Source of the DNA: Acidobacteriota bacterium
GTDB lineage: Bacteria > Acidobacteriota > Terriglobia > Acidiferrales > UBA7541
Length of the DNA stretch: 64,000 nucleotides
Assembly: GCA_003224055.1 (NCBI GenBank)
Contig: QHYE01000024.1
Coordinates: forward strand, 1-64,000
Direction of reading: 5' to 3'
This document shows, piece by piece, positions 1-64,000 of the stretch (positions are counted from its first letter, which is position 1; every line of letters begins with the position of its first letter). The notes under the pieces are model-generated. The model ran no database searches, had not been told where the DNA came from, and was given only the letters and a program-made list of their open reading frames with translations. The position numbers and the translations under genes were made by a program.

Positions 1-784
1 CATCGGCATACCGCGTTAGCTGATACCCTCTCAGCCGCATCTCCCGATCAAACGGCGTCAGAAGTATGTTACTGAGCGTCGGCGAAATTACGCCGCCCTG
101 AGGAGTTCCGCGCTCGGATGGAAAGAGCTGCCCCTTTCCGTAGCTTCCCGCCTTGAGCATTGCCTTGATGAGGCGTAGCACTCGGCCATCCGCTACCCTT
201 TGGGCTACCAGCGTGAGAAGTTTTTCGTGATCAACGGACCCGAAAAAGTCTCGGAGGTCCGCATCCACGATCCACTCCGACCCGCTTTGAATCTCCTTCC
301 AGATCTTGCGTAGTGCATCCTTTGTCGACCGCCCTCGCCGATATCCGAAGCTAGCATCGTCGAATACCGGCTCGAAGATGGGTTCCAACCGATTGAGCAG
401 CGCTTGTTGGCACACGCGGTCATAGATCGCAGGTATGCCGAGCATGCGATACTCTCCTGGTTTGTCCCTCTTCGGAATCGGGTGTTGTCTCACCGACAGA
501 GGTTGATAGGTGTCCTCTTTCAGCTCCCGCTGCAGCCGAGCTAACTGCGGGCCCAGCTGTGCTTCAAAAGCCTCGAGACTCTGCCCATCTATTCCTCCAC
601 TGCCCCGGTTCTCCTTCACCTTCTCCCAGGCCATCTCCAGATTCTTCCGCTTGTACACCTTGTCGATTAATGAATGGACCTTCTTGGCACCCATCAGGTT
701 GATCCAATCCACCAGTCTCCTCAGACGAGAGCGTACGGGTTTTTCGCTAAAGGAACTGTTCCTTCCTCCCTCATCTTTACTCAT
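1..784 (-). CDS. ltrA: Group II intron reverse transcriptase/maturase, C-terminus cut by window edge
   Basis: Translating the minus strand from ATG at 784 gives an open frame to base 1; it is absent from the ORF track because it runs off the edge. About 261 residues are visible: an N-terminal region, then RT blocks with GGIDG, PIPKRDKPGEYRMLGIP, SFGYRRGRS, the first catalytic Asp in VDADLRDFFGSVDH, TPQGGVISPTLSN, and RYAD, the start of the YADD catalytic motif where the window ends. GGAAACC lies just before the ATG. The protein would reverse-transcribe and help splice its host intron. The maturase X and any endonuclease domain lie outside the window. The visible part has no frameshift, so the element may be active. 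Confidence in the family is high; the intron subclass is not assigned. Confidence 0.95.
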   Translation of the reverse strand, partial: MSKDEGGRNSSFSEKPVRSRLRRLVDWINLMGAKKVHSLIDKVYKRKNLEMAWEKVKENRGSGGIDGQSLEAFEAQLGPQLARLQRELKEDTYQPLSVRQHPIPKRDKPGEYRMLGIPAIYDRVCQQALLNRLEPIFEPVFDDASFGYRRGRSTKDALRKIWKEIQSGSEWIVDADLRDFFGSVDHEKLLTLVAQRVADGRVLRLIKAMLKAGSYGKGQLFPSERGTPQGGVISPTLSNILLTPFDREMRLRGYQLTRYAD

Positions 785-1391
785 CTGGTTTCCTTTCTCT
801 TCCTGACCATCTTCGCCGGCTGACTTCCCCGACCCACTCTGGTCGCCGATCGCTCGGTCACGTGACTTTCATCACGCTTCAGGTACTATTCAGCCGTCGG
901 ACTACTGACAGAGCATCGCTCGCCATTTCGCTTGCGCTTATAAGTCTGCTTACTCCGGAGCTGCCCGGAGACTCTGCCAGTTCTCCTGAGGTCACGCGCT
1001 GTTCTTCTGTACCGTGCCGTCCGCAAACACCTTGGTGCGGTGGGTGAATGAGAAACGCCTTCGTCTTAGAAGTGCAGACTCGACCTTGCCCCACCTTTGG
1101 CCGACCGGTTCATCTTGGGTTTCCCCATCGATTACGGCCCGGTACTTCTCCTCATGCCCTTCGGATTCCACCTTACGGTGGACACCCTGCCCTCCGGAGT
1201 ACAGCAAGCGGTGGCTCTAGGTCGGTCTTGGCCGTATCCAGCTTTCGCCTTCGTGCCCGTTTAGACGTCTCCATACCTTCCACTTTCCCCGGCCAGCGAG
1301 GCTGCGAACCCCGCATCTTGGATATGGCGCCCCTCATTTGAGCGCCAGAGGGACTTCAACCCTCCTGAACAACGCGCTGCTCAGCGCGCAC
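785..1391 (-). mobile_element. Group II intron 5' ribozyme region (domains I to III/IV)
   Basis: About 600 bases upstream of the maturase ATG hold no credible gene and are GC-rich and hairpin-rich, as expected for ribozyme domains preceding the domain IV ORF. Read on the minus strand, the sequence GTGCGCGCTGAG begins at 1391 and fits the GUGYG consensus for the 5' end of group II introns, so 1391 is the proposed 5' splice site. The track ORFs 862..1047, 879..1094, 992..1207, 1014..1220 and 1048..1341 overlap here in mixed frames and resemble no protein. The 3' part of the intron lies left of the window. The boundary is inferred from the consensus alone. Confidence 0.6.
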
Positions 1392-1999
1392 TTCCTGTTT
1401 GCCGACAAACCGGAAGTAATGTCGGGAATTCCGGTCTTCTGGCCCGTTACAATCGATGGCAAACCCGGGGAGCTTCCAAGTTCCCAAAATTGACTGGCTA
1501 GTTTCTGGACTTTTGCAAATTGGCGGCGCTGCGAGCAATTAGCAAAAACCGCTTCGCGGCGGCGTCCTCCTCAAGGGACGCGAGGCGAACGCGTCCGGCA
1601 GCCGAAGAGTTGTAGATTTCATGACCTGGCCGTACTTTGTCCGCTGTCAGCAGCAAGCCGCGAGAATATAACCGCAGGCAAGAATGAGCAAGTGCATCGA
1701 GATCAGCAAATTGAATGGAAATGAATCCCTTCGTTGCGGGCTTCCATAAACATCCACTTGACACAGCCGGCGTTGAGAAGTAATTTTCCCCCCAATGTTT
1801 TTCCTTGGAATCAAAAGTCTGATTCCTGCCGTCAGGTATTGGTGGGACGGAGAGTCTGAAGATCGCCATCTCATGCTTTTCCTCTGAATTTGGGAACGGC
1901 GTGGTTCCTGGCACTTGGGGGTGGAGGGCACTTCGTTTGTTTTTCAGGCTTTGAATCCGGAATATACGTTTGGTGGGGTTGCCGAGAGAGGTGAGGATA
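1392..1999. other. Non-coding stretch between intron and TonB receptor
   Basis: About 600 bases without a convincing gene. ORF 1498..2148 on the minus strand overlaps the start of the receptor gene and shows no domain or signal. The left end (1392-1420) is the 5' exon of the intron and, read on the minus strand, can fold into a hairpin next to the proposed splice site. The right end must carry the promoter of the receptor gene, but I see no convincing -35/-10 pair. Confidence 0.5.
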
Positions 2000-4900
2000 A
2001 TGTGCAAGAGAATTCTTACTGCGGTCGTGGTCTGTATCGTTGCAACCTGTTGCGGACAAATGGCGTACGGCCAGGCAACAGGTAGCTTTCTAGGGATAGT
2101 GACAGATAAATCGGGCTCGGCAGTTTCCGGAGCGTCCGTCAGGGTCACCTCTCAAGGCACTGGCGCAAGTCGCGAAGCCAAGACCGATGATGCGGGCCAC
2201 TACATCATCAACTTGCTGCCGGTATCCATCTATACGATTCGGGTGGAATTCCAGGGCTTCCAGGCGGTGGAGAGCAAGGATGTAAAACTTCAGGTGGATG
2301 AGCAGCGCGAATTGGATTTCGCTTTGTCCCCCGCCACCGTGAGTTCCACGGTTGAAGTCGTATCAAACCAAGTTGCAGTGGAGACCTCGAATCCCTCCCT
2401 CGGCCAAGTCATCACCTCTCAGCAGGTTTCTCAGCTCCCTTTGAATGGGCGCGATTTCGTGCAGCTTGCGACGCTCAGTCCCGGAACTACAGCGGAGACA
2501 AACCCCAACAGCTTTTTCACCACTTCTGCCACCAGTGAGGTGGCTGCCCGCGGACCGTTCTCACTTTCAGTCGGTGGTTCACGTCCCAACAGCACGGACT
2601 GGCTGATCGATGGGGCCGACAACAACGAGTTGACCGCAGGCGGCATTTCCATCCTCTCTTCGATCGACTCCATTCAGGAGTTTAAGGTCCTGACATATAA
2701 CTACTCAGCTGAATACGGAACTCGCGCGGGTCCGACGGTGTTGCTGACCACCAAGTCAGGGACCAATAATTTCCACGGCTCGCTATTCGAATTCTTGCGA
2801 AACACATCTTTGGACGCCAAGAACTTTTTCCTACCTTCCGCGGAAAAATTCAATCTGAATCAGTTTGGCGGGTCTGTTGGCGGACCAATCCGAAAGAACA
2901 AGACATTTTTCTTCCTCGACGGCGAACAAAAATATCAGCGCCACGGCATTGCGTTCACGGGCCTGGTTCCTTCCGACGCCATGCGCAACGGTGATTATTC
3001 CGCCAATCCCGCGTCCGGGCTGGTCATCGCAAATCCGAATATGGTCGGAACGTCCACGAACCCCAGCGTTTACCCTAATATTTATTTTCAATGCGATCCC
3101 AGCGGAAATCCATTGCCAGCAAACGCAAATGGAAGCCAGCCCCAAGGGACAGCCTGCAATAAGATTCCGTCCGGCCTGATCAATCCGATTGGCCAGGCCA
3201 TGATGAATCTGTACCCAGAGCCCAACGCGACCGGCAACTCCAGTTTTAACTTTGTCAGCGCGCCGGTTCGCAAGCTGGATGAAACCAAGTTTGATATACG
3301 CGTGGACCACAACTTCTCCGGCGCGGACTCGTTATTCGCCCGCTTCAGTTACGACCAAGCGAGTTCCTATGTGCCAGGCGGAGCCCCCGGTTTTGCAGAA
3401 CAGAATGCCTTTGGCAGCAATCAGGGAATCCTCAACCATGCGAGAAACGTCGCCATCGGGGAGACTCACATCTTTTCGCCGTCAACCGTGAACCAATTCA
3501 GCTTTGGTTACAATCGCATCTTCAACTACATCATTTCGCAGGGCTCGGGGACTTGTGCATCCGCAAAGCTCGGCATCATCGGCGCGAATCTGGGTTGCCC
3601 CACCGGCAGCACCACCTGCACGCCAGGGGCGTACAGCTGCGGCCTGGTTAGCGTACTAATGATTGGCGGCTACTGGTCCCTTGGCGATCGCGGCTATACG
3701 CCGTTCCAAGGCGGAACCAACATCTTCACGGTAAATGATTCTCTCGACATGATCCGCGGAAAGCATGATTTCAAGTTCGGTATCGGCATCCGCGCTAACC
3801 AGATGAATGTGGGCACTGAGGCCTTCCAGGACGGTTTCTGGATCCCCGGTGCCATCGGCAATTTCAGCGGCTATGCGAGCACTGGCGTGAGCATCCCGGG
3901 TAATCCCACGGCGGACTTTCTAATGGGCCTAGTGGGTGTGTCATTTCACGATCAAACATACAACGGCCCGGTCACCGGCCGCCGCTGGAAAATCTACCGG
4001 CCCTTCGTTCAGGATGATTGGAGAATCACCAAGGACCTGACCCTCAATCTCGGCTTGGCATGGGATATAACCAATCCCATCTCGGAAGTCGCTGGTCGGA
4101 TGGCAAACTACGACCCTTATGTGAACAAGCTTTTCGTTGCCGGTCAGAATGGTGTTTCGCAGTCTGCGGGAATAGAGAAGAGTTGGACGGCTTTTGAGCC
4201 AAGACTTGGCCTGGCTTGGAAGGTGTTGGGCAGCGACAAGACTGCGGTCCGGGCCGGCTATGCCATTTATCACGATTCCGCCTGGAGCATGGGTGCCCAA
4301 GGGCTTTGGCAGAATCCGCCCTTCTTCGCCGAGGCCGATGCCTTTGGCCTTGCCCAACAGTCTGGAATACCTGGAGCTGGGTGCCCCTTTACGACCTCGT
4401 ACTGCCATACTGTACTTGGCAACCAATTTGTTTCGGGCGCTGGCCTTTCATTTCAAATTATTAACAGCCCGCCGGACCTTTCCACATTCACTGGAACGCT
4501 TTTTTCCCAACCTAGAAACTTCAAGCTCGGTAAGGTTCAGCAGTTCAATGTGAACGTGGAACGCCAGATGCCAGGCAACGTTGTGCTCACAGTTGGCTAT
4601 GCGGGTTCACGCGGCAACCACGTCCTGGTGGCTGGGAATAACCTCAACACGTTTGGCCCATCGAATTGCAGCCCAGGCACAATCGGTTGCAACGCCGACG
4701 GGTCTCCATTCGTGCCTCCATTCTCGCCACCCAACGGTAACTCAGTTTTAGTGTTCGGGGACTACGGCAAAACCACCTACGATTCGCTGCAAATCAAAGC
4801 CGAAACCAAAGCGTCAAGGTACGGCCTTTATGCCTTGATTGGCTACACATATTCCCACACCCATGACAATGGCCTATCCGATGGTTTGGGCTCCTTACTA

Positions 4901-5527
4901 AGTGCCGTTTATTTCCCGCTACCGAACTGGGAGAACCTGGATTGGGCACCTTCGCAGATTGACTTGAGAAATAGCTTTACAGCAAGCGTCATTTACGACT
5001 TACCCTTCGGCAAGGGAAAAAAGTTCGGCAACGGCTGGAATAACGTGACGAACTCGGTTCTGGGAGGTTGGCAGCTAACTTTGATTGAGAAAATCACTTC
5101 CGGGTTTTCCGTTCCTCTAATCGACTCCTTAAACCAGTCTGGAGTTTTTTTTAACAATGGCGGCAACGGGAACAACTTTAATCGCCCGGACAGAGTCGCG
5201 GGTTGTGATCCCTCCGCGGCCAGCCATAAGAGTCTCCAATACATTAACGCGACTTGCTTCGTCAGTGCGGTCGGCCACCTCGGGAATGCTTCGCGCGTGC
5301 CCGTCTACGGTCCAGACTTCGTGAACACGGATTTCTCCGTCATCAAGCAATTCACGCTGCCTTGGGAGAATATGGGCCTGAACTTCAGGGCGGAGTTCTT
5401 CAACCTGTTCAACCACGCGCAGTTCGGCTTGCCGGTCAACGATGTCAGGGCACCGGGCTTTGGTCAAGTAAACTACACGGTGAACAACCCGCGCCTCGTT
5501 CAGTTCGGGCTGAAGTTCACTTTCTAG
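2000..5527 (+). CDS. TonB-dependent receptor, Oar-like, with carboxypeptidase-regulatory domain
   Basis: Outer-membrane beta-barrel protein of 1175 aa. The ATG at 2000 is preferred over the 1970 start because GAGGTGAGGAT precedes it and it opens a signal peptide (MCKRILTAVVVCIVAT). After it come a carboxypeptidase-regulatory-like beta-sandwich at about residues 30-120 (GSFLGIVTDKSGSAVSGASV), a plug domain with LPLNGRDFVQLATLSPG, and a long barrel of alternating aromatic strands ending in QFGLKFTF with the terminal Phe typical of outer-membrane proteins. Family members are abundant in Acidobacteriota and are thought to import oligosaccharides or other large ligands using TonB energy; the substrate is unknown. 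It stands alone on the plus strand, is followed by a strong hairpin and faces two minus-strand TPR genes. Confidence 0.92.
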   Translation: MCKRILTAVVVCIVATCCGQMAYGQATGSFLGIVTDKSGSAVSGASVRVTSQGTGASREAKTDDAGHYIINLLPVSIYTIRVEFQGFQAVESKDVKLQVDEQRELDFALSPATVSSTVEVVSNQVAVETSNPSLGQVITSQQVSQLPLNGRDFVQLATLSPGTTAETNPNSFFTTSATSEVAARGPFSLSVGGSRPNSTDWLIDGADNNELTAGGISILSSIDSIQEFKVLTYNYSAEYGTRAGPTVLLTTKSGTNNFHGSLFEFLRNTSLDAKNFFLPSAEKFNLNQFGGSVGGPIRKNKTFFFLDGEQKYQRHGIAFTGLVPSDAMRNGDYSANPASGLVIANPNMVGTSTNPSVYPNIYFQCDPSGNPLPANANGSQPQGTACNKIPSGLINPIGQAMMNLYPEPNATGNSSFNFVSAPVRKLDETKFDIRVDHNFSGADSLFARFSYDQASSYVPGGAPGFAEQNAFGSNQGILNHARNVAIGETHIFSPSTVNQFSFGYNRIFNYIISQGSGTCASAKLGIIGANLGCPTGSTTCTPGAYSCGLVSVLMIGGYWSLGDRGYTPFQGGTNIFTVNDSLDMIRGKHDFKFGIGIRANQMNVGTEAFQDGFWIPGAIGNFSGYASTGVSIPGNPTADFLMGLVGVSFHDQTYNGPVTGRRWKIYRPFVQDDWRITKDLTLNLGLAWDITNPISEVAGRMANYDPYVNKLFVAGQNGVSQSAGIEKSWTAFEPRLGLAWKVLGSDKTAVRAGYAIYHDSAWSMGAQGLWQNPPFFAEADAFGLAQQSGIPGAGCPFTTSYCHTVLGNQFVSGAGLSFQIINSPPDLSTFTGTLFSQPRNFKLGKVQQFNVNVERQMPGNVVLTVGYAGSRGNHVLVAGNNLNTFGPSNCSPGTIGCNADGSPFVPPFSPPNGNSVLVFGDYGKTTYDSLQIKAETKASRYGLYALIGYTYSHTHDNGLSDGLGSLLSAVYFPLPNWENLDWAPSQIDLRNSFTASVIYDLPFGKGKKFGNGWNNVTNSVLGGWQLTLIEKITSGFSVPLIDSLNQSGVFFNNGGNGNNFNRPDRVAGCDPSAASHKSLQYINATCFVSAVGHLGNASRVPVYGPDFVNTDFSVIKQFTLPWENMGLNFRAEFFNLFNHAQFGLPVNDVRAPGFGQVNYTVNNPRLVQFGLKFTF

Positions 5528-5564
5528 GGTAACATCGCATCGAATCGACCTGAAGTTTCCTTCG

Positions 5565-5602
5565 CCGCCCCACCGGAGTTCCGGTGGGGCGGTTGACTTT
5601 TG
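5565..5602. terminator. Rho-independent terminator between convergent genes
   Basis: A perfect 12-bp stem, CCGCCCCACCGG / CCGGTGGGGCGG with loop AGTT, lies 37 bases after the receptor stop and is followed by TTGACTTTT. It sits between convergent genes and could stop transcription from both sides, although the T tract is clearer on the plus strand. Confidence 0.7.
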
Positions 5603-5624
5603 GATCGGTACTAATCTCATTAGT

Positions 5625-7085
5625 TCAACGCGAATCGGGAGCAACTGGAGGCGGTGACGAAGGATTCGTCTTGCGAAGGGTATACACAAACTGCTGAATC
5701 TCGCGGCGTTCACGTTCGGCTTCCTTGCTTTTCTGTTCGGAGATCTGCTTGAACAGCTCGATCTCCTTGCCGGCCTTTTCTGCTTCTCCCATGCGCCGGT
5801 ACACCTGCGCCAGGCGGTAATGGGCCTCGTCCGGCAAAGGCGTGGTTTCAACTGCGTTCTGGAACGCAGTGATGGCGCCTGAGAAATCCTGGCGTTCCGA
5901 ACGCAGAATGCCTAATTGCAGATAAGCATTGCCGAGATGGGGATCGAGCTCGAGCGCCGTTTTCAGCTCCGTTTCCGCCACTTCGAAGTTTTCCTGGTTC
6001 CGAATCTGCTTCGTCAGTGCTACGGCGTAAAAGTAATGCGCCATGGCACTCTCCGGATGCAGGCCGACGAATCGCTTCATCCTGTCCGTCCATCCGGGGG
6101 GTTCGATGTTTTCAGTTGCCTGCAGCCTGCCGAGAAAAAGGTAGGGCGTGGGTTCCGCGGGGTTCAGATCGCAAGCCTCCAGAAAAATTTGTCCAGCCTC
6201 CTCCTTGGAACCTTGCGCAAATCTCGCCGCGCCCAATCCCAACAACATGCGGCTGGAATTTGGATAAAGGCGCCGGCCTTTGGTGAACACTTCGATTGAG
6301 GGCTCGAATGCTCGATGCAACAGCAATTCTGCACCCCAGGCAAAGAGATGAGGCTCACTCGGCTGCAGTTCTGCCGCGCGATGGTATTCTTTGACGGCTT
6401 CGAGGGGACGCCCCTCACTTTCCTCAAGCTCCGCCAATTGGGCATGCAAGTCTGCGTTGTCTTCCTGGGCAAGCTTGGCTCGAATGGAGGCTTCACTCGA
6501 AGCTCCTGCGTGTTCAGGATCGCGTGGGGCAGCGTTAGGTTGGTTGGTTCCTTCTCGCACCAAAGAAACTGCGTCCTTCACCAGCGTATTGCTGCTCGGC
6601 AAGACACGGCCAGACCCATGTCCGCCCAGGGCCGTCGTATCGGTGACACCCGCCACGGTGAACGTGGGTTTGTCCGAGAATTCAAAGGCCCTGGATTCGT
6701 CCTTCGCTGTTCCAGTTGCTTGAGCCTTCGTCAAAAGCAGAACGATCGATTTTGCTTCTCGCTGGTGGAGAACGAATGGCCCTTCCTTCCCCTCCAGGTA
6801 GCCCTCCAGCTTTGTGTGCACTGTATAGGTCCCAACGGATACTGCCTCGAAGCGGAAACGACCTTGAGAATCCGTCGCTGAGGCAAGTGTGTGGCCGGGA
6901 TCAGCACTCTCGAGGTACACCACGGCGCCGACGATCGGACGGTCTCGGGAGTCGTGGACCCTTCCCTCGATCACGGGGAGGCTTTGCTTGGCCCCGGTTT
7001 GCCCTTGAAGCCACGGAGCCAACATCGTCAGCAAAGCGCAAAAGAAGCTGACGATCCGAATCGATCTGCTCAGAGGGATGTTCAT
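5625..7085 (-). CDS. Exported TPR protein with N-terminal carboxypeptidase-regulatory-like domain
   Basis: 486 aa from ATG at 7085; the track start at 7103 is a TTG six codons upstream with no better ribosome site. A signal peptide (SIRIVSFFCALLTMLAPWLQG) is followed by a carboxypeptidase-regulatory-like domain at about residues 30-120 (VIEGRVHDSRDRPIVGAVVYLES), a low-complexity linker, and several TPR repeats from about 190 to 440 (for example GNAYLQLGILRSERQDFSGAITAFQNAV). The last 40 residues are charged and coiled-coil-like. It probably acts in the periplasm as a scaffold. It lies just downstream of, and codirectional with, the larger ASPIC/TPR gene, and both may work with the neighbouring receptor. 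No enzymatic motif was seen. Confidence 0.85.
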   Translation of the reverse strand: MNIPLSRSIRIVSFFCALLTMLAPWLQGQTGAKQSLPVIEGRVHDSRDRPIVGAVVYLESADPGHTLASATDSQGRFRFEAVSVGTYTVHTKLEGYLEGKEGPFVLHQREAKSIVLLLTKAQATGTAKDESRAFEFSDKPTFTVAGVTDTTALGGHGSGRVLPSSNTLVKDAVSLVREGTNQPNAAPRDPEHAGASSEASIRAKLAQEDNADLHAQLAELEESEGRPLEAVKEYHRAAELQPSEPHLFAWGAELLLHRAFEPSIEVFTKGRRLYPNSSRMLLGLGAARFAQGSKEEAGQIFLEACDLNPAEPTPYLFLGRLQATENIEPPGWTDRMKRFVGLHPESAMAHYFYAVALTKQIRNQENFEVAETELKTALELDPHLGNAYLQLGILRSERQDFSGAITAFQNAVETTPLPDEAHYRLAQVYRRMGEAEKAGKEIELFKQISEQKSKEAERERREIQQFVYTLRKTNPSSPPPVAPDSR

Positions 7086-7206
7086 ATGGCGGCAGCGTGC
7101 CAAAGACTGCGTCGGACTTCATTCTAGCGGTGGGACGGACGCCGCGCAATCGGCCGAGTGGAGCGGGACCAAAGAAGGCACTTACTACCCAAAACGTGAA
7201 AGCTGG

Positions 7207-10200
7207 CTACTGTTCCAGCTGCTTCAATTCTTCTTTGGCCTGCGCATGATCTGGATGTTGTTTTAGCAACTCCAGAAGAACGCTCTTTGTTTTCTCCCGG
7301 TTTCCTTCGATGGCGAAGACGCGCGCCAGATTCAGATAGGCTTGATCGTACGCTGGCGCTACGCGAATCGACTCTTCAAAACTGCGTTTCGCTTCCTCCG
7401 GGCGCCGTGTGCGCAGATAGAGAATTCCCAGGTTATTGAGCGCTTCTGGATAAGCGGGCCGGGCCGCCAGAGCTCTTTGCAAATAGTCATAGGCACGCTC
7501 AGTGTCATTCTGTTGGGCATACACCATGCCGAGACTGTAGTTTGCCTCGGGATCATCGGGATTCAACCCAATGGCGCGCTCGAGCACGCGCTTGGCTTGT
7601 GCCCAATCCTTCTTCTGACGGTGGGCACTACCAAGGTTCTGCAATGCAACGGAGTGTTCGGGATCGATCTGAAGGGCACGCTGAAACTGCTGGATGGCAA
7701 GATCCGTGTTCCCTTCACGTGCCGCCAATATTCCCAGGTTATTCCAGGCGTTGGGCACCGTGCCAGGATAGCTGGCATGAAGTTGGAGAACACGCTGAAA
7801 GCACTCGCGGGCCTCATTCGATTTTTGCTGCTGCAAGTACGTGCTGCCAAGTCCGTAGAATGCTTCCGCACTTTTCGGATCGTCTTTGAGGGCTTGTTGG
7901 AAAAATACCCCCGCCTGTTCAAGATAGCCGCGCTCGAAAAAGACGAAACCAAGGGAAAGATAATTTCGCTCAAAATTATAGGACTCGCTTACTCCGGCAA
8001 AAGGAAGCGCTTTGGCCAATCGCTCTGAGACATTCTGCGGGATACTTTGGAAATCCGCCCGAAACTGCTCCTTCAACGCTGAGCCCTGGTAAATCTTGAC
8101 GATGTATCCGGCCGGATCGACAAGGAATGAAAGGGGAACGCTGAGGTCGCAATGGCGATCGAACAACTGACGGTGGATGATGTTATACGCGGCGATGGCA
8201 TCTTGAGAAGCTTTTAGAATCGGGAAAGAATGTCGCGCGAAGGATAATTGCGCATGGCTCTCGCCTTTGTTCTGCGCGCCATCGACATTGATCGTGAGCA
8301 GTTGCAATCCTTTTCTCGTCCACTCTTCGTGCGACAATTCAAATTCTTCCAGATCTTTCTGGAAACCTGACAGGGATGCGGACCAGAAATGGAGAAGCAC
8401 CGGCTTGCCGCGATGGGCAGATAGGGTTTCGAACTGTCCGGCAAGATCGGGAAGAGAAAAATCGGGGGCTAGAACCGGCACAAGCAGCCAAGTTTCCACA
8501 GAATGCGGCAAAGTTTCATTGGTGGAGGGAGCTGTCGCGGTTGCCGGCCAGCTCGAGGGTTTGGCGAAAGGCTCCATTCGCGATGGCGGCAGCCCTTCTT
8601 TCACCCAAATCCGGTGGTTGATTGGCAAGTCGTGCACCTTCTGGGAGAGTCCGCTGGGCCATTGAATTGTGGCTTGAACGGGCGACTTCGCAGCTCCCAA
8701 ACCAAAAAACATCTCTTTGGTGTGTTGCGCGAGGAACCCGGAACCAATTCGGAGGATGCGGCTCTGGCGGCCCGATTCCGTCTCCACCGTGATCCTGGCT
8801 CCAATGGCGTCGCGATTGCTCTCCTTCCCGGAAAGGCGAAAAGAGATGACGGGGGGTAGTTCTGGAAGCACATTCTTCAGGTATCGTAACTGCGGACTGT
8901 TGCGATTCTTCAAGACAACTTCCAACCGGCCATCCTGGTCGAAATCGCCTAGGGCAAACGTCCGGCTGTCTTCCAAAAAGTCCAGTCCGCAAATTCCTGA
9001 AACATCAGAGAAGGTTCCATCTCGATTGTTCATGTAGAAGGCGTTCCTCTCGAACCCGCTCCAGGTGTGGTCAGACCGAATAAGCTCGTTGAGGGCATTC
9101 CAACCTTGCTCGTACGCATGGCTTGGCCTGGCCTCATTCGGTGAATTAGCCACCACCTGCCGCCAGAAAAAGCTGTTGAGGTCTTCTCGTATCGTTCCCG
9201 AAACCATCCCGTTGGCAATGTACAGATCCGGAAAACCGTCGTGATTGAAATCCCAGGCGTCGCTCGACCACGACCAGCGTCCCATGGTCGTTCCGGACCG
9301 TGCACCGGCGTCTTCAAAACTGCCTCCGAGGTTTCGGTACAGACAGTTGCCCATCGCGTGCTTTCGGTAGAGTGCACGGGCCTTTGGATCGATATCCTTG
9401 TGAAAAATCTCCTGCTCGGAGATGCGGATACCGGCTGCCGTCCACATGTCGGCAACGTAGAGGTCTTCCCTGCCGTCATTGTCAAAATCAAGCCACGAAA
9501 CACTCATGCCGGCGCCGATGTCCTCCACACCGGCCTCGCGGGCTACATCGGTGAAGGTGCCGTCGCCATTGTTCCGATAAAGGTTTTTGCGTCCGAAATC
9601 GTTAACCACGTAGAGGTCTGGCCAGAGATCGCCGTTATAGTCACCCCAACTGCAACAGAAACTGAAGCGGGTGTTGTTTTGATCGAGGCCGGATTGCCTT
9701 GTGACATCGCGAAAGGTTCCGTCCCCATTGTTGCGCATCATGAAATTGGGCGGACCATTCTCTGCCTCGTAATAAGGCATGGGGTAGCGGTATTGATCCG
9801 TGCCTTGGTAATAGGCGTAAAGGCAGAAATAGACGTCCAGCCATCCGTCGCGGTCGTAATCCGCAATGGCGGCGCCGGTGAAGGTGCCTTGGGGAGGATT
9901 AGCAAACTGGAAAGCATCCGGCTTGAGGCGGAATTCTCCGCCTCCTTGATTGAGAAAGAGTAACGGGCCCGTGGAACGCACGACAATCAGGTCCTGGCGG
10001 CCGTCGTTGTCGATATCGGCGAACAAGGCGCAAGCTGTGTTCTCCAGGACACCGAGTCCCGATGAGTCCGTGAAGTCTTCGAAGGTGCCATCCAAGCGAT
10101 TTCGAAAAAGCCGGTTGGGGAGTCCCGCGGGCTGACAGACGTAGAGGTCGTCGCGGCCGTCCCCGTCAATATCTGCGACGGAGACTCCGTTGTGCCCGTA

Positions 10201-11109
10201 GATATCAATGCCGCTGGCGCCATCGAGGACGGTTCGCCAATAGTCTGTCCCGGGAATCAACTGTGAAGCGTACGAGCGATTGCTGCCAAACGCGTGTGAT
10301 GTAATGTCCAGGAAGACAGGAGCTAGAGAGCGACTGCGTTCCTCGTCAAGAGCCCGCCATTTCCCGAGCCGCATCTCATCGGAGGGAAGCCTCTCCCAAC
10401 TGAGCTCCCAGTGCCCCACTCGTTGCTCACGATGAAAGCCGGCGCCTGTACCCACCAGCTCGAAGCGGATAATCATCACAAGCGAAGCGGACTCTCCGCT
10501 CGGGAAGGATGAGAGAGACTGGGAGTGGATACTGACTATCAGAAAATCCGCCGTCGTCAGTTTCGAAAAAGTGGCCAAGGAGGAATGCAATTCGGCAAGA
10601 AATGCTTCGTTCCCGAGGGTAGGTTCTGGCGGGTATTGGACCTGCCACACTTTGAGCGGCGATGCATCGTTGACAGCCCTCAATCGACCAGCTTTCAGAG
10701 AGCTGCCCAAAAAGCCGGCGGACATCACCTTGCCCAATGCGGCTGTGTCTTGGGGGGACTGCAGTAATTGCGAAGTCCACTCCTTGAAAATAGCTTCAAT
10801 CTGATCCTGATATTTCTCTGTGACGAAATCGTCGAAGCCTGCCGAGACTTTGCGTAATACCGCTTCCATACCTCGTTTTAGCCGGTATTCGGGGTGGAGT
10901 TGCAATTCGTCTTGAGTTGCAGGTCGCTCTCGTGAAACGTAGGAAAAAATGGAACGAAAAGGAATCCCTGCGGGAAAGAAGGCTAGCGAGGCCCCCTGAC
11001 AGTATTGCAGAAATTTGCGGCGGCTAAAATCGACGGGACTGCGCTTCTTCCAGAACCCGCTCAGACAGGTGCTCCCTGGTATTCTTCTGCGGAAACGGGA
11101 CTGTAGCAC
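7207..11109 (-). CDS. FG-GAP/ASPIC-UnbV protein fused to a redoxin-like domain and TPR repeats
   Basis: 1300 aa from GTG at 11109. The N-terminus holds a twin-arginine-like signal (SRRKFLQYCQGASLAFFPAG), suggesting export as a folded protein. The order is: an alpha-helical region (about 60-280); FG-GAP/VCBS propeller repeats with Asp-rich Ca-binding loops (VADIDGDGRDDLYV, LFADIDNDGRQDLIV, FNHDGFPDLYIANGM); an ASPIC/UnbV domain (about 780-850, NRDAIGARITVETESGRQSR); a thioredoxin/TlpA-like fold (about 885-1040, APDFSLPDLAGQFETLSA); and six or more TPRs to the C-terminus. The redoxin active site reads FWSASLSGFQ, so both CxxC cysteines are gone and redox catalysis is unlikely. FG-GAP/ASPIC/TPR proteins are common in Acidobacteriota; their ligands are unknown. 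Confidence 0.9.
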   Translation of the reverse strand: MLQSRFRRRIPGSTCLSGFWKKRSPVDFSRRKFLQYCQGASLAFFPAGIPFRSIFSYVSRERPATQDELQLHPEYRLKRGMEAVLRKVSAGFDDFVTEKYQDQIEAIFKEWTSQLLQSPQDTAALGKVMSAGFLGSSLKAGRLRAVNDASPLKVWQVQYPPEPTLGNEAFLAELHSSLATFSKLTTADFLIVSIHSQSLSSFPSGESASLVMIIRFELVGTGAGFHREQRVGHWELSWERLPSDEMRLGKWRALDEERSRSLAPVFLDITSHAFGSNRSYASQLIPGTDYWRTVLDGASGIDIYGHNGVSVADIDGDGRDDLYVCQPAGLPNRLFRNRLDGTFEDFTDSSGLGVLENTACALFADIDNDGRQDLIVVRSTGPLLFLNQGGGEFRLKPDAFQFANPPQGTFTGAAIADYDRDGWLDVYFCLYAYYQGTDQYRYPMPYYEAENGPPNFMMRNNGDGTFRDVTRQSGLDQNNTRFSFCCSWGDYNGDLWPDLYVVNDFGRKNLYRNNGDGTFTDVAREAGVEDIGAGMSVSWLDFDNDGREDLYVADMWTAAGIRISEQEIFHKDIDPKARALYRKHAMGNCLYRNLGGSFEDAGARSGTTMGRWSWSSDAWDFNHDGFPDLYIANGMVSGTIREDLNSFFWRQVVANSPNEARPSHAYEQGWNALNELIRSDHTWSGFERNAFYMNNRDGTFSDVSGICGLDFLEDSRTFALGDFDQDGRLEVVLKNRNSPQLRYLKNVLPELPPVISFRLSGKESNRDAIGARITVETESGRQSRILRIGSGFLAQHTKEMFFGLGAAKSPVQATIQWPSGLSQKVHDLPINHRIWVKEGLPPSRMEPFAKPSSWPATATAPSTNETLPHSVETWLLVPVLAPDFSLPDLAGQFETLSAHRGKPVLLHFWSASLSGFQKDLEEFELSHEEWTRKGLQLLTINVDGAQNKGESHAQLSFARHSFPILKASQDAIAAYNIIHRQLFDRHCDLSVPLSFLVDPAGYIVKIYQGSALKEQFRADFQSIPQNVSERLAKALPFAGVSESYNFERNYLSLGFVFFERGYLEQAGVFFQQALKDDPKSAEAFYGLGSTYLQQQKSNEARECFQRVLQLHASYPGTVPNAWNNLGILAAREGNTDLAIQQFQRALQIDPEHSVALQNLGSAHRQKKDWAQAKRVLERAIGLNPDDPEANYSLGMVYAQQNDTERAYDYLQRALAARPAYPEALNNLGILYLRTRRPEEAKRSFEESIRVAPAYDQAYLNLARVFAIEGNREKTKSVLLELLKQHPDHAQAKEELKQLEQ

Positions 11110-11441
11110 CGGCGTCAGGACGCGTCAAGTTAGTGGGATTCGATCTGGCTGGTGAGGAGGGCGTTTATCCTCCCAAAAGCACGTAGAAGCGTTCCACTAT
11201 ATTCAGCGACAGAATTTCACTATCACGGATTCATGCTGGGGACAGCGTTGCGAAGGATACCTGGCAGATTGCCGCAGGGGAAAAACCTCTTCAAGCTGGA
11301 GAAATCCGACCGAGATCCAGCGGAGTCTTGAAAAATCCTGACCATATGATTTGCAAAGAGCGTCCAGGCCAAGCTGGTAGACAAGTGCAGTAAGACCTAC
11401 TCGGACCCAATCCTCTGGTCCCTGAATCCGATGTGGATCGC
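11110..11441. other. Non-coding gap
   Basis: About 330 bases between two minus-strand genes with no ORF of substance, no clear terminator hairpin and no promoter I would defend. It must contain the promoter of the ASPIC/TPR gene on the minus strand. Confidence 0.5.
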
Positions 11442-13910
11442 CTAGTCCGATCGCAGCGCTTGCATGACGTCGACGCGCGCCGCGCGGGCCGCTGGCACTG
11501 CCGACGCGATGACCGCTGCGGCCAGCAGAACGATCGCCGAGACGATCACCGGCAGGGCGCTGGGCATGCGGACGTCAAGGAAATAGCTGCCGGCAAAGCG
11601 GGCCAAGAGATAGCCGCCGGCTGCGCCTGCGACGACTCCGGCGATGGCCATGATGGCGCCTTCGACGATGACTCCGCCGAGGAGACGCTGGGGCGGCGAG
11701 CCGAGAGCGAGGCGGATGCCGAATTCCCGGGTGCGCGCGCTGACGGAGAAAGCGAGGACGCCTGCGACTCCCACCAATGCAATGGCAAGAGCGACGCCGG
11801 CGAAAACGCCGAAGACTACGGTGTTCAGACGATCGGGAGTAAGCACTTCGGCGCGAACGTCTTCGAGGGTGGCGGCGCGCTCGATGGGCTGATCCACGGA
11901 CATGTCTCGGATGATTTTTGTGATGGGAGACACGAGCGAATAGGGATTCGCGCTGGTGTGAATGAAGAGGCGGCCGCCCCAAATTTCTCCTTGGTCAAAG
12001 GGGCTGTAGACGGTGAGGGTAGGGCCAGGAACAACGTGTTCGTCATCTATATCAGCGGCGACGCCGATGATGCGCCGCGGCTCCCCGCTAATATCAATGA
12101 ACTTCATCACAGGATCGGTCCAATAAACGTGGCGATTGACGGCGTCCTGCGTTGGGAACATGCGTTTTGCGAGCGTTTCGCTGACGATGACGACAGGCTC
12201 TTTGCTTTGGCCGTCGAGGGCGTTGAAGTCGCGGCCGGCGATGATGGGAACGCCTAGAGCGGCGAAGAATCCCGAAGAAATGCTGCGGAGTTGGGCGCGA
12301 GGATCTTCTTCGCCGGGAGCACTCACGTGGCCGTCGGCGGAGAATTGGAAGCCAGGGCCGAACGTGCCTGCGTAGCGCCAGGGAACAAGGATGCCAAAGG
12401 CGGTTTTATCCACTCCGGGCAGCGCGTCAATGCGGCGCATAGATTCTTTGTAGAAGTCGGCGACTTGTTGAGGAGTTTTCCCGTAGGAGATGGCCGGGAC
12501 GTTTATGGCGAGAACGCGGCGCGTGTCCAGGCCAGTTTGCGCGGTCTGCATCGAGAGGAGCGTCTTGAGCAGCATGCTGGCGCCGGCAAGCAGCATGAAA
12601 GACGCGGCGACTTGCGTGACAGCGAAAATGCGCAGGCGGCGATTGGTATTGCCGGTGATGCGAAAGCTGCCGCTGGCAAGGCTGGAGCCTTGCGATGTGT
12701 TCGCAGTTGGGAGATGCGGGACGTAGGCTAGAAGCACTGCCGCAATGACCGCCAGAATTGCGCCGACCCAGAGCATGCTGGCGTCCACGGTGAGATCGAG
12801 CGCGCGAACCGAGAAGCGCGACGCGTAGCGGGCCAGCACAGAAAGAAGTGGGCTGGCGATAAGGACGCCAAGCGTGGCTCCGGCAACGCAGAGCACCAGG
12901 CTTTCCGCAAGTAGAGTGCGGCGCAGGGCGCCGGAGCTGGCACCGAGGGCGGCGCGGATACTCAACTCGCCTTCGCGGCGGACGGAGCGGGCTAGAATGA
13001 GATTGGCAACGTTGGAGCAGGCGATGATGAATACGAGCCCGGAGGCGGCTAGCAGCACGAGCAGAACATTGCGGGCGCCGGACGTGATTTGATCGCGGAG
13101 CAGCTTGGCGTCAATGCGGTAGTCGCCCTGAGCGGAATACGCATCCGAGTGGTCTTTCTTCATCGTGGCGTAGACCGTCCGTAACTCGGCGCGGGCTTGA
13201 TCGAGAGTGACGCCCGGAGCGAGGCGGCCGAAAAGCTCGGTCATGCGATGAACGCGCCCGGTGACCATGGTGGCCGAAAGATGATGCGGGCTGGTGACCA
13301 CGTTGGCGATGATCTCGGTTTCAGCAGGATAAGGGACGGAAGGCTCGAGAACTCCGACGATCGTGGCGGAGCGAGTGCCGAGCCGGATGTTCTTGCCCAT
13401 GACATTGGGATCGGCCTTGAGAGTGTCTTTCCAGAACCGATAGGTGAGGACCGCGGCGCCGGCGGCCTTGGGGCCCTCGTCGCGCATGTCCAGCAGGCGA
13501 CCTAGGACGGGATGGAGGCCCATAACTTCGAAATAAGTGCCGCCGACGACGCCGGCGCGCACTTCGCGAGGTTCGCCGAGTCCGATCATGGTGAAGCCGA
13601 TGGTGGAGAAATCGCCGAACTCGGTTAGGGAGTGGACGCTGGCCTTGAGGTCCTGAATTTCGGGGACGGAAAAGTTGACGTTCTCGCTACCGATGCCGAT
13701 AGCGCTCTGCCGAATGTAAATGAGGCGATTTTCATCGGCATTCACCAGCGGGCGCAGGAGCACGCCGCGCACCAAGCTGAAGATGGCGGCGTTGGCGCCG
13801 ATTCCCAGTGCCAGCGTCAGCACCACAGTGATCGCCAGCCCTTTGGTGCGCCCAAGTGAACGAACCGCCACTTTCAGATCGCGAAGGAACAACTCTGGTG
13901 TGAGATTCAT
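11442..13910 (-). CDS. ADOP-family MacB/FtsX-like ABC permease
   Basis: 822 aa inner-membrane protein starting at ATG 13910, preceded by AAGGAGT at good spacing. It has the duplicated organisation of acidobacterial orphan permeases (ADOP): a first transmembrane helix (about residues 22-48, LAITVVLTLALGIGANAAIFSLVRGVLL), a large periplasmic MacB_PCD-like domain, three helices of FtsX type (about 280-400), a second periplasmic domain, and three C-terminal FtsX helices ending in AARAARVDVMQALRSD. MacB-type permeases couple an ATPase to periplasmic work, usually efflux or lipoprotein handling. No MacB ATPase or MacA-like gene lies next to it, which is usual for ADOP genes. The substrate is unknown. 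Confidence 0.93.
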   Translation of the reverse strand: MNLTPELFLRDLKVAVRSLGRTKGLAITVVLTLALGIGANAAIFSLVRGVLLRPLVNADENRLIYIRQSAIGIGSENVNFSVPEIQDLKASVHSLTEFGDFSTIGFTMIGLGEPREVRAGVVGGTYFEVMGLHPVLGRLLDMRDEGPKAAGAAVLTYRFWKDTLKADPNVMGKNIRLGTRSATIVGVLEPSVPYPAETEIIANVVTSPHHLSATMVTGRVHRMTELFGRLAPGVTLDQARAELRTVYATMKKDHSDAYSAQGDYRIDAKLLRDQITSGARNVLLVLLAASGLVFIIACSNVANLILARSVRREGELSIRAALGASSGALRRTLLAESLVLCVAGATLGVLIASPLLSVLARYASRFSVRALDLTVDASMLWVGAILAVIAAVLLAYVPHLPTANTSQGSSLASGSFRITGNTNRRLRIFAVTQVAASFMLLAGASMLLKTLLSMQTAQTGLDTRRVLAINVPAISYGKTPQQVADFYKESMRRIDALPGVDKTAFGILVPWRYAGTFGPGFQFSADGHVSAPGEEDPRAQLRSISSGFFAALGVPIIAGRDFNALDGQSKEPVVIVSETLAKRMFPTQDAVNRHVYWTDPVMKFIDISGEPRRIIGVAADIDDEHVVPGPTLTVYSPFDQGEIWGGRLFIHTSANPYSLVSPITKIIRDMSVDQPIERAATLEDVRAEVLTPDRLNTVVFGVFAGVALAIALVGVAGVLAFSVSARTREFGIRLALGSPPQRLLGGVIVEGAIMAIAGVVAGAAGGYLLARFAGSYFLDVRMPSALPVIVSAIVLLAAAVIASAVPAARAARVDVMQALRSD

Positions 13911-13978
13911 GATTCGATACTCCTTAACTCACGGCGCCGCGTCTGCCGGCAGCCTATTTCTTACCTGATTCGCTCCGC

Positions 13979-14363
13979 TCAAGACGTTCGTTGCACAAAG
14001 ATCCCTGAAAAATTCTGTCGCTGACGAAATGCTACTATGCCCCACAGGATGACCACCACAATCGCTAACACCAGGCCACTCCGGTCCATGAGCAGGTGGT
14101 AAAGAAAAATGTTTACGATCACGGGGCCAAGCAGTACGAGCGCGAGCGGTACGTAGCGATTCACCAGCAGCAGCACACCGCCCGCAAGTTGAATGGCACT
14201 AACAACGAGAGCGTAGTGCGATTGCAAAAGCGCGGCCAGGAACTGGCCTGCAATTCCCGTAGGCATAGGCCCCTTTGGAATAAAGTCCAAGAAGCCATGC
14301 GCCCCCAAATACCACGAAGACCAGCCCAAGGAGAATGCGTGCGATCAGGGCGGCAATTTTCAT
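13979..14363 (-). pseudogene. DoxX-family membrane protein, single-base frameshift
   Basis: The true start is ATG 14363 with an AGGAGGAG ribosome site, giving MKIAALIARILLGLVFVVFG. The frame is then lost, and the rest (HGFLDFIPKGPMPTGIAGQFL and on, four-helix DoxX fold, ending at 13979) continues in the frame of track ORF 13979..14329. Removing one G from the five-G run near 14308 restores a continuous protein of about 127 aa whose junction FGAHGFLDFIP fits the family pattern. DoxX-like proteins are small integral membrane proteins of mostly unknown role. It lies downstream of a second DoxX-like gene on the same strand. It is either a recent pseudogene or a consensus error in a homopolymer. 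Confidence 0.8.
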
Positions 14364-14395
14364 TGGATGCTCCTCCTCCTTTTTCCTGTTTGTTC

Positions 14396-14803
14396 CTAAC
14401 TCCGCAGGGGAATCAGCGCGCGCAGCCGCTCCTCGCGCAAGTAAAGTCCGAGCCAGAGCAACACGCCTAAATACGTCGGGAATAGAACATGGCTGAAGAG
14501 CGGGTCGCCAACACGCAAGTGCGTAGCCACCGCACCGCCAAGATAAGCGGTCAGCAAAATTGCGCCGAGTACGGACGTGCGTGGAATCGCGTACAGCACA
14601 GTGCAAGTTAGCAGAAGGATTCCAAGCGTGACCGAGCTGCTCAGCGGTAATCCCAGGTGCGCGAATGCGTCGACCACGGGCGCGGGCTTTATGAATTTGA
14701 TGATGCCGTCAGGAATCAGGAAAAGTACAACCAGTCCGCTGAGAATGCGCCCGGCCCAGAGGCCTTTCTTCGACACCGCAACAGCTCCCGAATCGGATGG
14801 CAT
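14396..14803 (-). CDS. DoxX-like integral membrane protein
   Basis: 135 aa from ATG 14803, chosen because CTGGAGGAAAAATTC precedes it; the track start at 14830 is an upstream TTG. Four hydrophobic helices are visible (GRILSGLVVLFLIPDGIIKF; VTLGILLLTCTVLYAIP; VLGAILLTAYLGGAVATHL; VLFPTYLGVLLWLGLYL), matching the DoxX/DUF4267-like architecture. The C-terminus is basic. It forms a two-gene run with the frameshifted DoxX gene, 32 bases apart. The function is not known; relatives are quinone-linked or simply uncharacterised. Confidence 0.85.
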   Translation of the reverse strand: MPSDSGAVAVSKKGLWAGRILSGLVVLFLIPDGIIKFIKPAPVVDAFAHLGLPLSSSVTLGILLLTCTVLYAIPRTSVLGAILLTAYLGGAVATHLRVGDPLFSHVLFPTYLGVLLWLGLYLREERLRALIPLRS

Positions 14804-14904
14804 GAATTTTTCCTCCAGATGTCCTTCCAATTGGAATACAACAAATTTGCAAAATCGTTTCCGTCATTGCTGCAAAGTGCCGGCCCGCCACGGCGGACTT
14901 GCCC

Positions 14905-15201
14905 TTACCCCCCGGCAATCGCCCCTATGATGAGCAGCGGCTCCACCCCCGACGCGACGGCGTCCGGCAGAGGCGCATCCGGCGGTTCATGAGAAAGATC
15001 CTCCGCGCAAGCGAAGAATCGCAAGAACGCACGGCGCTCTTGCGTGACGTGATCGCGAATCGTGCCGCGCAACATCGGATAGCGCGCCTCCAGCGCGTCG
15101 AGGACCGAGCGCTGCGTGACCGGGCCCTCGACCTCCAGCTCCACGTCGCCGCGAACATGCGCCAGCGCTCGCAGGTGCGACGGGAGTACGACTCGAATCA
15201 T
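14905..15201 (-). CDS. MoaD/ThiS-like small protein ending in Gly-Gly
   Basis: 98 aa from ATG 15201, inside the longer track ORF 14905..15324. The sequence [24 protein letters not shown], the central [16 protein letters not shown] and the C-terminal IGAIAGG fit the beta-grasp MoaD/ThiS fold, whose terminal Gly-Gly is adenylated and carries sulfur or forms isopeptide bonds. Its start overlaps the stop of the upstream beta-propeller gene in an ATGA motif, so the two are translationally coupled. No moaE, moeB/thiF or thiG lies nearby, so ordinary molybdopterin or thiamine synthesis is not supported by context. It may supply sulfur to, or modify, the propeller protein; that is inference. Confidence 0.85.
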
Positions 15202-16385
15202 GGCAGCGTCTGAACCTCGACCGAAAGCACCGCCGGAAGATCGCGCACGATGGGCGCCCAATTGTCTCCGGCATCGGCGGAGGCGTATACCTGTCCGCCG
15301 GTCGTGCCGAAATAGATCCCGCATTTGTCCAGCGAGTCCACGGCCATCGCGTCGCGCAACACGTTAACGTAGCAGTCTTTCTGCGGCAAACCTTTTGTGA
15401 GCGCCTCCCACTCGTTTCCTCCGGAACGGCTGCGGTACACGCGCAGCTTTCCGTCAGGCACGAAATGCTCCCCATCGCTCTTGATCGGCACGACGTACAC
15501 GGTTTCCGGCTCGTGTGCGTGTACGTCAATCACGAACCCGAAATCGGTGGGCAGGTTTCCGCTGACCTCTTGCCACAAGTCGCCGGCGTTGTCGCTGCGC
15601 ATCACGTCCCAGTGCTTCTGCATGAACAGCACACCCGGGCGCGACCGGTGCATCGCGATGCGGTGGACGCAGTGGCCGATCTCGGCAGTCGGGTCGGGAA
15701 TGTATTGGGAACGTAGCCCTTGGTTGATGGGCCGCCAGGTCTTGCCGCCGTCATCGGTTCGGAACGCGCCTGCCGCCGAGATGGCGATAAACATCCGCTG
15801 CGGATTGCTGGGATCCAGAACGATGGTGTGCAGGCACATGCCACCCGCGCCTGGCTGCCATTTGGGCCCTGTGCCGTGGCCGCGCAACCCGGAGAGTTCC
15901 TGCCACGACTTGCCACCGTCCTTCGAGCGGAATAACGCGGCGTCTTCAACGCCTGCGTACACCGTGTCCGGATCGGTAAGCGAAGGCTCGATATGCCAGA
16001 CGCGCTTGAATTCCCACGGATGCTGCGTCCCGTCGTACCACTGATGAGTTGTGAGAGGCTTGCCGGTTTCGGAGGAGGAATCGTACTTGAACTTATTGCT
16101 CTCGCCTTTGGGCATTCCATCTGGCCCAGTGGTTGGCTCGCCGGGTGGTGTCCCTGGCTGTGTCCAAGTCTTGCCGCCGTCATCGGACCGCTGAATGATC
16201 TGCCCGAACCAGCCGCTGGTCTGCGACGCGAACAGGCGATTTGGGTCCGCGGCTGATCCCTTGACGTGGTAGATCTCCCAGCCCGCGAAATGAGGTCCGC
16301 TTACATCCCAACGTTCGCGCTTGCCGTCGGACGTCAGCACGAACGCGCCCTTGCGTGTGCCCACCAATACTCGCACCCCGCTCAT
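15198..16385 (-). CDS. BNR/sialidase-like beta-propeller protein, cytoplasmic
   Basis: 395 aa from ATG 16385, with GGGAGGACAGAC upstream; the track start at 16451 adds an implausible tail. It carries several BNR/Asp-box repeats ([24 protein letters not shown]) spaced along a six- or seven-blade propeller, as in sialidases and Vps10/sortilin-like proteins. No signal peptide is visible, so it is probably cytoplasmic, unlike secreted sialidases. The stop overlaps the MoaD-like start by 4 bases. Databases usually label such proteins exo-alpha-sialidase, but the catalytic Arg triad and Tyr/Glu pair cannot be assigned by eye, so no enzyme activity is claimed. Confidence 0.88.
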
Positions 16386-16469
16386 CTGTCTGTCCTCCCC
16401 ATTCGTAAGTAAGGCCGCTGCAGAAGCGTACCCTTGATTTTGCTGCCGCAAAACGTTATTTGGTTCCCC

Positions 16470-16979
16470 TTACGATTTGATTGGTACCCAAACCTCCATG
16501 CCGCCCATTCCGGTCCGCGGATCGAATTCCTCGGAGTAACGCTCGAAGAAGTCGGGCGCATCAGCGGTTCCCCGAGCGACCTCATGACCAGATTCCGGAA
16601 GCCATATGCTCCCGATGGCATCGAGCGTTTCACGTAGTTTGGATACGTGTTCACGGTGGGGAAAAACAGCGTATTTTTGTGCGCGAATGTCCACGACGTT
16701 GAATTCACCGGGAATGCCGGAGGAGCTGGAGACCTCAACTCCGGTCAGATAGTCGATGCCTCCTGCAAAGGCCCAGCACGCCCCGTAGGCCGCATGGCCC
16801 ACCTGACCTGGGATTTTGCCGATGTGAGGTGCAAAGCGCTCCCATTGGGCGGGAATACCGTTCATTGTTTCGGTTGTGTACCGGCTGCGGAAACCCACGA
16901 GGACTAAAGCTTTGCCGTTTTCGAAGCGCGGCGCCTCAAGTTGCAGCGAAGTGGATTTCTTCATTTTGGCTTTGCTCAT
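16470..16979 (-). CDS. GyrI-like/effector-binding-domain protein
   Basis: 169 aa from ATG 16979, chosen because GGGAG lies 8 bases upstream; ATGs at 16985 and further up are also in frame. The sequence matches the GyrI-like small-molecule-binding fold (AraC effector-binding/SOUL superfamily): an early strand ALVLVGFRSRY, a central YGACWAF and GIDYLTGVEV, then KYAVFPHREHVSKLRETLDAI and a C-terminal FDPRTGMGGMEVWVPI. Stand-alone members bind or hydrolyse small hydrophobic compounds. It is divergent from an HxlR-type regulator, with a perfect palindrome between them, so it is probably the regulator's target. Confidence 0.85.
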   Translation of the reverse strand: MSKAKMKKSTSLQLEAPRFENGKALVLVGFRSRYTTETMNGIPAQWERFAPHIGKIPGQVGHAAYGACWAFAGGIDYLTGVEVSSSSGIPGEFNVVDIRAQKYAVFPHREHVSKLRETLDAIGSIWLPESGHEVARGTADAPDFFERYSEEFDPRTGMGGMEVWVPIKS

Positions 16980-17042
16980 TTCCATCTCCCGATTTGCAAT
17001 TCCGGGCTGAAAAGCTGGCACGGAAAAGTTAGTCTGCCCATC

Positions 17043-17063
17043 TCACTTGCAAAAAGCAAGTGA
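17043..17063. promoter_or_regulatory. Palindromic operator between GyrI-like and HxlR genes
   Basis: Perfect inverted repeat TCACTTGC-AAAAA-GCAAGTGA: two 8-base arms around a 5-base A tract, 19 bases before the HxlR start and 63 bases before the divergent GyrI-like start. The position between divergent genes and the two-fold symmetry fit a binding site for the dimeric HxlR-type repressor made by the adjacent gene. Protein binding is inferred. Confidence 0.75.
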
Positions 17064-17082
17064 AAAATGCTACTGTGGAACT

Positions 17083-17514
17083 ATGCCAAAGAAGAAGCCG
17101 CGTCCAAAATGGCGCTCGGGGTGTCCGCTGAATGCCTCCGTGGAAATACTCGGCGACCGCTGGTCCTTGTTGATTATTCGCGACATGATGCTCCGGGGCT
17201 TCCGGACCTACAAGGAATTTCTGGATTCCTACGAGGGAATCGCTACAAACATTTTGGCGGATCGCCTGCGAAAATTGATCGCTCATGGAATCATCGCCAC
17301 CCAATCAGACCCCTCCGACGGGCGAAAACTCTTTTACTTGCTCACCGCTAAAGGACTCGATCTTGCACCCGTCCTCACGGAAATGGTGCTCTGGGCCGCC
17401 GCGCACGAGGATACCGAAAACCAAGCCCTTGTCCGGCAAATCCAGAAGGACAAGGAGCAATTCCTGGCTGCCATGCGACAACGCTGGGCCGGAAAGACTT
17501 TGCCTTCTTCTTAA
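17083..17514 (+). CDS. HxlR-family winged-helix transcriptional regulator
   Basis: 143 aa from ATG 17083 (MPKKKPRPKWRSGCPLN); the track start at 17047 would place coding sequence over the operator. The HxlR core is clear: Cys at position 14, SVEILGDRWSLLIIRDMML, a recognition helix in GIATNILADRLRKLIAHGII, and a wing SDPSDGRKLFYLLTAKGLDL. Family members often sense aldehydes, quinones or oxidants through the N-terminal Cys. The C-terminus is an alpha helix typical of the dimer interface. It probably represses itself and the divergent GyrI-like gene through the palindrome at 17043-17063. Confidence 0.92.
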   Translation: MPKKKPRPKWRSGCPLNASVEILGDRWSLLIIRDMMLRGFRTYKEFLDSYEGIATNILADRLRKLIAHGIIATQSDPSDGRKLFYLLTAKGLDLAPVLTEMVLWAAAHEDTENQALVRQIQKDKEQFLAAMRQRWAGKTLPSS

Positions 17515-17628
17515 ATCAACTCGTGGCCTTCGCCACAAGCTCCACCAAGCGTTCCCGGCTTTGTGTCCAGCCTGCATCCATTTAATGACGCATGCGCGCA
17601 GCGTTTGTTTCGTAAGGACAGAATCTAT

Positions 17629-19206
17629 TTAGGAATAGAAGAGGCTGGTGTCAGCCGATAGGCCTGCCAACTCGGCAAGTCGCCCAGACGGCCCTTGCAC
17701 GACGAAACGGCGATGATAAAGCAGAAGCGCTCGCAGCCCGGCAAGTTCTTCTCCGCCGCCCGCCCTGCCGGGACCACCATGCAGGCAGCTAGGCACCACA
17801 TTGCCGTGGCCTGTGTGCTGATTGCCGACCGAGGAGTCGACGACCAGGATTCGGCCGTGCAAGTCCCCGATTCCAAGCACAACATTTTGAACAAAACCCG
17901 GATCATTTGAGAAAACGGAAACAACCAACGAACCCAAACCCCGGCGTGCTATCGCGATGAGATTCTCCAGGCTGTCGTACGCCACGAGCGTCGCTGCAGG
18001 ACCAAACACTTCGACGTCGTGAACGTACTTCGCATCCAGCCCGTTCTTGCATGCCAGAAGCGTGGGCTGCACAAAAGAGGACCTCTGCACATCAGCCTCG
18101 ATCGGTTGGAACTTCTCGTCGCCGCCAAATACGACTTCGCTTTCTTGTTTCAAACGCCGCAACCCTTCGAAACAAGCGGCTTGCTGTGTCTTGTTCACCA
18201 CCGGTCCCACTTTGACTTCCGGATTTCGCGGATTTCCCACCTTCGTTGAACTCAATCGCGCAGCAATCGCTTCGCCCACCGCTTGAAACTGTTGGCGGGG
18301 CACGAGCACCCGGCGTATGGCCGTGCACTTCTGTCCGGCCTTCAACGTCATCTCACGAACGACCTCCTTCACGAATGAGTCAAAAATCTCCGTGCCCGGA
18401 GCGGCGTCCGGCCCGAGAATGGCGGAGTTGATGCTGTCCGCTTCCACATTCACTCGAACCGACCGGCGCAAGATGTTTTCGTGGCCGCGAATCCGCATCG
18501 CCGTGTCCGCGGATCCGGTGAACGAAACGATGTCGCTCTCGCTCACGTGATCGAGCAAATCGCGCGCCGAACCGCAAAGGATCGAAATAGTTCCCGCCGG
18601 CAGGATTCCTGCTTTCACGATGTCTTCGACGATTCTGTGTGTCAGCCAGGCCGTCGCCGAAGCAGGCTTGGCCAGGATGGGAACTCCGGAGAGCAGCGCG
18701 GGCGCAGCCTTTTCGCAGAGACCCCACGCCGGAAAATTGAATGCATTAATGAAGACAGCGGCGCCCTTTGACGGCGCGAGGAAGTGTTGTGCCGCGAACT
18801 CGCCGGTTTTGGAAAGGGAAAGGACCCCGCCCTCCTTTAACATTTTCGATTCACCCAGCGCCTTGCCGATCTTGGCGTAATACTTCATCGTGTAGATGGC
18901 CCCGTCCACGTCGAACGATGCGTCTGCCTGTGTGGCACCGGAATTCAGAAGCGAAATGCGAAAATATTCGTCGCGGTTCGCGGTCATTACTTCGGCTACC
19001 TTCCCGAGCATTTCTGCGCGCTCTCGATAAGTCTGTTGCCGCAGCGCGGCTCCACCATGCGACCTTGCAAATTCAAGTGCCCCCGCAACACCAATTTCTT
19101 GCGATGAGATGCGGGCCAACTCTTCTCCTGTGACGGGATCAACCAGCGGCTCGCCGGCGCCCGCGCCCTCTTTCCACTCTCCGGAAACGTAGTTAGGCAG
19201 CTTCAT
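17629..19206 (-). CDS. boxD: 3,4-dehydroadipyl-CoA semialdehyde dehydrogenase (BoxD, PaaZ-N like)
   Basis: 525 aa aldehyde dehydrogenase. ATG 19206 (MKLPNYVSGEW) follows GGAGGAATACGG; the track start adds 31 unlikely residues. Landmarks: FINAFNFPAWGLCEKAAPALLSG, the nucleotide-binding turn FTGSADTAM, the catalytic Glu in NVEADSINSAILGPDA and the catalytic Cys in KAGQKCTAIRRVLVP. This matches the PaaZ N-terminal/BoxD subgroup. In the box pathway it oxidises the ring-opened semialdehyde with NADP+ to 3,4-dehydroadipyl-CoA, which enters beta-oxidation. It is divergent from boxR-boxC-boxB, sharing their control region. Without that context, a phenylacetate-type PaaZ dehydrogenase would be the alternative. 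Confidence 0.9.
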   Translation of the reverse strand: MKLPNYVSGEWKEGAGAGEPLVDPVTGEELARISSQEIGVAGALEFARSHGGAALRQQTYRERAEMLGKVAEVMTANRDEYFRISLLNSGATQADASFDVDGAIYTMKYYAKIGKALGESKMLKEGGVLSLSKTGEFAAQHFLAPSKGAAVFINAFNFPAWGLCEKAAPALLSGVPILAKPASATAWLTHRIVEDIVKAGILPAGTISILCGSARDLLDHVSESDIVSFTGSADTAMRIRGHENILRRSVRVNVEADSINSAILGPDAAPGTEIFDSFVKEVVREMTLKAGQKCTAIRRVLVPRQQFQAVGEAIAARLSSTKVGNPRNPEVKVGPVVNKTQQAACFEGLRRLKQESEVVFGGDEKFQPIEADVQRSSFVQPTLLACKNGLDAKYVHDVEVFGPAATLVAYDSLENLIAIARRGLGSLVVSVFSNDPGFVQNVVLGIGDLHGRILVVDSSVGNQHTGHGNVVPSCLHGGPGRAGGGEELAGLRALLLYHRRFVVQGPSGRLAELAGLSADTSLFYS

Positions 19207-19281
19207 CCGTATTCCTCCACCAACGGACTCCAGATTACCCCGAATCTTCGTCCTTTTGGTTATGACAGCAACAAATCCTGC

Positions 19282-19384
19282 TGCAGCATAATACTGCATA
19301 TTGCAAGCGCGGGTTCGGAAACCCCGTTCGCACCAGTCACATCTCCATATAATCTACAACATATTGATTATACACATGTTGTAG
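19282..19384. promoter_or_regulatory. boxD/boxR divergent control region with 9-bp inverted repeat
   Basis: A perfect inverted repeat CTACAACAT (19354-19362) / ATGTTGTAG (19376-19384) surrounds an AT-rich core. TATAAT occurs on the plus strand at 19348-19353 and on the minus strand at 19372-19367. TGCA is repeated at 19282, 19294 and 19302, and again at 19475 near the boxR start. TGCA-containing repeats are reported operators for BzdR/BoxR-type regulators; which of these elements BoxR uses here is inferred. Confidence 0.55.
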
Positions 19385-19444
19385 GCGCGCCCTGCTCACT
19401 GTAACCGGGCAGTTTTAAGAAAGTATCACTCCCGATGTTTGTAC

Positions 19445-19472
19445 TTGACCCCTGGTCCAGAACCTGTAGTAT
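19445..19472 (+). promoter_or_regulatory. Candidate boxR promoter
   Basis: TTGACC (19445-19450), a 16-base spacer and TAGTAT (19467-19472) would place the transcript start near 19479, about 16 bases before the chosen boxR ATG. The TGCA at 19475 overlaps the expected start site, a position suited to autorepression. Confidence 0.45.
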
Positions 19473-19494
19473 ACTGCATGTCAGCGTTCATACC

Positions 19495-20406
19495 ATGGCC
19501 ACCTCTACCGGCGTCGCTTCCAAATCTGTCTCTCTGCGGCGTGGCGCTCCCATTCGCGAGCGTGAGTTTCTGCTTTTCGTCGGCACGCGCGTTCGAGAGC
19601 TTCGTAATCGCCGCGGCATGACCCGCAAAATGGTAGCGCAGGAAGGCGACGTTTCGGAGCGGCATTTGGCACAGTTGGAGTCCGGTGGGGGAAACATCTC
19701 GATCTTGCTTCTGCGAAGAATCGCCGAAGTCCTCAACGTTTCCCTGGCGGAATTGTTTGCGCCCCGCGTGGAAGAACAGGCTGAGAAACAAACCATTCGG
19801 CGTTTCCTCCAGCGGATTCCTGCTCATCGCCTCGAGGAAGTTGTAGCTCGGCTGATGCGCGAGTTCGGCGCGGACGAAACTTTGCGGCGCAAGCGCATCG
19901 CGCTAATCGGGCTGCGCGGCGCGGGAAAATCGACGCTGGGATCGCGACTGGCCGAGGATTCCCGCATTCCGTTTATTGAATTGGACCATGAAATTGAAAA
20001 AGAAACGGGGATGCCTCTCGCGGAAATTTTCTCTCTGTACGGCCAATCCGGTTACCGCGCGATCGAGAAGCGCACGCTGCAGCGCGTCCTGAAGGATACC
20101 CGGCCCGCGGTGCTTTCCATCGGTGGCGGCGTGGTCTCCGAAAAAGAAACCTACGATTTTCTTTTGGCCCACTGTTACACCGTATGGGTCAAGGCGCAGC
20201 CGGAAGAGCACATGTCCCGCGTTATCGCCCAGGGCGATCTTCGAGCCATGGCCGGGAGTGATCAGGCCATGGACGATCTGCGAAAAATTTTGGAAGCTCG
20301 CGAACCGCTCTATCGAAGAGCGGATATGGTTCTGGACACTTCGAACTCTTCCGTGGACCAAAGTCTTTCAAGGCTCAAAACGGCATTGCAGACTCATTTG
20401 CAGTAG
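19495..20406 (+). CDS. boxR: BoxR/BzdR-type regulator: XRE HTH fused to shikimate-kinase-like sensor domain
   Basis: 303 aa from ATG 19495; the track start at 19435 lies upstream of the candidate promoter. Residues about 25-95 are an XRE/Cro helix-turn-helix (TRVRELRNRRGMTRKMVAQEG, ISILLLRRIAEVLNVSLAELF). A linker leads to a shikimate-kinase-like domain at about 130-300 with Walker A GLRGAGKST and SIGGGVV. This two-domain design is the hallmark of BzdR and BoxR, which repress benzoyl-CoA genes until benzoyl-CoA binds the kinase-like domain. It precedes boxC by only 9 bases and is divergent from boxD, so it is well placed to control both transcripts. Confidence 0.93.
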   Translation: MATSTGVASKSVSLRRGAPIREREFLLFVGTRVRELRNRRGMTRKMVAQEGDVSERHLAQLESGGGNISILLLRRIAEVLNVSLAELFAPRVEEQAEKQTIRRFLQRIPAHRLEEVVARLMREFGADETLRRKRIALIGLRGAGKSTLGSRLAEDSRIPFIELDHEIEKETGMPLAEIFSLYGQSGYRAIEKRTLQRVLKDTRPAVLSIGGGVVSEKETYDFLLAHCYTVWVKAQPEEHMSRVIAQGDLRAMAGSDQAMDDLRKILEAREPLYRRADMVLDTSNSSVDQSLSRLKTALQTHLQ

Positions 20407-20415
20407 GAGGAATTT

Positions 20416-22098
20416 GTGGACGTTGTCGCAACGCAGGAGTCTCAGGGAAAGACCGAAGCGCTCGATTTTCAAACCGATCCTTCGCGCTACAAACATTGGC
20501 GGTTGTCCTTCGACGGCCCGGTTGCCACGCTGACCATGGACGTGGCCGAAGACGGCGGAATCCGGCCCGGTTACAAATTGAAGTTGAATTCCTACGATCT
20601 CGGAGTGGACATCGAACTCCACGACGCGCTCCAGCGCATCCGCTTTGAACATCCTGAAATCCGTTCGGTGGTGATCACCAGCGCGAAGAACCGCATTTTC
20701 TGCTCTGGCGCAAATATCTACATGCTTGGTCTTTCTTCTCATGCGTGGAAAGTGAATTTCTGCAAATTCACCAACGAAACGCGAAATGGAATGGAAGACT
20801 CCAGCGCGCACTCCGGGCTGAAATTCATCGCGGCGTGCAACGGAACCACGGCGGGCGGAGGCTATGAATTGGCTCTCGCCTGCGATGAAATCATTTTGAT
20901 CGATGACCGTTCCTCCGCCGTGAGCCTGCCGGAGCTGCCGCTGTTGGGCGTTCTTCCCGGAACGGGTGGGTTGACACGCATCACCGACAAGAGAAAAGTC
21001 CGCCGCGACCACGCCGACATTTTCTGTACCAATCAAGACGGCGTCCGCGGCCAACGTGCCAAAGACTGGCGTCTCGTCGATGAAATTGTGAAGCCCCAGC
21101 AGTTCTCCGAGCACGTGAAACAGCGCGCCCTGAAACTTGCCGCGCAAAGTGATCGCCCCGCCGGCGCAAAGGGCATTTCTCTCACCCCTCTGAAACGTAC
21201 CGTCGACGCCGCGGGCCTGCACTACGAATATGTCGATGTCCTGTTCAATCGTGAAGCGCGGACAGCAACGTTCACCGTCCGCGCACCGCAGGCCTTCACC
21301 GAAGACACATTAGAAAAGGCTCTTGCAGCCGGCGCCTCCTGGTGGCCTCTGCAAATGTCGCGCGAACTGGACGACGCCATCCTGACTCTTCGCGCAAGTG
21401 AATTGGAATTAGGGCTTTGGATTTTCAAAACCGCCGGAAATCCCACCGCCGTTCTCGCCAACGACGAATTCATCTTGAAGCATCAGGACAACTGGTTCGT
21501 CCGGGAAGTTTTGGGAATGATGCGGCGCACTTTCGCGCGCATCGATGTCACCTCGCGCTCGATTTTCGCCATCGTCGAACCCGATTCCTGTTTTGCCGGT
21601 ACGCTCTTGGAACTGGCGTTGGCTGCCGACCGTGTCTACATGCGTGACACTCAGGAAAGCGAAAGCGCTGCCGCGCTAATCCTTTCGAAAATGAATTTCG
21701 GTCCACTCCCCATGGTCAATCATCTTTCACGCCTGGCCGCGCGCTTCTATGAAGACGAAGCGCAACTCAGTTCGCTCCGCGATCGCATCGAAACAAGGTT
21801 GCCGGCCCGCGAGGCGCTCGAAGCCGGCCTCGTCACTTCTGCACCCGATGACCTCGATTGGGAAGACGAACTTCGCCAGGCCATCGAATCCCGCGCCGCG
21901 CAATCGCCTGACGCGCTCGCTGGCCTCGAAGCCAATCTGCGTTTCGGTCCGCCCGAATCTCTCGAAACCCGCGTTTTTGGCCGGCTTTCCGCCTGGCAGA
22001 ACTGGATCTTCATTCGCCCCAACGCCGTGGGAACAAACGGCGCGCTGAAAGTCTACGGCACCGGCGCTCCCGTGAAATTCAACTGGGAAAGAGTTTAA
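20416..22098 (+). CDS. boxC: Benzoyl-CoA-dihydrodiol lyase (2,3-epoxybenzoyl-CoA dihydrolase)
   Basis: 560 aa, GTG start with TAGGAGGAA upstream. It is a double-crotonase-fold protein: an N-terminal half with IFCSGANIYMLG and CNGTTAGGGYELALACDEI (CoA-binding and oxyanion-hole elements), and a degenerate C-terminal half with CFAGTLLELALAADRVYM. The length fits BoxC. It opens the epoxide ring of 2,3-epoxybenzoyl-CoA with two waters, releasing formate and 3,4-dehydroadipyl-CoA semialdehyde, the substrate of BoxD. It lies between boxR and boxB on one strand, 9 and 43 bases apart, in a probable operon. Confidence 0.96.
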   Translation: MDVVATQESQGKTEALDFQTDPSRYKHWRLSFDGPVATLTMDVAEDGGIRPGYKLKLNSYDLGVDIELHDALQRIRFEHPEIRSVVITSAKNRIFCSGANIYMLGLSSHAWKVNFCKFTNETRNGMEDSSAHSGLKFIAACNGTTAGGGYELALACDEIILIDDRSSAVSLPELPLLGVLPGTGGLTRITDKRKVRRDHADIFCTNQDGVRGQRAKDWRLVDEIVKPQQFSEHVKQRALKLAAQSDRPAGAKGISLTPLKRTVDAAGLHYEYVDVLFNREARTATFTVRAPQAFTEDTLEKALAAGASWWPLQMSRELDDAILTLRASELELGLWIFKTAGNPTAVLANDEFILKHQDNWFVREVLGMMRRTFARIDVTSRSIFAIVEPDSCFAGTLLELALAADRVYMRDTQESESAAALILSKMNFGPLPMVNHLSRLAARFYEDEAQLSSLRDRIETRLPAREALEAGLVTSAPDDLDWEDELRQAIESRAAQSPDALAGLEANLRFGPPESLETRVFGRLSAWQNWIFIRPNAVGTNGALKVYGTGAPVKFNWERV

Positions 22099-22141
22099 AC
22101 AACCGGGCGAACGCCGATCCGATTCCTGCAAGGAGATTCGC

Positions 22142-23566
22142 ATGATCAATTACACCGAAAAAATTCCCAACAACGTCGATCTGGGACGCGACCGCGTCCT
22201 GCAACGCGCCCTCGAGCACTGGCAGCCCGCCTACATGGGTTGGTGGTACGACATGGGCCCGGACGAGAGCCACAACTATGAAGTTTATTTGCGGACCGCC
22301 ATCAGCGTGGAACCCGACGGCTGGGCGCAGTTCGGCTACGTCAAGATGCCGGACTACCGCTGGGGAATTTTTCTCCAGCCGCGCGACGAGAAGCGCGAAG
22401 TAAATTTCGGCGCTCACAAGGGGCAGCCCGCCTGGCAGGAAGTCCCCGGCGAATACCGTTCCACCCTTCGCCGCATCATCGTCACCCAGGGAGACACCGA
22501 GCCCGCTTCCGTCGAACAGCAGCGCATGCTCGGCGCTTCTTGTCCTTCCATGTACGACCTCCGGAATATCTTCCAGGTCAACGTGGAAGAAGGGCGCCAC
22601 CTTTGGGCCATGGTTTACCTGCTGCATCGCTATTTCGGACGCGACGGCCGCGAGGAAGCCGAATCCCTCCTCGCGCGGCGCTCCGGCGACACCGACAATC
22701 CCCGCATTCTCGGTGCGTTCAACGAACCGACTCCCGACTGGCTCGCTTTCTATATGTTCACGTTCTTCACCGACCGCGACGGCAAATTCCAGCTTTGCGC
22801 GCTCGCTGAATCTGGTTTTGATCCTCTTTCTCGCACCTGCCGCTTCATGCTCACCGAGGAAGCCCACCACATGTTCGTCGGCGAAACCGGCGTCAGCCGC
22901 ATCATTCAGCGCACCTGTGAAGTGATGAAGGAACATAAACTCGATGACCCCTCGGATGTGCGCGCCCTGGGCGTGATTGATCTCCAGACGATTCAGAAGT
23001 ACCTAAATTTTCACTACAGCGTAACTCTGGATCTCTACGGTTCGGACGTTTCTTCGAACGCTGCGAATTATTTCACCAGCGGCCTGAAAGGACGCTTCCG
23101 TGAAACTAAACTGGATGACGATCACGTTTTGAGCGAGGCGGAATACCCCGTGTTCGAAGTCGTCAACGGAAAAATCCTTGCCAAGTCCGTCCCGGCGTTG
23201 ACCGCTCTGAACGAACGCCTGCGCGATGATTACATCGAAGAGATCGCCGATGGCGTGGCCCGCTGGCAACGCGTCATTGACAATGCCGACATCTCCTTCC
23301 GTTTGACCCTGCCGCACAAGGGCTTCCATCGCGAAATCGGCAATTTCGCGGGACACTTTATCAGCCCCGAAGGAGAAGTCTTGAGCGAGGAATCCTGGAA
23401 GAAGCGTGAATCCCAGTGGCTGCCGACTCCCGAGGACCATGCCTTCGTCCAGTCGCTCATGAGCGGCCGTGTCGTCGAGCTCGGTAAGTTTGCGAATTGG
23501 ATTGCTCCCCCGGCGCGCGGGGTGAATAATCAGCCGCTGAACTTTGAATACGTTCGCTTCAATTGA
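22142..23566 (+). CDS. boxB: Benzoyl-CoA 2,3-epoxidase, diiron oxygenase subunit
   Basis: 474 aa, ATG 22142 after CAAGGAGAT. Candidate diiron ligands fall at E120, E150, H153 (EEGRH), D211, E240 and H243 (EEAHH). By recall this is the same numbering as in the Azoarcus enzyme, a strong sign of true orthology. With NADPH-derived electrons from BoxA and O2 it converts benzoyl-CoA to its 2,3-epoxide in the cytoplasm. BoxA, the reductase, is not in this window, so electrons must come from a gene elsewhere or a different donor. It is followed 42 bases later by an amidohydrolase. Confidence 0.97.
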   Translation: MINYTEKIPNNVDLGRDRVLQRALEHWQPAYMGWWYDMGPDESHNYEVYLRTAISVEPDGWAQFGYVKMPDYRWGIFLQPRDEKREVNFGAHKGQPAWQEVPGEYRSTLRRIIVTQGDTEPASVEQQRMLGASCPSMYDLRNIFQVNVEEGRHLWAMVYLLHRYFGRDGREEAESLLARRSGDTDNPRILGAFNEPTPDWLAFYMFTFFTDRDGKFQLCALAESGFDPLSRTCRFMLTEEAHHMFVGETGVSRIIQRTCEVMKEHKLDDPSDVRALGVIDLQTIQKYLNFHYSVTLDLYGSDVSSNAANYFTSGLKGRFRETKLDDDHVLSEAEYPVFEVVNGKILAKSVPALTALNERLRDDYIEEIADGVARWQRVIDNADISFRLTLPHKGFHREIGNFAGHFISPEGEVLSEESWKKRESQWLPTPEDHAFVQSLMSGRVVELGKFANWIAPPARGVNNQPLNFEYVRFN

Positions 23567-23608
23567 TCGCAAGAGTGAACGCCTAAATTCCGTCGAAGGA
23601 CGCGACTT

Positions 23609-24457
23609 CTGCAGCCCATCATAGACATCCACGTCCACATCATGCCGTATCACATGATGAAGCCATCCGCGCTCGAATTGATGAAGCACGGACGCAAGGA
23701 CTACGCCGATGTCGAACGGTATTGTGCAAACCCGAAAGAATTTCTCGGCCTGCTCGACCGTCTTGGCGTCGAGCGCGCCGGCCTCATCAATTACGTTGCC
23801 CCGAAAATTATCGGGTTTACTCCCGAAGCGAACGATTGGATCGCGAAGTATTGCAAAGCGGCGCCGGACCGCCTGATCGCATTCGGTGGAGTGCTGCCCG
23901 GAACCGTTCCCGACGCCGGCGCCGAAGTGGACCGGATGACCAAACTCGGTATTCGCGCCATCAAGTTGCATCCGTCGCACCAGGTGCTCTCACCAAACGA
24001 ATACATGGACGGCAATCATGAGCTGGCGGCGGTTTACGAGCGCGCCCAGGCAAATGGCATGCCCGTGATGATTCACACGGGGACCTCCATTTTCCCGGGA
24101 GCCAGAAATCTTCATGCGCAGCCGCTCTTGTGCGATGACGTCGCCATCGATTATCCCGATCTCGTTGTGATTCTCGCCCATGGCGGAAGGCCGCTCTGGA
24201 TGGAGGAAGCGTTTTTCCTGGTTCGCCGCCACAAGAACATGCACATGGATATCTCCGGCATCCCTCCCCAGAAACTCTTGGAGTATTTTCCGCGTATCGA
24301 AGAGATTGCCGATAAGGTTCTCTGGGGAACGGATTGGCCGGGGCCCGGCGTGCCCGAGATCAAGGGCAATATTGAGAAGTTCCACGCGCTGCCGATTCGG
24401 GACGAGGGCAAGCGCAAGATTCTATACGACAATGCCGCGCGGCTCTTTCCGCGCTAA
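23609..24457 (+). CDS. Amidohydrolase-2 family metal hydrolase, probable CTG start
   Basis: 282 aa TIM-barrel protein of the ACMSD/amidohydrolase_2 family. The track start (ATG 23642) would remove the metal-binding motif: in-frame codons just upstream read IIDIHVHIMP, containing the essential HxH. The frame is open back to a TGA at 23576 and contains no ATG, GTG or TTG. CTG at 23609 has GAAGGA 8 bases upstream and is the best start. Other landmarks are AIKLHPSHQ, VMIHTGTS, VILAHGG and LWGTDWPGPG, the last with the metal Asp. It follows boxB in the same direction and probably hydrolyses or decarboxylates an aromatic or ring-opened acid; the substrate is unknown. Confidence 0.85.
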   Translation: MQPIIDIHVHIMPYHMMKPSALELMKHGRKDYADVERYCANPKEFLGLLDRLGVERAGLINYVAPKIIGFTPEANDWIAKYCKAAPDRLIAFGGVLPGTVPDAGAEVDRMTKLGIRAIKLHPSHQVLSPNEYMDGNHELAAVYERAQANGMPVMIHTGTSIFPGARNLHAQPLLCDDVAIDYPDLVVILAHGGRPLWMEEAFFLVRRHKNMHMDISGIPPQKLLEYFPRIEEIADKVLWGTDWPGPGVPEIKGNIEKFHALPIRDEGKRKILYDNAARLFPR

Positions 24458-24500
24458 GCAGTTCACGGTCGGCTATTTTGGGAATGTCCCTCTGCTGTGC

Positions 24501-24533
24501 TGAACGGCTGTTCATTATCTGAACACGCGTTCG
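24501..24533. promoter_or_regulatory. Tandem palindromic operators before the TetR-hcr operon
   Basis: Two copies of the same dyad: TGAAC-GGCT-GTTCA (24501-24514) and TGAAC-ACGC-GTTCG (24520-24533), 19 bases centre to centre, about two helix turns, just upstream of the -35 box. This fits cooperative binding of two TetR dimers on one face. The regulator is inferred to be the adjacent TetR protein. Confidence 0.65.
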
Positions 24534-24540
24534 TATTTTG

Positions 24541-24569
24541 TTGACACCGGTGCCCCCGCCGCGTAACTT
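24541..24569 (+). promoter_or_regulatory. Promoter of the tetR-hcrCAB operon
   Basis: Perfect -35 TTGACA (24541-24546), a 17-base spacer and TAACTT (24564-24569), about 40 bases before the TetR start. The strong -35 paired with a poor -10 and upstream dyads fits a regulated promoter. Confidence 0.6.
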
Positions 24570-24606
24570 TAGGAATGTCCGTGGTGCGCGCCGCAAGGAG
24601 GCCCAA

Positions 24607-25335
24607 TTGTCTGGCAAAGGGATCAGAACCCGGGACAAGGCCCGTGTTGAGCGCCGCTATCTTGCCCGCCGCCTGGAAATCCTGCGTGCTGCCGGAAAAC
24701 AATTCCGCGTCAGCGGCTTTGCCGAAACCGGCATGCGCGACATCGCCGCCGCCGCCGACCTCTCTCCCGCCAATCTCTACAACTACTTCCAGGGGAAACA
24801 CGAAATTCTTTTTTTCTGCCAGGATGTTTCCCTCAACCGCCTGGTCGCGGCCCTCGAGAAGGCCCGCCGCTCGAGAGCCGGCGCCGCCGAGAAGTTCCGA
24901 CTGGTAATCATCTCCCATCTGCGCTGCGTCCTCGACGAAGTCGAAGGATCGGCCGCGCATCTCTTGACCAGCGCTTTGCCGCCGCGCTTGCAACGGTCCC
25001 TGGTCGTAAAACGTGATCGCTACGAAGAGGGTGTGCGTCAACTCATTGTCGCAGGCACCCGCACCGGAGAGTTCGTGCCTTGTGATCCTGCGCTCGCCGC
25101 GCGCGCCGTCCTCGGAGCCCTGAACTGGAGCGTTCGCTGGTTCAATCCCGACGGCGCTATGACTGCCGCCGAAATCGCCGAAGGCTTCGCGGATTATCTG
25201 ATTCGCGGATTGCTGTCCAAACCCGATTCTCTCCGCCGCCTTGGCTCGGCCAGAGAGTTGTCCCGCCCGGTCCGCAAATTCCTTCCGCCCGGCGTGAAGC
25301 AGCAGGTAGCGGCCGCACGATTTTCCGAGAGGTGA
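24607..25335 (+). CDS. TetR-family regulator heading the hcr operon
   Basis: 242 aa from TTG 24607 (MSGKGIRTRDKARVERRYLARR), chosen because AAGGAGG lies 6 bases upstream and the promoter overlaps the track start at 24538. The N-terminal HTH is typical: RRLEILRAAGKQFRVSGFAETGMRDIAAAADLSPANLYNYFQGKHEIL. The C-terminal ligand domain is helical, with a TetR_C-like AARAVLGALNWSVRWF. Its stop is 6 bases before hcrC, so regulator and enzyme are cotranscribed. By analogy with BadR/HbaR-type logic it may sense an aryl-CoA, but TetR proteins have no fixed ligand. Confidence 0.92.
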   Translation: MSGKGIRTRDKARVERRYLARRLEILRAAGKQFRVSGFAETGMRDIAAAADLSPANLYNYFQGKHEILFFCQDVSLNRLVAALEKARRSRAGAAEKFRLVIISHLRCVLDEVEGSAAHLLTSALPPRLQRSLVVKRDRYEEGVRQLIVAGTRTGEFVPCDPALAARAVLGALNWSVRWFNPDGAMTAAEIAEGFADYLIRGLLSKPDSLRRLGSARELSRPVRKFLPPGVKQQVAAARFSER

Positions 25336-25341
25336 TGGACT

Positions 25342-25857
25342 GTGATCACACTTCCTGTCGCGTCGCAAAAAACATCTCACGTTCGAATGACGCTCAACGG
25401 TGAGCAAGTAGACGTCTCTTTCGCACCCTACAAAACTCTCCTCGAAGTCCTTCGCGAGGATCTCGGCCACACTGGCACGAAGCATGGCTGTGAACTGGGA
25501 GAGTGCGGCGCGTGCGCCGTTCTTCTGGACGGCAAGCCCGTGCTCTCCTGCTTGGTCCTTGGCGTTGAGTGCGACTCCAGGAATGTCCTGACCGTCGAAG
25601 GCCTCGGCTTGGAAGGAACTCTGCATCCTCTCCAGGATGCCTTCGCCGATCTCGGCGCGGCGCAGTGCGGATACTGCACGCCCGCGATTCTGGTCACCGC
25701 GAAATCCTTGCTGGACCAGCATCCTCACGCCACTCGCGATCAGATTCGCGCGGCGCTCTCCGGCGTCCTGTGCCGGTGCACCGGATATCTCCAGATTTTT
25801 GAGGCCGTCGAGTCCGCCATGGTCAAGATTGCGCAACAGAACGGATCAGCGAGATAG
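25342..25857 (+). CDS. hcrC: 4-hydroxybenzoyl-CoA reductase gamma subunit, two [2Fe-2S]
   Basis: 171 aa, GTG 25342 with GAGGTGATG upstream. It is a xanthine-dehydrogenase-family small subunit: a plant-ferredoxin-type [2Fe-2S] domain with C50, C55, C58 and C70 (GCELGECGACAV...LSC) and an alpha-helical [2Fe-2S] domain with C109, C112, C144 and C146 (QCGYC, LCRCTG). It passes electrons between the FAD/[4Fe-4S] subunit and the Mo site. The subunit family is shared with CO dehydrogenase and many hydroxylases; the HCR assignment rests on the two partners downstream. Confidence 0.92.
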   Translation: MITLPVASQKTSHVRMTLNGEQVDVSFAPYKTLLEVLREDLGHTGTKHGCELGECGACAVLLDGKPVLSCLVLGVECDSRNVLTVEGLGLEGTLHPLQDAFADLGAAQCGYCTPAILVTAKSLLDQHPHATRDQIRAALSGVLCRCTGYLQIFEAVESAMVKIAQQNGSAR

Positions 25858-25902
25858 CATCCGAGTGCGCGGCTGCCTAGCGCCGCGCAGTTAGGAGGGT
25901 AC

Positions 25903-28419
25903 TTGCCAATTCAAAAAGATTCGCCGGAACGTCCCGCGAAAGATTCTCCAGCCAGCGCTGGAGAATTTCGCGTCATCGGCGTCCCACGCCGCCGGGTGGA
26001 CGCCCGCGCAAAAGTGACCGGTCAAACGCGCTTCGCCGACGACATCTTCCTGCCGCGCATAGCGCATTGCAAACTCCTGCGCTCCCCGCATCCGCACGCC
26101 CGCATTCGAAAGATCGACACCTCCCGCGCCCTCGCTCACCCCGGAGTCTATCTGGTCCTAACCGGGAAAGACCTGCCCATCGAGTACGGGATTCTTCCCG
26201 TCAGCCAGGACGAGCAAGCCCTCTGCCTCGATCATGTGCGCCACGTCGGTGATCCCATCGCTGCCGTCATCGCCCGCGAGGAACTCACCGCGTTTGAAGC
26301 TCTGGACCTCATCGACGTCGACTACGAAATTCTCGCCACCATCTCCGATCCCGAAGAAGCTCTCGCCACTCCCGAACCGCGCATTCACGAGTACGGCGAA
26401 GAAGGCAACATTCATAAGCGCGTCGCCCTGGAATTCGGCGATGTTGAAAAGTCTTTCGCCGAAGCCGACGAAATCTTTGAAGACATTTTTTTCTACCAGG
26501 GCAGCACGCATCTTCCCATCGAGCAGCACGCCGCCGTCGCCATTAAGGATCCCGAAGGGAAGCTTACGATCTGGTCCAGCACCCAAACCCCGCACTACCT
26601 TCATCGCGCTCTCGCCAAAGTTCTGCAGATGCCTCCCGCGCATATTCGCGTCAGCGCCACGCCCAATGGCGGAGGCTTTGGCGGAAAGAGCGATCCCTTC
26701 AATCACGAAATCGTCGTGGCCAAGGCCGCGCTCCTCCTGGATCGCCCCGTCAAGATTTGCCTCACGCGCGAGGAAGTTTTTTATTGTCACCGCGGCCGTC
26801 ATCCCGTCCTGATGAAATTCAAGACCGGCGTCAAGAAGGACGGCGCCATCACCGGAATGCATCTCCAGACGTTGATCGATGGGGGCGGCTACGGCTCCTA
26901 CGGTGTCGCCAGTACTTTTTATACCGGTGCGCTGCAGACCACCACCTACCACATCCCGCGCTATCGTTTCGAGGGCTGCCGCACGTTCACCAACAAACCG
27001 CCATGCGGGCCCAAGCGCGGCCATGGCACTGTGCAGCCGCGCTTCGGCCAGGAAGTCCAGCTCGACAAGATCGCCGAGAAACTCAAAATCGACCCCGCCG
27101 ACCTGCGCCTCCGCATCGTCGAATCTCCCAACACCGTGACAGCAAATTATCTTCGCTTGAGTACGGTTAATCTTTCCGAATGCATTCGCCGCGTCGTAAA
27201 AACCTCCGATTGGAAAGAGAAATTCCGGAAACTGCCCGAAGGCCGCGGTGTCGGACTTGCCTGTTCCGCCTATCTCACGGGCGCAGGACTTGCCATTTAT
27301 TGGAACAAAATGCCGCAATCCGGAGTGCAGCTCAAGCTCGACCGCGGCGGTGGCGTCGCCATTTTCTGCGGCGCCACGGAGATCGGACAGGGCTCCGACG
27401 ATGTCCTGGCGGGAATCGTCGCCGAAGTTCTGGGCATCGACACCTTCGACATCCGTCTCTTTACCGGCGACACGGACTTGGGGCCTGTCGACCTCGGCTC
27501 GTATTCGAGCCGCGTCACCATCATGGCCGGCAATGCCGCCTTGCAAGCGGCCGAGCGCGCCAGGGAACTGCTTGCCGAAGCGGTCGCCATTCGCCTCGAA
27601 GTGCCCAAGGAGCGCCTGCGTTTCGCCGAAAAATCTGTTTTTGATTCCGCCGCCCCGGAAAAAAGAGTGCCCTTCCACGAAGCCGTCTGCCTGGCCGAGG
27701 CGCGTTTCGGCACCATCGGCACCGTCGGCTCTTACACTCCCCCGAAATCTCCAGCGCTGTACAAAGGCGGCGGTGTCGGTCCGTCCCCCACCTATTCTTA
27801 TACCGCCGCAGTCATCGAAGTCGCCGTGAATCCCCTGACCGGATGGATCACCGTACCCAAGATCTGGATCGCCCACGACATCGGCCGCCCTCTCAACCCT
27901 CCCCTCGTCCGAGGTCAAGTCGAGGGCAGCGTCTACATGGGCCTCGGCGAAGCCCTCATGGAAGAACAGGAATTCCGCCGTCTTCCCAAAAAGCTCTCCC
28001 ACGCCCTCGTGCACAAATTTCCCTCCATGCTGGAATACAAGAGTCCCACTTCGCTCGACATGCCCGAAGTGGTCACCGAGTTGGTCGAGGAACCCGATCC
28101 CCGTGGCCCCTTTGGCGCCAAGGAAGTCGGTCAGGGTCCACTTCTGCCCATCATGCCCGCCGTGGCCAACGCGGTTTACGACGCCATCGGCGTTCGAATC
28201 GATGAAGTCCCGATAACTCCTGAGAAAATAGTGAAAGCGCTCGCGGAAAAAAGGGCGGGCCGCGATCCGCGCTATGGGCCGAGCCACTTTCCGCATGTCG
28301 ATTGGCCGGAAGCGCTCCGCGTTCCTCCCCCGTGGGAAGGCGGCGACGGCAACGCTGTCAACGATGTCCCGCGCCATTCGAAACCGCGCCCCGAGAAAGA
28401 AAAGGTACTCAGCTCATGA
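25903..28419 (+). CDS. hcrA: 4-hydroxybenzoyl-CoA reductase alpha subunit, molybdopterin
   Basis: 838 aa, TTG start at 25903 with AGGAGGG upstream. It is a molybdenum hydroxylase large subunit: an N-terminal ald_Xan_dh_C-type domain (RVDARAKVTGQTRFADDI), then Mo-pterin domains with NGGGFGGKSDPFNHEIVVAK, REEVFYCHRGRHPVLMK, NKPPCGPKRGHGT, ATEIGQGSDDVLAG and PFGAKEVGQGPLLP. The wording of the central block strongly recalls HcrA of Thauera and Rhodopseudomonas. The enzyme removes the phenolic OH of 4-hydroxybenzoyl-CoA using two low-potential electrons, giving benzoyl-CoA. The position of the usual catalytic Glu (GEPP in xanthine oxidase) appears to read GQGP (Gln744). The stop overlaps hcrB by 4 bases. 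The tail after residue 800 is Pro-rich. Confidence 0.92.
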   Translation: MPIQKDSPERPAKDSPASAGEFRVIGVPRRRVDARAKVTGQTRFADDIFLPRIAHCKLLRSPHPHARIRKIDTSRALAHPGVYLVLTGKDLPIEYGILPVSQDEQALCLDHVRHVGDPIAAVIAREELTAFEALDLIDVDYEILATISDPEEALATPEPRIHEYGEEGNIHKRVALEFGDVEKSFAEADEIFEDIFFYQGSTHLPIEQHAAVAIKDPEGKLTIWSSTQTPHYLHRALAKVLQMPPAHIRVSATPNGGGFGGKSDPFNHEIVVAKAALLLDRPVKICLTREEVFYCHRGRHPVLMKFKTGVKKDGAITGMHLQTLIDGGGYGSYGVASTFYTGALQTTTYHIPRYRFEGCRTFTNKPPCGPKRGHGTVQPRFGQEVQLDKIAEKLKIDPADLRLRIVESPNTVTANYLRLSTVNLSECIRRVVKTSDWKEKFRKLPEGRGVGLACSAYLTGAGLAIYWNKMPQSGVQLKLDRGGGVAIFCGATEIGQGSDDVLAGIVAEVLGIDTFDIRLFTGDTDLGPVDLGSYSSRVTIMAGNAALQAAERARELLAEAVAIRLEVPKERLRFAEKSVFDSAAPEKRVPFHEAVCLAEARFGTIGTVGSYTPPKSPALYKGGGVGPSPTYSYTAAVIEVAVNPLTGWITVPKIWIAHDIGRPLNPPLVRGQVEGSVYMGLGEALMEEQEFRRLPKKLSHALVHKFPSMLEYKSPTSLDMPEVVTELVEEPDPRGPFGAKEVGQGPLLPIMPAVANAVYDAIGVRIDEVPITPEKIVKALAEKRAGRDPRYGPSHFPHVDWPEALRVPPPWEGGDGNAVNDVPRHSKPRPEKEKVLSS

Positions 28420-29444
28420 TGCGGCTGCCTCTTTTCGAATTTCGCGCGCCGCGCACCCTCGACGAAGCGGCTCGCATTCTAGATGGTCAGGGGCCAAACA
28501 CCATGCCGCTCGCCGGCGGCACCGACCTGCTTCCCAACATGAAACGCAGGCAGCAGGTCCCTCGCACGCTGATGAGCCTTCGCTACGTCGAAGGCTTGAA
28601 CCAGGTTCAGTGGAGCGATTCCGCATCGCGCCTCGGCGCCTGCCTCACGCTCACTGACGTAGCCGAGGATCCCCGTTTTCGAAACGGCATGACCGCTCTA
28701 TCGCAAGCCGCCGCCCTGGTGGCCACGCCGCACATTCGAAACATGGCCACCCTCGGTGGAAACCTCTGTCTGGATACGCGCTGCAATTACTACGATCAGA
28801 ACTACGAATGGCGAAAGGCGATTGACTTTTGCCTGAAGAAAGACGGCACCATCTGCTGGGTCGCGCCGGGAAGCCGGAAATGCGTGGCAGTCTCCTCCAC
28901 GGACACTGCGCCTGCGCTGATTGCCCTTGGCGCCCGCGTCCGCCTGGTCTCGCGCTCCGGCGAGCGCGAAGTCACGCTTTCCGAGCTCTACAACAATGAC
29001 GGCATCAACTATATCCGGCGCCGTCCCGATGAAATCCTCGTTGAAGTCCTGTTGGATTCTCTCCACGGCTGGAAGAGCAGCTACTGGAAGCTGCGGCGCC
29101 GCGGTTCGTTCGACTTCCCTGTATTATCCGTCGCTGCCGCGGCGCGCCTTTCCCGTCAAGCTGTGGTCGAGGATGCGCGAATCGTAGTAGGCTCTGCAGC
29201 GTCCCGTCCGCTGGTTGCAGACGGGGCTTCGAAATTTCTGCTGGGGCGTTCCTTGAATTCGGAAACCATCGCGGAAGCTGCTGGGCTCGCGGCCCGCATC
29301 GCCAAGCCTTTGGACAACACCGATTTCGACATGACCTGGCGCAAGCGAGTCACCGCTGAATTTGTGACCTACGCCCTCCGCGAATTGCGCGGTGACGACA
29401 TGCACGTCGAGCGCGGGAGCCTCACGCGTCACTCATTCGAATGA
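28416..29444 (+). CDS. hcrB: 4-hydroxybenzoyl-CoA reductase beta subunit, FAD and [4Fe-4S]
   Basis: 342 aa from ATG 28416, overlapping the hcrA stop (ATGA); the track start lies inside hcrA. The FAD site is visible as PLAGGTDLLPNMK and TLGGNLCLDTRC. Between them and the C-terminal domain is the insert that marks HCR: C123, C139, C147 and C156 (TRCNYYDQ, DFCLKKDG, TICWVAP, RKCVAVSSTD), shifted by one from the [4Fe-4S] ligands recalled for Thauera HcrB. That cluster lets HCR run in the reductive direction from ferredoxin. Ordinary xanthine-dehydrogenase medium subunits lack it, which makes the HCR call firm. Confidence 0.94.
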   Translation: MMRLPLFEFRAPRTLDEAARILDGQGPNTMPLAGGTDLLPNMKRRQQVPRTLMSLRYVEGLNQVQWSDSASRLGACLTLTDVAEDPRFRNGMTALSQAAALVATPHIRNMATLGGNLCLDTRCNYYDQNYEWRKAIDFCLKKDGTICWVAPGSRKCVAVSSTDTAPALIALGARVRLVSRSGEREVTLSELYNNDGINYIRRRPDEILVEVLLDSLHGWKSSYWKLRRRGSFDFPVLSVAAAARLSRQAVVEDARIVVGSAASRPLVADGASKFLLGRSLNSETIAEAAGLAARIAKPLDNTDFDMTWRKRVTAEFVTYALRELRGDDMHVERGSLTRHSFE

Positions 29445-29463
29445 GAATTCTTATGGTTACTCC

Positions 29464-30405
29464 ATGAAACAAAAACGAATCGCATTCTTGTCGCTGTTCC
29501 TGCTTGCCATCGCAGTTCAGGGCGCATCCGCCCAAGGCGCCCAAAACTCGCTCGTCGAAAAACTGGGATTCCCTCGCGACGCAAAGCTGCTGATTGTCCA
29601 CGCCGACGACGTCGGCGTAACTCATTCCGTAAACGCCGCCACGATCCAGGGCCTGGAATCGGGCCTCGTCAATTCCGCCAGCCTCATGGTCCCCTGCCCG
29701 TGGTTCCCGGAAATTGCCGACTACGCCATATCACATCCCGATGCTGATTTTGGTCTCCATCTCACCCTCACCAGCGAACGCGTCTACTACCGCTGGGGCC
29801 CGGTCGCTTCGAAAGACAAGGTCCCGAGTCTTGTGGATGAAAATGGTTATTTCCATCACGACTGGAAACCAACAACCCGCATCAATCCAAAAGAAGTCGA
29901 CCTCGAACTTCGCGCCCAGATTGACCGCGCCTACGCGATGGGCATCCGTCCCACGCATCTGGACTCGCATCAATACCGCCTCTTCGACAACGGCCAGGAT
30001 CTTTTCGAAGTTGTCATTCGAATCGCTCACGATTACAAGCTTCCGGTTTTCGTTGCCCGCGACTGGTTCGCGGAACGTCCCTATCTGGAAAAAAGTCTGG
30101 GCCCCGCCGATATCGTAATCGACCATACAATTACGATCGCTCCCAGCGCCGCACCTGACAAGTGGGCCGATTTCTACAAGGCCGCCCTCAAAAATCTGCA
30201 ACCCGGCATCACGGAATTTGTGATTCATCTTGGCTTCGCCGACGAAGAAATGAAAGCCGCCACGCGCGAACGCGACACTTGGGGCGCGGCCTGGCGTCAG
30301 CGCGATTTCGATTTCTTTACCAGCCCGGAATTTCGCCAACTGCTCGCCGCCCAAAACATCAAGCTGGTCACTTGGCGCGAGATCGCGAGCGCCGCCAAGA
30401 AGTGA
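29464..30405 (+). CDS. Exported ChbG/YdjC-like carbohydrate deacetylase
   Basis: 313 aa from ATG 29464 with a signal peptide (RIAFLSLFLLAIAVQGASAQ); the track start at 29392 overlaps hcrB. YdjC-fold motifs are present: LLIVHADDVGVTHSVN (metal Asp), DFGLHLTLTSE, RPTHLDSHQ (metal His) and FVIHLGF near the end. The family deacetylates chito-oligosaccharides or related sugars; this member would act in the periplasm. It starts 19 bases after hcrB but has no clear link to aromatic metabolism. Confidence 0.9.
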   Translation: MKQKRIAFLSLFLLAIAVQGASAQGAQNSLVEKLGFPRDAKLLIVHADDVGVTHSVNAATIQGLESGLVNSASLMVPCPWFPEIADYAISHPDADFGLHLTLTSERVYYRWGPVASKDKVPSLVDENGYFHHDWKPTTRINPKEVDLELRAQIDRAYAMGIRPTHLDSHQYRLFDNGQDLFEVVIRIAHDYKLPVFVARDWFAERPYLEKSLGPADIVIDHTITIAPSAAPDKWADFYKAALKNLQPGITEFVIHLGFADEEMKAATRERDTWGAAWRQRDFDFFTSPEFRQLLAAQNIKLVTWREIASAAKK

Positions 30406-30427
30406 ATTCGAACGCGCCTGCGCGCAA

Positions 30428-30471
30428 CTATTTCTTTCGAACGGCACGCGAACGAGAATATTTCTTTCGAA
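30428..30471 (+). repeat. Two copies of a 14-bp direct repeat
   Basis: TATTTCTTTCGAAC occurs at 30428-30441 and 30458-30471, exactly 30 bases apart (about three helix turns), upstream of the small membrane protein gene at 30524. It may be a tandem regulator site or a remnant of local duplication. Confidence 0.5.
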
Positions 30472-30523
30472 CTCCGTTTCGCGGTATTTTTTCAATGGAA
30501 GCTGTTTCATTCTTGGGGTGACC

Positions 30524-30979
30524 ATGCCGGCTGAACCGGAAATGCAATCCAAGCCCTTCTTCAAAAATCCCACGCTGTACACCTCTGTGGCCCTCGTCGT
30601 CGTTGTGTTTGTCGTAGGGGGGATTCTTTTTTCGCGCTGGTGGGAAAATCGTGCCATTGAAAACCGCGCGAAAGTGGAAAGAACGCAAAAGCAACAGGAG
30701 CAGGATCGCATCGCCCTGGAACAACTCGGCGGAAAGGAGCTCGCTATCCAGAATTTCTACGCCACCCCCGGCGTAGTCCGGCGAGGCGAAACCGTGCAGA
30801 TTTGCTACGGCGTGGCCAACGCCAAAACCGTGACACTGGAGCCTCAATCCAATCCCGTTTGGCCCTCCTACTCGCGCTGCGTCGACGTAAAACCCCCAAA
30901 GACCACCACTTACACGCTCACGATCGCGGATGCCTCCGGCAACACCAAAACACAAACGCTGGAAGTCCAAGTCCGCTGA
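30524..30979 (+). CDS. Membrane-anchored protein with Ig-like domain
   Basis: 151 aa from ATG 30524 with TGGGGTGACC upstream. A single transmembrane helix lies at about residues 18-38 (LYTSVALVVVVFVVGGILFS), followed by a charged coiled-coil-like stretch (ENRAKVERTQKQQEQDRIALEQL) and a C-terminal beta-sandwich of about 75 residues (ATPGVVRRGETVQICYGVANAKTVTLEP, TTTYTLTIADASGN) resembling bacterial Ig-like folds. The domain probably lies in the periplasm. The function is not known. Confidence 0.8.
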   Translation: MPAEPEMQSKPFFKNPTLYTSVALVVVVFVVGGILFSRWWENRAIENRAKVERTQKQQEQDRIALEQLGGKELAIQNFYATPGVVRRGETVQICYGVANAKTVTLEPQSNPVWPSYSRCVDVKPPKTTTYTLTIADASGNTKTQTLEVQVR

Positions 30980-31075
30980 GCAAACTTCAAACCTCCATCC
31001 AGGAGGCATTCCACTGTGCGGCCTGCTGCCAAAGCCAGCAAAATTATGCCTTTACAGCAAATCTCGCGTTCCCCC

Positions 31076-31105
31076 TTGTGACTTCAATTCCCCCGCATCT
31101 ATAAT
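31076..31105 (+). promoter_or_regulatory. Candidate greA promoter
   Basis: TTGTGA (31076-31081), an 18-base spacer and a perfect TATAAT (31100-31105) give an expected start near 31112 and a leader of about 75 bases before greA. Confidence 0.55.
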
Positions 31106-31186
31106 GATGGTTAGAGCGGGGTCCGGGGAATCATCCTTACTTCCCGGGCTCCGCAGACTTTTTTAGCGAACTGACGGCTGACGACC

Positions 31187-31666
31187 ATGTCTGATCCACT
31201 GGCAAAGATTAAGAAAAAGATTCAGGACGAAATCGACCAGCTTTCCCACGAGCTCAGCGTCGAGCTGCCCAAGGAAATTGCGGTGGCGCGCGCGCACGGG
31301 GACTTATCCGAAAACGCGGAATACAAGTTCGCCAAAGAGCGCCAGGGCTACGTCAACGCAAAGATCAGCCAACTCAAGAAGCGCATGGGCGACCTGGGCA
31401 TGCTGAACCTCAGCAATATTCCCAAAGACCGTGCAGGCTACGGTTCGCGCCTCACCGTTCTGGACACGCAGCGCGACGTAAAGATCGAATACAAGCTCGT
31501 AAGCACGGAAGAGGCCGACGTCGAGAAGGGGCTCATTTCCACGACGTCGCCGATTGGAAAAGCGCTGCTGAACAAAAAAGTTGGCGATGAAATTGAAGTG
31601 GCGACGCCCGCGGGCAAGAAAGAATTCGAAGTCATGCGCCTCGTGACCATCCACGACGGCGAGTAA
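31187..31666 (+). CDS. greA: Transcription elongation factor GreA
   Basis: 159 aa from ATG 31187. The N-terminal coiled coil ends in the acidic tip ARAHGDLSENAEYKFAKERQ, whose Asp and Glu reach into the RNA polymerase secondary channel to stimulate transcript cleavage. The C-terminal FKBP-like domain ends STTSPIGKALLNKKVGDEIEVATPAGKKEFEVM. Length and motifs are standard. A good promoter lies upstream. The gene is followed by a small membrane protein on the same strand. Confidence 0.97.
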   Translation: MSDPLAKIKKKIQDEIDQLSHELSVELPKEIAVARAHGDLSENAEYKFAKERQGYVNAKISQLKKRMGDLGMLNLSNIPKDRAGYGSRLTVLDTQRDVKIEYKLVSTEEADVEKGLISTTSPIGKALLNKKVGDEIEVATPAGKKEFEVMRLVTIHDGE

Positions 31667-31725
31667 CCATTTTGCGGTTCCAGGCGTCTTAATCAGCAAG
31701 TCGTGTTGGCCGCCTGTGAGGGACT

Positions 31726-32046
31726 ATGTATTGGGGAGCAGGCTCGGCGCTTGGGGTTCTAACTTTCTTCGGCTATCTCCTATTGGCCATGGGCGCGCTG
31801 CTGGTATGGCGCAATCGCGACGATTTCTCCGTGTGGTTTCAAGACGAAATTTCCGTCTTGCGCCGCGGCTTCTCTCGCTATACGCCGGTCGGCCCGTTTT
31901 ATATTCTCCGCGAGGAATCCCGTATCAAAGCTATCCCGACCTCGTTTATCCGCAATCTCACCCGGCTGCCGCGGAGCCGCTTCAATGGCGCGGCGGCGCT
32001 TCTGATGGCCGGCATGATGCTGTTCCTGCTGGACTTTTTCCTCTGA
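31726..32046 (+). CDS. Small two-helix membrane protein, unknown
   Basis: 106 aa from ATG 31726. Hydrophobic helices at about residues 7-27 (SALGVLTFFGYLLLAMGALLV) and 88-106 (NGAAALLMAGMMLFLLDFFL) flank a polar loop. I do not recognise the family. It lies 59 bases after greA and 51 before the isoaspartyl peptidase on the same strand. An overlapping ORF in another frame (31716..32144) has no membrane or domain logic and is rejected. Confidence 0.7.
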   Translation: MYWGAGSALGVLTFFGYLLLAMGALLVWRNRDDFSVWFQDEISVLRRGFSRYTPVGPFYILREESRIKAIPTSFIRNLTRLPRSRFNGAAALLMAGMMLFLLDFFL

Positions 32047-32097
32047 AGATTTTCTCTTGCCTAGACAAACCGGTAGCCCTTTGCGATTCTCATCCCG

Positions 32098-33036
32098 ATG
32101 AAACCAGCCCTGATCGTGCATGGCGGCGCGTGGGACATTCCTGACGAAGCCGTGGACGCTTGCAAGTCCGGCTGCCAGCGCGCACTGGGCGCCGGTTGGA
32201 CTCTGCTCGCCGGGGGCGGCTCGGCGCTGGACGCCGTCGAAGCCGCCATCATGGTTCTCGAGGACGATCCCGTTTTCGATGCGGGCTACGGCTCGCATCT
32301 CAATCTGGATGGCCGCGTCGAGTGCGACGCCATCGTCATGAACGGCGCTACGCTCCGTTCCGGCGCGGCGGCCACGCTGCAGCGCGTCAAGAATCCTATT
32401 CAACTCGCGCGCAAAATTCTCGAGAATTGTCCGCACATGATGCTGGTCGCGGAAGGCGCCGAGCGTTTCGCCAAAGAGCACGGAATCAAGCTTTGCAAGC
32501 CGGAGGAACTGGTCAGCGAAGCGGAGCAAGAAGCCTGGATGAAGTGTAAGGCGGACAAACATGCCGCCGAGCATCATCGCGGGCACGAGCAGGGAACGGT
32601 CGGCGCCGTCGCCATCGATCGCGACGGCAGGCTGTTCGCCGCCACTTCCACGGGCGGAACCTGCTGCAAGCTTCCGGGCCGCGTCGGCGATTCGCCGCTC
32701 ATTGGCTGCGGATGCTATGCCGACTCCGAAGCCGGCGGCGTTTCCTGTACTGGCTACGGCGAAGCCATCATGAAAATCGTGATGGCCAAGACGGCCGTGG
32801 ATCTTCTTCGTTCCCGCGTGACTTGCGTTGACCCCATTGCAGCGGCCGATGCCTGCGACCTCTCCTCCGCCGATCTCGCGGCGCGCGAAGCCGTTCATCT
32901 TCTTGGCAAGCGCACGCACGCTACCGGCGGCCTCATCCTGCTCGATCGCCACGGCAATCCCGGTTTTGCGTTCAACACGCCGCGGATGGCCTACGGCTAC
33001 GTGGCCCTGGACGGCAACTTCGTCATCGCCGTTTAG
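32098..33036 (+). CDS. Isoaspartyl peptidase/plant-type L-asparaginase
   Basis: 312 aa from ATG 32098 (MKPALIVHGGAWDIPDE). It is an Ntn-hydrolase of the asparaginase-2 family: N-terminal HGGAW, GGGSALDAVEAAI, and the self-cleavage site before the nucleophile Thr in EQGTVGAVAIDRDG, then TSTGGTCCKLPGRVGDSPLIGCGCYAD. The proenzyme cleaves itself before the Thr to give alpha and beta subunits that hydrolyse beta-aspartyl dipeptides or asparagine. No signal peptide is seen, so it is cytoplasmic, in protein-repair or peptide catabolism. Confidence 0.95.
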   Translation: MKPALIVHGGAWDIPDEAVDACKSGCQRALGAGWTLLAGGGSALDAVEAAIMVLEDDPVFDAGYGSHLNLDGRVECDAIVMNGATLRSGAAATLQRVKNPIQLARKILENCPHMMLVAEGAERFAKEHGIKLCKPEELVSEAEQEAWMKCKADKHAAEHHRGHEQGTVGAVAIDRDGRLFAATSTGGTCCKLPGRVGDSPLIGCGCYADSEAGGVSCTGYGEAIMKIVMAKTAVDLLRSRVTCVDPIAAADACDLSSADLAAREAVHLLGKRTHATGGLILLDRHGNPGFAFNTPRMAYGYVALDGNFVIAV

Positions 33037-33602
33037 CCCCGTCCGCATCGGAAATCTGGTTTAACAATAACCACCCCCTCCCCCATGTTTTTTGTAAGTC
33101 TATCGTTCTAAAAATGGTTAAAGTCCTTTGTTTTGATAGACTTTTGCAAGTGTGGATTTTAGAAGACTTACGGAGGAGCGGAGAAGCGTGAGGAAGAGGG
33201 GGCGGAACGGCGGCGACAGCGGAAAGAGAGGCGCGCCCTTCGAGGCTCCCTTCGGAGCTCAGGGCAAGTAGGGTAAACAGGCGAGGATCTGTTGCGATAA
33301 ACACCCAGGAGAATAGCATGGAAGTATATCGCGTGTCAATTACTTTTTGGTTAGCATTCGAATGGATTTGTAACCCGTTGAAAGATTTGCAGGTTACGGG
33401 CTGAATGCTGGACCTCCTTCCTCACCCTATCCTTTCACGAGCCCGCCGCCCCTGACGGATTCGGCTTGCACGCCCCTAGCGGCTCCCGCGGCAAGCGACG
33501 ACACTCTGCACCATGTCGCTACTTGTCGCTTGCCCCTCGAACTCGCCACCCCCGATACTCATCATCGTACGGTGATCGTCCAAAGCTTGACGTGGGGTTG
33601 CT
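33037..33602. other. Long intergenic region with nested inverted repeats
   Basis: About 565 bases without a credible gene. Near its left end a C-rich tract is followed by nested dyads (see the repeat at 33094). Further right, GTAACC/GGTTAC arms about 16 bases apart occur near 33372. The last stretch must contain the promoter of the YVTN lipoprotein gene. The short ORFs in both strands show no domain. Confidence 0.5.
33094..33171. repeat. Nested inverted repeats, possible intergenic repeat element
   Basis: AAGTCTATC (33096-33104) pairs with GATAGACTT (33135-33143), and GTAAGTCT (33094-33101) pairs with AGACTTAC (33164-33171). The arms compete, so two alternative folds are possible. The position just after a gene and the preceding C-rich tract suggest a repeat family or an RNA switch-like terminator; neither is shown. 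Confidence 0.5.
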
Positions 33603-36053
33603 ATGCTGCACGGAAATCGGTTTAATTTTTCATTCTCGGCTATTCTTCTTGCTTTCGTATTCACATCTCTGGCTCTCGGGGGTTGCAGCACCGGCAGGCA
33701 AACGCCGCCTACGCTAGCCTCCATTCAGGTCACGCCCACCAACCCGAGCATCGCCTTGGGTTCTTCGGAGCAATTCACTGCCATGGGCACGTTCACCGAC
33801 AGCAGTACCCAGGACCTCAGCAAGATTGTGAGGTGGACTTCTTCCGACACTACGGCGGTGACCATTGATTCCTCGGGTCTCACCACCACCCATGCTATTG
33901 GCCGTCCCAAAATCACCGCCACAACGGACACCGGCGTAGGAACGGCCGCACTCGTCACCGGTTCCACTCGCCTCGTCATCGTGGCAGCCGCCGGATTCGC
34001 AGCGCCACGTTTCGCCTATGTTAGCAACCTCGTCGACGACACGCTTTCGGTCTACACGGTGAACGCCGCAACCGGCCAGCTCCGCGCGCACGGCTATGTT
34101 CTCACCGGCAGCCATCCGGACTCGGTTTTTCTCGACCCCTCCGGCAAATTCGCTTACATCACAAACGATCTGACCAACGACATCTCCGCTTTCACCGTTG
34201 ACCCCGCATCCGGCTCCTTGACGCCCGTACCCGGTTCGCCGTTCCCTGCCGGTTCCTTTCCTTTTCTCATCACTGTGGACCCTTCCGGCACTTTCGCCTA
34301 TGTGGCCAATGGCCAGCCTCCCTTCAACATCTCCGCTTACGAAATCGACCGCAGCACCGGCATCCTCTCGCCCGTCCCTGGCTCACCCTTTGCCGCCGGC
34401 ACCAGCCCCGATTCCGTCGCCATCGATCGGCTGGGCAAATTCGCATACGTCGCGAATTTCACTTCCGGCGATATTTGGGTGTACGGCGTCGATCCGGCCA
34501 ATGGATCTCTCGCGCCGATTCCCGGCTCGCCGTTTCCGGCAGGCTCGCAACCGGGTTCCATCACCCTTCATCCCGGCGGACAATTTGCCTACGTGGTCAA
34601 CCAGAGTTCCAACTCCCTCTCGGGCTTTTCCGTCGACGCGACCACGGGCGTGCTAAAGCCCCTCTCCGGTTTCTCCGCGCCCGCTGGAACAGCCCCGTTC
34701 CATCTGGCCCTTGATCCTTCCGGCAAATTCGCCTACGTGGCCAACGGCGCGTCCAACAGTGTTTCCGCTTACACTATCAATTCCACGACAGGCGCGTTCA
34801 GCGAAGTTTCAGGCTCGCCGTTCCCCTCCGGTATGGAGCCTTCGCTCCTGTCCGTCGATCCTTCCGGTAAGTTCTTGTACGTGCCGAGCGAGCTCTCCAA
34901 CGATGTGACCACCTATGGCATTGACGGCACTTCCGGCATTCTCACCAGTTTGGGAATTGTACGGGCACGGCCCGGCGCACGCGCCATCGCCCTCAGCGGT
35001 GGGGCTACCCCGGTCACATACACGCCGAAGTTTGCCTACCTCGTGAACGCGGGCCTCGCGATAAACAACATGTCGGCGTACACCATTGACCCGGCAACAG
35101 GCGCGCTCAATCCCGTCGCCGGTTCACCCTTTACCCTAAGCGGGAGCACAAGCCCAAGTTGGCTGGCGGTGGACCCAAATGGCAGGTTTGTCTACATTAC
35201 CGGCGGCCTTCAGAGCCTCACGGTATACAGGATTGATCCCGCAACCGGTGTGCTCGCAAAACTTTCCGGTTCGCCCTACTCGACCGGCAACAATCCCTTC
35301 GCTGTCGCCGTGGACGCCTCAGGCCGCTTCGTCTACGTGGTCAATCAGCAGGACAACACAATCTCCGCCTACCGCGTCGATCTCAGCACGGGAGGCTTGA
35401 CTCCCTTAAGCAGTTCCCCCTTCGCAACCGGAACAAATCCTCAGTCGCTTACCTCTGATCCCACCGGCCGCTTTCTGTTTGTGGGAAATTTCGGCCTGTC
35501 CGGTGCCGGCATTTCGGCGTACTCCATCGATCCAGTCACGGGGGCGCTGACCGACGTCGCGGGTTCACCGTTTCAAACCGACGCAGGCCCTCACTCTGTC
35601 GCGGTCGACCCCTCGGGGCGCTTCCTCTACACCGCCAATAACCCGAGCAGCGACGGTTCGGCTTTCCTGATCGATGCCGTCAGCGGCGCGTTGACTCCGC
35701 TTCCGGGCACGACGTTCGCCGCCGGCTACCTTCCTTTTGCTGTAACCGTCGATCCTCTCGGCCGCTTTGTTTACGACACCAATGGCCTCAACGGCGTTTC
35801 GGCTTTCAGTGTCGATCCCCTTACCGGGGTCCTCACACTTGTGCCAACTTCCCCATTTCTTGCGGGGACCAATCCAACCGACGTGACCGTGGATTCTTCC
35901 GGAAAGTTTGCCTACGTAACTGCAGAAAGTTCTGGCAACGTTTCTGCCTTCACTCTCGATCCGCTAACCGGTGCGCTTACGCCGGTGCCTGGCTCCCCGT
36001 TTCCCGCCAATACTGGTGCGACCTCCGTCACTACTACGGCAACCTTACAATAA
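33603..36053 (+). CDS. YVTN/lactonase-like beta-propeller lipoprotein with Big-2 domain
   Basis: 816 aa from ATG 33603. It has a lipoprotein signal with lipobox LALGGC, then a bacterial Ig-like Big-2 domain (about 38-125, ASIQVTPTNPSIALGSSEQFTAMGTFTDSS), then about 14 repeats of the form SPFPAGxxPxxxxVDPSGKFAYVxN...SAYTIDxxTGxLTPVPG. The repeats resemble 6-phosphogluconolactonase/YVTN blades and are enough for two seven-bladed propellers; the second series starts near residue 480 (PKFAYLVNAGLAINN). It is probably anchored to a membrane and acts in binding. No lactonase catalytic residues were identified. Confidence 0.9.
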   Translation: MLHGNRFNFSFSAILLAFVFTSLALGGCSTGRQTPPTLASIQVTPTNPSIALGSSEQFTAMGTFTDSSTQDLSKIVRWTSSDTTAVTIDSSGLTTTHAIGRPKITATTDTGVGTAALVTGSTRLVIVAAAGFAAPRFAYVSNLVDDTLSVYTVNAATGQLRAHGYVLTGSHPDSVFLDPSGKFAYITNDLTNDISAFTVDPASGSLTPVPGSPFPAGSFPFLITVDPSGTFAYVANGQPPFNISAYEIDRSTGILSPVPGSPFAAGTSPDSVAIDRLGKFAYVANFTSGDIWVYGVDPANGSLAPIPGSPFPAGSQPGSITLHPGGQFAYVVNQSSNSLSGFSVDATTGVLKPLSGFSAPAGTAPFHLALDPSGKFAYVANGASNSVSAYTINSTTGAFSEVSGSPFPSGMEPSLLSVDPSGKFLYVPSELSNDVTTYGIDGTSGILTSLGIVRARPGARAIALSGGATPVTYTPKFAYLVNAGLAINNMSAYTIDPATGALNPVAGSPFTLSGSTSPSWLAVDPNGRFVYITGGLQSLTVYRIDPATGVLAKLSGSPYSTGNNPFAVAVDASGRFVYVVNQQDNTISAYRVDLSTGGLTPLSSSPFATGTNPQSLTSDPTGRFLFVGNFGLSGAGISAYSIDPVTGALTDVAGSPFQTDAGPHSVAVDPSGRFLYTANNPSSDGSAFLIDAVSGALTPLPGTTFAAGYLPFAVTVDPLGRFVYDTNGLNGVSAFSVDPLTGVLTLVPTSPFLAGTNPTDVTVDSSGKFAYVTAESSGNVSAFTLDPLTGALTPVPGSPFPANTGATSVTTTATLQ

Positions 36054-36183
36054 GGAACCCACGATGACCGCATCCAGGCAGCACCGACCTGGCCGGGGCA
36101 GACGGCACCGAGGTATGGGCACGCATAAAGTTTTGATAATCTCTTAAGAATTCGTTCGACAATGAGGCCCGGGGGAGATCAGG

Positions 36184-36582
36184 GTGAAGGTCATATTGCA
36201 GGGCATGCGTTGCCTTAAAAAGACGGAAAGCGGCGAAGACGAGATCTATTGCGTGGTGACCACCGGCGGCGCGAACGCGCGCGAGCTGGCGCGATTCGAT
36301 ATTGGCAACTTTGAGGTGGGAAGGACCCTTCATCCGGGGAAATTGCTTTGGGATGGAACGAACTGGCCTGCGGTGACGATCACGGTCATGGAAAGCGACG
36401 AGAACCAGCCGGGGCACGGCAGCGATGACTTCGTTGGAGAGGTCACGGTGAGTGCGGACGGTAAGTGCAAGCCAGGCCGCGCGACGCTCGACGAAGGAAA
36501 TGACGAGAGTAAACGATACCGGCAATTCAGCATGACGGGAAGCGCGGCGCACTATGTTGTGCATCTGGAAATTGGAAATTAG
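36184..36582 (+). CDS. Hypothetical protein, possible C2-like beta-sandwich
   Basis: 132 aa from GTG 36184 with a weak AGATCAGG upstream. It is strand-rich (MKVILQGMRCLKKTESGEDEIYCVVTTGG) with a central NWPAVTITVMESDENQPGHGSDDFVGEVTV block that resembles the acidic strands of C2-type domains, and ends in HYVVHLEIGN. No signal peptide. I do not recognise the family. Composition and lack of a competing ORF support a real gene. It lies 28 bases before the VOC gene. Confidence 0.65.
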   Translation: MKVILQGMRCLKKTESGEDEIYCVVTTGGANARELARFDIGNFEVGRTLHPGKLLWDGTNWPAVTITVMESDENQPGHGSDDFVGEVTVSADGKCKPGRATLDEGNDESKRYRQFSMTGSAAHYVVHLEIGN

Positions 36583-36610
36583 AAAGCAGAAACTAGAAAA
36601 AGGAATGGTG

Positions 36611-36976
36611 ATGGCTCCCACATATGGGAATGGAAAAATCTGTTACATCGAGATGCCCGCCACGGACATCGCGCAGTCGGCGGACTTCTACAAGAAGGTC
36701 TTCGGCTGGCAGAACCGCAAGCGTGGTGATGGCAGCACCGCGTTTGACGATTCGGTGGGCGAAGTGAGCGGGACGTGGGTGCTGGGGCGCCCGCCCTCGG
36801 CAAAGCCGGGGCTCCTCTTTTACATCATGGTGTACAGCGTGGCGGCGACGATAGACGCGGTGGTAGCCCATGGGGGCGAGATCGTGCAGCCGATTGGCGC
36901 GGACGCGCCGGAGATCACGGCGCGGTTCCGCGATCCGGGAGGAAACGTAATCGGCCTCTACCAGCAACCCGCCTGA
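36611..36976 (+). CDS. VOC-family (glyoxalase/bleomycin resistance fold) protein
   Basis: 121 aa, with ATG 36611 chosen because AAGGA sits 6 bases before it; ATG 36605 directly abuts that site. The fold is clear: KICYIEMPATDIAQSADFYKKVFGWQ, TWVLGRPPSAKPGLLFYIMVYSVAATIDAVVAHGGEIVQP, FRDPGGNVIGLYQQPA. Proteins of this size are half-VOC dimers that bind metal or small ligands. The last 42 bases of the gene recur, imperfectly, at 37482-37524. Confidence 0.9.
   Translation: MAPTYGNGKICYIEMPATDIAQSADFYKKVFGWQNRKRGDGSTAFDDSVGEVSGTWVLGRPPSAKPGLLFYIMVYSVAATIDAVVAHGGEIVQPIGADAPEITARFRDPGGNVIGLYQQPA
36935..36976 (+). repeat. VOC 3' end, copy A of a 42-bp repeat
   Basis: This segment, from the CCGGGAGGAAACGT of the VOC gene through its TGA, is repeated with few changes and one indel at 37482-37524, after most of the PPOX gene. 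Confidence 0.8.
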
Positions 36977-37002
36977 AGCTAATCGTTTGTTTCGAGGTAC
37001 GA

Positions 37003-37497
37003 GTGGGAATCCTCACCGAAGACATGAAGCGCGTAGTCGACGAGCAGCGGCTCGGCTTCGTTGCGACGGTGTGTCCGGACGGAACTCCCAACTTGTCGCC
37101 GAAGGGAACGACCGCAGTATGGGACGACGATCACATCGTCTTTGCGGATATCCGCTCCCCTGCGACGGTCTCCAATCTGAGACGTAATCCGTCGACGGAG
37201 ATCAATGTGGTCGATCCGATGGTGCGCAAGGGCTACCGCTTCAAGGGCGTCGCCTCGGTCCTTACGGAGGGAGCCCTGTTCGAACGAATCCTGGATTTCT
37301 ATCGCGCGGAGCGGAATCTCGACGATAGCCGCATTAAAATCAGGTCCTTTGTACTGGTCAAGATCGAGGAAGCCCTGCCGGTCGTTTCTCCCGCTTACGA
37401 TCTAGGCCTGAGCGAAGAGCAGGTGCGAGAGAAGATGCAGCGCTACTTTGATTCGCTGCCACGCAATATCCCCACCACCCGCCGGGAGGAAACGTGA
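37003..37497 (+). CDS. Pyridoxamine-5'-phosphate-oxidase-family protein with chimeric C-terminus
   Basis: 164 aa from GTG 37003, preceded by GAGGTACGA; ATG 37024 is an alternative. It is a split-barrel flavin-binding fold: DEQRLGFVATVCPDGTPNLSPKGTTAVWDDDHIVFADIRSPATVSNLRRNPSTEINVVDPM. Such proteins bind FMN, F420 or haem and reduce small molecules. The last five codons (RREET, stop) lie inside the VOC-derived repeat copy B in a different frame, so the native C-terminus was probably lost in a recombination. The core fold is complete and may still work. Confidence 0.88.
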   Translation: MGILTEDMKRVVDEQRLGFVATVCPDGTPNLSPKGTTAVWDDDHIVFADIRSPATVSNLRRNPSTEINVVDPMVRKGYRFKGVASVLTEGALFERILDFYRAERNLDDSRIKIRSFVLVKIEEALPVVSPAYDLGLSEEQVREKMQRYFDSLPRNIPTTRREET

Positions 37498-37524
37498 TCG
37501 GCCTGTACCCAGGAACCCGCCTGA
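37482..37524 (+). repeat. VOC 3' end remnant, copy B
   Basis: CCGGGAGGAAACGTGATCGG and the following bases to CCGCCTGA copy the end of the VOC gene at 36935-36976. No VOC gene precedes this copy, so it is the tail of a lost second VOC gene or the scar of a duplication. It supplies the PPOX stop codon. Confidence 0.75.
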
Positions 37525-37575
37525 CGCGGACAGCGCGAAAGAATGGGCCACCCCCCAGAGGAAGGACAATAGCGG

Positions 37576-38070
37576 CTAGGGCTCTTGCCCAAACATTTTG
37601 TCGAAAATCCATTCTGGCGCCGCATGAGCAGGTCCCGCCGCCACGGTCTTAATGATGCGGGTTCCGATAATCTCTTTGATCGCCTGCCAATTCTTCTCGA
37701 TCGAATCTATTTGAACCTTAAAATGTCCCGGCGATACAGTCCCGCGTTTGATAAATGCTTGGCGCGCAGCCTTTCGATCACCGTCGAACCACCAAGTCAC
37801 GGTTCCTATTTGTTGAAGCCTGCGGACTCGCGAAAGGTCCAATAAAGAGAACCCCCAATCAATCACGGTGGATTGGCCTGTTTGCAAAAGCCTAGAAATG
37901 AATGCATCAGGATTCGCTTGAAGAAGTTCAATCAGTGACAGGTTAGACTGCGTGCCGAGCCCGCGTTGAAGTTGATCGAACTCCAGATGCAAAAATCCCT
38001 TCTGTCGTTCGAGCCATTCTGAGTACGATGTCTTCCCCGAACCAGGAATTCCACATACATGCACAATCAC
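37576..38070 (-). CDS. P-loop ATPase/kinase-like protein
   Basis: 164 aa from ATG 38070 (MIVHVCGIPGSGKTSYSEWLERQ). Walker A GIPGSGKTS at residues 7-15; a possible Walker B-like STVIDWGF near 68-75; a C-terminal helical part. It resembles small AAA_33/zeta-like or adenylate-kinase-like P-loop proteins that phosphorylate small molecules or RNA. No partner antitoxin is visible, so a zeta toxin is not claimed. It stands alone on the minus strand among plus-strand genes. Confidence 0.75.
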   Translation of the reverse strand: MIVHVCGIPGSGKTSYSEWLERQKGFLHLEFDQLQRGLGTQSNLSLIELLQANPDAFISRLLQTGQSTVIDWGFSLLDLSRVRRLQQIGTVTWWFDGDRKAARQAFIKRGTVSPGHFKVQIDSIEKNWQAIKEIIGTRIIKTVAAGPAHAAPEWIFDKMFGQEP

Positions 38071-38504
38071 CGTACTAAGAACGGTGGGGAGAGAGGCAAG
38101 ATTTTGGTAGAGTCCTTTGTTGACGGGAAAAAATGTGGCAGGAAGAGTCGAGGGGCTCGCAATTTGCGGGGTCAGCTGAGGGTGAAGTTCGCGGCATGCT
38201 AAAAAGCATTAATGAGAAAATTAAAAAGCATATCGGGGGCCCTGGACTTCCTAAGTGAGTCGAACAATCCCCAGGCAGGTACCCGTGAGCGGTTTTGACG
38301 ACCGGAGCTTCTGAATTTCCCAAACTACTTTCCGCGGCTCTTTTCTTAAGATTTTCCGTTTTCCGGCCTTAGAACAAGCACGGGTCTGAAGACCCACCAC
38401 CAATACGTTACGGAGCGCGAGGTGTTGTATCATCCCACGGCGCGGGCGCTAGGAAATCGCGGCTGCGATGGGCACACGCCGCAACTAGGGGCATGAGGGG
38501 AATC
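38071..38504. other. Intergenic region with at most one tiny ORF
   Basis: About 430 bases between divergent genes. The only candidate is a 41-codon plus-strand ORF at 38133-38258, beginning ATGTGGCAGGAAGAG after GACGGGAAAAA and ending IKKHIGGPGLPK, too short for the ORF track. I could not link it to a family. Promoters for both flanking genes must lie here but none is clear. Confidence 0.4.
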
Positions 38505-39623
38505 ATGAGGCAAAAGCCCTGTTTGATCGCGATTCTGTTTTTGGCTACGACTGCTCCGGCACAAACGCCACCACTGCCGCTGGTTTCTCCCGAAGTTCAC
38601 GCCGACCGGCGCGTCACGTTCCGCTTCCGCGGGCCTAACGTCAAGGAAGTTGCCGTTTCCCTCGAAGGCGCCGCGAAACCGTTCCCCATGCAAAAGGACG
38701 ATGCGGGCGTGTGGAGCGTGACCACCGAACCGCTGGCTCCTGATTTTTATGGGTACACGATCATCGCCGACGGCGTGGGGCTCTTCGATCCTTCGAACTA
38801 CGCTATCAAGCCCAATTTTCTCTACCGGGCCAGCGAAGTGCACGTGCCTGGGCCGGCGTCGCTTCCCTGGGAAACCGCCGACGTGCCGCGCGGCGAGGTT
38901 CATCATCATTTCTACAAGTCCGGTGTGGTGGGCGATGATCGCGGCTTTTTTGTTTACACGCCGCCGGGATACGATCCCCGCGGCAAGCAGTCGTATCCGG
39001 TGCTCTACCTGCTGCACGGCTACAGCGACGATGCGAATGCCTGGACGGCGGTGGGCCGCGCCAACGTGATCCTGGACAACCTGATTGCGCAGGGCAAAGC
39101 CAAGCCCATGCTCGTGGTGATGCCGCTGGGCTACGGCGCGCCGGAGGTGCTGACTCCCAATTCCGGCGTATTCCGCGACCGCGCGCTGACGGAGCGAAAC
39201 TTCGATCAATTCCGCGAAGCACTGCTCAAAGAGGTGATCCCGCGCGTCGAAGGCGAGTATCTGGTGGTGAAGGACCGCAACGCGCGCGCCGTCGCGGGGC
39301 TTTCCATGGGCGGCTCCGAATCTTTGCTGACGGGGCTGAACACGCTGAAGCAGTTTGCGTGGATCGGGGCTTTCAGCTCCGGAGGGATTTCCGAAGAGTT
39401 TGACAAGGAATTCCCAGGGCTGGGCGCCAAGGCCGGGCCGCAACCGCGCTTGCTATGGGTTGCGTGCGGGACGGACGATCGATTGATCGAGATCAACCGC
39501 AAGTTTCGCGCGTGGCTGGCGTCCAAAGAGATTCAGCACGTGGACATCGAAACGCCTGGGGCGCACACGTGGATGGTCTGGCGACGCAATTTGACGGATT
39601 TCAGTTCGCTGCTATTTCGCTGA
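38505..39623 (+). CDS. Exported esterase, E-set (CBM48-like) plus alpha/beta-hydrolase
   Basis: 372 aa from ATG 38505, preceded by GAGGGGAATC; the track ATG at 38493 is an alternative. A signal peptide (CLIAILFLATTAPAQT) leads to an N-terminal E-set domain (about 25-105, HADRRVTFRFRGPNVKEVAVSLEG) and an esterase-D/feruloyl-esterase-like domain (YPVLYLLHGYSDDANAWTAVGRAN, nucleophile Ser in AVAGLSMGGSES, probable catalytic His in TPGAHTWMVWRRNL). The arrangement is that of xylan-associated esterases of the XynZ/Fae type. It probably releases acyl or feruloyl groups from plant polysaccharide; the substrate is inferred. Confidence 0.9.
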   Translation: MRQKPCLIAILFLATTAPAQTPPLPLVSPEVHADRRVTFRFRGPNVKEVAVSLEGAAKPFPMQKDDAGVWSVTTEPLAPDFYGYTIIADGVGLFDPSNYAIKPNFLYRASEVHVPGPASLPWETADVPRGEVHHHFYKSGVVGDDRGFFVYTPPGYDPRGKQSYPVLYLLHGYSDDANAWTAVGRANVILDNLIAQGKAKPMLVVMPLGYGAPEVLTPNSGVFRDRALTERNFDQFREALLKEVIPRVEGEYLVVKDRNARAVAGLSMGGSESLLTGLNTLKQFAWIGAFSSGGISEEFDKEFPGLGAKAGPQPRLLWVACGTDDRLIEINRKFRAWLASKEIQHVDIETPGAHTWMVWRRNLTDFSSLLFR

Positions 39624-39630
39624 GGGAGCC

Positions 39631-40125
39631 ATGAAAATGAGGAACGGGATTTCTGCAAGAGCGGCGAAGATGCTACTCGGCGTCGCGGCGCTGGCGATGC
39701 TGCTTGGCGCCGTGGGCGCAGGATTACACGGTCGGGGGCACGGTCAGGGGCAGACGGCTGCTCACGGAGTGGTCACGCCGCTGGCGAGCGCCAACCTCGT
39801 TTTCGACGGCGAACCAACGTGTCTCAAAGTGGCCCGCGAGAACGGCGATCCAGATATCGGCGCTTCCACGTTTCTTCTCGAGGCGCCTTCGGGGTGCGTG
39901 GTTCCCGCACACTATCACACCGCGGAAGAACAGTTGATGGTGGTTCGCGGCGACGTGCTCACCGGGATGGGCGGCATGGCGGAAACCACGATGGGCCCCG
40001 GCGGGTTCGCTATGATGCCCAGCAAAGCGATGCACTGGTTCACGTGCAAATCGAAGATAACCTGCCTGATGTTCGTGACGTTCGACCGAAAGTACGACAT
40101 CGTCTGGGCCCAGCCGGCGAAATAG
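39631..40125 (+). CDS. Exported cupin-domain protein
   Basis: 164 aa from ATG 39631 with GAGGGAGCC upstream, 7 bases after the esterase stop. The N-terminus (AAKMLLGVAALAMLLGAVGAGL) is a signal peptide or anchor. Cupin motif 1 is visible as VVPAHYHTAEEQLMVVRGD (HxH and Glu metal ligands) and motif 2 as MMPSKAMHWFTC. It is a single-domain cupin whose reaction is not deducible. Tight spacing suggests cotranscription with the esterase and the following gene. Confidence 0.88.
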   Translation: MKMRNGISARAAKMLLGVAALAMLLGAVGAGLHGRGHGQGQTAAHGVVTPLASANLVFDGEPTCLKVARENGDPDIGASTFLLEAPSGCVVPAHYHTAEEQLMVVRGDVLTGMGGMAETTMGPGGFAMMPSKAMHWFTCKSKITCLMFVTFDRKYDIVWAQPAK

Positions 40126-40211
40126 CAGGCAACGAAATTGACGCCGTTTGCTTCTGCTCTTACGATGAAGAGGAGCGCAGACTTCCCGCGAGCAAGGTGA
40201 ACGGATACCGC

Positions 40212-40990
40212 GTGAAAGCTAAACATTTTGGGTTCGCGATGTTCCTGCTGCTGCCGCTGGCGGCAAGCGCGCAGACGGCGGTCGAAATCGTGAATAAGTC
40301 CCTGGCTGCGCGCGGCGGCGCCGAGAAGATCAAGGCGATTCAGTCAGAGCGCGTTACCGGCCGCGTCACGTTCGGACCGGGACTGGAGGGCAGTCTCGTC
40401 GCGGAGCTCAAGCGCCCGCATAAGCTGCGCGTTGAGATTACGGTCGTGGACCAGAAAATTATCCGCGTCTATGACGGCAAGTCCGCGGGCTGGGTGGTCA
40501 ATCCGTTCGCAGAGAAGAAGGACGCGCAGCCGATGTCCCGGAAGATTTGAAGAGCGTTTCGGAAGAATCCGATTTCGACGGGCCGTTTATCGATTACAAG
40601 GCCAAAGGCAATCAGATTGAGTTGGTGGGCAAAGAGGAACTGCAGGGCAAGCCCGCCTACCGGATCAAGCTGACGAACAAGATCGGCAACATCCGCTTTT
40701 ATCTTTTTGACGCGACTTCCTTTTTGCCGGCGAAGTGGGAAGAAACGCGCGTGGTGGAAGGCAAAGAGACACCGTGGGAATCGTTTTTCTCGGACTATCG
40801 CGAGGTAAATGGCGTGAAGTATGCGTTCATGATCGACTCGGACAGTCCCGGGACGGACTTGAAGCAAACGGTGGTCGCCGAGAAGATTGAGATCAACGCG
40901 CAAATCGACGAAACGCGCTTCGCCAAACCCGTTGTCCCGGAAGCACCAGCTGCATCCCCGGCGCCGACCAGCCCGCCGCCATCGGACTAA
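40212..40990 (+). pseudogene. LolA-like outer-membrane lipoprotein-sorting protein, single-base frameshift
   Basis: GTG 40212 opens a signal peptide (HFGFAMFLLLPLAASAQT) and a LolA/LolB-like fold (VEIVNKSLAARGGAEKIKAIQSERVTGRV, IRVYDGKSAGWVVNPF). The frame ends at a TGA at 40548. Track ORF 40547..40990 continues the domain in another frame (DFDGPFIDYKAKGNQIELVGKEEL, KYAFMIDSD). Adding one C to the CCC run near 40537 restores PMSPEDLKSVSEESDFDGP and a protein of about 259 aa. The C-terminal half is thus displaced by a single missing base, either by pseudogenisation or by a consensus error. Confidence 0.8.
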
Positions 40991-41032
40991 CGCTTCCGAC
41001 GAAGAGATGTTACCTGGTATCCGGAAGACGCG

Positions 41033-41842
41033 CTAATTTTTTGAGGGCTTGTGTGCGGAATGCAGGTGGTACAGATTCGCGATCGAATACGTCACGCCGC
41101 CAAAAAATGTGACGCGCGGCAGGTCTCCATAGACTGCAAAATAGGCTCCAGCATCCAGAATCAAGCGGGGGCTCACGTTGTAGGTGGCGGCATGAAGAAG
41201 GGTCATCGTCGCGGGAGTCGCGGCATTTGTTCTGCTGAAACCGGCAATCTCGCCCGTATATCCCCACTTCCCCGTCAGCGGATGGAAATACGATAATGCG
41301 GTGAAGTAATTACGGTCATATCCGCTGGCGCCCGGTCTCCCAACGAATTGCACGCCTTCGTTTATGTCAATGTGGTGTTTCCCGAGGTCCTTACTGAACA
41401 GCATTTGGACGGAATGACCGGATTCGCCGGCCCCGAGCCCGGCCGAGGCAGTCGGCAGCGTCGCCACGTAGAGCACTGCAACCTTTGGGATGGCCTTCTT
41501 CTGAGGAATCATTGCGAATTTGAATCCCGCGCCGGAGTCACCCATTCCGGCCACGCCAGCGTCCCGCTGAATCGGATTGTTGAGAAACCATAGCTCGAGG
41601 TTTTTGAAAACGCCCCATTTCAATAGACCGTTGATATTCTGATGTCCCTTCGCGGCTTCAAATCCATATTCGACCTCGAAAACACCGCGCTGCACTGTTT
41701 CTGCTGTTGACGCAAACGTAGGGCGATTCGGCACGGCCACGAGTTCGACTTGCGCCGCCTGGGCGTGAAGGGGTGCGGACTGCGTGAGACCCGCGAGCAA
41801 GAAGAAGGCGAGGGCGCAAGATCGTCTGGTAAGTATTCTCAA
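41033..41842 (-). CDS. Exported outer-membrane-type protein, unknown ligand
   Basis: 269 aa from TTG 41842, chosen because CGGAGACAAA lies before it and it opens a signal peptide (LTRRSCALAFFLLAGLTQSAPLHA). The track start at 42004 adds 54 residues without features. The mature part is rich in amphipathic strands ending in aromatics (GVFEVEYGFEAAKGHQNINGLLKWGVFKNLELWFLNNPI, FTALSYFHPLTGKWGYTGEIAGFSR), consistent with a small beta-barrel of the MetA/phenol-transporter-like or DUF3187-like type. Solitary gene. Confidence 0.75.
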   Translation of the reverse strand: MRILTRRSCALAFFLLAGLTQSAPLHAQAAQVELVAVPNRPTFASTAETVQRGVFEVEYGFEAAKGHQNINGLLKWGVFKNLELWFLNNPIQRDAGVAGMGDSGAGFKFAMIPQKKAIPKVAVLYVATLPTASAGLGAGESGHSVQMLFSKDLGKHHIDINEGVQFVGRPGASGYDRNYFTALSYFHPLTGKWGYTGEIAGFSRTNAATPATMTLLHAATYNVSPRLILDAGAYFAVYGDLPRVTFFGGVTYSIANLYHLHSAHKPSKN

Positions 41843-42139
41843 TTTGTCTCCGCTGGAGAAGCGAACACCTGTGGACGCTATATCCGCGTTTCTTGCGGCC
41901 GTTTTGGCGACCGCGACAGCAGGATCGTGCCGCAGGAGAATCTGACTTTTATTAACTATAGTGAACCTTCTGATGAAACTACGCTTAATCTGTTTGCATG
42001 TCAACTACATCCCGGCCATCGGTTGCGGCAGTCACAACATCCTTGATTCGCGTGAATCGGCCATTACCGGCTTGGGGAGAGATGCTGCGTTGAGCCATTG
42101 ACAAGGCACTTGGCCTTTTACTTGCGCTATCCTGCCTGA

Positions 42140-42334
42140 GTGTCACAGCCGCTCGAAGAAAAGGCGAGTACTTCCACCGCGGGCCTTTGCGCCGTTTGCC
42201 GGCATGCGCGGCGCATTGAATCTTCACACGGCTCCGTCTTCTATCTCTGCGAACTCTCCCACACCGATCCGCGTTTCCCGAAATATCCCCGGCTTCCCGT
42301 TCTCTCTTGCGACGGTTACAGGAAGAAACTGTAG
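42140..42334 (+). CDS. Small Cys/His-rich protein, possible metal binder
   Basis: 64 aa from GTG 42140. Conserved-looking core: CAVCRHARRIESSHGSVFYLC followed by DPRFPKYPRLPVLSCDGY. The CxxCxxA and two further Cys suggest a zinc or iron-sulfur site. I have an impression of similar small proteins in acidobacterial genomes but cannot name a family. It lies in the divergent gap between the barrel protein and the PEGA protease, and no larger ORF competes. Confidence 0.65.
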   Translation: MSQPLEEKASTSTAGLCAVCRHARRIESSHGSVFYLCELSHTDPRFPKYPRLPVLSCDGYRKKL

Positions 42335-42431
42335 CAGCGGGCTTTCGACTCACATCGATATTGTTCTTTATAAGGTTATGTCACTTTATGGTAAGTTATG
42401 CGGCGGATCGTCCATCCGGTGAGGTCTTTTC

Positions 42432-43769
<1,338 letters not shown>

Positions 43770-44190
43770 CGCAAACTGTGGAGCGGGATCGCCCCACCAC
43801 TTCGCGGAAGGAATTGCTACCCGCGCGTGGCTATCCACGATAGTTTCCGAGTTGTCGACAATCCGGGAGTTGTAGATCTTCAGCCAACACTGCGCCGTTC
43901 GTGGAGAGTAACCCGCCGTCGCAGAAAGAAACCTGCAGAAAGCGTCTCGGCAAGTTTATGACAAAGGCTCTGCCGGTCTGTCCCAGGCATTTCGCTTCCC
44001 GTATTGGTGACGGCGCGAAAAGGAAATACTTCTCGTACACAGGTGAGTAGAACTGATCGTTCAGCGACCTTGGCTCACGCGAAGATATTACCAGATGCGG
44101 GACGTCATAGATTGAGATTCTCCTTGACATTGACAGCTCCATAGGGCAGCCTGCCGACCATCTCAAGGCACAACGAGCGCAGCCCAGAGC
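43770..44190. other. Gap upstream of a truncated gene
   Basis: About 420 bases. The minus ORF 43831..44166 has no domain I can name. The right end merges into the in-frame upstream part of the choice-of-anchor gene (GTTSAAQSVTLTN) without the usual N-terminal strands. This looks like a deletion junction, but no repeat marks it. Confidence 0.4.
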
Positions 44191-45281
44191 GTGACCTTGA
44201 CGAATACTGGCAGCGGGACCTTAACCATTACTGGCTTCTCGTTCGCTGGCACGAACCCCTCCGACTTCACCTTGTCGTCCACCGGCTGCAAACAGAGTCA
44301 GAGCCTCGCGGTCGGCGCGAGTTGCGCGTTCGGCATCGCGTTCGCGCCGCAGGCCGTTGGAAACCGTTCAGCGACTCTACAGATTACTGACAACTCCGCA
44401 CAAAGTCCGCGGAGTGTGACACTAACCGGCGTGGGCCTTGCCCCGCCCACTGTGGCGCTCTCGCCGACAAGCCTGAACTTCGCAGCTCAAATCGTCGACA
44501 GCACGAGTCCCGGGCAATCCGTCACACTCACCACAAGCGGCAGCGGGACTCTGGCTATCGTCTCGATTAGCACCACCACCAGCGATTTCGGAGCTAGCAA
44601 CAATTGCGGCAACAGCGTGGCCGGAGGAGCGACCTGCACCATCACGGTCACATTCACGCCCACCGCCGCTGGCGGCAGAGCGGGGACGATCGTCATCGCG
44701 AGTAACGCCGCAAACGGCACGCAGATGGTCTCCCTTTCGGGGCCGGGAACGGATTTTTCCATATCTCCTGCTGCGGGCTCACCTAACTCCGCGACTATCA
44801 CTGCGGGCCAGTCGGCAACATATACGGTGAGCGCTTCAGGCGCGAGCGGGTTTAGTGGGACGGTGTCCTTTTCTTGCTCGGACCTAGCTTTTCAATCCAG
44901 TTGCAGCGTCTCTCCCAACTCGGTGATGGTGAACGGCACGACCGCTCAAAACGCGACAGTTACGGTCACAACGACAGCCCGATCTGCCCTGCCACCGCGC
45001 TGGCGCCCGCCAATTCTTCCGCCAAACTTGCGTGTTACGCCAGGGCTGCTGCTATTACTGAGCCTGGTGATACTGACCAGGGCGCTTCGGCGGCGATCCC
45101 GCAGGCGGCGAGCCTGGGTCGGGCTGGCAGCAATGCTGATTGCTGCCGCGCTCTTCTTTGGCTGCGGCGGAGGAGCGTCTCCTCCACAAAACGGCACTCC
45201 GGCAGGAACTTACACGATCACGGTAAGCGCCACGTCCGCAGGGGTAACCCGCTCAACATGCTGAGCCTGACGGTGAGGTAA
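44191..45281 (+). pseudogene. Choice-of-anchor D (ASPM-SPD2-Hydin) protein, 5'-truncated and frameshifted
   Basis: About 360 aa in the damaged frame. Two ASPM-SPD-2-Hydin-like domains are visible (VTLTNTGSGTLTITGFSFAGTNPSDFTL; SLNFAAQIVDSTSPGQSVTLTTSGSGTLAI), then an Ig-like repeat (TVSASGASGFSGTVSFSCSDL), a transmembrane helix (VTPGLLLLLSLVILTRA) and a lipobox-like LFFGC. The first domain lacks its N-terminal strand and no signal peptide precedes it, so the 5' end is missing. At the 3' end the frame ends RSTC, but dropping to the next frame restores RSTMLSLTVR and a TAA at 45281, which points to a one-base deletion near 45258. Both lesions indicate a decaying surface protein. Confidence 0.75.
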
Positions 45282-45371
45282 GGGTAGCGGATGAAATTGA
45301 AAAAGCAGATTCTCGAAACCTCATTTCACTACGGGCTCAGCCGGGAAGAGATTGGTCCAGGAGGTCTCCCA

Positions 45372-46613
45372 ATGCCTCGGAAGTTGAGATGTCTTGCTTA
45401 TTTGCTTTTTGCAGTTTGCATCGCTTTCTTACCGGCGCAGGGCCAGGTGTGACAAACGCCGAGCGGCGCTCACACCAGGCCATGCGTGATCGTCCTTGGA
45501 GTGAACGGAGCTGAATGGGATATCCTCCGTCCGCTGTTGGTTCGAGGGGAGATGCCCAACCTGGCCCGAGTGATCGCGCGAGGGATCTCCGGCAAGATGC
45601 GTACGATATCCGCGCCAAACTGTCCAAAGATCTATTCCATTTTTGAAACCAGCACACCACCCGAAGAGAATGGGATCACGGGGTTCATCGTGCGCGGGAC
45701 AACCGCCAATACCGGCATGCTGAGAACCGAGCCGCTCTGGTCGCTCTTGTCGAATAGCGGGGTCACCGTGGGGATGGCAAACGTGCCTGCCACGTTTCCG
45801 GTGAAGCCGGTGAACGGATACATGATCAGCGGCATGCTTACCCGCGGCAAGAATTGCGAGGACGGCCTGCTATGCTCGCCGAAGCTTTCTGAAGTGCAGG
45901 GCGGAGACGCTGTTTATCCGCCCACGATGGTGGCAGAGCTGGAGTCAAACGTCGGGGATTTTCTGATCGATTGCGCCCGCATGCCTGCGGCGAAAGATTT
46001 CCTCGGACACGAAGTCGCAGCCGTTTACGAATGGTTGGCGCGGGTATCCGCGACGCGTGACCAGCAGAGAAAGCTGTTCGACTACTTGCTGACGAACCAC
46101 CCGACCGATTTCACTTTCCTGGTTCAATCTTGCGAAGACCGCGTGGGCCATTGGCTCTATCCTATCCAGCCGTACAACGTGGGCTATAATCCGAAGCTTC
46201 ACACGATTCAGGTGAACGCTTTCCCGGATCAGTATCGCGCCCTGGATAAAGTTCTGGGAACTATCCTGAAGCATGTGGACGAGAACACCAACCTATTCAT
46301 CATCTCCGACCATGGCATCAAGCCGCTGCGCGAGAGGGAGTCCCACGACGCGCATAAGGACCACGCCGGCACTACCCCCATTATCGCGAAACACGACTTC
46401 GAGGATGGTGACGAGGTCCCGGGCGTGTTTGTGGCCATGGGGCCAGGCATCAAGAAGGGCGCTCGCATTATGGGACTGCCCATGAGCATCTTCGACATCG
46501 CACCTACCATCCTGCACATCTACAGCACCCCAGTGCCGACACGGATGAGGGGGCGAGTACTGACGGAGATCTTTGAAGACACTAAGGGCGCAAATGTAGT
46601 TTCCGTCCGTTAG
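45372..46613 (+). pseudogene. Exported type I phosphodiesterase/alkaline-phosphatase-fold protein with in-frame TGA
   Basis: ATG 45372 has an excellent GGAGGT site and encodes a signal peptide (LRCLAYLLFAVCIAFLPAQGQ). Codon 27 is TGA (45450). The same frame then continues without break through QTPSGAHTRPCVIVLGVNGAEWDILRPLLVRGEMPNLARV to 46613. The track ORF from GTG 45486 is therefore the mature part of a 413-codon gene. The fold is PF01663-like: PPEENGITGF, FTFLVQSCEDRVGHW, LFIISDHGIK. The first metal ligand reads GVNG rather than the usual GxDG, so activity is doubtful. Unless the stop is read through, no exported protein is made; restart at 45486 would give a cytoplasmic form. Confidence 0.75.
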
Positions 46614-46728
46614 CGTGTGGAGCATTGCGCCTATCACTACCGGCCGCAGTGCGCAGGATCATCAAGAGAAAAGGATGCGGCAGAGCGTCACATCATGTCA
46701 CGCTCTGCCGGAGATAGGTCCGTTCTCG

Positions 46729-47631
46729 CTATTGCAAAGGTTGCTGTGGCAAAGGCTCGTCAGGATTCGCCGGAGGGCTGGCAGGAGCAGGACTCTCTAC
46801 CGGTATTTTCTGAGAGGCGGGCGTCAGGCTTGGAGTAAGCTCCGAATTTCTATACTTCGGAGCACTCACGTATCCGCTCACGCGGTCTCGGTCAATTTTG
46901 TTGATGACCACTTGCACGGGTTGCGGATCATCCGTGCGGTGGATCCAGATCGGTTCATAGAGGTTTACTTTTTTCTTGCTGAGTTGGTTGTCGTCAACGA
47001 TCATCGCCAGATCGAAGCTCTTGTGCTTGGTGTCCGCTTTGCGCAGAGAGAGCATCAGCGGCCCGTAGCGTTGGAACTGCTTCGATTTCGGCAGGTTGAA
47101 TTCGACGTAGTTCCGTTCTCCCCGTTTTTGCAGGACGACGAGTTCCTCGTGAGTCCTGGCGATGGACCCGTTCAAATCGTCCCGCGTCGCGCTCAAATTT
47201 CCTTCCAGGTCCGAGCGCGTCTTGGCGACGTCGTCTTGCGTGGCTTTGAGCTGCTTTTGCTGGTCTTCCATCCGCGCCTGAAGTTCTTTCAGCCGCTTGC
47301 TCTCCACCGCGCTGTGCTTGCCGGCGGCTTGTTTTGCCGGGGTGTTCGCTTGTGCAGCCGCTGCCGCCGCGGCCTGCTGCGCGATGGTGACTTCATTCAG
47401 CTTTCCAGTCAGCGATTCGATTTGCCCTTGCAGTTGGCCAACCGTCGCGGTCATCTGTTCCTGTTTTCCCGTCAACTGGCCAACCAGTGTCTGCTGGTGG
47501 TACCCATAACCCACAGCAAGACACGCGGCCACGATCGCTGTTCCCGCTGCAATCGCGAGCCAGCGGGCGGTGCTTGTGCCTGATGGATTTTCCGGCTCTT
47601 CTCTTTCCATTCTGTCTCGATACTCTTCCAT
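46729..47631 (-). CDS. Membrane-anchored coiled-coil protein
   Basis: 300 aa from ATG 47631 (GAGGGTCGCA upstream); the track start at 47673 adds 14 residues. One transmembrane helix at about residues 22-46 (ARWLAIAAGTAIVAACLAVGYGY), then a long coiled coil (about 50-165, rich in Gln, Glu, Lys and Ala), then a compact C-terminal domain (NYVEFNLPKSKQFQRYGPLMLSLRKADTKHKSFDLAMIVDDNQLSKKKVNLYEPIWI) and a Pro-rich tail. The domain would be periplasmic. Function unknown. Confidence 0.8.
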   Translation of the reverse strand: MEEYRDRMEREEPENPSGTSTARWLAIAAGTAIVAACLAVGYGYHQQTLVGQLTGKQEQMTATVGQLQGQIESLTGKLNEVTIAQQAAAAAAAQANTPAKQAAGKHSAVESKRLKELQARMEDQQKQLKATQDDVAKTRSDLEGNLSATRDDLNGSIARTHEELVVLQKRGERNYVEFNLPKSKQFQRYGPLMLSLRKADTKHKSFDLAMIVDDNQLSKKKVNLYEPIWIHRTDDPQPVQVVINKIDRDRVSGYVSAPKYRNSELTPSLTPASQKIPVESPAPASPPANPDEPLPQQPLQ

Positions 47632-48172
47632 TGCGACCCTCCCGTGCCTCATTTTTCTCACAACGATGGACAAATCTTCACTGCAATCTGCAGCAGCAGC
47701 CGAATGGGCGGATGACAGCCGGCCACGAGATCACCTGAGACGGACAGGTCCATCCCAGCTTCCATTTCGCAAGAGCGTTGCCGTGGCGAGTCTATTTCGC
47801 TCTACTGTAAGTCCAGTTCTGCCAACACTTAACAAGGCATGGTCGCCGCACGCGATTTCTTGACCGGTACTAGACCCTGCATTTTTTCCTGGCGACCAGC
47901 CGACTCTTACCAGGTGGTAGCTTGGTGGGATTCTCCGATTTATCTCCAAGTGCGTTGCTCCGGCTCTTTCCCTGTGCTAGCATCCGCGTCGTCAGGAGAT
48001 CGGACCAGGGAAACTTTGCAGGACCTTCGCCCCCGCCCCACGGGGACCCAGGTGCAGTGGCCACGTTCTCCTCCCTCAGTTCCAACTTGCCCGGCGCAGG
48101 CCCGCGCCCGAATTCTGCTGGACGGACCTCGCCATGCCGACCGCTTTGCGGTCGCCAGAGCCAGGAGGCTTT
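47632..48172. other. Divergent intergenic region before the EF-G-like gene
   Basis: About 540 bases with no gene. A candidate promoter for the EF-G-like gene is TTGCTC (47955-47960), 17 bases, TAGCAT (47978-47983), leaving a leader of about 180 bases. No riboswitch fold is recognised in that leader. Confidence 0.45.
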
Positions 48173-50314
48173 ATGAAGAGCTATCTCACCAAGGACATTC
48201 GAAACGTTGGCATTGTCGGCCACGGCGGCACCGGGAAGACGCAACTGGTGTCGTCGTTGCTCTACACCGCGGGGATGACGCCGCGCTGGGGAAAAGTTGC
48301 GGAAGGCAGCACGACCACGGACTGGGACGAAGAAGAAATCGCGCGCAAGATTTCCATTCAAACCGGCCTCTCCTACGCCGAGTGGGCCGCCACACCGACT
48401 ACCCCCTCCGGTTCTTCCGAAAGAGTCAAAATCAATTTAATCGATCTCCCGGGCTATTCCACCTTCATCACCGAAACGAAAGCGTCGCTGATCGCCGCGG
48501 ATGCCGCGCTCATCACCGTGGACGCGCACGTGGGCGCGCAGGTCACTACCGAAAAAGTCTGGGATTATTGCACGGAATACGACATTCCCCGCGCGTTCGT
48601 GCTCACCTGGATGGACCGCGAGCTCTCGAGCTTCGAACGCTCCATGGAATCGTTGGAGCAGGTTTTTGGGCGCAACGTCGTGGCACTGCAGCTACCGATC
48701 GGCGCGGAACGAGGATTCCGCGGGGTCATCGATCTGGTGGCCATGAAGGCCCATATCTACAAGCCCGATGGCGACGGCAAGCCCTCGATTGAAGAAATTC
48801 CCGCCGCTCTGGCCGACGACGCCAAGGAAGCGCACGAAAAGCTGGTCGAGATGATCGCCGAAGGCGACGACGAAATGATGGAAGAGTTTTTCCGCGAAGG
48901 TACCATTCCGATCCACGACCTGATCCCCGCGGTCCGCAAGGCGATCGTGGCCGAAAAAATCTTTCCTGTCTTGATGGTTTCCTCGCTGCACAACATTGGC
49001 ACCGCCAGCCTGCTCACCTTTCTTACCGACGCCTTCCCGCATCCCGACGAGCATGCGCAGGTCGGATATAAGGATCCCGAAGACAAAGGCGACCGCGTCG
49101 AACGCAAGTATGACGACAGCCAGCCGCTATCGCTTTTCGTTTTCAAAACGCTCGCCGATCCTTTTGCCGGCCGCATCAACTATTTCAAAGTAAAGAGCGG
49201 CGTGCTGAAAAACGACGCCACGCTCAACAATTACAACCGCGGCACCCAGGAACGCTTCCAGCACATCCAGGTCGTGCAGGGCAAGCAGTTAACGGAAGTC
49301 GGCGACCTGCACGCCGGGGATATCGGGGCCATCGCCAAACTGAAAGAAACAACCACCGGCGAAACGCTCGGCGACAAAGTTTCGCCAATCTACTACAGCC
49401 CCGCGCGTTTGCCGGAACCCTCAATCACCTTCGCGATCGAGCCGAAAACCCGCGCCGATGAAGATAAAATCGGTGTCTCCATTCACAAGATTCTCGAAGA
49501 GGATGCGGCGCTGCGCTTCATGCGCGATCCGCAAACGAAAGAATTTCTCCTGGCCGGCTCCGGCCAGCAGCACATTGAGGTCGTGGTCGCCAAACTGCAC
49601 AAGCGCTATCACGTGGACCTCACCCTCAAGCCACCGAAGGTGCCCTATCGCGAAACCATTCGCGGCAAGGCCGACGCGGAAGGCAAACACAAAAAACAGT
49701 CCGGCGGCCACGGGCAGTTCGGGGTTTGCCGCATCAAGATGGAACCCATCGAGCGCGGCAAGGGCGTCGAGTTCGTGGACGACGTTTTTGGCGGTGCCAT
49801 ACCGCGGAACTGGATTCCGTCTGTCGAAAAGGGCATTCGCGACGCCGCCGCCCGCGGCTATCTCGCGGGCTTCCCCGTCGTCGACTTCCGCGCCGTGCTC
49901 TATGACGGCAAGTATCACGACGTGGATTCATCGGACATGGCGTTCAAGATCGCCGGCTCGCTGGCATTCAAGGAAGCCATGAAGCAGGCGCGGCCCGCGC
50001 TCCTCGAACCTGTCATGCATGTGGAAGTGTATGCGCCCGATCAATACTCCGGGGACCTGATGGGCGACCTCAGTTCACGCCGCGGCCGGATTGCCGGGAG
50101 CGAGGCCCGCGGTCACAACGTCATCATCAAGGCGCAAGTGCCGCTCGCGGAAATGCTCTCCTACGCCAACGACCTCACTTCCAAAACGCAGGGGCGGGCC
50201 ACGTATTCGATGGAGTTTTCACACTACGACTATGTGCCCAATGAGCTCGCGGAAAAAGTGATCGCCACGCACAAGGCCGCGCACGGAGAGCAACTCGTCG
50301 AAGAAGAAGCGTGA
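48173..50314 (+). CDS. EF-G-like translational GTPase (EF-G2/FusA2 type)
   Basis: 713 aa from ATG 48173 (CCAGGAGGCTTT upstream); the track start at 48134 lacks a site. It has the five-domain EF-G layout: G domain with P-loop GHGGTGKT (16-23), G3 DLPGY (91-95), G4-position TWMD (145-148), domain II ([22 protein letters not shown]), domains III-V with [39 protein letters not shown] and [22 protein letters not shown]. The canonical DTPGH His is Tyr and the canonical NKxD reads TWMD, so this is not the housekeeping factor. EF-G paralogues of this kind have been linked to ribosome recycling or stress; the role here is unknown. Confidence 0.92.
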
Positions 50315-50360
50315 TGATTTCGTTTTGACCGGGCTCAAGGCCATGCTCCTGCGCCCTGTG

Positions 50361-50374
50361 CTATACTTGTATAG
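50361..50374. promoter_or_regulatory. Palindrome over the -10 of the toxin-antitoxin operon
   Basis: CTATAC-TT-GTATAG is a perfect 14-base palindrome that includes TATACT, a good -10 element preceded by TG, 11 bases before the antitoxin start. This is where a ribbon-helix-helix antitoxin would bind for autorepression. Confidence 0.6.
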
Positions 50375-50384
50375 CGAGGTGCTT

Positions 50385-50609
50385 ATGCTTGCCATCCGGC
50401 TTCCGCAGTCCATTGAAAAACGCCTTGAAAAGCTGGCCCGCCGCACCGGGCGCACCAAAACCTACTATGTCCGTGAGGCCATCCTCCAACATCTCGATGA
50501 TCTGGAGGATATCTATTTCGCCGAACAGGCGCTGGAGCGCGTTCGCAGCGGCGAGGAGCGCACCATTCCTCTCAAAGACGTATTGGAACGTCATGGCCTG
50601 GAAGGTTGA
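50385..50609 (+). CDS. RHH antitoxin (RelB/DinJ-like)
   Basis: 74 aa from ATG 50385 with GAGGTG upstream. The N-terminal ribbon-helix-helix [42 protein letters not shown] is textbook; the C-terminal 30 residues ([30 protein letters not shown]) form the toxin-binding tail. The palindrome upstream fits autorepression. The stop overlaps the toxin start by 17 bases. Confidence 0.9.
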
Positions 50610-50862
50610 ACTGTCCGCCACGGCGGAGAGGGAACTCAGCAAACTCGACCCACAGCAGAGCAAGCGTATCCTGAAATTCCTTCAAGAACGAATCGCCAAA
50701 CTGGACAATCCGCGCAGCATCGGAAAAGCGCCGCAAGGTTCGCGTCTCGGGGAATTTTGGAAATACCGCCTGGGCCATTACCGGCTCATTTGCAAAATAG
50801 AAGACGAACGTCTGCTAGTGCTGGTCCTCCGCGTTGGCCATCGCAAAGAAATCTATCACTAA
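50593..50862 (+). CDS. RelE/ParE-superfamily toxin
   Basis: 89 aa from ATG 50593 ([37 protein letters not shown]). The RelE fold is clear, with basic and aromatic active-site candidates in [36 protein letters not shown]. RelE-type members cut mRNA on the ribosome, ParE-type inhibit gyrase; the conserved RxGxYR and HRKEIY pattern favours RelE. Translationally coupled to the antitoxin. Confidence 0.9.
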
Positions 50863-50886
50863 ACTTTCCATGCCAAGGAACGGAAG

Positions 50887-51867
50887 CTACTTGGCCGCGA
50901 CTGCCTGCAGAAGTTTCTGTCGAGCTGCCTGCGTTTCGATTCGGGCGTCGTTGATCCGCGTCAGCGATGGGATCGAATCCCGAAAAAATGGATGCAGTGT
51001 TTTGGCGGAGTCCTGAAGGGTTTTTAGCCTTTCACTTGCCGCGTCCGGCGGGAGCCGCAGCGCTTCTTCCACCGAGTTCATGAACTTGCGATAGGCAGCA
51101 ATCTCCGCAGCTTTCGGCACCGTGAAATTTTCCGGCGCCGGCGTCTCCATCAGTTCCTTGTAGTAGGCCGCCGGGTTCGCCGCTTTTCCCATCTCTGTAA
51201 TTGCAACTTCACCGGCTATTTCCTCATACCACATGGCCTGTCCCCAGTCGAAACCGGTTTCTGGAACGGCGCGAATCGCGGCGACAACTTGGCTGCGTTG
51301 CCTTGCGTCCAGGGCGCCGCTCTGGGCGGCTTTGGTCAGCGGTCGCAGTTCGTCGGCCAGCGCGGCGTTCGCCACAAGCGTCGCAAGCAGACTGCCGCCT
51401 CTAGCCAGATGCTGTGAAAACCGGATTCCAGCAAGCCACGTATCCACGGCCTTCTGAGTGTCGCCCTTTGCTGCAAGACGCATACCGTAAAGTGTGTTCA
51501 ACCTCCCCAATGCGCGCGCTGACATTTGCAAAAAGGGAATCGGAGTGCGAGGTCCCAGGCTGTACTCGAGCCCCCAGTCGCATTCCGGAAGTTTCGCGGC
51601 GCGCTGCATGATCCCAATAGACTCCATGTTGACATCCACGATGGGACCGAGCTTGGTTTCATCCCACGCTCCTTCACCGCTCATTGTTTTCCCCAGGAGA
51701 TCGGCGATGGACTTGTCGGCGCCGGTATCGTGCAGTTCGGCAAAAGCCATCCAGTAGCGAAGCGCTGCGTTTTTTGTCTCGGCCGGGAGCTTGGTCTGTC
51801 CAAACGTGGTAACGGCGCTAGTGAGAACAAACACGGTAGCAACCGCCAATCTCTTCGAAAGCGTCAT
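50887..51867 (-). CDS. Exported hypothetical protein, helical
   Basis: 326 aa from ATG 51867 with a signal peptide (RLAVATVFVLTSAVTTFGQT). The mature part is alpha-helical with a central LNTLYGMRLAAKGDTQKAVDTWLAGIRFSQHLARGGSLLATLVANAALADEL and no enzyme motif. It lies 19 bases after a short membrane protein and an ECF sigma gene on the same strand, so it is probably cotranscribed. No family recognised. Confidence 0.75.
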   Translation of the reverse strand: MTLSKRLAVATVFVLTSAVTTFGQTKLPAETKNAALRYWMAFAELHDTGADKSIADLLGKTMSGEGAWDETKLGPIVDVNMESIGIMQRAAKLPECDWGLEYSLGPRTPIPFLQMSARALGRLNTLYGMRLAAKGDTQKAVDTWLAGIRFSQHLARGGSLLATLVANAALADELRPLTKAAQSGALDARQRSQVVAAIRAVPETGFDWGQAMWYEEIAGEVAITEMGKAANPAAYYKELMETPAPENFTVPKAAEIAAYRKFMNSVEEALRLPPDAASERLKTLQDSAKTLHPFFRDSIPSLTRINDARIETQAARQKLLQAVAAK

Positions 51868-51886
51868 TTTCTTTCTCTCCTATGAG

Positions 51887-52270
51887 TTATTCCTTGCCGA
51901 GAATACGCAACGCGCTGTCTTTACGATCGAAGCGTGGCAACCGGTTCTTTTGAGCCGCTACCAGCGCAGCATCCAAACCCGCCGGGTTCTCCACGGCGAG
52001 GTGAGTCAAGACCACAATGGAGAGTGGACGCCGTGGCCTTTGCTGTTCCGAAACAACGGGACGGTTACTTGTCACATTCCGGGCTTCTTGGCCCGCTGGC
52101 TTCTGCCGCACCGACCACAGCCAAGCGCCCAGGGCGATCGTAATCGCAGCTGCCGCGGCGAGGCAGCGCGGCCAAACTTGCCGATGGATAGCAGGTTCCG
52201 GCAGGGCGCGCGGCCGCCGCGGCTGGAATTCACCCAGATACTTTTCAAATCGTTCGTCGAGGTTTTCCAC
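51887..52270 (-). CDS. Short single-pass membrane protein, putative anti-sigma-like
   Basis: 127 aa from GTG 52270, chosen because GAGGAGT precedes it; a GTG at 52285 would overlap the sigma stop. The N-terminal 35 residues are cytoplasmic (ENLDERFEKYLGEFQPRRPRALPEP), followed by a helix CLAAAAAITIALGAWLWSV and a periplasmic tail. Position immediately after an ECF sigma gene suggests an anti-sigma role, but no zinc-binding HxxxCxxC is present, so this is inference. Confidence 0.65.
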   Translation of the reverse strand: MENLDERFEKYLGEFQPRRPRALPEPAIHRQVWPRCLAAAAAITIALGAWLWSVRQKPAGQEARNVTSNRPVVSEQQRPRRPLSIVVLTHLAVENPAGLDAALVAAQKNRLPRFDRKDSALRILGKE

Positions 52271-52281
52271 GCTCAGACTCC

Positions 52282-52797
52282 TCACTCTTTGCGGTACGGC
52301 CGCAGCTTTTCTCGTAATTTGTCCAGCGCGTAGCGGTAACGCGACGCGACGGTATTTAGCGGCGCGCCCGTCGCGGCGGCTGCCTCTTCCAGGGTCAAGC
52401 CGCTCCAAATTCGCATCACAACCACTTCGCGTTGTTCTTCCGGCAATTCTTCCAGCGCTTTCTCTAAAGTCAGCGCCGCTTCGATGTTTCCGCCGCGATG
52501 TTTGAAAACGCCGAGTTGCGGATCCAGAGGCGTATCCCTCTGCCCGTTTCTTCGCGTGTTCAAGGCCGCGTTGCGCACCGCGCGATACACATACGCAACC
52601 GGCACATCGGGCATTTCGACTTCCGGGCTCAACAAGCGGAGGAATACCTGATGCACCACGTCCTCCGCCGCTGCGGCATCCGTCACAAACGAGCGCGCGT
52701 AAGCGACCAGCGCGGGCCCGTGCTGGTCATACAGATGACGCACTTCCGCGGCGCTCAATTTCTTATCGCCCAATCTGGCCGTCCGTTCGCGATCCAA
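52282..52797 (-). CDS. ECF-type RNA polymerase sigma factor
   Basis: 171 aa; the track start at 52797 is a TTG and the true start is not certain. Region 2 is visible as VRHLYDQHGPALVAYARSFVTDAAAAEDVVHQVFLRLL and region 4 as LEELPEEQREVVVMRIWSGLTLEEAAAATGAPLNTVASRYRYALDKLREKL. It would direct transcription of a stress or envelope regulon, possibly its own operon with the two downstream genes. Confidence 0.92.
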   Translation of the reverse strand: MDRERTARLGDKKLSAAEVRHLYDQHGPALVAYARSFVTDAAAAEDVVHQVFLRLLSPEVEMPDVPVAYVYRAVRNAALNTRRNGQRDTPLDPQLGVFKHRGGNIEAALTLEKALEELPEEQREVVVMRIWSGLTLEEAAAATGAPLNTVASRYRYALDKLREKLRPYRKE

Positions 52798-52888
52798 ATC
52801 TATGACACGCGAGCCCGCCCAAATTGTCTAGCCCGCATGCCAATTTGGAGGCTTTTTTTCTTTCGCCCCAAGGCGCACACTCTTTTCC

Positions 52889-54073
52889 ATGAAAACCAAC
52901 AAGCTCGCAAATTACGGCCCGCAAACGAAAGCCATCCACGGCGGAGAGCCGAACCGTCGCGGCGTCAACGGCCCGATCGTCACCGAAATTATTCGTTCTT
53001 CGACGTTTACGTTCTCTTCCACGGAGGAAATGAAGCTCTGGGCCGAAGGGAAGAACAAAGCGTACATCTATACCCGTTACGGCAACCCCACGCTGACCGT
53101 CGCGCAGAAGAAAATCGCCGCGCTGGAAGGGGCTGAAGGCGCGATCGTCACTTCTTCCGGCATGGCCGCCATCTCCTCAGCGTTGCTCGCGGCGTTGAAA
53201 GCCGGTGATGAAGTCATCTCCACCGCACAGCTCTACGGCGGCTCGTACCGCTTGATGCGCGACGTGTTCCCGAATATGGGCATCGTCGTGCGACAGGTCG
53301 GGATGGATCTGGCGGGAATCGAGGCTCTCGTCACGCCGCGCACGAAAGTCCTCTACGTGGAGACACCGACGAATCCCACGCTTCGACTTGTCGACATTCA
53401 TAAAGCGGTGGCTTTCGCCAAGAAGCACAAGCTGGTCTCCATCATTGACAATACTTTCGCCACTCCCATTCTGCAAAATCCCATCGCCCTCGGCTACGAC
53501 ATGGTTGTACACAGCGCCACGAAAGCACTGGCCGGCCACTCAGACATCATCGCCGGAGCCGCCGCCGGCAACGCGGTTTGGATGGAGCGCGTCCGCCAGA
53601 TGATCATTTATCTTGGCGGCTCGATGGATCCCGGCGCGGCGTATCTGCTGATTCGCGGAATCAAAACGCTGGGCGTGCGTGTCCAGCGCCAAGGCGAAAA
53701 CGCCATGGCCGTTGCCAAATTCCTTGAGAAACATCCGAAGGTGGCACGCGTGCACTATCCGGGGCTGAGGTCTCACCCGGATCATGCGCTCGCCAAGAAA
53801 CAGATGCGCGGCTTCGGCGGAATGCTGGCCTTCGATCTGAAAGGTGGCCTGCCCGCGGCGCGCCGCTTTTGCGATCGCGCGCGCCTGTTTCTCCTCGCGG
53901 CGAGCTTGGGCGGAGTGGAGTCGCTCGTCATTCTTCCGATCTACAGCTCGCACTACAACATGACGGAAGAAGAACTCCGGCGCGCGGGGGTCAGCCCGGG
54001 CACGGTACGCGTTTCTCTGGGATTGGAAGACAAAGAAGACTTGATCGAGGACTTGAAACAGGCGCTCGCTTAG
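52889..54073 (+). CDS. Cys/Met-metabolism PLP enzyme (cystathionine gamma-synthase/lyase or methionine gamma-lyase type)
   Basis: 394 aa from ATG 52889. It is a fold-type I trans-sulfuration enzyme: YTRYGNPTL, EGAEGAIVTSSGMAAISSALLA, LYVETPTNPTLRLVDI, IIDNTFATP, the PLP Lys212 in VVHSATKALAGHSD, ASLGGVESLVILP. The motifs do not by themselves separate cystathionine gamma-synthase, beta/gamma-lyase and methionine gamma-lyase. Solitary on the plus strand and divergent from the sigma operon. Confidence 0.95.
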   Translation: MKTNKLANYGPQTKAIHGGEPNRRGVNGPIVTEIIRSSTFTFSSTEEMKLWAEGKNKAYIYTRYGNPTLTVAQKKIAALEGAEGAIVTSSGMAAISSALLAALKAGDEVISTAQLYGGSYRLMRDVFPNMGIVVRQVGMDLAGIEALVTPRTKVLYVETPTNPTLRLVDIHKAVAFAKKHKLVSIIDNTFATPILQNPIALGYDMVVHSATKALAGHSDIIAGAAAGNAVWMERVRQMIIYLGGSMDPGAAYLLIRGIKTLGVRVQRQGENAMAVAKFLEKHPKVARVHYPGLRSHPDHALAKKQMRGFGGMLAFDLKGGLPAARRFCDRARLFLLAASLGGVESLVILPIYSSHYNMTEEELRRAGVSPGTVRVSLGLEDKEDLIEDLKQALA

Positions 54074-54115
54074 GCCGCCCGGTCGTCCCATTTCAGGAAA
54101 TCCGCGCGAAGCGAG

Positions 54116-54919
54116 TTATTTCTTCGCGCCTGCGGGTACGGGAACAGCCACGGGAGCCGGTGCGGTGCCTGGCGCAGGAGGGGCCCATTCGTCCTGGGAG
54201 GGGATCAGAGATTTCACGATGTCTTCCAATTCGTGCGAGCTTTGCGCGTGCTCCGGATAGTTGTGGACGGTGATGTCGAAGGCTTTGCCGTGCTTGGCGC
54301 GGACTTCTTGAAGCTCTTCTTGCAGCCGGACGGCAACGCGCTTGGCATTGAGTGTATCGGTTTCGGGGAGAACCAGGGCAAACAGATCCGCCGCGAGGCG
54401 GTAGATCGAATCGGTGGGCCGCAGTTTGCGGGACATGGCTTTCGCGGCGTCGCTCCAAGCCGCGGAGTTGTCCTCGCTATTTTTCGCGGACGCATTCGCG
54501 GGTTTGGCTTTCACCAGCAGGAGTGAGAGCGTCTTTTGCATGGTCATGGCCCTCCGGTATTCCATGGTCAGGCGATCCCAGAAATGATTTTGATCGGGCA
54601 TGGAGTGCAGCAAGTCCACGCTGGCTTGCTGTTGCAGGCTGACGTTGCGCTCCAGCTCCGCCAGTATTTGTTGCTTGAGTTGGCGCACGGTGCGCTGGCG
54701 CTCGAGCAGGTAACCCACAAAAAGAAATGTTAAGCCGCAGAAACCGAAAAAGGCGACGCGGAGCGTCCACTTGTTCCCTACGGGGTGGAGGAACACCAGC
54801 GGATACATGAACGCAGCCAGACCGCCAGCAAGCACCAACACGATGACCGCCGCCAGGATGGTGAGCTGCAATTCACGGCGCTCGAGATGATCCAATTCTT
54901 TGCTGTTCAGCGTTACCAT
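54116..54919 (-). CDS. Membrane protein with degenerate GGDEF-like domain
   Basis: 267 aa from GTG/ATG 54919. Two transmembrane helices (LQLTILAAVIVLVLAGGLAAFMYPLVF; LRVAFFGFCGLTFLFVGYLL), a coiled-coil linker (LLERQRTVRQLKQQILAELERNVSLQQQ), then a domain with the GGDEF fold order: DQNHFWDRLTMEYRRAMTMQKTLSLLLVKAKP, SRKLRPTDSIYRLAADLFALVLPETD, AFDITVHNYPEH. The GGDEF loop reads AADLF, so diguanylate cyclase activity is not expected. The tail is Ala/Pro-rich. It may bind nucleotide or act only as a structural domain. Confidence 0.8.
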   Translation of the reverse strand: MVTLNSKELDHLERRELQLTILAAVIVLVLAGGLAAFMYPLVFLHPVGNKWTLRVAFFGFCGLTFLFVGYLLERQRTVRQLKQQILAELERNVSLQQQASVDLLHSMPDQNHFWDRLTMEYRRAMTMQKTLSLLLVKAKPANASAKNSEDNSAAWSDAAKAMSRKLRPTDSIYRLAADLFALVLPETDTLNAKRVAVRLQEELQEVRAKHGKAFDITVHNYPEHAQSSHELEDIVKSLIPSQDEWAPPAPGTAPAPVAVPVPAGAKK

Positions 54920-55130
54920 GACCAGCCTTTAGCTCCCGCCGGCCCCTGGCCGCGGGTGTGGGGCGCCTTTGTTCCAGAATGAACCTCTATCGTCCGGTGC
55001 GAGGCCGCTAAGTGCAATGGGTGCAGAGTACTATGTAGCGCAAGTGGCACTGTCCCATTTTAGGAAAGCGGTCCCTTCCGACCAGTCCGAAATCTGTGCG
55101 AAAGGGTCCCCAGGATTCTCGCGGGAAAGC

Positions 55131-55784
55131 TTAGGGCTGTTCGATGAATTGGATGTCCCAAAAGGGATGGAGCTCCCAGAGGGTACCGACTTTGGCAGTG
55201 CCGTGACCGTGTCCGCGCTTTGGATTCTTCTTTGAATAGTGAGCCGAATCATAAAAGGGAAGACCGATCACTTTGATTCGCAGAGGTTCATCCAGGTCAA
55301 GGGGCTTGTCGACGGCAGGATCGTAACCGTTGGCGATCAGCTCATCGATGAGCTTTTGCCGGGCGGCGAGGAACAGCGGCCCTTGGGGTAGTTCGACAAT
55401 GATGCGGTTGGCGGTCTTCAGTTGCCCGGGGGCGGAGATTTCCAGGTGGAAGTCGCAGTCGTTGGATTCCAGCTTGACTCGCCAGAGGTCGCCGGTGATT
55501 TCGTAGAATTTGCCGTCTTGCTCCCTGCCGGGATAGGGAGTGCCCTGCTTGCGCACCGCGGCGGTTTGGATGCCAGTCGGGGCGGACCACTGGAGCGCCT
55601 GAACGACGGTGCGAGGCTCGGGGGTCCCCGGAGCGGGATCGCGATGCTTCATGTTGGAACGGTGCTGTTTGGCGAGAAGAGTGGTCGCGGTGCAAGGGAT
55701 GTCCTGTGAAAACGCTGGAATGGCAGAGGCAAAAATACTGATAACGAACAACCCGAGGGGACGGAGCGCAATCGATTTACGCAT
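55131..55784 (-). CDS. Exported hypothetical protein
   Basis: 217 aa from ATG 55784 (TCAAGGAGTTCCC upstream); the track start at 55901 adds 39 residues. Signal peptide ALRPLGLFVISIFASAIPAFSQ. The mature part has the phrases GKFYEITGDLWRVKLESNDCDFHLEIS and NRIIVELPQG, resembling acidobacterial proteins of unknown function, and ends LWELHPFWDIQFIEQP. Periplasmic or secreted. No family name. Confidence 0.8.
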   Translation of the reverse strand: MRKSIALRPLGLFVISIFASAIPAFSQDIPCTATTLLAKQHRSNMKHRDPAPGTPEPRTVVQALQWSAPTGIQTAAVRKQGTPYPGREQDGKFYEITGDLWRVKLESNDCDFHLEISAPGQLKTANRIIVELPQGPLFLAARQKLIDELIANGYDPAVDKPLDLDEPLRIKVIGLPFYDSAHYSKKNPKRGHGHGTAKVGTLWELHPFWDIQFIEQP

Positions 55785-55937
55785 GGGAACTCCTTGAAGG
55801 AAATATTTTGGGAGAGTTAACTGCATTGGAAATACTCTGATTTGCAAAAATATGCAAGAGTTTTCGGAACGCTGGGGGCGCGAGGAAAGGGGCGCTACCA
55901 CGGGAGAGCGGGGAAATGAGCGGTGCTAAAAGCAGAA

Positions 55938-55978
55938 CGGGCGCCCCGGTGGAACCGGGACGCCCGACTTCTATTTTT
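55938..55978. terminator. Terminator for cspA, bidirectional in form
   Basis: CGGGCGCCCCGG and CCGGGACGCCCG pair with one mismatch around TGGAA (55938-55966). On the minus strand the hairpin follows the cspA stop and is followed by TTCTGCTTTT; on the plus strand ACTTCTATTTTT follows. Confidence 0.7.
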
Positions 55979-55989
55979 GTGAAGTGAAA

Positions 55990-56196
55990 TTAGAGGGGCT
56001 GTACGTTCGAGGCCTGCAGGCCCTTGGGGCCCTTGGTGACTTCGAATTCAACCGCCTGGCCATCATTCAACGACTTATAGCCATCAGCCACGATCGCGGA
56101 GAAATGGACGAAAACGTCCTCACCGCTTTGGCGCTGGATGAAACCGAAGCCCTTGCTGGCATTGAACCACTTCACTGTTCCTTGTTCTTTACTCAC
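55990..56196 (-). CDS. cspA: Cold-shock-domain protein, CspA family
   Basis: 68 aa from ATG 56196 ([35 protein letters not shown]). It carries both nucleic-acid-binding motifs RNP1 (KGFGFIQ) and RNP2 (DVFVHF). It binds single-stranded RNA and DNA and acts as an RNA chaperone. A long untranslated leader on the minus strand (to about 56400 or beyond) and a strong terminator are typical of the family. The paralogue number is unknown. Confidence 0.96.
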
Positions 56197-56663
56197 TGCT
56201 GTACTCGTTTCTGTCAGCTGGGTTACAGCTGAACATTAGTTCTTTAAGCTATCTGATGCCTCAAGTTCCGAGCCCCTCGACAGAGCTTCGGCCGTCTTCA
56301 AGCCTTGTGTTACGAGCCCGCAAAGCAGGCACATAGCACAAAAAAAGGCCGCAAGTTTGACCTCGCGACCGCTTTACAACCCAAAGGCGATACAAGAGCA
56401 ACAAACGCAAAGACAGAGTATCACGGAACGGTACTTTCTTCAAGTGTTTTTTCTAATTCGCTACTCCCTTGTTTTCATGCGTTTGCGGCAGTCTCTTGTG
56501 GGCATTCCGGCGGCAGAGATGGGACACCATGGATTCCTGCGACTGAGGGGTTTAAAAGTATTGTTTTGGCAGCGCGATCGAGGCCGTCCTTCCCGGCTGG
56601 CAAAAGTAGCACTCCGCAAATAAACCTCTTGACAGCCCAACTGTACTAGTGTATTAGTACACT
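56197..56663. other. cspA leader and GntR promoter region
   Basis: About 460 bases with no gene. On the minus strand it should hold the long leader of cspA; a dyad TCAGCT / AGCTGA with a 7-base loop lies at 56214-56232, close to the coding start, and could act in temperature control (inference). The right end holds the GntR promoter. Confidence 0.5.
56629..56663 (+). promoter_or_regulatory. Promoter and operator of the GntR-ABC operon
   Basis: TTGACA (56629-56634), a 17-base spacer and TATTAG (56652-56657) place transcription start at or within a base or two of the GntR ATG (56664), so the message is probably leaderless. Overlapping dyads TGTACTA-N6-TAGTACA (56642-56661) and AGTGTA-N4-TACACT (56648-56663) cover the -10 and reach the start codon, fitting autorepression. 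Confidence 0.75.
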
Positions 56664-57050
56664 ATGCTCTTGCACCTTAACCCCTCTTCCGGCGTGCCGG
56701 TTTACCTGCAGCTCGAATCGCAGGTGAAGCAAGCCGTGGCCGCAGGCGCACTGCGCACGGGGGACACGCTTCCTTCCACTCGCAAGCTGGCGGCCGAGCT
56801 GCGCATCAATCCCAATACCGTGGCGCGCGCCTACCAGGACCTGGAACGTGACGGCGTGACACTGAGCGTGCCGGGCGGGGGGACGTTTGTGGCGGACGGT
56901 CTTCCCGGGCTGTTGAAGAGCGAAAAAGTGAAGCGCCTGCGGCCGCATGCGCGGCAACTGGCGGTGGAAGGGCGGCAACTGCGGCTGACCCGCGAAGAGA
57001 TCGTGAAAATGCTGGAAGAGGAGCTCGATAAACTGGGAGGCCAGCCATGA
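56664..57050 (+). CDS. GntR-family regulator, YtrA subfamily
   Basis: 128 aa from ATG 56664. The N-terminal winged helix is VPVYLQLESQVKQAVAAGALRTGDTLPSTRKLAAELRINPNTVARAYQDLERDGV, followed by a short helical tail without a large ligand domain, as in the YtrA subgroup that controls ABC transporters. The stop overlaps the ABC ATPase start (ATGA). It probably represses the operon through the dyads at 56642-56663. Confidence 0.95.
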   Translation: MLLHLNPSSGVPVYLQLESQVKQAVAAGALRTGDTLPSTRKLAAELRINPNTVARAYQDLERDGVTLSVPGGGTFVADGLPGLLKSEKVKRLRPHARQLAVEGRQLRLTREEIVKMLEEELDKLGGQP

Positions 57051-57988
57051 GCGAACGGGCCATTTTCACGGAGGGCTTGAGCAAATCGTTCGGCGCGCAA
57101 GCCGCCGTCACGGAGTTAAACCTGCAGATTCAACCGGGCGCGGTGTATGGATTTCTGGGGCGCAACGGCGCGGGGAAAACGACGACGATGCGCATGTTGC
57201 TCGGGCTGGTGCGGCCGACGAAGGGACGCGCGCGGGTGCTGGGACTTGATCCGACGAAGGAGGCGGAGTTGCTGCGCATCCTGGAACGCGTGGCGTTCGT
57301 GCCGCAGCGCAAGCAGCTTTATGGCTGGGCGACGCCAGCAGAATTGGTGCGCATGAACAAAGCGTATTTTCCGCGCTGGTCGGACGACGCAGCGGCGCGG
57401 CTGGCGGAGCGGCTGGAAATTCCGACGAAGATGGCGTTCAAGAAACTTTCGATTGGAAATCAAACCAAGGTGGCGCTGCTCCTGGCGCTGGCGCAGGAGG
57501 CCGAAGTCTTGATTCTGGATGAGCCCACTGCCGGGCTTGATCCGGTGATGGTGGACGAAATCCTGCGCACGCTGATTGAGGATCACGTCAGCCAGGGGCG
57601 GACGATTTTTGTGTCGAGTCACCAACTTGGTGAAGTCGAACAGATTTGCGATTGGGTGGGGATTCTGGAAGAAGGGCGGCTACTGCTCGAATCGCGTCTG
57701 GAAGACATTCGGCAGGAATTTCGGCTGGTGATTGCGAGCGGTGAGGGCTTGCCGGTAGTGCAATCGCCGGATGTCGTTTCTGCAACAACTCATGGACGGT
57801 TTCGCCGCTACGTGGTGTCCCGGGAGGCGGAGCGGTTTGCAGTGGAATTGCGCGGGCAAGGCGCGACGATCTTGGAAATTAGTCCGCTCGGCTTGCGGGA
57901 ACTGTTTCTGCACCTGGTTCGCAAGAAGGATCCATGTACGCCTGGAAATGTTGGCGCGAAACCCGCGCCAGTTTCATCTTTCTCTTGA
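57047..57988 (+). CDS. ABC transporter ATP-binding protein
   Basis: 313 aa from ATG 57047, overlapping the GntR stop by 4 bases. Walker A FLGRNGAGKTTT, signature-like KLSIGNQTK (the usual LSGGQ reads LSIGNQ), Walker B VLILDEPTAGLDP, H-loop SSHQLGEVE. The sequence after about residue 295 is low-complexity and overlaps the permease start, so the annotated end may be extended. It belongs to the YtrB/NatA-like group exporting drugs, peptides or lipids. The altered signature occurs in the YtrB group. Confidence 0.93.
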   Translation: MSERAIFTEGLSKSFGAQAAVTELNLQIQPGAVYGFLGRNGAGKTTTMRMLLGLVRPTKGRARVLGLDPTKEAELLRILERVAFVPQRKQLYGWATPAELVRMNKAYFPRWSDDAAARLAERLEIPTKMAFKKLSIGNQTKVALLLALAQEAEVLILDEPTAGLDPVMVDEILRTLIEDHVSQGRTIFVSSHQLGEVEQICDWVGILEEGRLLLESRLEDIRQEFRLVIASGEGLPVVQSPDVVSATTHGRFRRYVVSREAERFAVELRGQGATILEISPLGLRELFLHLVRKKDPCTPGNVGAKPAPVSSFS

Positions 57989-58668
57989 TGTTGTCTACAG
58001 CGCCCGCGGTGCTGGTAACGCTCAGCTTGGGCTTCAAGGAACAGAACGGATGGTGGCATTTCGACCGGAGTGAATACCTACAGAATCCGTTTATGATGGC
58101 GCATTTGGTGAGTACGATGGTTCTCAGCGTACTGTGGCCGACCGGTTTTCTTCCGCGGTGTTTCTCGGCGCGACTGCCCCGGGAAGCGAATTTGAGCCCG
58201 GAACGATTGAGTATCTGTGGACGCGGCCGCGGACGCGGACTTCGTTGACGTGGACACATTGGAGCGTCTGCCTGGCGGAAATGCTCATCGTGGCAATCGT
58301 TCCCATATATCTTGCGGCGGTATTACTGGGACTTGCCCTCGCTCCTCATGGCTCCATGGATGATGGTCATCGTGGGGGTGCCGATTTTGGGGCTGACAAC
58401 GCTTATGACTGCGTTGCGGCGCAGCGGGAAGGGCGGATTGATCTTTACGGCAGCGGTGGTAACCGGGTATCTGATCGTTCGTCAACTTGTTACGGTCCCG
58501 ATGCACCTCAATCTGCCACCGCTTTTTGCAGGACCCGTGATCTGGCTGATGAGCAACAATCGGCCGAATCCGAGCGCGTTTCCGTGGGGATCTCTAGGGC
58601 GCGCCGTTTTTCTGGCAGCAGCGTTTCCGCTGGCGGCGCAATATCTTCTCAAAGGTGCCGAAGTATAA
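57934..58668 (+). pseudogene. ABC transporter membrane protein, two compensating frameshifts
   Basis: The 735-base span is a multiple of three, but the coding frame changes twice. ATG 57934 begins MYAWKCWRETRASFIFLLMLSTAPAVLVTLSLGF and runs to about 58130. The next block (AVFLGATAPGSEFEPGTIEYLWTRPRTRTSLTWTHW and AEMLIVAIVPIYLAAVLLG) is in another frame to about 58340. The end (LLMAPWMMVIVGVPILGLTTLMTALRRSGKGG to QYLLKGAEV) returns to the first frame. Read together they make one permease of about 244 aa with five or six helices, in the same operon as the ATPase. The two indels cancel, which points to two separate events or errors. Confidence 0.8.
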
Positions 58669-58703
58669 ACGCGGGAGCGGTCCCACGCGGGAAGAAAAGC
58701 GGA

Positions 58704-59852
58704 CTATTTTTTGGATTCGGCTTCGTGAAGATCGAGCACGATTTTCAGGATCTCTTCCGCCAGGCCGCCGGAGTTCACGCCGTCCATGTTAGCCAAGACC
58801 ACCACGCCCGCGCGGCGCTCCGGCACAAGCGCGAAGGCCGTGCTGGTGCCTTGTTGCCCGCCAGTGTGGGCCTCGATAGGAACGCCGAATTTATCCAGAG
58901 TTCCCCATCCCAGGCCGTAGCCGGTCGGCTTGCCATCCTCGGTCTTCTGCGAGGCCCACATCAGCTCTCGCGTGGCGCGCTTTATGAGCTTGTCCGCGAG
59001 GATGGCGGCTTCGAACCGCGCCATGTCGTCCGCCGAGGAAATCAGTCCGCCGCCGGGAATCTTGTAGCTGGAGTCCAGAACTCCCGCGTTGCGCACCAAG
59101 CCGGATTTGTCTTTGTGGTACCAGCGCGTGCGATGGGGAATCACCGCAAAGAAGTCATCGGCCTGCGTTTGCCCCATTCCCGCGGGTTGGAAGACATTCT
59201 TTTTCACGAAATCCACGTACTTCTCCAACGCGGCGCCTTCGAGGACGCAGCCCAAGAGCGTATAGCCATAGGTCGAGTAGTTAAATTTCGCGCCGGGTTT
59301 CGCGACCAGCGGGTCAGCGGCGAAAATCTGCAAGGACTCCATGCTCGAGAAATGCCGGGCGCTGTCTTCTGGAATATCGCCTTTGCCGTCGGAGTTGTAA
59401 TGGCGAATCCCTCCGAGGTGTCCGAGCAGCTCGCGCGTCGTGATGGGCCATTCCTTCTTTGGAAACGCCGGACAATACTTTTGGACGGGCGCGTCGAGGT
59501 CCAGCTTTCCCCGCTAAAGCTGCAGCACGGCTACGGCGGTAATCGGTTTGGAGATCGATCCCAGACGGAAGAGGGTCGAAGACGTGGAGGGAGCAGAGTC
59601 TTCCAGATCCGACATGCCAAATCCGGCGGACCACACGGGTTCGCCGTCCAGAACTACAGCCGCGCCAATGCCGGGGACGCTGTTGGCCGACATGAAGCTG
59701 GACACCGCTTTTTCAATTGCCGCGCGCTTCTCGGGGGAAAGACTCTTTTGCTGAGCGGCGGCGCCAGCCACCTCCACGAGAGATAGAGCGAACAAACATA
59801 AGACCGGAACTCGGAAGGAGCTTGCACTTATGAGTCGCGCGCGCCGTTTCAC
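58704..59852 (-). pseudogene. Exported beta-lactamase/serine-hydrolase-like gene interrupted by in-frame TAG
   Basis: GTG 59852 has GAGGTGATCCT upstream and a signal peptide (FRVPVLCLFALSLVEVAGAAAQ). The frame runs LGSISKPITAVAVLQL then TAG (59516-59514, codon 113), then continues in the same frame as RGKLDLDAPVQKYCPAFPKKEWPITTRELLGHLGGIRHY to 58704. SxxK (SISK) lies before the stop; the Tyr motif (NYSTYGYTLLG, where YxN would be expected) and HTGG lie after it. Track ORFs 59514..60164 and 58704..59342 are the two parts. Without readthrough neither half is a complete enzyme. The family includes D-aminopeptidases and esterases as well as lactamases. Confidence 0.8.
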
Positions 59853-59995
59853 AGGATCACCTCGCAGGGCGAGTCTACCCCAAAGGGTAGGTGTCGGAAG
59901 CGGCGATGTAGGCTGTGGACGATGTACTGAGAGCGTCACCCCCCATCCGGGAGAAAGCGTTGACCCGGATGCAAGCGCCTCCTTACCATGGAGGG

Positions 59996-61771
59996 ATGAA
60001 GCTAAGGCTCTATTTGGCGACAGGCGCGATTCTGGTCTCGGGCGGCTTATCCGGTTGCGAGGATGCCGGGAAAAAAACCGTGCAGGCGCGCGTCCCTGCG
60101 CTGGCGCCCAAGGCCATCGCCGCCGCCCAGGCCCCGCCGGAACTTCCAGCGCTCCCGCTGGCAAACCCGGCCCGGCGGCCGCCCGTCTCCCTGTTGCCTC
60201 CCGTTCCCGCGGGCAAGGAGTACCTCATCCAGAAGGTCCAGGAAAAATTCGCTTCCGGCGAGCAGAACTTCAAGGCCGGGCATCTCGAAGCCGCGCGCAA
60301 GGATTTTGACGATGCGGTCGATTGGATTCTGGAGAGTGGCTACGACCCGAACGGCGACCCCCGGCTGAGTGAGCTGTTCCACCGCGTTGTCGACAGCGTT
60401 TACGCTTACGAGTTGCAGGCGTTCCGCGCCGGCGATGGATTCAGCGAAGCCCCCGCCGTCCCTGCGGCGATTGACGAAGTCGCGGAGATGACCTTCCCGG
60501 TGGACCCGAGCCTGAAGGGCCGCGCTGAGGAAGCGGCCAAAAACATTTCTCATGACCTGCCGCTGACCGTGAACGACGAAGTTCTGTCCTTTCTCAATTT
60601 CTTTCAGACCCCGCGAGGGCGCGCCATCGTGGAAACCGGGCTGAACCGCGCCGGCCGCTACCGCGAAATGATTTCGCGCGTGCTGCGCGAAGAGGGCGTC
60701 CCTCAGGATTTGATCTACCTGGCGCAAGCGGAGAGCGCGTTCCAGCCGCTGGCTCTTTCGCGCGCTGGCGCCCGCGGCATCTGGCAGTTCGTGGCCTACC
60801 GCGGCCAGGAGTATGGGCTCCGTCACACGTGGTGGATTGACGAACGGCAGGACCCCGAGAAAGCCACGCGGGCTGCCGCCCAGCACCTGCGCGATCTTTA
60901 CAGACTTTTCGGCGACTGGTACCTGGCCATGGCCGCCTACAATTGCGGCCCGGGTAACGTGCAAAAAGGCATCGAGCGCACCGGCTACGCGGATTTCTGG
61001 GAGCTCTACAAACGCAAAGTCCTCCCGCGCGAGACGAAAAACTACGTGCCCATCATCATTGCGCTGACGCTCATCGCCAAGGATGCGGCCCACTACAATA
61101 TTCAAGCGGATCCGGAAGCGCCTGTCCCGACCGACGTGGTGAAGCCGGGCAGGGCCATCGACCTGCGATTGGTGGCGGAAACGATCGACGTGGACGTCAC
61201 CACGCTGCGCGCGCTCAATCCTTCGCTCTTGCGCATGGCGACTCCGGACGACCCTTCCTTTGAATTGCGCCTCCCGCAGGGCACGGCGACAAGGTTCTCC
61301 GCCGAAATCGCGGACATTCCTCCGGACAAGTGGGTCAGCTGGCGCCGACACCGTGTGGAGGCTGGCGAAACGCTTACGTCCATCGCGAAGAAATACCGTG
61401 TGACGGCGGCGGCCATCGCGGATGCCAACAACCTGGAACGCAGCGCGGCGCTCGGCGCGGGTGAGAAGTTGATCATCCCCGCGATGCTGCCGCAATCGGA
61501 AACGAAGCGCCGTCTGGTCAGTTATCGCGTGCGGCGAGGGGAGACGCTGGGTGGCATTGCCGATCGTTTCAGCGTGGACACCGACGACATCCGCAAGTGG
61601 AACCGGCTGAAGTCCAACAGGGTGAGCCGCGGCATGGTCTTGCGCATTTACACCATCGGCGGCGCTCCGGAAGCTACCTCGGCCCGGGCGCGATCCAGGT
61701 CCAAAAGGAAATCACAGAAATCGCCGGCGGGCAGTGCAGCGGCAGGGGCGCTGGCTTCAAACCGCGACTAA
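59996..61771 (+). CDS. MltD-type membrane-bound lytic transglycosylase with two LysM domains
   Basis: 591 aa from ATG 59996, with lipoprotein signal LVSGGLSGC; upstream ATGs at 59915 and 59969 add no signal. After a Pro/Ala linker, the catalytic SLT domain holds YLAQAESAFQPLALSRAGARGIWQFV (catalytic Glu in AES) and AMAAYNCGPGNVQKGI. Two LysM domains follow at about 475-525 (HRVEAGETLTSIAKKYRVTAAAIADANNL) and 535-580 (YRVRRGETLGGIADRFSVDTDDIRKWN), then a basic tail. It cleaves peptidoglycan to anhydro-muropeptides from the outer-membrane side. Confidence 0.94.
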   Translation: MKLRLYLATGAILVSGGLSGCEDAGKKTVQARVPALAPKAIAAAQAPPELPALPLANPARRPPVSLLPPVPAGKEYLIQKVQEKFASGEQNFKAGHLEAARKDFDDAVDWILESGYDPNGDPRLSELFHRVVDSVYAYELQAFRAGDGFSEAPAVPAAIDEVAEMTFPVDPSLKGRAEEAAKNISHDLPLTVNDEVLSFLNFFQTPRGRAIVETGLNRAGRYREMISRVLREEGVPQDLIYLAQAESAFQPLALSRAGARGIWQFVAYRGQEYGLRHTWWIDERQDPEKATRAAAQHLRDLYRLFGDWYLAMAAYNCGPGNVQKGIERTGYADFWELYKRKVLPRETKNYVPIIIALTLIAKDAAHYNIQADPEAPVPTDVVKPGRAIDLRLVAETIDVDVTTLRALNPSLLRMATPDDPSFELRLPQGTATRFSAEIADIPPDKWVSWRRHRVEAGETLTSIAKKYRVTAAAIADANNLERSAALGAGEKLIIPAMLPQSETKRRLVSYRVRRGETLGGIADRFSVDTDDIRKWNRLKSNRVSRGMVLRIYTIGGAPEATSARARSRSKRKSQKSPAGSAAAGALASNRD

Positions 61772-62022
61772 CTCATTTATTATGAATAATTTGTGTGGGA
61801 ATCAACGCTGCCGCGCGGCTCCGCGGCCAGCCCCTGCCCGCAGCAGATGGGGCTGCTTATGCAGGCCCCCTGCAAGAAAACCGCAGAGTGCTTGACAACT
61901 TCCGGCGAGTGCGATAACAACGGCGCAAGGGCGGGGCGGCATTCGAGAGAGCTCTGGCCAGAACAGTGACTTCTGGGCCCGTTTTTTGCCCGGACCCAAA
62001 GATTCCCCCACGGGAGGATGGA

Positions 62023-62325
62023 ATGGATATCGAGAAGGACGGTTTTGAAGACGACAACGAACTATCCCGGCTGGAGGACGAGGAGCTGGGCGGCGAGACC
62101 GAAGAGATCGTGGAAGAGGAAGAAGAGCTGGTGATCGTGGGAGAAGAGCCGGAAGAAGTGGTGCCCGCGCCGAAGCCCGCGTCGAAGCCCGCCGCAAAGA
62201 AACGCGCCAAGAAAGCGGGAAAGAAGAAACCCGCGCGAAAAAAGGCGGCGAAGAAAGCGAAGCTGAAAAAGAAGGCCGGCAAGAAAAAAGCCAAGAAAGC
62301 ATCGAAGAAGAAAAAAAGGCGGTAA
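62023..62325 (+). CDS. Acidic/lysine-rich histone-H1-like small protein
   Basis: 100 aa from ATG 62023 (CACGGGAGGATGGA upstream). Residues 1-48 are very acidic (DEELGGETEEIVEEEEEL); residues 55-100 are Lys/Ala-rich with KKxAKK repeats (KRAKKAGKKKPARKKAAKKAKLKKK), like the C-terminal tail of bacterial histone H1-like proteins. It probably binds nucleic acid through the basic tail, with the acidic head as a modulator. Low complexity makes homology unreliable. A strong terminator follows at once. Confidence 0.75.
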   Translation: MDIEKDGFEDDNELSRLEDEELGGETEEIVEEEEELVIVGEEPEEVVPAPKPASKPAAKKRAKKAGKKKPARKKAAKKAKLKKKAGKKKAKKASKKKKRR

Positions 62326-62359
62326 GCGCGCTTCACGCTGGCAAGATTCTCTTGGCGGA

Positions 62360-62391
62360 GGCCGGGCCTTGGGTCCCGGCCTTTTCCTTTT
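62360..62391 (+). terminator. Rho-independent terminator
   Basis: GGCCGGG (62360-62366) pairs with CCCGGCC (62375-62381) and is followed by TTTTCCTTTT, 34 bases after the stop of the Lys-rich gene. Confidence 0.75.
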
Positions 62392-62535
62392 GTGGAATTC
62401 TGCCTCCCACTCTGGAATCGGCCGGGCCGCGCTGCTTTCCCGACCGGGATATGCAGTCTTCCCATTCAGGAATCGACTCGCCAGGGCCCAACTCGCGCTT
62501 GCCCAAAGCAATAAGTACCGCTAGGATAATTCGCC

Positions 62536-63354
62536 ATGTTGCATGCGCTGGAGCAGATACGCCGGATGCGTGGGGGAGCGCCATCGCACCTGATGCGTTG
62601 CTCCGACGGCCTCTACTACGTGGTGAAGTTCCAAAATAATCCGCAGCATCGCCGCATTCTGGTCAATGAAATGCTTGGAACCAAACTGGCGGCTCGGCTG
62701 GGCTTGCCGACCGTTCCGGTGGCGATCGTAGAGGTGTCCGAAGAGTTGATCCGGCTGACGCCGGAATTGACGATGGAACTGCCGCGCTCGCGGATCCCTT
62801 GCCAGCCCGGCCCGCAATTTGGATCGCGCTATCCCGGAGACCCGCGGCAGCTGACGCTGCACGATTTCCTTCCCGACGAACAGCTGCGCGAGGTGGAAAA
62901 CCTGCACGCCTTCGCGGGGATGCTGGTTTTCGACAAGTGGGCCTGCAACACCAACGGCCGCCAGACGGTATTTTTTCGCAGGCAAAATGAGGCAGCGAAC
63001 GACGCGGCGGCGGTGCGCTATGAAACGCGGATGATCGACCAGGGCTTTTGTTTTAATGCCGGCGAGTGGAATTTTCCTGACGCGCCGCTCCGGGGTTTGT
63101 ACGCCCGCAATCGCGTCTACCAGGGTGTCACCGGGATGGAATCGTTCGCGCCGTGGCTCGAGCGCCTGGAAAGCGGAATGACCGAGCGCGTCTTGGACGA
63201 AGTCAGCCGGGAGATTCCTCCCGCGTGGTACGAGGATGACTACGACGCGCTGCTGCGGCTGCTCGAACAGCTTCATCGCCGCCGTTCACGGGTCCCAGAA
63301 CTGATTCTCGAAGCCAAACGAACCAATCGGCAGCCGTTTCCGAACTGGGTGTGA
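62536..63354 (+). CDS. HipA-like kinase-fold protein
   Basis: 272 aa from ATG 62536. It aligns by eye with the HipA-like domain family: YYVVKFQNNPQHRRILVNEMLGTKLAARLGLP (nucleotide-binding strand with the Lys of VVKF), then AGMLVFDKWACNTNGRQTVFF (catalytic-loop region) and MIDQGFCFNAGEWNF (metal-loop-like). In canonical HipA the catalytic loop has Asp and Asn (GxTDxHxxN); here the Asp position appears to be Asn (NTNGRQ), so activity is uncertain. It is followed 3 bases later by a DUF3037 gene. No HipB-like HTH lies upstream, so it is not a classic HipBA system. Confidence 0.85.
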   Translation: MLHALEQIRRMRGGAPSHLMRCSDGLYYVVKFQNNPQHRRILVNEMLGTKLAARLGLPTVPVAIVEVSEELIRLTPELTMELPRSRIPCQPGPQFGSRYPGDPRQLTLHDFLPDEQLREVENLHAFAGMLVFDKWACNTNGRQTVFFRRQNEAANDAAAVRYETRMIDQGFCFNAGEWNFPDAPLRGLYARNRVYQGVTGMESFAPWLERLESGMTERVLDEVSREIPPAWYEDDYDALLRLLEQLHRRRSRVPELILEAKRTNRQPFPNWV

Positions 63355-63357
63355 ACC

Positions 63358-64000
63358 ATGATTGAAACTTCTGACCATCAAGAAAACGCGGAACCGGCAG
63401 GTTCAGAAAGAGCCTGCGCCTACCGCGTTCTGCGGTACTCACCGAACCTGGTCCGCGACGAGTGGGTGAATATCGGCGTGCTGCTCTTCGATCCGCTGAC
63501 CGGCGAACGCCGGTTGCGCATGATCGAAGAAGAGGATGAGTTCCGGCGCGTGCGGCGCCTTCATCCCGGGGCCGACGAATTGCTCCTCCGTGCGATTCGC
63601 GATGATCTGGAAGACCGGTTTCAATCGGCATCCGCCAACGGCGGGAAGGGCCAAGCCGGCAATTGGCAGCAACTCCTGGCCAAGTGGGATGAGACGCTCT
63701 CCAATGCTTTGCAGCTCGCTCCGCAGAAAGGCGTCTTTGCCTCGGACCTGGATGCCGAACTGGAGCGGCTGTATGGCGACCATGTCGCCCCGCAGCGCGC
63801 CGCCAGCCGCATGGGCGCACCCGGCAGCCGCGCGGTGGTGCGCTCGTACTGCTCGCAGGTCTTCCGGCAGGCCCGCCTGTGGGAGCGGCTGGAAAAATCA
63901 GTTCGCGCCGAGCAGTTTACCTTTCCGGGCGACCCCATGCGCCTCGACTACAGCTACCGCCGCAACGGCACGCGCGGATTCGTGCAGACGCTCTCCGTCA
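63358..64000 (+). CDS. DUF3037-like protein, truncated by window edge
   Basis: At least 214 aa from ATG 63358, absent from the track because it runs off the edge. The core ACAYRVLRYSPNLVRDEWVNIGVLLFDPLTGERRLRM is typical of DUF3037 proteins. It starts 3 bases after the HipA-like stop, so the two are cotranscribed; this pairing recurs in many genomes, as far as I recall. Function unknown. The C-terminus is outside the window. Confidence 0.85.
   Translation, partial: MIETSDHQENAEPAGSERACAYRVLRYSPNLVRDEWVNIGVLLFDPLTGERRLRMIEEEDEFRRVRRLHPGADELLLRAIRDDLEDRFQSASANGGKGQAGNWQQLLAKWDETLSNALQLAPQKGVFASDLDAELERLYGDHVAPQRAASRMGAPGSRAVVRSYCSQVFRQARLWERLEKSVRAEQFTFPGDPMRLDYSYRRNGTRGFVQTLSV

What the first reader, a model, noticed from the sequence alone, without database searches (positions are those of the whole stretch)
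17629..29444. Joined 4-hydroxybenzoyl-CoA reductase and box epoxidation genes in one island
boxD/boxR-boxC-boxB and tetR-hcrC-hcrA-hcrB lie together. The hcr enzyme makes benzoyl-CoA by low-potential reduction, a step mainly known from anaerobes; BoxB then needs O2. The layout predicts that 4-hydroxybenzoate, as its CoA ester, is dehydroxylated first and epoxidised afterwards, without protocatechuate. That would suit life at fluctuating or low oxygen. I know of no described acidobacterial system of this kind, but I cannot search.
Basis: partly seen in the sequence, partly recalled or inferred. Interest (0 to 1): 0.85.

Follow-up and report, generated by a model that had tools for sequence, protein, structure and literature searches.

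The report
Box-linked hydroxybenzoyl-CoA reductase-like gene island
A soil acidobacterium carries, side by side, the genes that open the benzene ring with oxygen (the box pathway) and a molybdenum enzyme related to one that strips a hydroxyl group off the ring without oxygen; the pairing recurs in at least five phyla, but every enzyme of this branch has an altered active site, so its exact reaction is still open.

Summary
Window 17629-29444 encodes boxD / boxR-boxC-boxB, an overlooked amidohydrolase, and tetR-hcrC-hcrA-hcrB. BoxB, BoxC, BoxD and BoxR pass curated cut-offs. HcrB keeps all four [4Fe-4S] cysteines, and HcrA groups with 4-hydroxybenzoyl-CoA reductase (HCR), not with xanthine or aldehyde dehydrogenases. 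But it is not a canonical HCR: all three subunits miss the curated cut-offs, and catalytic Glu726 is Gln in 124/124 relatives while 9/9 canonical HCRs have Glu; a pocket Met is invariantly Lys. One betaproteobacterial genome carries both types, so this is a distinct sister clade (Q-type).

The linkage to box is real and recurrent. boxB and boxC lie within 10 kb of Q-type hcr in 11 of 80 loci (about 0.07 expected), from five phyla and at least seven places in the tree. Q-type hcr and boxB co-occur across Acidobacteriota (odds ratio 15; 20 of 24 near-complete Q-genomes have boxB). Benzoate-CoA ligase, flavodoxin and formate dehydrogenase recur as neighbours. BoxA is missing throughout.

Best reading: an aerobic or microaerobic module that reductively makes benzoyl-CoA, most likely from 4-hydroxybenzoyl-CoA, and passes it to BoxB. 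Substrate and reaction are inferred. Published omics already proposed dehydroxylation followed by box in Aromatoleum.

The parts
17629..19299 (-). [quoted passage not shown]
   Evidence: NF008868 770 bits, cut-off 444
19435..20406 (+). boxR-type regulator (HTH plus shikimate-kinase-like domain)
   Evidence: NF006015 'anaerobic benzoate catabolism transcriptional regulator' 397/204 bits
20416..22098 (+). boxC, 2,3-epoxybenzoyl-CoA dihydrolase
   Evidence: TIGR03222 926/712 bits
22142..23566 (+). boxB, benzoyl-CoA 2,3-epoxidase
   Evidence: TIGR03225 883/499 bits; full-length match to 3PER, the motifs TEPASVEQQR, VEEGRHLW and TEEAHH conserved
23609..24457 (+). amidohydrolase-2 family protein, unknown reaction; no ATG/GTG/TTG before the HxH metal motif, so a CTG start at 23609 is inferred
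   Evidence: PF04909 153 bits; reading frame; conserved in L122, L123, L090, L091; fold nearest 3IRS, PDC hydrolase, LigJ, ACMSD
24538..25335 (+). tetR-family regulator, 6 bp upstream of hcrC
   Evidence: PF00440 and PF17932; homologues upstream of hcrC in 32 related loci
25342..25857 (+). hcrC-like, 2x[2Fe-2S] subunit
   Evidence: TIGR03193 162 bits, below cut-off 258
25903..28419 (+). hcrA-like (Q-type), molybdenum subunit
   Evidence: TIGR03194 780 bits, below cut-off 995; 1RM6_A best PDB match
27010..27015 (+). codons for Pro370-Lys371 in the CG-PK-RGHG loop (Ala356-Met357 in T. aromatica); invariant PK in Q-type, AM in canonical HCR
28132..28134 (+). codon for Gln744, aligned with catalytic Glu726 of T. 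aromatica HcrA
   Evidence: Q 124/124, canonical HCR E 9/9
28416..29444 (+). hcrB-like, FAD subunit; start codon overlaps the hcrA stop by 4 bp
   Evidence: TIGR03195 259 bits, below cut-off 405; 1RM6_B best PDB match
28782..28883 (+). HcrB loop with the four [4Fe-4S] cysteines C123, C139, C147, C156 (C122, C138, C146, C155 in T. aromatica)
   Evidence: CCCC in 122/122 Q-type and 9/9 canonical HcrB

Best explanation
The island encodes a two-stage aromatic-CoA pathway. Stage 1: an HCR-like molybdenum/FAD/iron-sulfur enzyme (Q-type HcrABC) takes low-potential electrons through the [4Fe-4S] cluster and FAD and reductively removes a ring substituent from an aryl-CoA, most likely the 4-hydroxyl of 4-hydroxybenzoyl-CoA, to give benzoyl-CoA. 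Stage 2: BoxB epoxidises benzoyl-CoA with O2, BoxC opens the ring and releases formate, BoxD oxidises the semialdehyde, and beta-oxidation finishes. The substrate is activated by a benzoate-CoA-ligase-family enzyme, which in this genome lies on another contig. Shown by sequence: the genes, the cofactor sites, the sister relation to HCR and the recurrent linkage to box. Inferred: substrate, direction of the reaction, electron donor, and that acid-base chemistry moved from Glu726 to Lys371/Gln744.
For: HcrA/B nearest to 1RM6 in sequence and fold: 39% identity against 28% or less for all other XO-family structures. All four [4Fe-4S] cysteines, the hallmark of inverted electron flow, conserved in 122/122. 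Q-type is one clade next to canonical HCR and apart from six of the genome's seven other XO paralogues; the seventh could not be placed. boxB and boxC within 10 kb in 11/80 loci against 0.07 expected, plus two betaproteobacterial loci; five phyla, at least 7 changes on the tree. Benzoate-CoA ligase family (TIGR02262 785 and 670 bits, cut-off 375) in the same clusters. Co-occurrence in 297 Acidobacteriota genomes: 27 both, 18 hcr only, 23 box only, 229 neither; odds ratio 14.9, p 2e-13; genus level p 1.5e-10, family level about 5e-6; 20 of 24 Q-genomes at least 98% complete have boxB. The genome has a BCL-family ligase but no pobA over cut-off, no intradiol dioxygenase and no class I BCR.
Against: Catalytic Glu726 is Gln and the neighbouring pocket Met357 is Lys in the whole clade; no subunit reaches the HCR cut-off; no Q-type enzyme has been assayed in any paper found. 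18 of 45 Q-carrying acidobacteria lack boxB, 4 of them at least 98% complete, so the enzyme can work outside box. Most Q-type loci have no box gene nearby. BoxA is absent, so the electron donor of BoxB is unexplained. No ligase or electron donor gene lies inside this island.
Confidence: 0.5

Rival explanations
1. Same overall logic, different substrate: the Q-type enzyme reductively removes another ring substituent (3- or 2-hydroxyl, amino, or from a substituted hydroxybenzoyl-CoA) to give benzoyl-CoA or a BoxB-compatible aryl-CoA. The Glu-to-Gln and Met-to-Lys changes retune the pocket.
For: The changes sit in motifs around the Mo site and are invariant within each clade. G412 carries both types, which suggests separate substrates. 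Different ligases (BCL-like, PaaK-like) accompany the two types.
Against: HCR fold, the [4Fe-4S] loop and most pocket residues are shared with HCR (56 positions common to Q and E and absent from XO paralogues); no direct evidence for another substrate.
Confidence: 0.22
2. The Q-type complex plays another redox role in box metabolism: electron delivery to BoxB in place of the missing BoxA, deoxygenation of the toxic epoxide, or oxidation of the semialdehyde in place of BoxD.
For: BoxA is over cut-off in none of 297 Acidobacteriota genomes and absent from 13/13 genomes with linked hcr. SAR324 bins have BoxBC but no BoxD (PMC4782131).
Against: BoxB-bearing acidobacteria without Q-type hcr also lack BoxA. 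Window, L132 and L273 have boxD beside hcr. XO-type oxidation needs the glutamate that is missing here. BoxB itself is proposed to deoxygenate the epoxide (PMC5489048).
Confidence: 0.08
3. A generic molybdenum hydroxylase of unrelated function that lies beside box by chance or as part of a mobile catabolic island.
For: Family-level scores are below the HCR cut-offs; most Q-type loci are not box-linked; 4 of 24 near-complete Q-genomes lack boxB.
Against: Linkage in five phyla with different gene orders, and co-occurrence even at family level; loss of the glutamate needed for hydroxylation; conservation of the [4Fe-4S] loop, which generic hydroxylases lack; six of seven XO paralogues of the same genome fall elsewhere, the seventh having an unreliable branch.
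Confidence: 0.12

Closest known systems
4-hydroxybenzoyl-CoA reductase HcrABC of Thauera aromatica (PDB 1RM6, 1SB3)
   Same: Three-subunit composition, fold, FAD subunit with [4Fe-4S] cysteine loop, Tyr326, the RGHG loop, best sequence and structure match
   Different: Catalytic Glu726 to Gln, Met357 to Lys, Ala356 to Pro; about 39-40% identity; below curated cut-offs; linked to box instead of anaerobic genes
box pathway of Azoarcus evansii (BoxABCD, BoxR; 3PER)
   Same: boxB, boxC, boxD and boxR present, full-length and over cut-off
   Different: No BoxA in the genome, over cut-off in none of the phylum sample, and none in the other hcr-box genomes; joined to an HCR-like operon
[quoted passage not shown]
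   Same: Same metabolic idea, dehydroxylate first and epoxidise afterwards, in oxic conditions
   Different: Facultative anaerobe that also has the anaerobic benzoyl-CoA pathway; no physical hcr-box linkage reported in the passages read; enzyme type not tested here
SAR324 plume bins (PMC4782131)
   Same: HCR annotation plus BoxB/BoxC and benzoate-CoA ligase in the same bins; L195 shows linkage in SAR324
   Different: The authors treated HCR as a side branch and did not link it to BoxB

Membership tests
4-hydroxybenzoyl-CoA reductase (TIGR03193/03194/03195 equivalogs) | Three subunits: 2x[2Fe-2S], Mo and FAD | tested here: met
4-hydroxybenzoyl-CoA reductase (TIGR03193/03194/03195 equivalogs) | FAD subunit insert with four cysteines for an extra [4Fe-4S] cluster | tested here: met
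   C123, C139, C147, C156; 122/122 in the clade
4-hydroxybenzoyl-CoA reductase (TIGR03193/03194/03195 equivalogs) | Conserved active-site glutamate (Glu726) | tested here: not met
   Gln744 in the window; Q 124/124 against E 9/9 in canonical HCR
4-hydroxybenzoyl-CoA reductase (TIGR03193/03194/03195 equivalogs) | Score above the curated equivalog cut-offs | tested here: not met
   162/258, 780/995, 259/405; bimodal in the order of G299: seven at 1178-1337 bits with E, twelve at 747-822 with Q
4-hydroxybenzoyl-CoA reductase (TIGR03193/03194/03195 equivalogs) | Phylogenetic grouping with HCR and not with xanthine/aldehyde dehydrogenases | tested here: met
   Sister clade to E-type HCR; Q support 100, E support 93-99; own XO paralogues outside, except L002, whose very long branch could not be placed
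4-hydroxybenzoyl-CoA reductase (TIGR03193/03194/03195 equivalogs) | Reduction of 4-hydroxybenzoyl-CoA to benzoyl-CoA | not testable with these tools
   needs enzyme assay
box pathway (aerobic benzoyl-CoA epoxidation) | BoxB, BoxC and BoxD over cut-off | tested here: met
   883/499, 926/712, 770/444; diiron motifs of 3PER conserved
box pathway (aerobic benzoyl-CoA epoxidation) | BoxA reductase | tested here: not met
   No TIGR03224 match at E 0.001 in the genome; none over cut-off in 297 Acidobacteriota genomes; none in 13 genomes with linked hcr
box pathway (aerobic benzoyl-CoA epoxidation) | Benzoate-CoA ligase | tested here: met
   BCL-family ligase on contig C31, TIGR02262 520/375; not in the island; specificity unknown
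Xanthine dehydrogenase / aldehyde oxidase | Closest relatives among XDH/AOR and no [4Fe-4S] insert | tested here: not met
   XdhA 513 bits (cut-off 780) against HCR 780 bits; the insert is present

The most novel reading that the evidence does not exclude
A widespread, uncharacterised class of oxygen-tolerant reductive aryl-CoA dehydroxylases in which the universal XO-family glutamate is replaced by glutamine and a pocket lysine, making it a one-way reductase coupled to epoxidative ring opening. The formate released by BoxC (2 electrons per ring) repays the 2 low-potential electrons spent on dehydroxylation, through formate dehydrogenase and ferredoxin or flavodoxin. Such a route would let aerobic soil bacteria without 4-hydroxybenzoate hydroxylase use lignin-derived 4-hydroxybenzoate.
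Probability: 0.25. Interest if true: 0.82.

Novelty: new variant of a known kind. Interest (0 to 1): 0.62.

Why it matters
Reductive removal of a phenolic hydroxyl is treated as an anaerobic reaction. A recurring gene module that joins it to an O2-dependent epoxidase, across Acidobacteriota, Rokubacteria, Planctomycetota, Betaproteobacteria and SAR324, would mean a hidden route for lignin-derived aromatics in soil and the deep sea that standard markers (pobA, pcaGH, bcr) miss. The clade-wide Glu-to-Gln exchange at the catalytic position also offers a direct test of what that residue does in the XO family. Databases probably label these proteins as 4-hydroxybenzoyl-CoA reductase or xanthine dehydrogenase, and neither name is established.

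Tried and rejected
Assembly chimera: rejected, L122 from another assembly has the same order. Foreign island by base composition: not seen. Generic XDH/AOR: rejected by tree, scores and the [4Fe-4S] loop. Q-type HCR as a substitute for BoxA: not specific, since BoxB-only genomes lack BoxA too. Plasmid relatives: only 36-37% identical, mostly rhizobial XO proteins, uninformative. Neighbours of unlinked boxB in 36 acidobacterial loci: no consistent replacement reductase found. Row XO_L002 has a very long branch in both trees and was not interpreted. Papers: no description of hcr-box linkage found; the library lacks most subscription journals. AlphaFold models gave only fold confirmation; the Mo-site loops of HcrA are low-confidence, so distances from Lys371 to Mo were not read.
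Full report
WHAT IS THERE. The window is part of contig C109 of a 4.53 Mb, 95.6% complete draft genome; its nearest homologues are acidobacterial. Between 17629 and 29444 lie, in order, boxD (minus strand), boxR, boxC, boxB, an amidohydrolase, tetR, hcrC, hcrA and hcrB (plus strand). The box genes are secure: BoxB 883 bits (cut-off 499), BoxC 926 (712), BoxD 770 (444), BoxR-type regulator 397 (204), and BoxB aligns end to end with the solved A. evansii enzyme with its metal-binding motifs conserved. The genes boxR-boxC-boxB and tetR-hcrC-hcrA-hcrB are tightly packed; hcrA and hcrB overlap by 4 bp.

KINSHIP OF THE HCR-LIKE ENZYME. HcrA and HcrB best match T. aromatica 4-hydroxybenzoyl-CoA reductase in the PDB by sequence, and HcrA by predicted fold (39% identity; next families 28% or less). 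The four cysteines that bind the extra [4Fe-4S] cluster are present (C123, C139, C147, C156), as in 122 of 122 relatives. In trees the clade stands beside canonical HCR. Six of seven other XO-family proteins of the same genome fall clearly outside; the seventh (L002) has an unreliable long branch.

BUT IT IS A DISTINCT CLADE. All three subunits miss the curated HCR cut-offs. The residue aligned with catalytic Glu726 is Gln744. This holds in the window, in all acidobacterial close relatives, in 80 of 80 loci from public genomes, and in 124 of 124 aligned Q-type rows against E in 9 of 9 canonical ones (some rows are the same genome met by two searches). Near it, the loop CG-AM-RGHG of canonical HCR (Ala356, Met357; numbering) is CG-PK-RGHG here. 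In the order of the betaproteobacterial genome G299, scores are bimodal: seven matches at 1178-1337 bits, all Glu, and twelve at 747-822 bits, all Gln, with one genome (G412) carrying both. I call this the Q-type. In other XO-family enzymes this glutamate activates the Mo-bound oxygen (review PMC10420851). A Q-type enzyme is therefore unlikely to hydroxylate; a reductase that draws its proton from another group, perhaps Lys371, is a reasonable but untested inference. That Met357/Lys371 lies close to Mo is inferred from the known position of the equivalent XDH loop, recalled from memory; the model is too poor there to measure.

THE LINK TO BOX IS REAL. A genome-contig scan with Q-type HcrA gave 80 loci (the best of 384 confirmed, so not a random sample). 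In 11 of them boxB and boxC lie within 10 kb; about 0.07 would be expected if boxB occurs in 17% of genomes at random places. They come from Acidobacteriota (L122, L171), Betaproteobacteria (L132), Planctomycetota (L166), Rokubacteria (L182, L186, L189, L190, L198, L199) and SAR324 (L195). Two more betaproteobacterial loci, L273 and L277, came from the search in the order of G299. Gene order differs between phyla, and the trait needs at least seven changes on the tree. No canonical E-type locus examined has true boxB or boxC nearby, though L091 has a diverged BoxB-like gene. In 297 Acidobacteriota genomes Q-type hcr and boxB co-occur: 27 both, 18 hcr only, 23 box only, 229 neither; odds ratio 14.9, p 2e-13; counted by genus p 1.5e-10, by family about 5e-6. 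Among Q-genomes at least 98% complete, 20 of 24 have boxB.

NEIGHBOURS THAT HINT AT THE MECHANISM. Benzoate-CoA-ligase-family genes (TIGR02262, 785 and 670 bits, cut-off 375) occur in the betaproteobacterial and rokubacterial clusters. A flavodoxin sits beside the ligase in L132, L270, L272, L273 and L277. A ferredoxin lies near boxCB-hcr in L171. In three acidobacterial genomes of two families a formate dehydrogenase (TIGR01591 742/666) with a NuoEF-like partner is next to Q-type hcr. Formate is the C1 product of BoxC (established box biochemistry; also stated in PMC4782131). One formate per ring carries exactly the two electrons that dehydroxylation needs; that they are coupled is my inference. 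Molybdenum cofactor nucleotidyltransferase-like genes are near hcr in 20 loci. In this genome the likely ligase is on contig C31 (520/375). There is no pobA over cut-off, no intradiol dioxygenase and no class I benzoyl-CoA reductase; class II and extradiol routes were not tested.

WHAT DOES NOT FIT. BoxA, the known NADPH reductase of BoxB, is absent from this genome, over cut-off in none of the 297 sampled Acidobacteriota genomes, including 50 with BoxB, and absent from all 13 genomes tested with linked hcr. BoxB must have another donor there; no consistent candidate was found near unlinked boxB. Eighteen Q-carrying acidobacteria show no BoxB, four of them nearly complete, so the Q-type enzyme is not strictly tied to box.

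PRIOR KNOWLEDGE. The idea that a hydroxybenzoyl-CoA is dehydroxylated and then epoxidised in oxic conditions was already proposed for Aromatoleum aromaticum EbN1, a facultative anaerobe ('presumptive reductive dehydroxylation' shared by anoxic and oxic growth, then box; PMC9765128). SAR324 bins were reported to hold HCR, BoxB and BoxC without connecting them (PMC4782131). I found no description of the physical linkage, the Q-type clade or the BoxA gap, within a library that lacks most subscription papers.

VERDICT. Observation confirmed; interpretation partly supported. It works like a hydroxybenzoyl-CoA reductase feeding box (about 0.5), but should not be filed as a 4-hydroxybenzoyl-CoA reductase, because a defining residue and the curated cut-offs are not met. 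It is a new variant of a known kind: a widespread Q-type sister clade of HCR recurrently joined to the box pathway.

Noticed in passing
whole genome G000 and 297 Acidobacteriota genomes: BoxB is present in 50 of 297 Acidobacteriota genomes but BoxA (TIGR03224) is over cut-off in none; BoxB in this phylum must use a different, unidentified reductase.
   Followed up: partly
L091:402-11023 and L090:7890-15213 (genomes G210, G257, same class as the window): A second cluster: canonical E-type HCR (TIGR03194 1032 bits, over cut-off, for L091) with an amidohydrolase 53-54% identical to the window's and a CoA-transferase-family subunit; in L091 also a BoxB-like protein (230 bits, below cut-off 499), an aldehyde dehydrogenase and a second CoA-transferase-family subunit. 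Possibly a second aromatic-CoA pathway with a diverged epoxidase.
   Followed up: partly
L060, L062, L063 (G167, G134, G213): Formate dehydrogenase alpha (742/666 bits) with a NuoEF-like fusion next to Q-type hcr; formate is the BoxC product.
   Followed up: partly
L205, L206, L238 (genus g73, family f48): Ten genomes of one genus carry the BoxB closest to the family model after the window's (about 830-840 bits) without a close Q-type hcr match; in the three loci read, boxCB lies in a conserved block with what look like ABC-transporter genes.
   Followed up: partly
L174:5515-14569 (Methylomirabilota): Q-type hcr with a BoxB-like protein (212 bits, below cut-off), a crotonase and two ligase-like genes; L174 and L091 suggest BoxB-like paralogues paired with HCR-like enzymes.
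   Followed up: no
window 23609-24457: The amidohydrolase seems to lack an ATG/GTG/TTG start before its HxH metal motif; in-frame CTG at 23609 is the likely start.
   Followed up: yes
window 29464-30405: YdjC-like protein (PF04794, 203 bits), probably secreted, starts 20 bp after hcrB on the same strand; L122, the closest linked relative, has a gene on the opposite strand there instead, so probably not part of the pathway.
   Followed up: partly
window 16470-17514: GyrI-like effector-binding protein and a divergent HxlR-type regulator directly beyond boxD; relation to the island unknown.
   Followed up: no

Follow-up and report, generated by a model that had tools for sequence, protein, structure and literature searches.

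A HipA_2 kinase gene followed directly by a DUF3037 gene is the arrangement of an anti-phage family described under the names HipAD, DS-6 and PDC-M66. In Retron-Sda1, defence is lost when the kinase of the HipA-DUF3037 pair is deleted, and deletion of DUF3037 is toxic (PMC12548924), while mutation of a catalytic residue of DS-6A abolishes defence (PMC13092281). In Legionella HipT, mutation of the catalytic Asp or of the DFG-type Asp ended both ATP hydrolysis and toxicity (PMC10653801). In the HipAD family, DUF3037 itself takes the antitoxin's role. The same two genes occur in the record of Escherichia phage PhiR5_1, annotated as HipA toxin and HipD antitoxin, and this HipA retains NADRT and the subsequent Asn.

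We analysed a stretch of 64 kb, hereafter the window, from the 4.5-Mb genome of a soil acidobacterium of the class Terriglobia. The window opens a contig of 122.5 kb (G000:C109) and ends inside such a pair. The anti-phage kind of HipA-DUF3037 pair is already known; the Terriglobia branch differs from it in being near-core, in having lost catalytic residues, in its link to a phage cluster and, in the window's genus, in the combination of conserved flanks and pair with no phage genes.

Composition and active site of the pair

The HipA-like gene (62536..63354, + strand) encodes a HipA_2-family kinase-fold protein of 272 aa that is predicted to be catalytically degenerate; it matches Pfam HipA_2 (PF20613) at an E-value of 5e-15, a match above the family's cut-off. 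Its TGA stop codon (63352-63354) is followed by a 3-base gap, ACC, and by the ATG of the DUF3037 gene at 63358, as checked in the sequence. The N-terminal 214 of the 253 aa of the DUF3037 protein lie in the window (63358..64000, + strand; PF11236, E-value 1e-15; PDC-M66B, 5.5e-11), and the contig continues, so that the right flank that the initial annotation had left to be completed now includes the whole ORF, with its stop at contig position 64119, 119 bases beyond the window. The ORF coordinates and the PF20613 and PF11236 matches agree with that annotation's description of a HipA-like gene and a DUF3037 gene three bases apart; cotranscription, which it presumed, fits the short gap, although no promoter was identified for the pair.

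PADLOC profiles assign the HipA-like protein to PDC-M66A and its partner to PDC-M66B, with window-type HipA proteins scoring 32-36 bits against PDC-M66A and canonical HipA proteins 81-98 bits. The window pair resembles HipAD/DS-6/PDC-M66 in having the same two families in the same order, a minimal HipA_2 kinase fold and DUF3037 directly downstream, and from these sequence matches it is very likely a member of the broadly defined HipA-DUF3037 family. The mechanism, which had been called unstudied, can no longer be so described for the family, as HipAD/DS-6 has been validated as anti-phage in two papers. With HipBA and HipBST the pair shares a HipA-superfamily kinase fold and a partner gene in an operon, but it has neither an HTH HipB nor a HipS, its catalytic residues are lost and its partner is DUF3037. 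ORFs and Pfam profiles gave no HTH gene adjoining the window pair, in agreement with the earlier remark that an HTH antitoxin is absent.

For the active site, 94 HipA proteins of the window type were compared with 28 canonical HipA_2 members. Asn140 (codon 62953..62955, + strand; index checked) corresponds to the catalytic Asp (D309 of HipA) and aligns with the invariant Asp of the canonical motif NVDRTxRN; this position is Asn in 77/94 and Asp in 17/94 window-type orthologues, whereas it is Asp in 28/28 canonical proteins. Five residues further on, Val145 (62968..62970, + strand) occupies the place of the Mg-binding Asn, where all 94 window-type orthologues have V, I, L or A and the canonical motif has Asn. 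The ATP-binding Lys31 (62626..62628, + strand; conserved in 95/95 window-type and 28/28 canonical proteins), the alphaC Glu45 and the DFG-type metal-binding Asp168 (63037..63039, + strand; 94/94 aligned) are retained in the alignment, leaving the protein with three of the five residues of an active kinase and with the catalytic Asp and Mg-binding Asn missing. The Asn noted at the catalytic position in the initial annotation is thus real, and a private mutation or sequencing error was ruled out, the change being common to several orders; as both the HipA-DUF3037 pair and the Asn recur in most relatives, they are not due to chance. DUF3037 accompanies 76/77 N-type and 9/17 D-type HipA proteins; a tie of the N-type to the DUF3037 partner was dropped because the independent changes are too few for a test.

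Around these positions the pocket has a strongly conserved signature peculiar to window-type HipA (CNxNGRQ and IDQGFCFNxGEWNFPD). An AlphaFold model of the window protein reached a pLDDT of 95, and its best PDB matches in Foldseek were Fam20C, Fam20A, CtkA and HipA. The atypical kinases Fam20C/Fam20A and CtkA are the closest folds, at TM-scores of only ~0.5, and the likeness is one of fold; a PDB sequence search with the HipA_2 or DUF3037 profile returned nothing useful. We consider it quite probable from the residues lost that the protein has kept its kinase fold but is impaired at the phosphotransfer site, and binding of ATP would be likely given those retained. The 17/94 orthologues with the catalytic Asp and the several changes on the tree suggest that Asn and Asp may be partly interchangeable, and a catalytically odd kinase can nonetheless act through other chemistry.

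Compared with its relatives, the window DUF3037 is without ~35 residues near the C-terminus, a gap that is in frame and lies between two TTCGCC repeats (L002:2062-2120; contig 64061-64119). This could be a real deletion or an assembly error, and the window copy might be impaired with these residues gone. A full-length relative was modelled instead (pLDDT 91), the C-terminal half of which resembles the PD-(D/E)XK nuclease domains of Cdn1, Can2 and BstEII (E-values of about 1e-4 to 1e-2). No clear catalytic motif was seen in this nuclease-like half, so the model would modestly suggest that the C-terminal half of DUF3037 may bind DNA.

Distribution and genomic setting in Terriglobia

The HipA-like gene is present in 343/399 Terriglobia genomes (341/395 good ones) and in 127/143 genera, mostly as a single copy. 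Some families lack it, as do several of the largest genomes in the window's genus, a number of which hold DUF3037 remnants with stops. Remnants or broken frames of DUF3037 were observed in larger genomes of this genus (G006:C126, G011:C434 and G030:C141). Purifying selection acts on both genes (dN/dS 0.04-0.18), with values of 0.07 and 0.17 within the genus, window pair included. The HipA tree gives full support to the split between the window type and canonical HipA_2, and on it the catalytic position has changed between Asp and Asn several times (4 to 6 by parsimony). Taken together with the tree, the profile matches point to a Terriglobia-specific, vertically inherited branch of HipAD (PDC-M66).

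The pair lies among conserved housekeeping genes, and no defence island of the kind that the initial annotation had suggested looking for was found nearby. Upstream lies an SLT/LysM lytic transglycosylase gene (59996..61771, + strand; Pfam SLT 2.6e-26, LysM), which serves by synteny as a marker of the flank, and then a gene for a bipolar protein of 100 aa with an acidic N-terminus and a Lys/Ala-rich, H1-like C-terminus (62023..62325, + strand). Downstream of DUF3037 are a convergent response-regulator/SpoIIE phosphatase gene and a 2-oxoacid dehydrogenase operon (E2, E1b, E1a, LipB, LPD), and the order in the window's genus is SLT, bipolar gene, HipA, DUF3037 and E2 operon. In other families the pair adjoins cdaA-glmM or recR; in four loci of another family (L051, L129, L141 and L154), a CdaA-like diadenylate cyclase and GlmM, named by eye and not by profile, follow the pair. 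Prevalence and flanks together rule out a mobile defence island: the gene is found in most of the class at conserved flanks, where a patchy, mobile or island-borne distribution would be that of HipAD/PDC-M66. A plasmid search for HipA gave only two distant matches.

The bipolar gene is upstream of window-type HipA on the same strand in 49/93 unique loci and was not seen elsewhere in those loci; it was observed there across families (L055, L071, L074, L153 and L191-L218), as well as in most loci of the family f7. It is unlikely to be a member of the operon, as ~210 bp and a terminator-like hairpin (62357..62394, + strand; L002:358-385, 10 pairs, then a T-rich tail) separate it from HipA in the window, and the terminator-like sites as a set are not clearly above chance.

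The packaging cluster of relatives and its relation to the window

In Acidobacteriaceae a terminase gene is upstream of the pair and a portal gene follows wherever the contig extends far enough. On the window's side of the tree, three loci (L099, on a contig of G416, L100 and L128) also have terminase upstream of the pair, with a portal gene after it where the contig is long enough, and G036 has the portal downstream with TerL inverted, 8 kb upstream. The full set reads TerL, HipA, DUF3037, portal, protease-like, capsid-like, adaptor and two further conserved genes, the cluster also having a tail-spike-like gene, and in some genomes the protease-to-p341 block instead lies upstream of TerL. The TerL, portal and adaptor calls are profile matches, and the capsid and protease calls go by position and size. 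A portal match was found in 90/299 class genomes, nearly all Acidobacteriaceae, and in 58/62 listed genomes with both genes the portal is 0.9-2.4 kb downstream of HipA. HipA divergence tracks that of TerL (Mantel r 0.89) and of the portal (Mantel r 0.84). Purifying selection also acts on the terminase, portal and capsid-like genes (dN/dS 0.02-0.19), the GC of the phage genes is host-like, and no integrase was among the eleven proteins scanned in the G310 region.

These head genes are conserved, single-copy and vertically inherited under purifying selection, and the cluster may be a gene transfer agent or an old prophage. It resembles RcGTA in being a phage head cluster of terminase, portal, protease-like, capsid-like and adaptor genes that occurs family-wide in single copy, has host-like GC and is under purifying selection; unlike RcGTA, the window's genus retains HipA-DUF3037 alone, and particle formation and packaging of host DNA would be putative traits of its relatives. 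We know of no gene transfer agent described with HipA-DUF3037 between terminase and portal, and the arrangement was not found in titles and abstracts of the open-access literature on gene transfer agents in Acidobacteria or on terminase with HipA.

A 'prophage Cluster 153' is described as prophages in six acidobacteria by Eichorst et al. 2018 (PMC5900883), and its Ca. Koribacter region at 5.15-5.19 Mb would fit the portal at 5,171,359 of G472 (5,650,368 bp; presumed Koribacter). The passages of that paper that deal with Cluster 153 mention neither vertical inheritance, HipA-DUF3037 nor a gene transfer agent. Unlike in the packaging clusters of other relatives, the G472 pair is away from the portal, at 1.48 Mb; on G472:C1 the pair is at 1481306 and the portal at 5171359, 3.7 Mb apart, so this linkage is broken. 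In addition, 21 IMG/VR contigs classed as viral (L251-L271) have the HipA-DUF3037 pair flanked by TerL on its upstream side and by the portal on its downstream side; they may stem from viruses, or from pieces of host DNA that were counted as viral owing to the packaging cluster.

Neither TerL nor portal was found in the window genome (G000). The flanks of the cluster, on the other hand, recur there: the E2 operon is downstream in 16/23 cluster-bearing regions, the SLT and bipolar genes are upstream of the cluster in G310, G416 and G036, as in the window, and in G416 and G310 the bipolar gene lies between SLT and the phage cluster, although SLT and E2 flanks were not both seen in every cluster-bearing genome. 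As the downstream E2/LipB/LPD genes and the upstream SLT and bipolar genes are common to cluster-bearing genomes and the window, the two appear to be the same locus, and common ancestry of the window locus with the phage-cluster locus is likely from this synteny. Two independent captures would hardly account for an intercalated order that recurs, with lineage-matched sequences, on either side of the HipA tree.

We therefore lean towards a domesticated, probably non-phosphorylating HipA-DUF3037 complex that was once part of a gene-transfer-agent-like locus and outlasted the loss of its phage genes. The HipAD branch in Terriglobia would have ceased to act as toxin-antitoxin defence, with the HipA-like protein most likely binding nucleotide without efficient phosphotransfer and serving as a switch or scaffold in complex with DUF3037. 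The pair would once have resided at the same chromosomal site in a phage-derived cluster, between terminase and portal, where the natural guess is that it controls or licenses packaging; for cluster-bearing relatives we put forward such a packaging role tentatively. In the window's genus the phage genes would have been lost and the pair retained under selection. In its broadest form, which we offer as a speculation, Terriglobia would have a gene transfer agent as old as the class, with a HipA-derived pseudokinase and a DNA-binding DUF3037 partner as regulators inside its packaging module, and the window's lineage would have kept the regulators and dropped the particle genes.

An alternative history has the housekeeping arrangement as ancestral, with a phage cluster capturing or surrounding the pair later, so that the pair of the window's lineage was never phage-related. 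That the SLT and bipolar genes accompany HipA also in families without phage genes, and that the order HipA, DUF3037, E2 is found in both of the branches into which the HipA tree first divides, would be expected under such a history. A single insertion, however, is unable to place TerL on one side and the portal on the other, and the intercalated order, with lineage-matched HipA, TerL and portal in both Acidobacteriaceae and the window's family, demands that the arrangement was built once before the split, or twice. We consider later capture of a host pair unlikely, and weaker than an ancestral cluster. A working HipAD toxin-antitoxin, in which infection would lead the HipA-like kinase to arrest the cell and DUF3037 would restrain the kinase, draws on the PDC-M66 membership, on a gene order equal to that of validated HipAD, on the need for HipA and the toxicity without DUF3037 in the validated system, and on the occurrence of the same two genes in PhiR5_1. 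It is quite unlikely for the window pair, in which the catalytic Asp and Mg-binding Asn kept by PhiR5_1 HipA are gone, given that a kinase-site mutation abolishes DS-6 defence; near-core presence, vertical inheritance and housekeeping flanks also argue against it, as does a whole family (f7) with solo HipA and no adjacent DUF3037. Of the toxin-like, phage-defence and regulatory roles proposed by the initial annotation, the first two are thus left with the PDC-M66A/B (HipAD/DS-6) family match, and it is the regulatory module that survives.

The strongly conserved pocket with its own signature and the several-fold switching between Asn and Asp would also suit an enzyme with altered chemistry, such as SelO-type nucleotide transfer, rather than a pseudokinase. 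We give this little credence: the Mg-binding Asn is missing from all orthologues, there is no positive sign of another activity, and the likeness to atypical kinases is by fold. Decay to a relic without function could account for the ~35 residues missing from the window DUF3037 and for the stop-bearing remnants found in larger genomes of the genus, but is very improbable because purifying selection within the genus, window pair included, is strong for both genes.

If the reading of a domesticated complex is true, it describes a route by which a toxic anti-phage kinase pair becomes tamed, through loss of catalytic residues, fixed inheritance and either incorporation of the genes into a domesticated phage or their survival after it. 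A further implication is a phage-derived packaging cluster that is conserved in a lineage dominant in soil but poor in genetic tools; the HipA-DUF3037 pair would be the sole part of this cluster retained in some genera. Two questions become testable: whether gene transfer agents exist in Acidobacteriota, and what job a dead HipA does beside a terminase.

Further HipA_2 and DUF3037 genes

In the family f7, HipA is solo, without adjacent DUF3037, and has Asp in 28/28 loci with a readable motif. Unlinked DUF3037-profile matches are present in 59/61 of its genomes; these were rejected as a separated partner, as most of them proved to be LexA-like S24 peptidases whose N-terminus resembles DUF3037. 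Such fusions were observed in L222-L249 and are near mutY in some loci. Elsewhere in the window's genome there is another HipA_2 copy, which is divergent and stands alone, with no DUF3037 (G000:C23:77807-78019; L060). Many Acidobacteriaceae (L161-L190) also carry a canonical HipA_2-DUF3037 pair with the NVDRTxRN motif intact.
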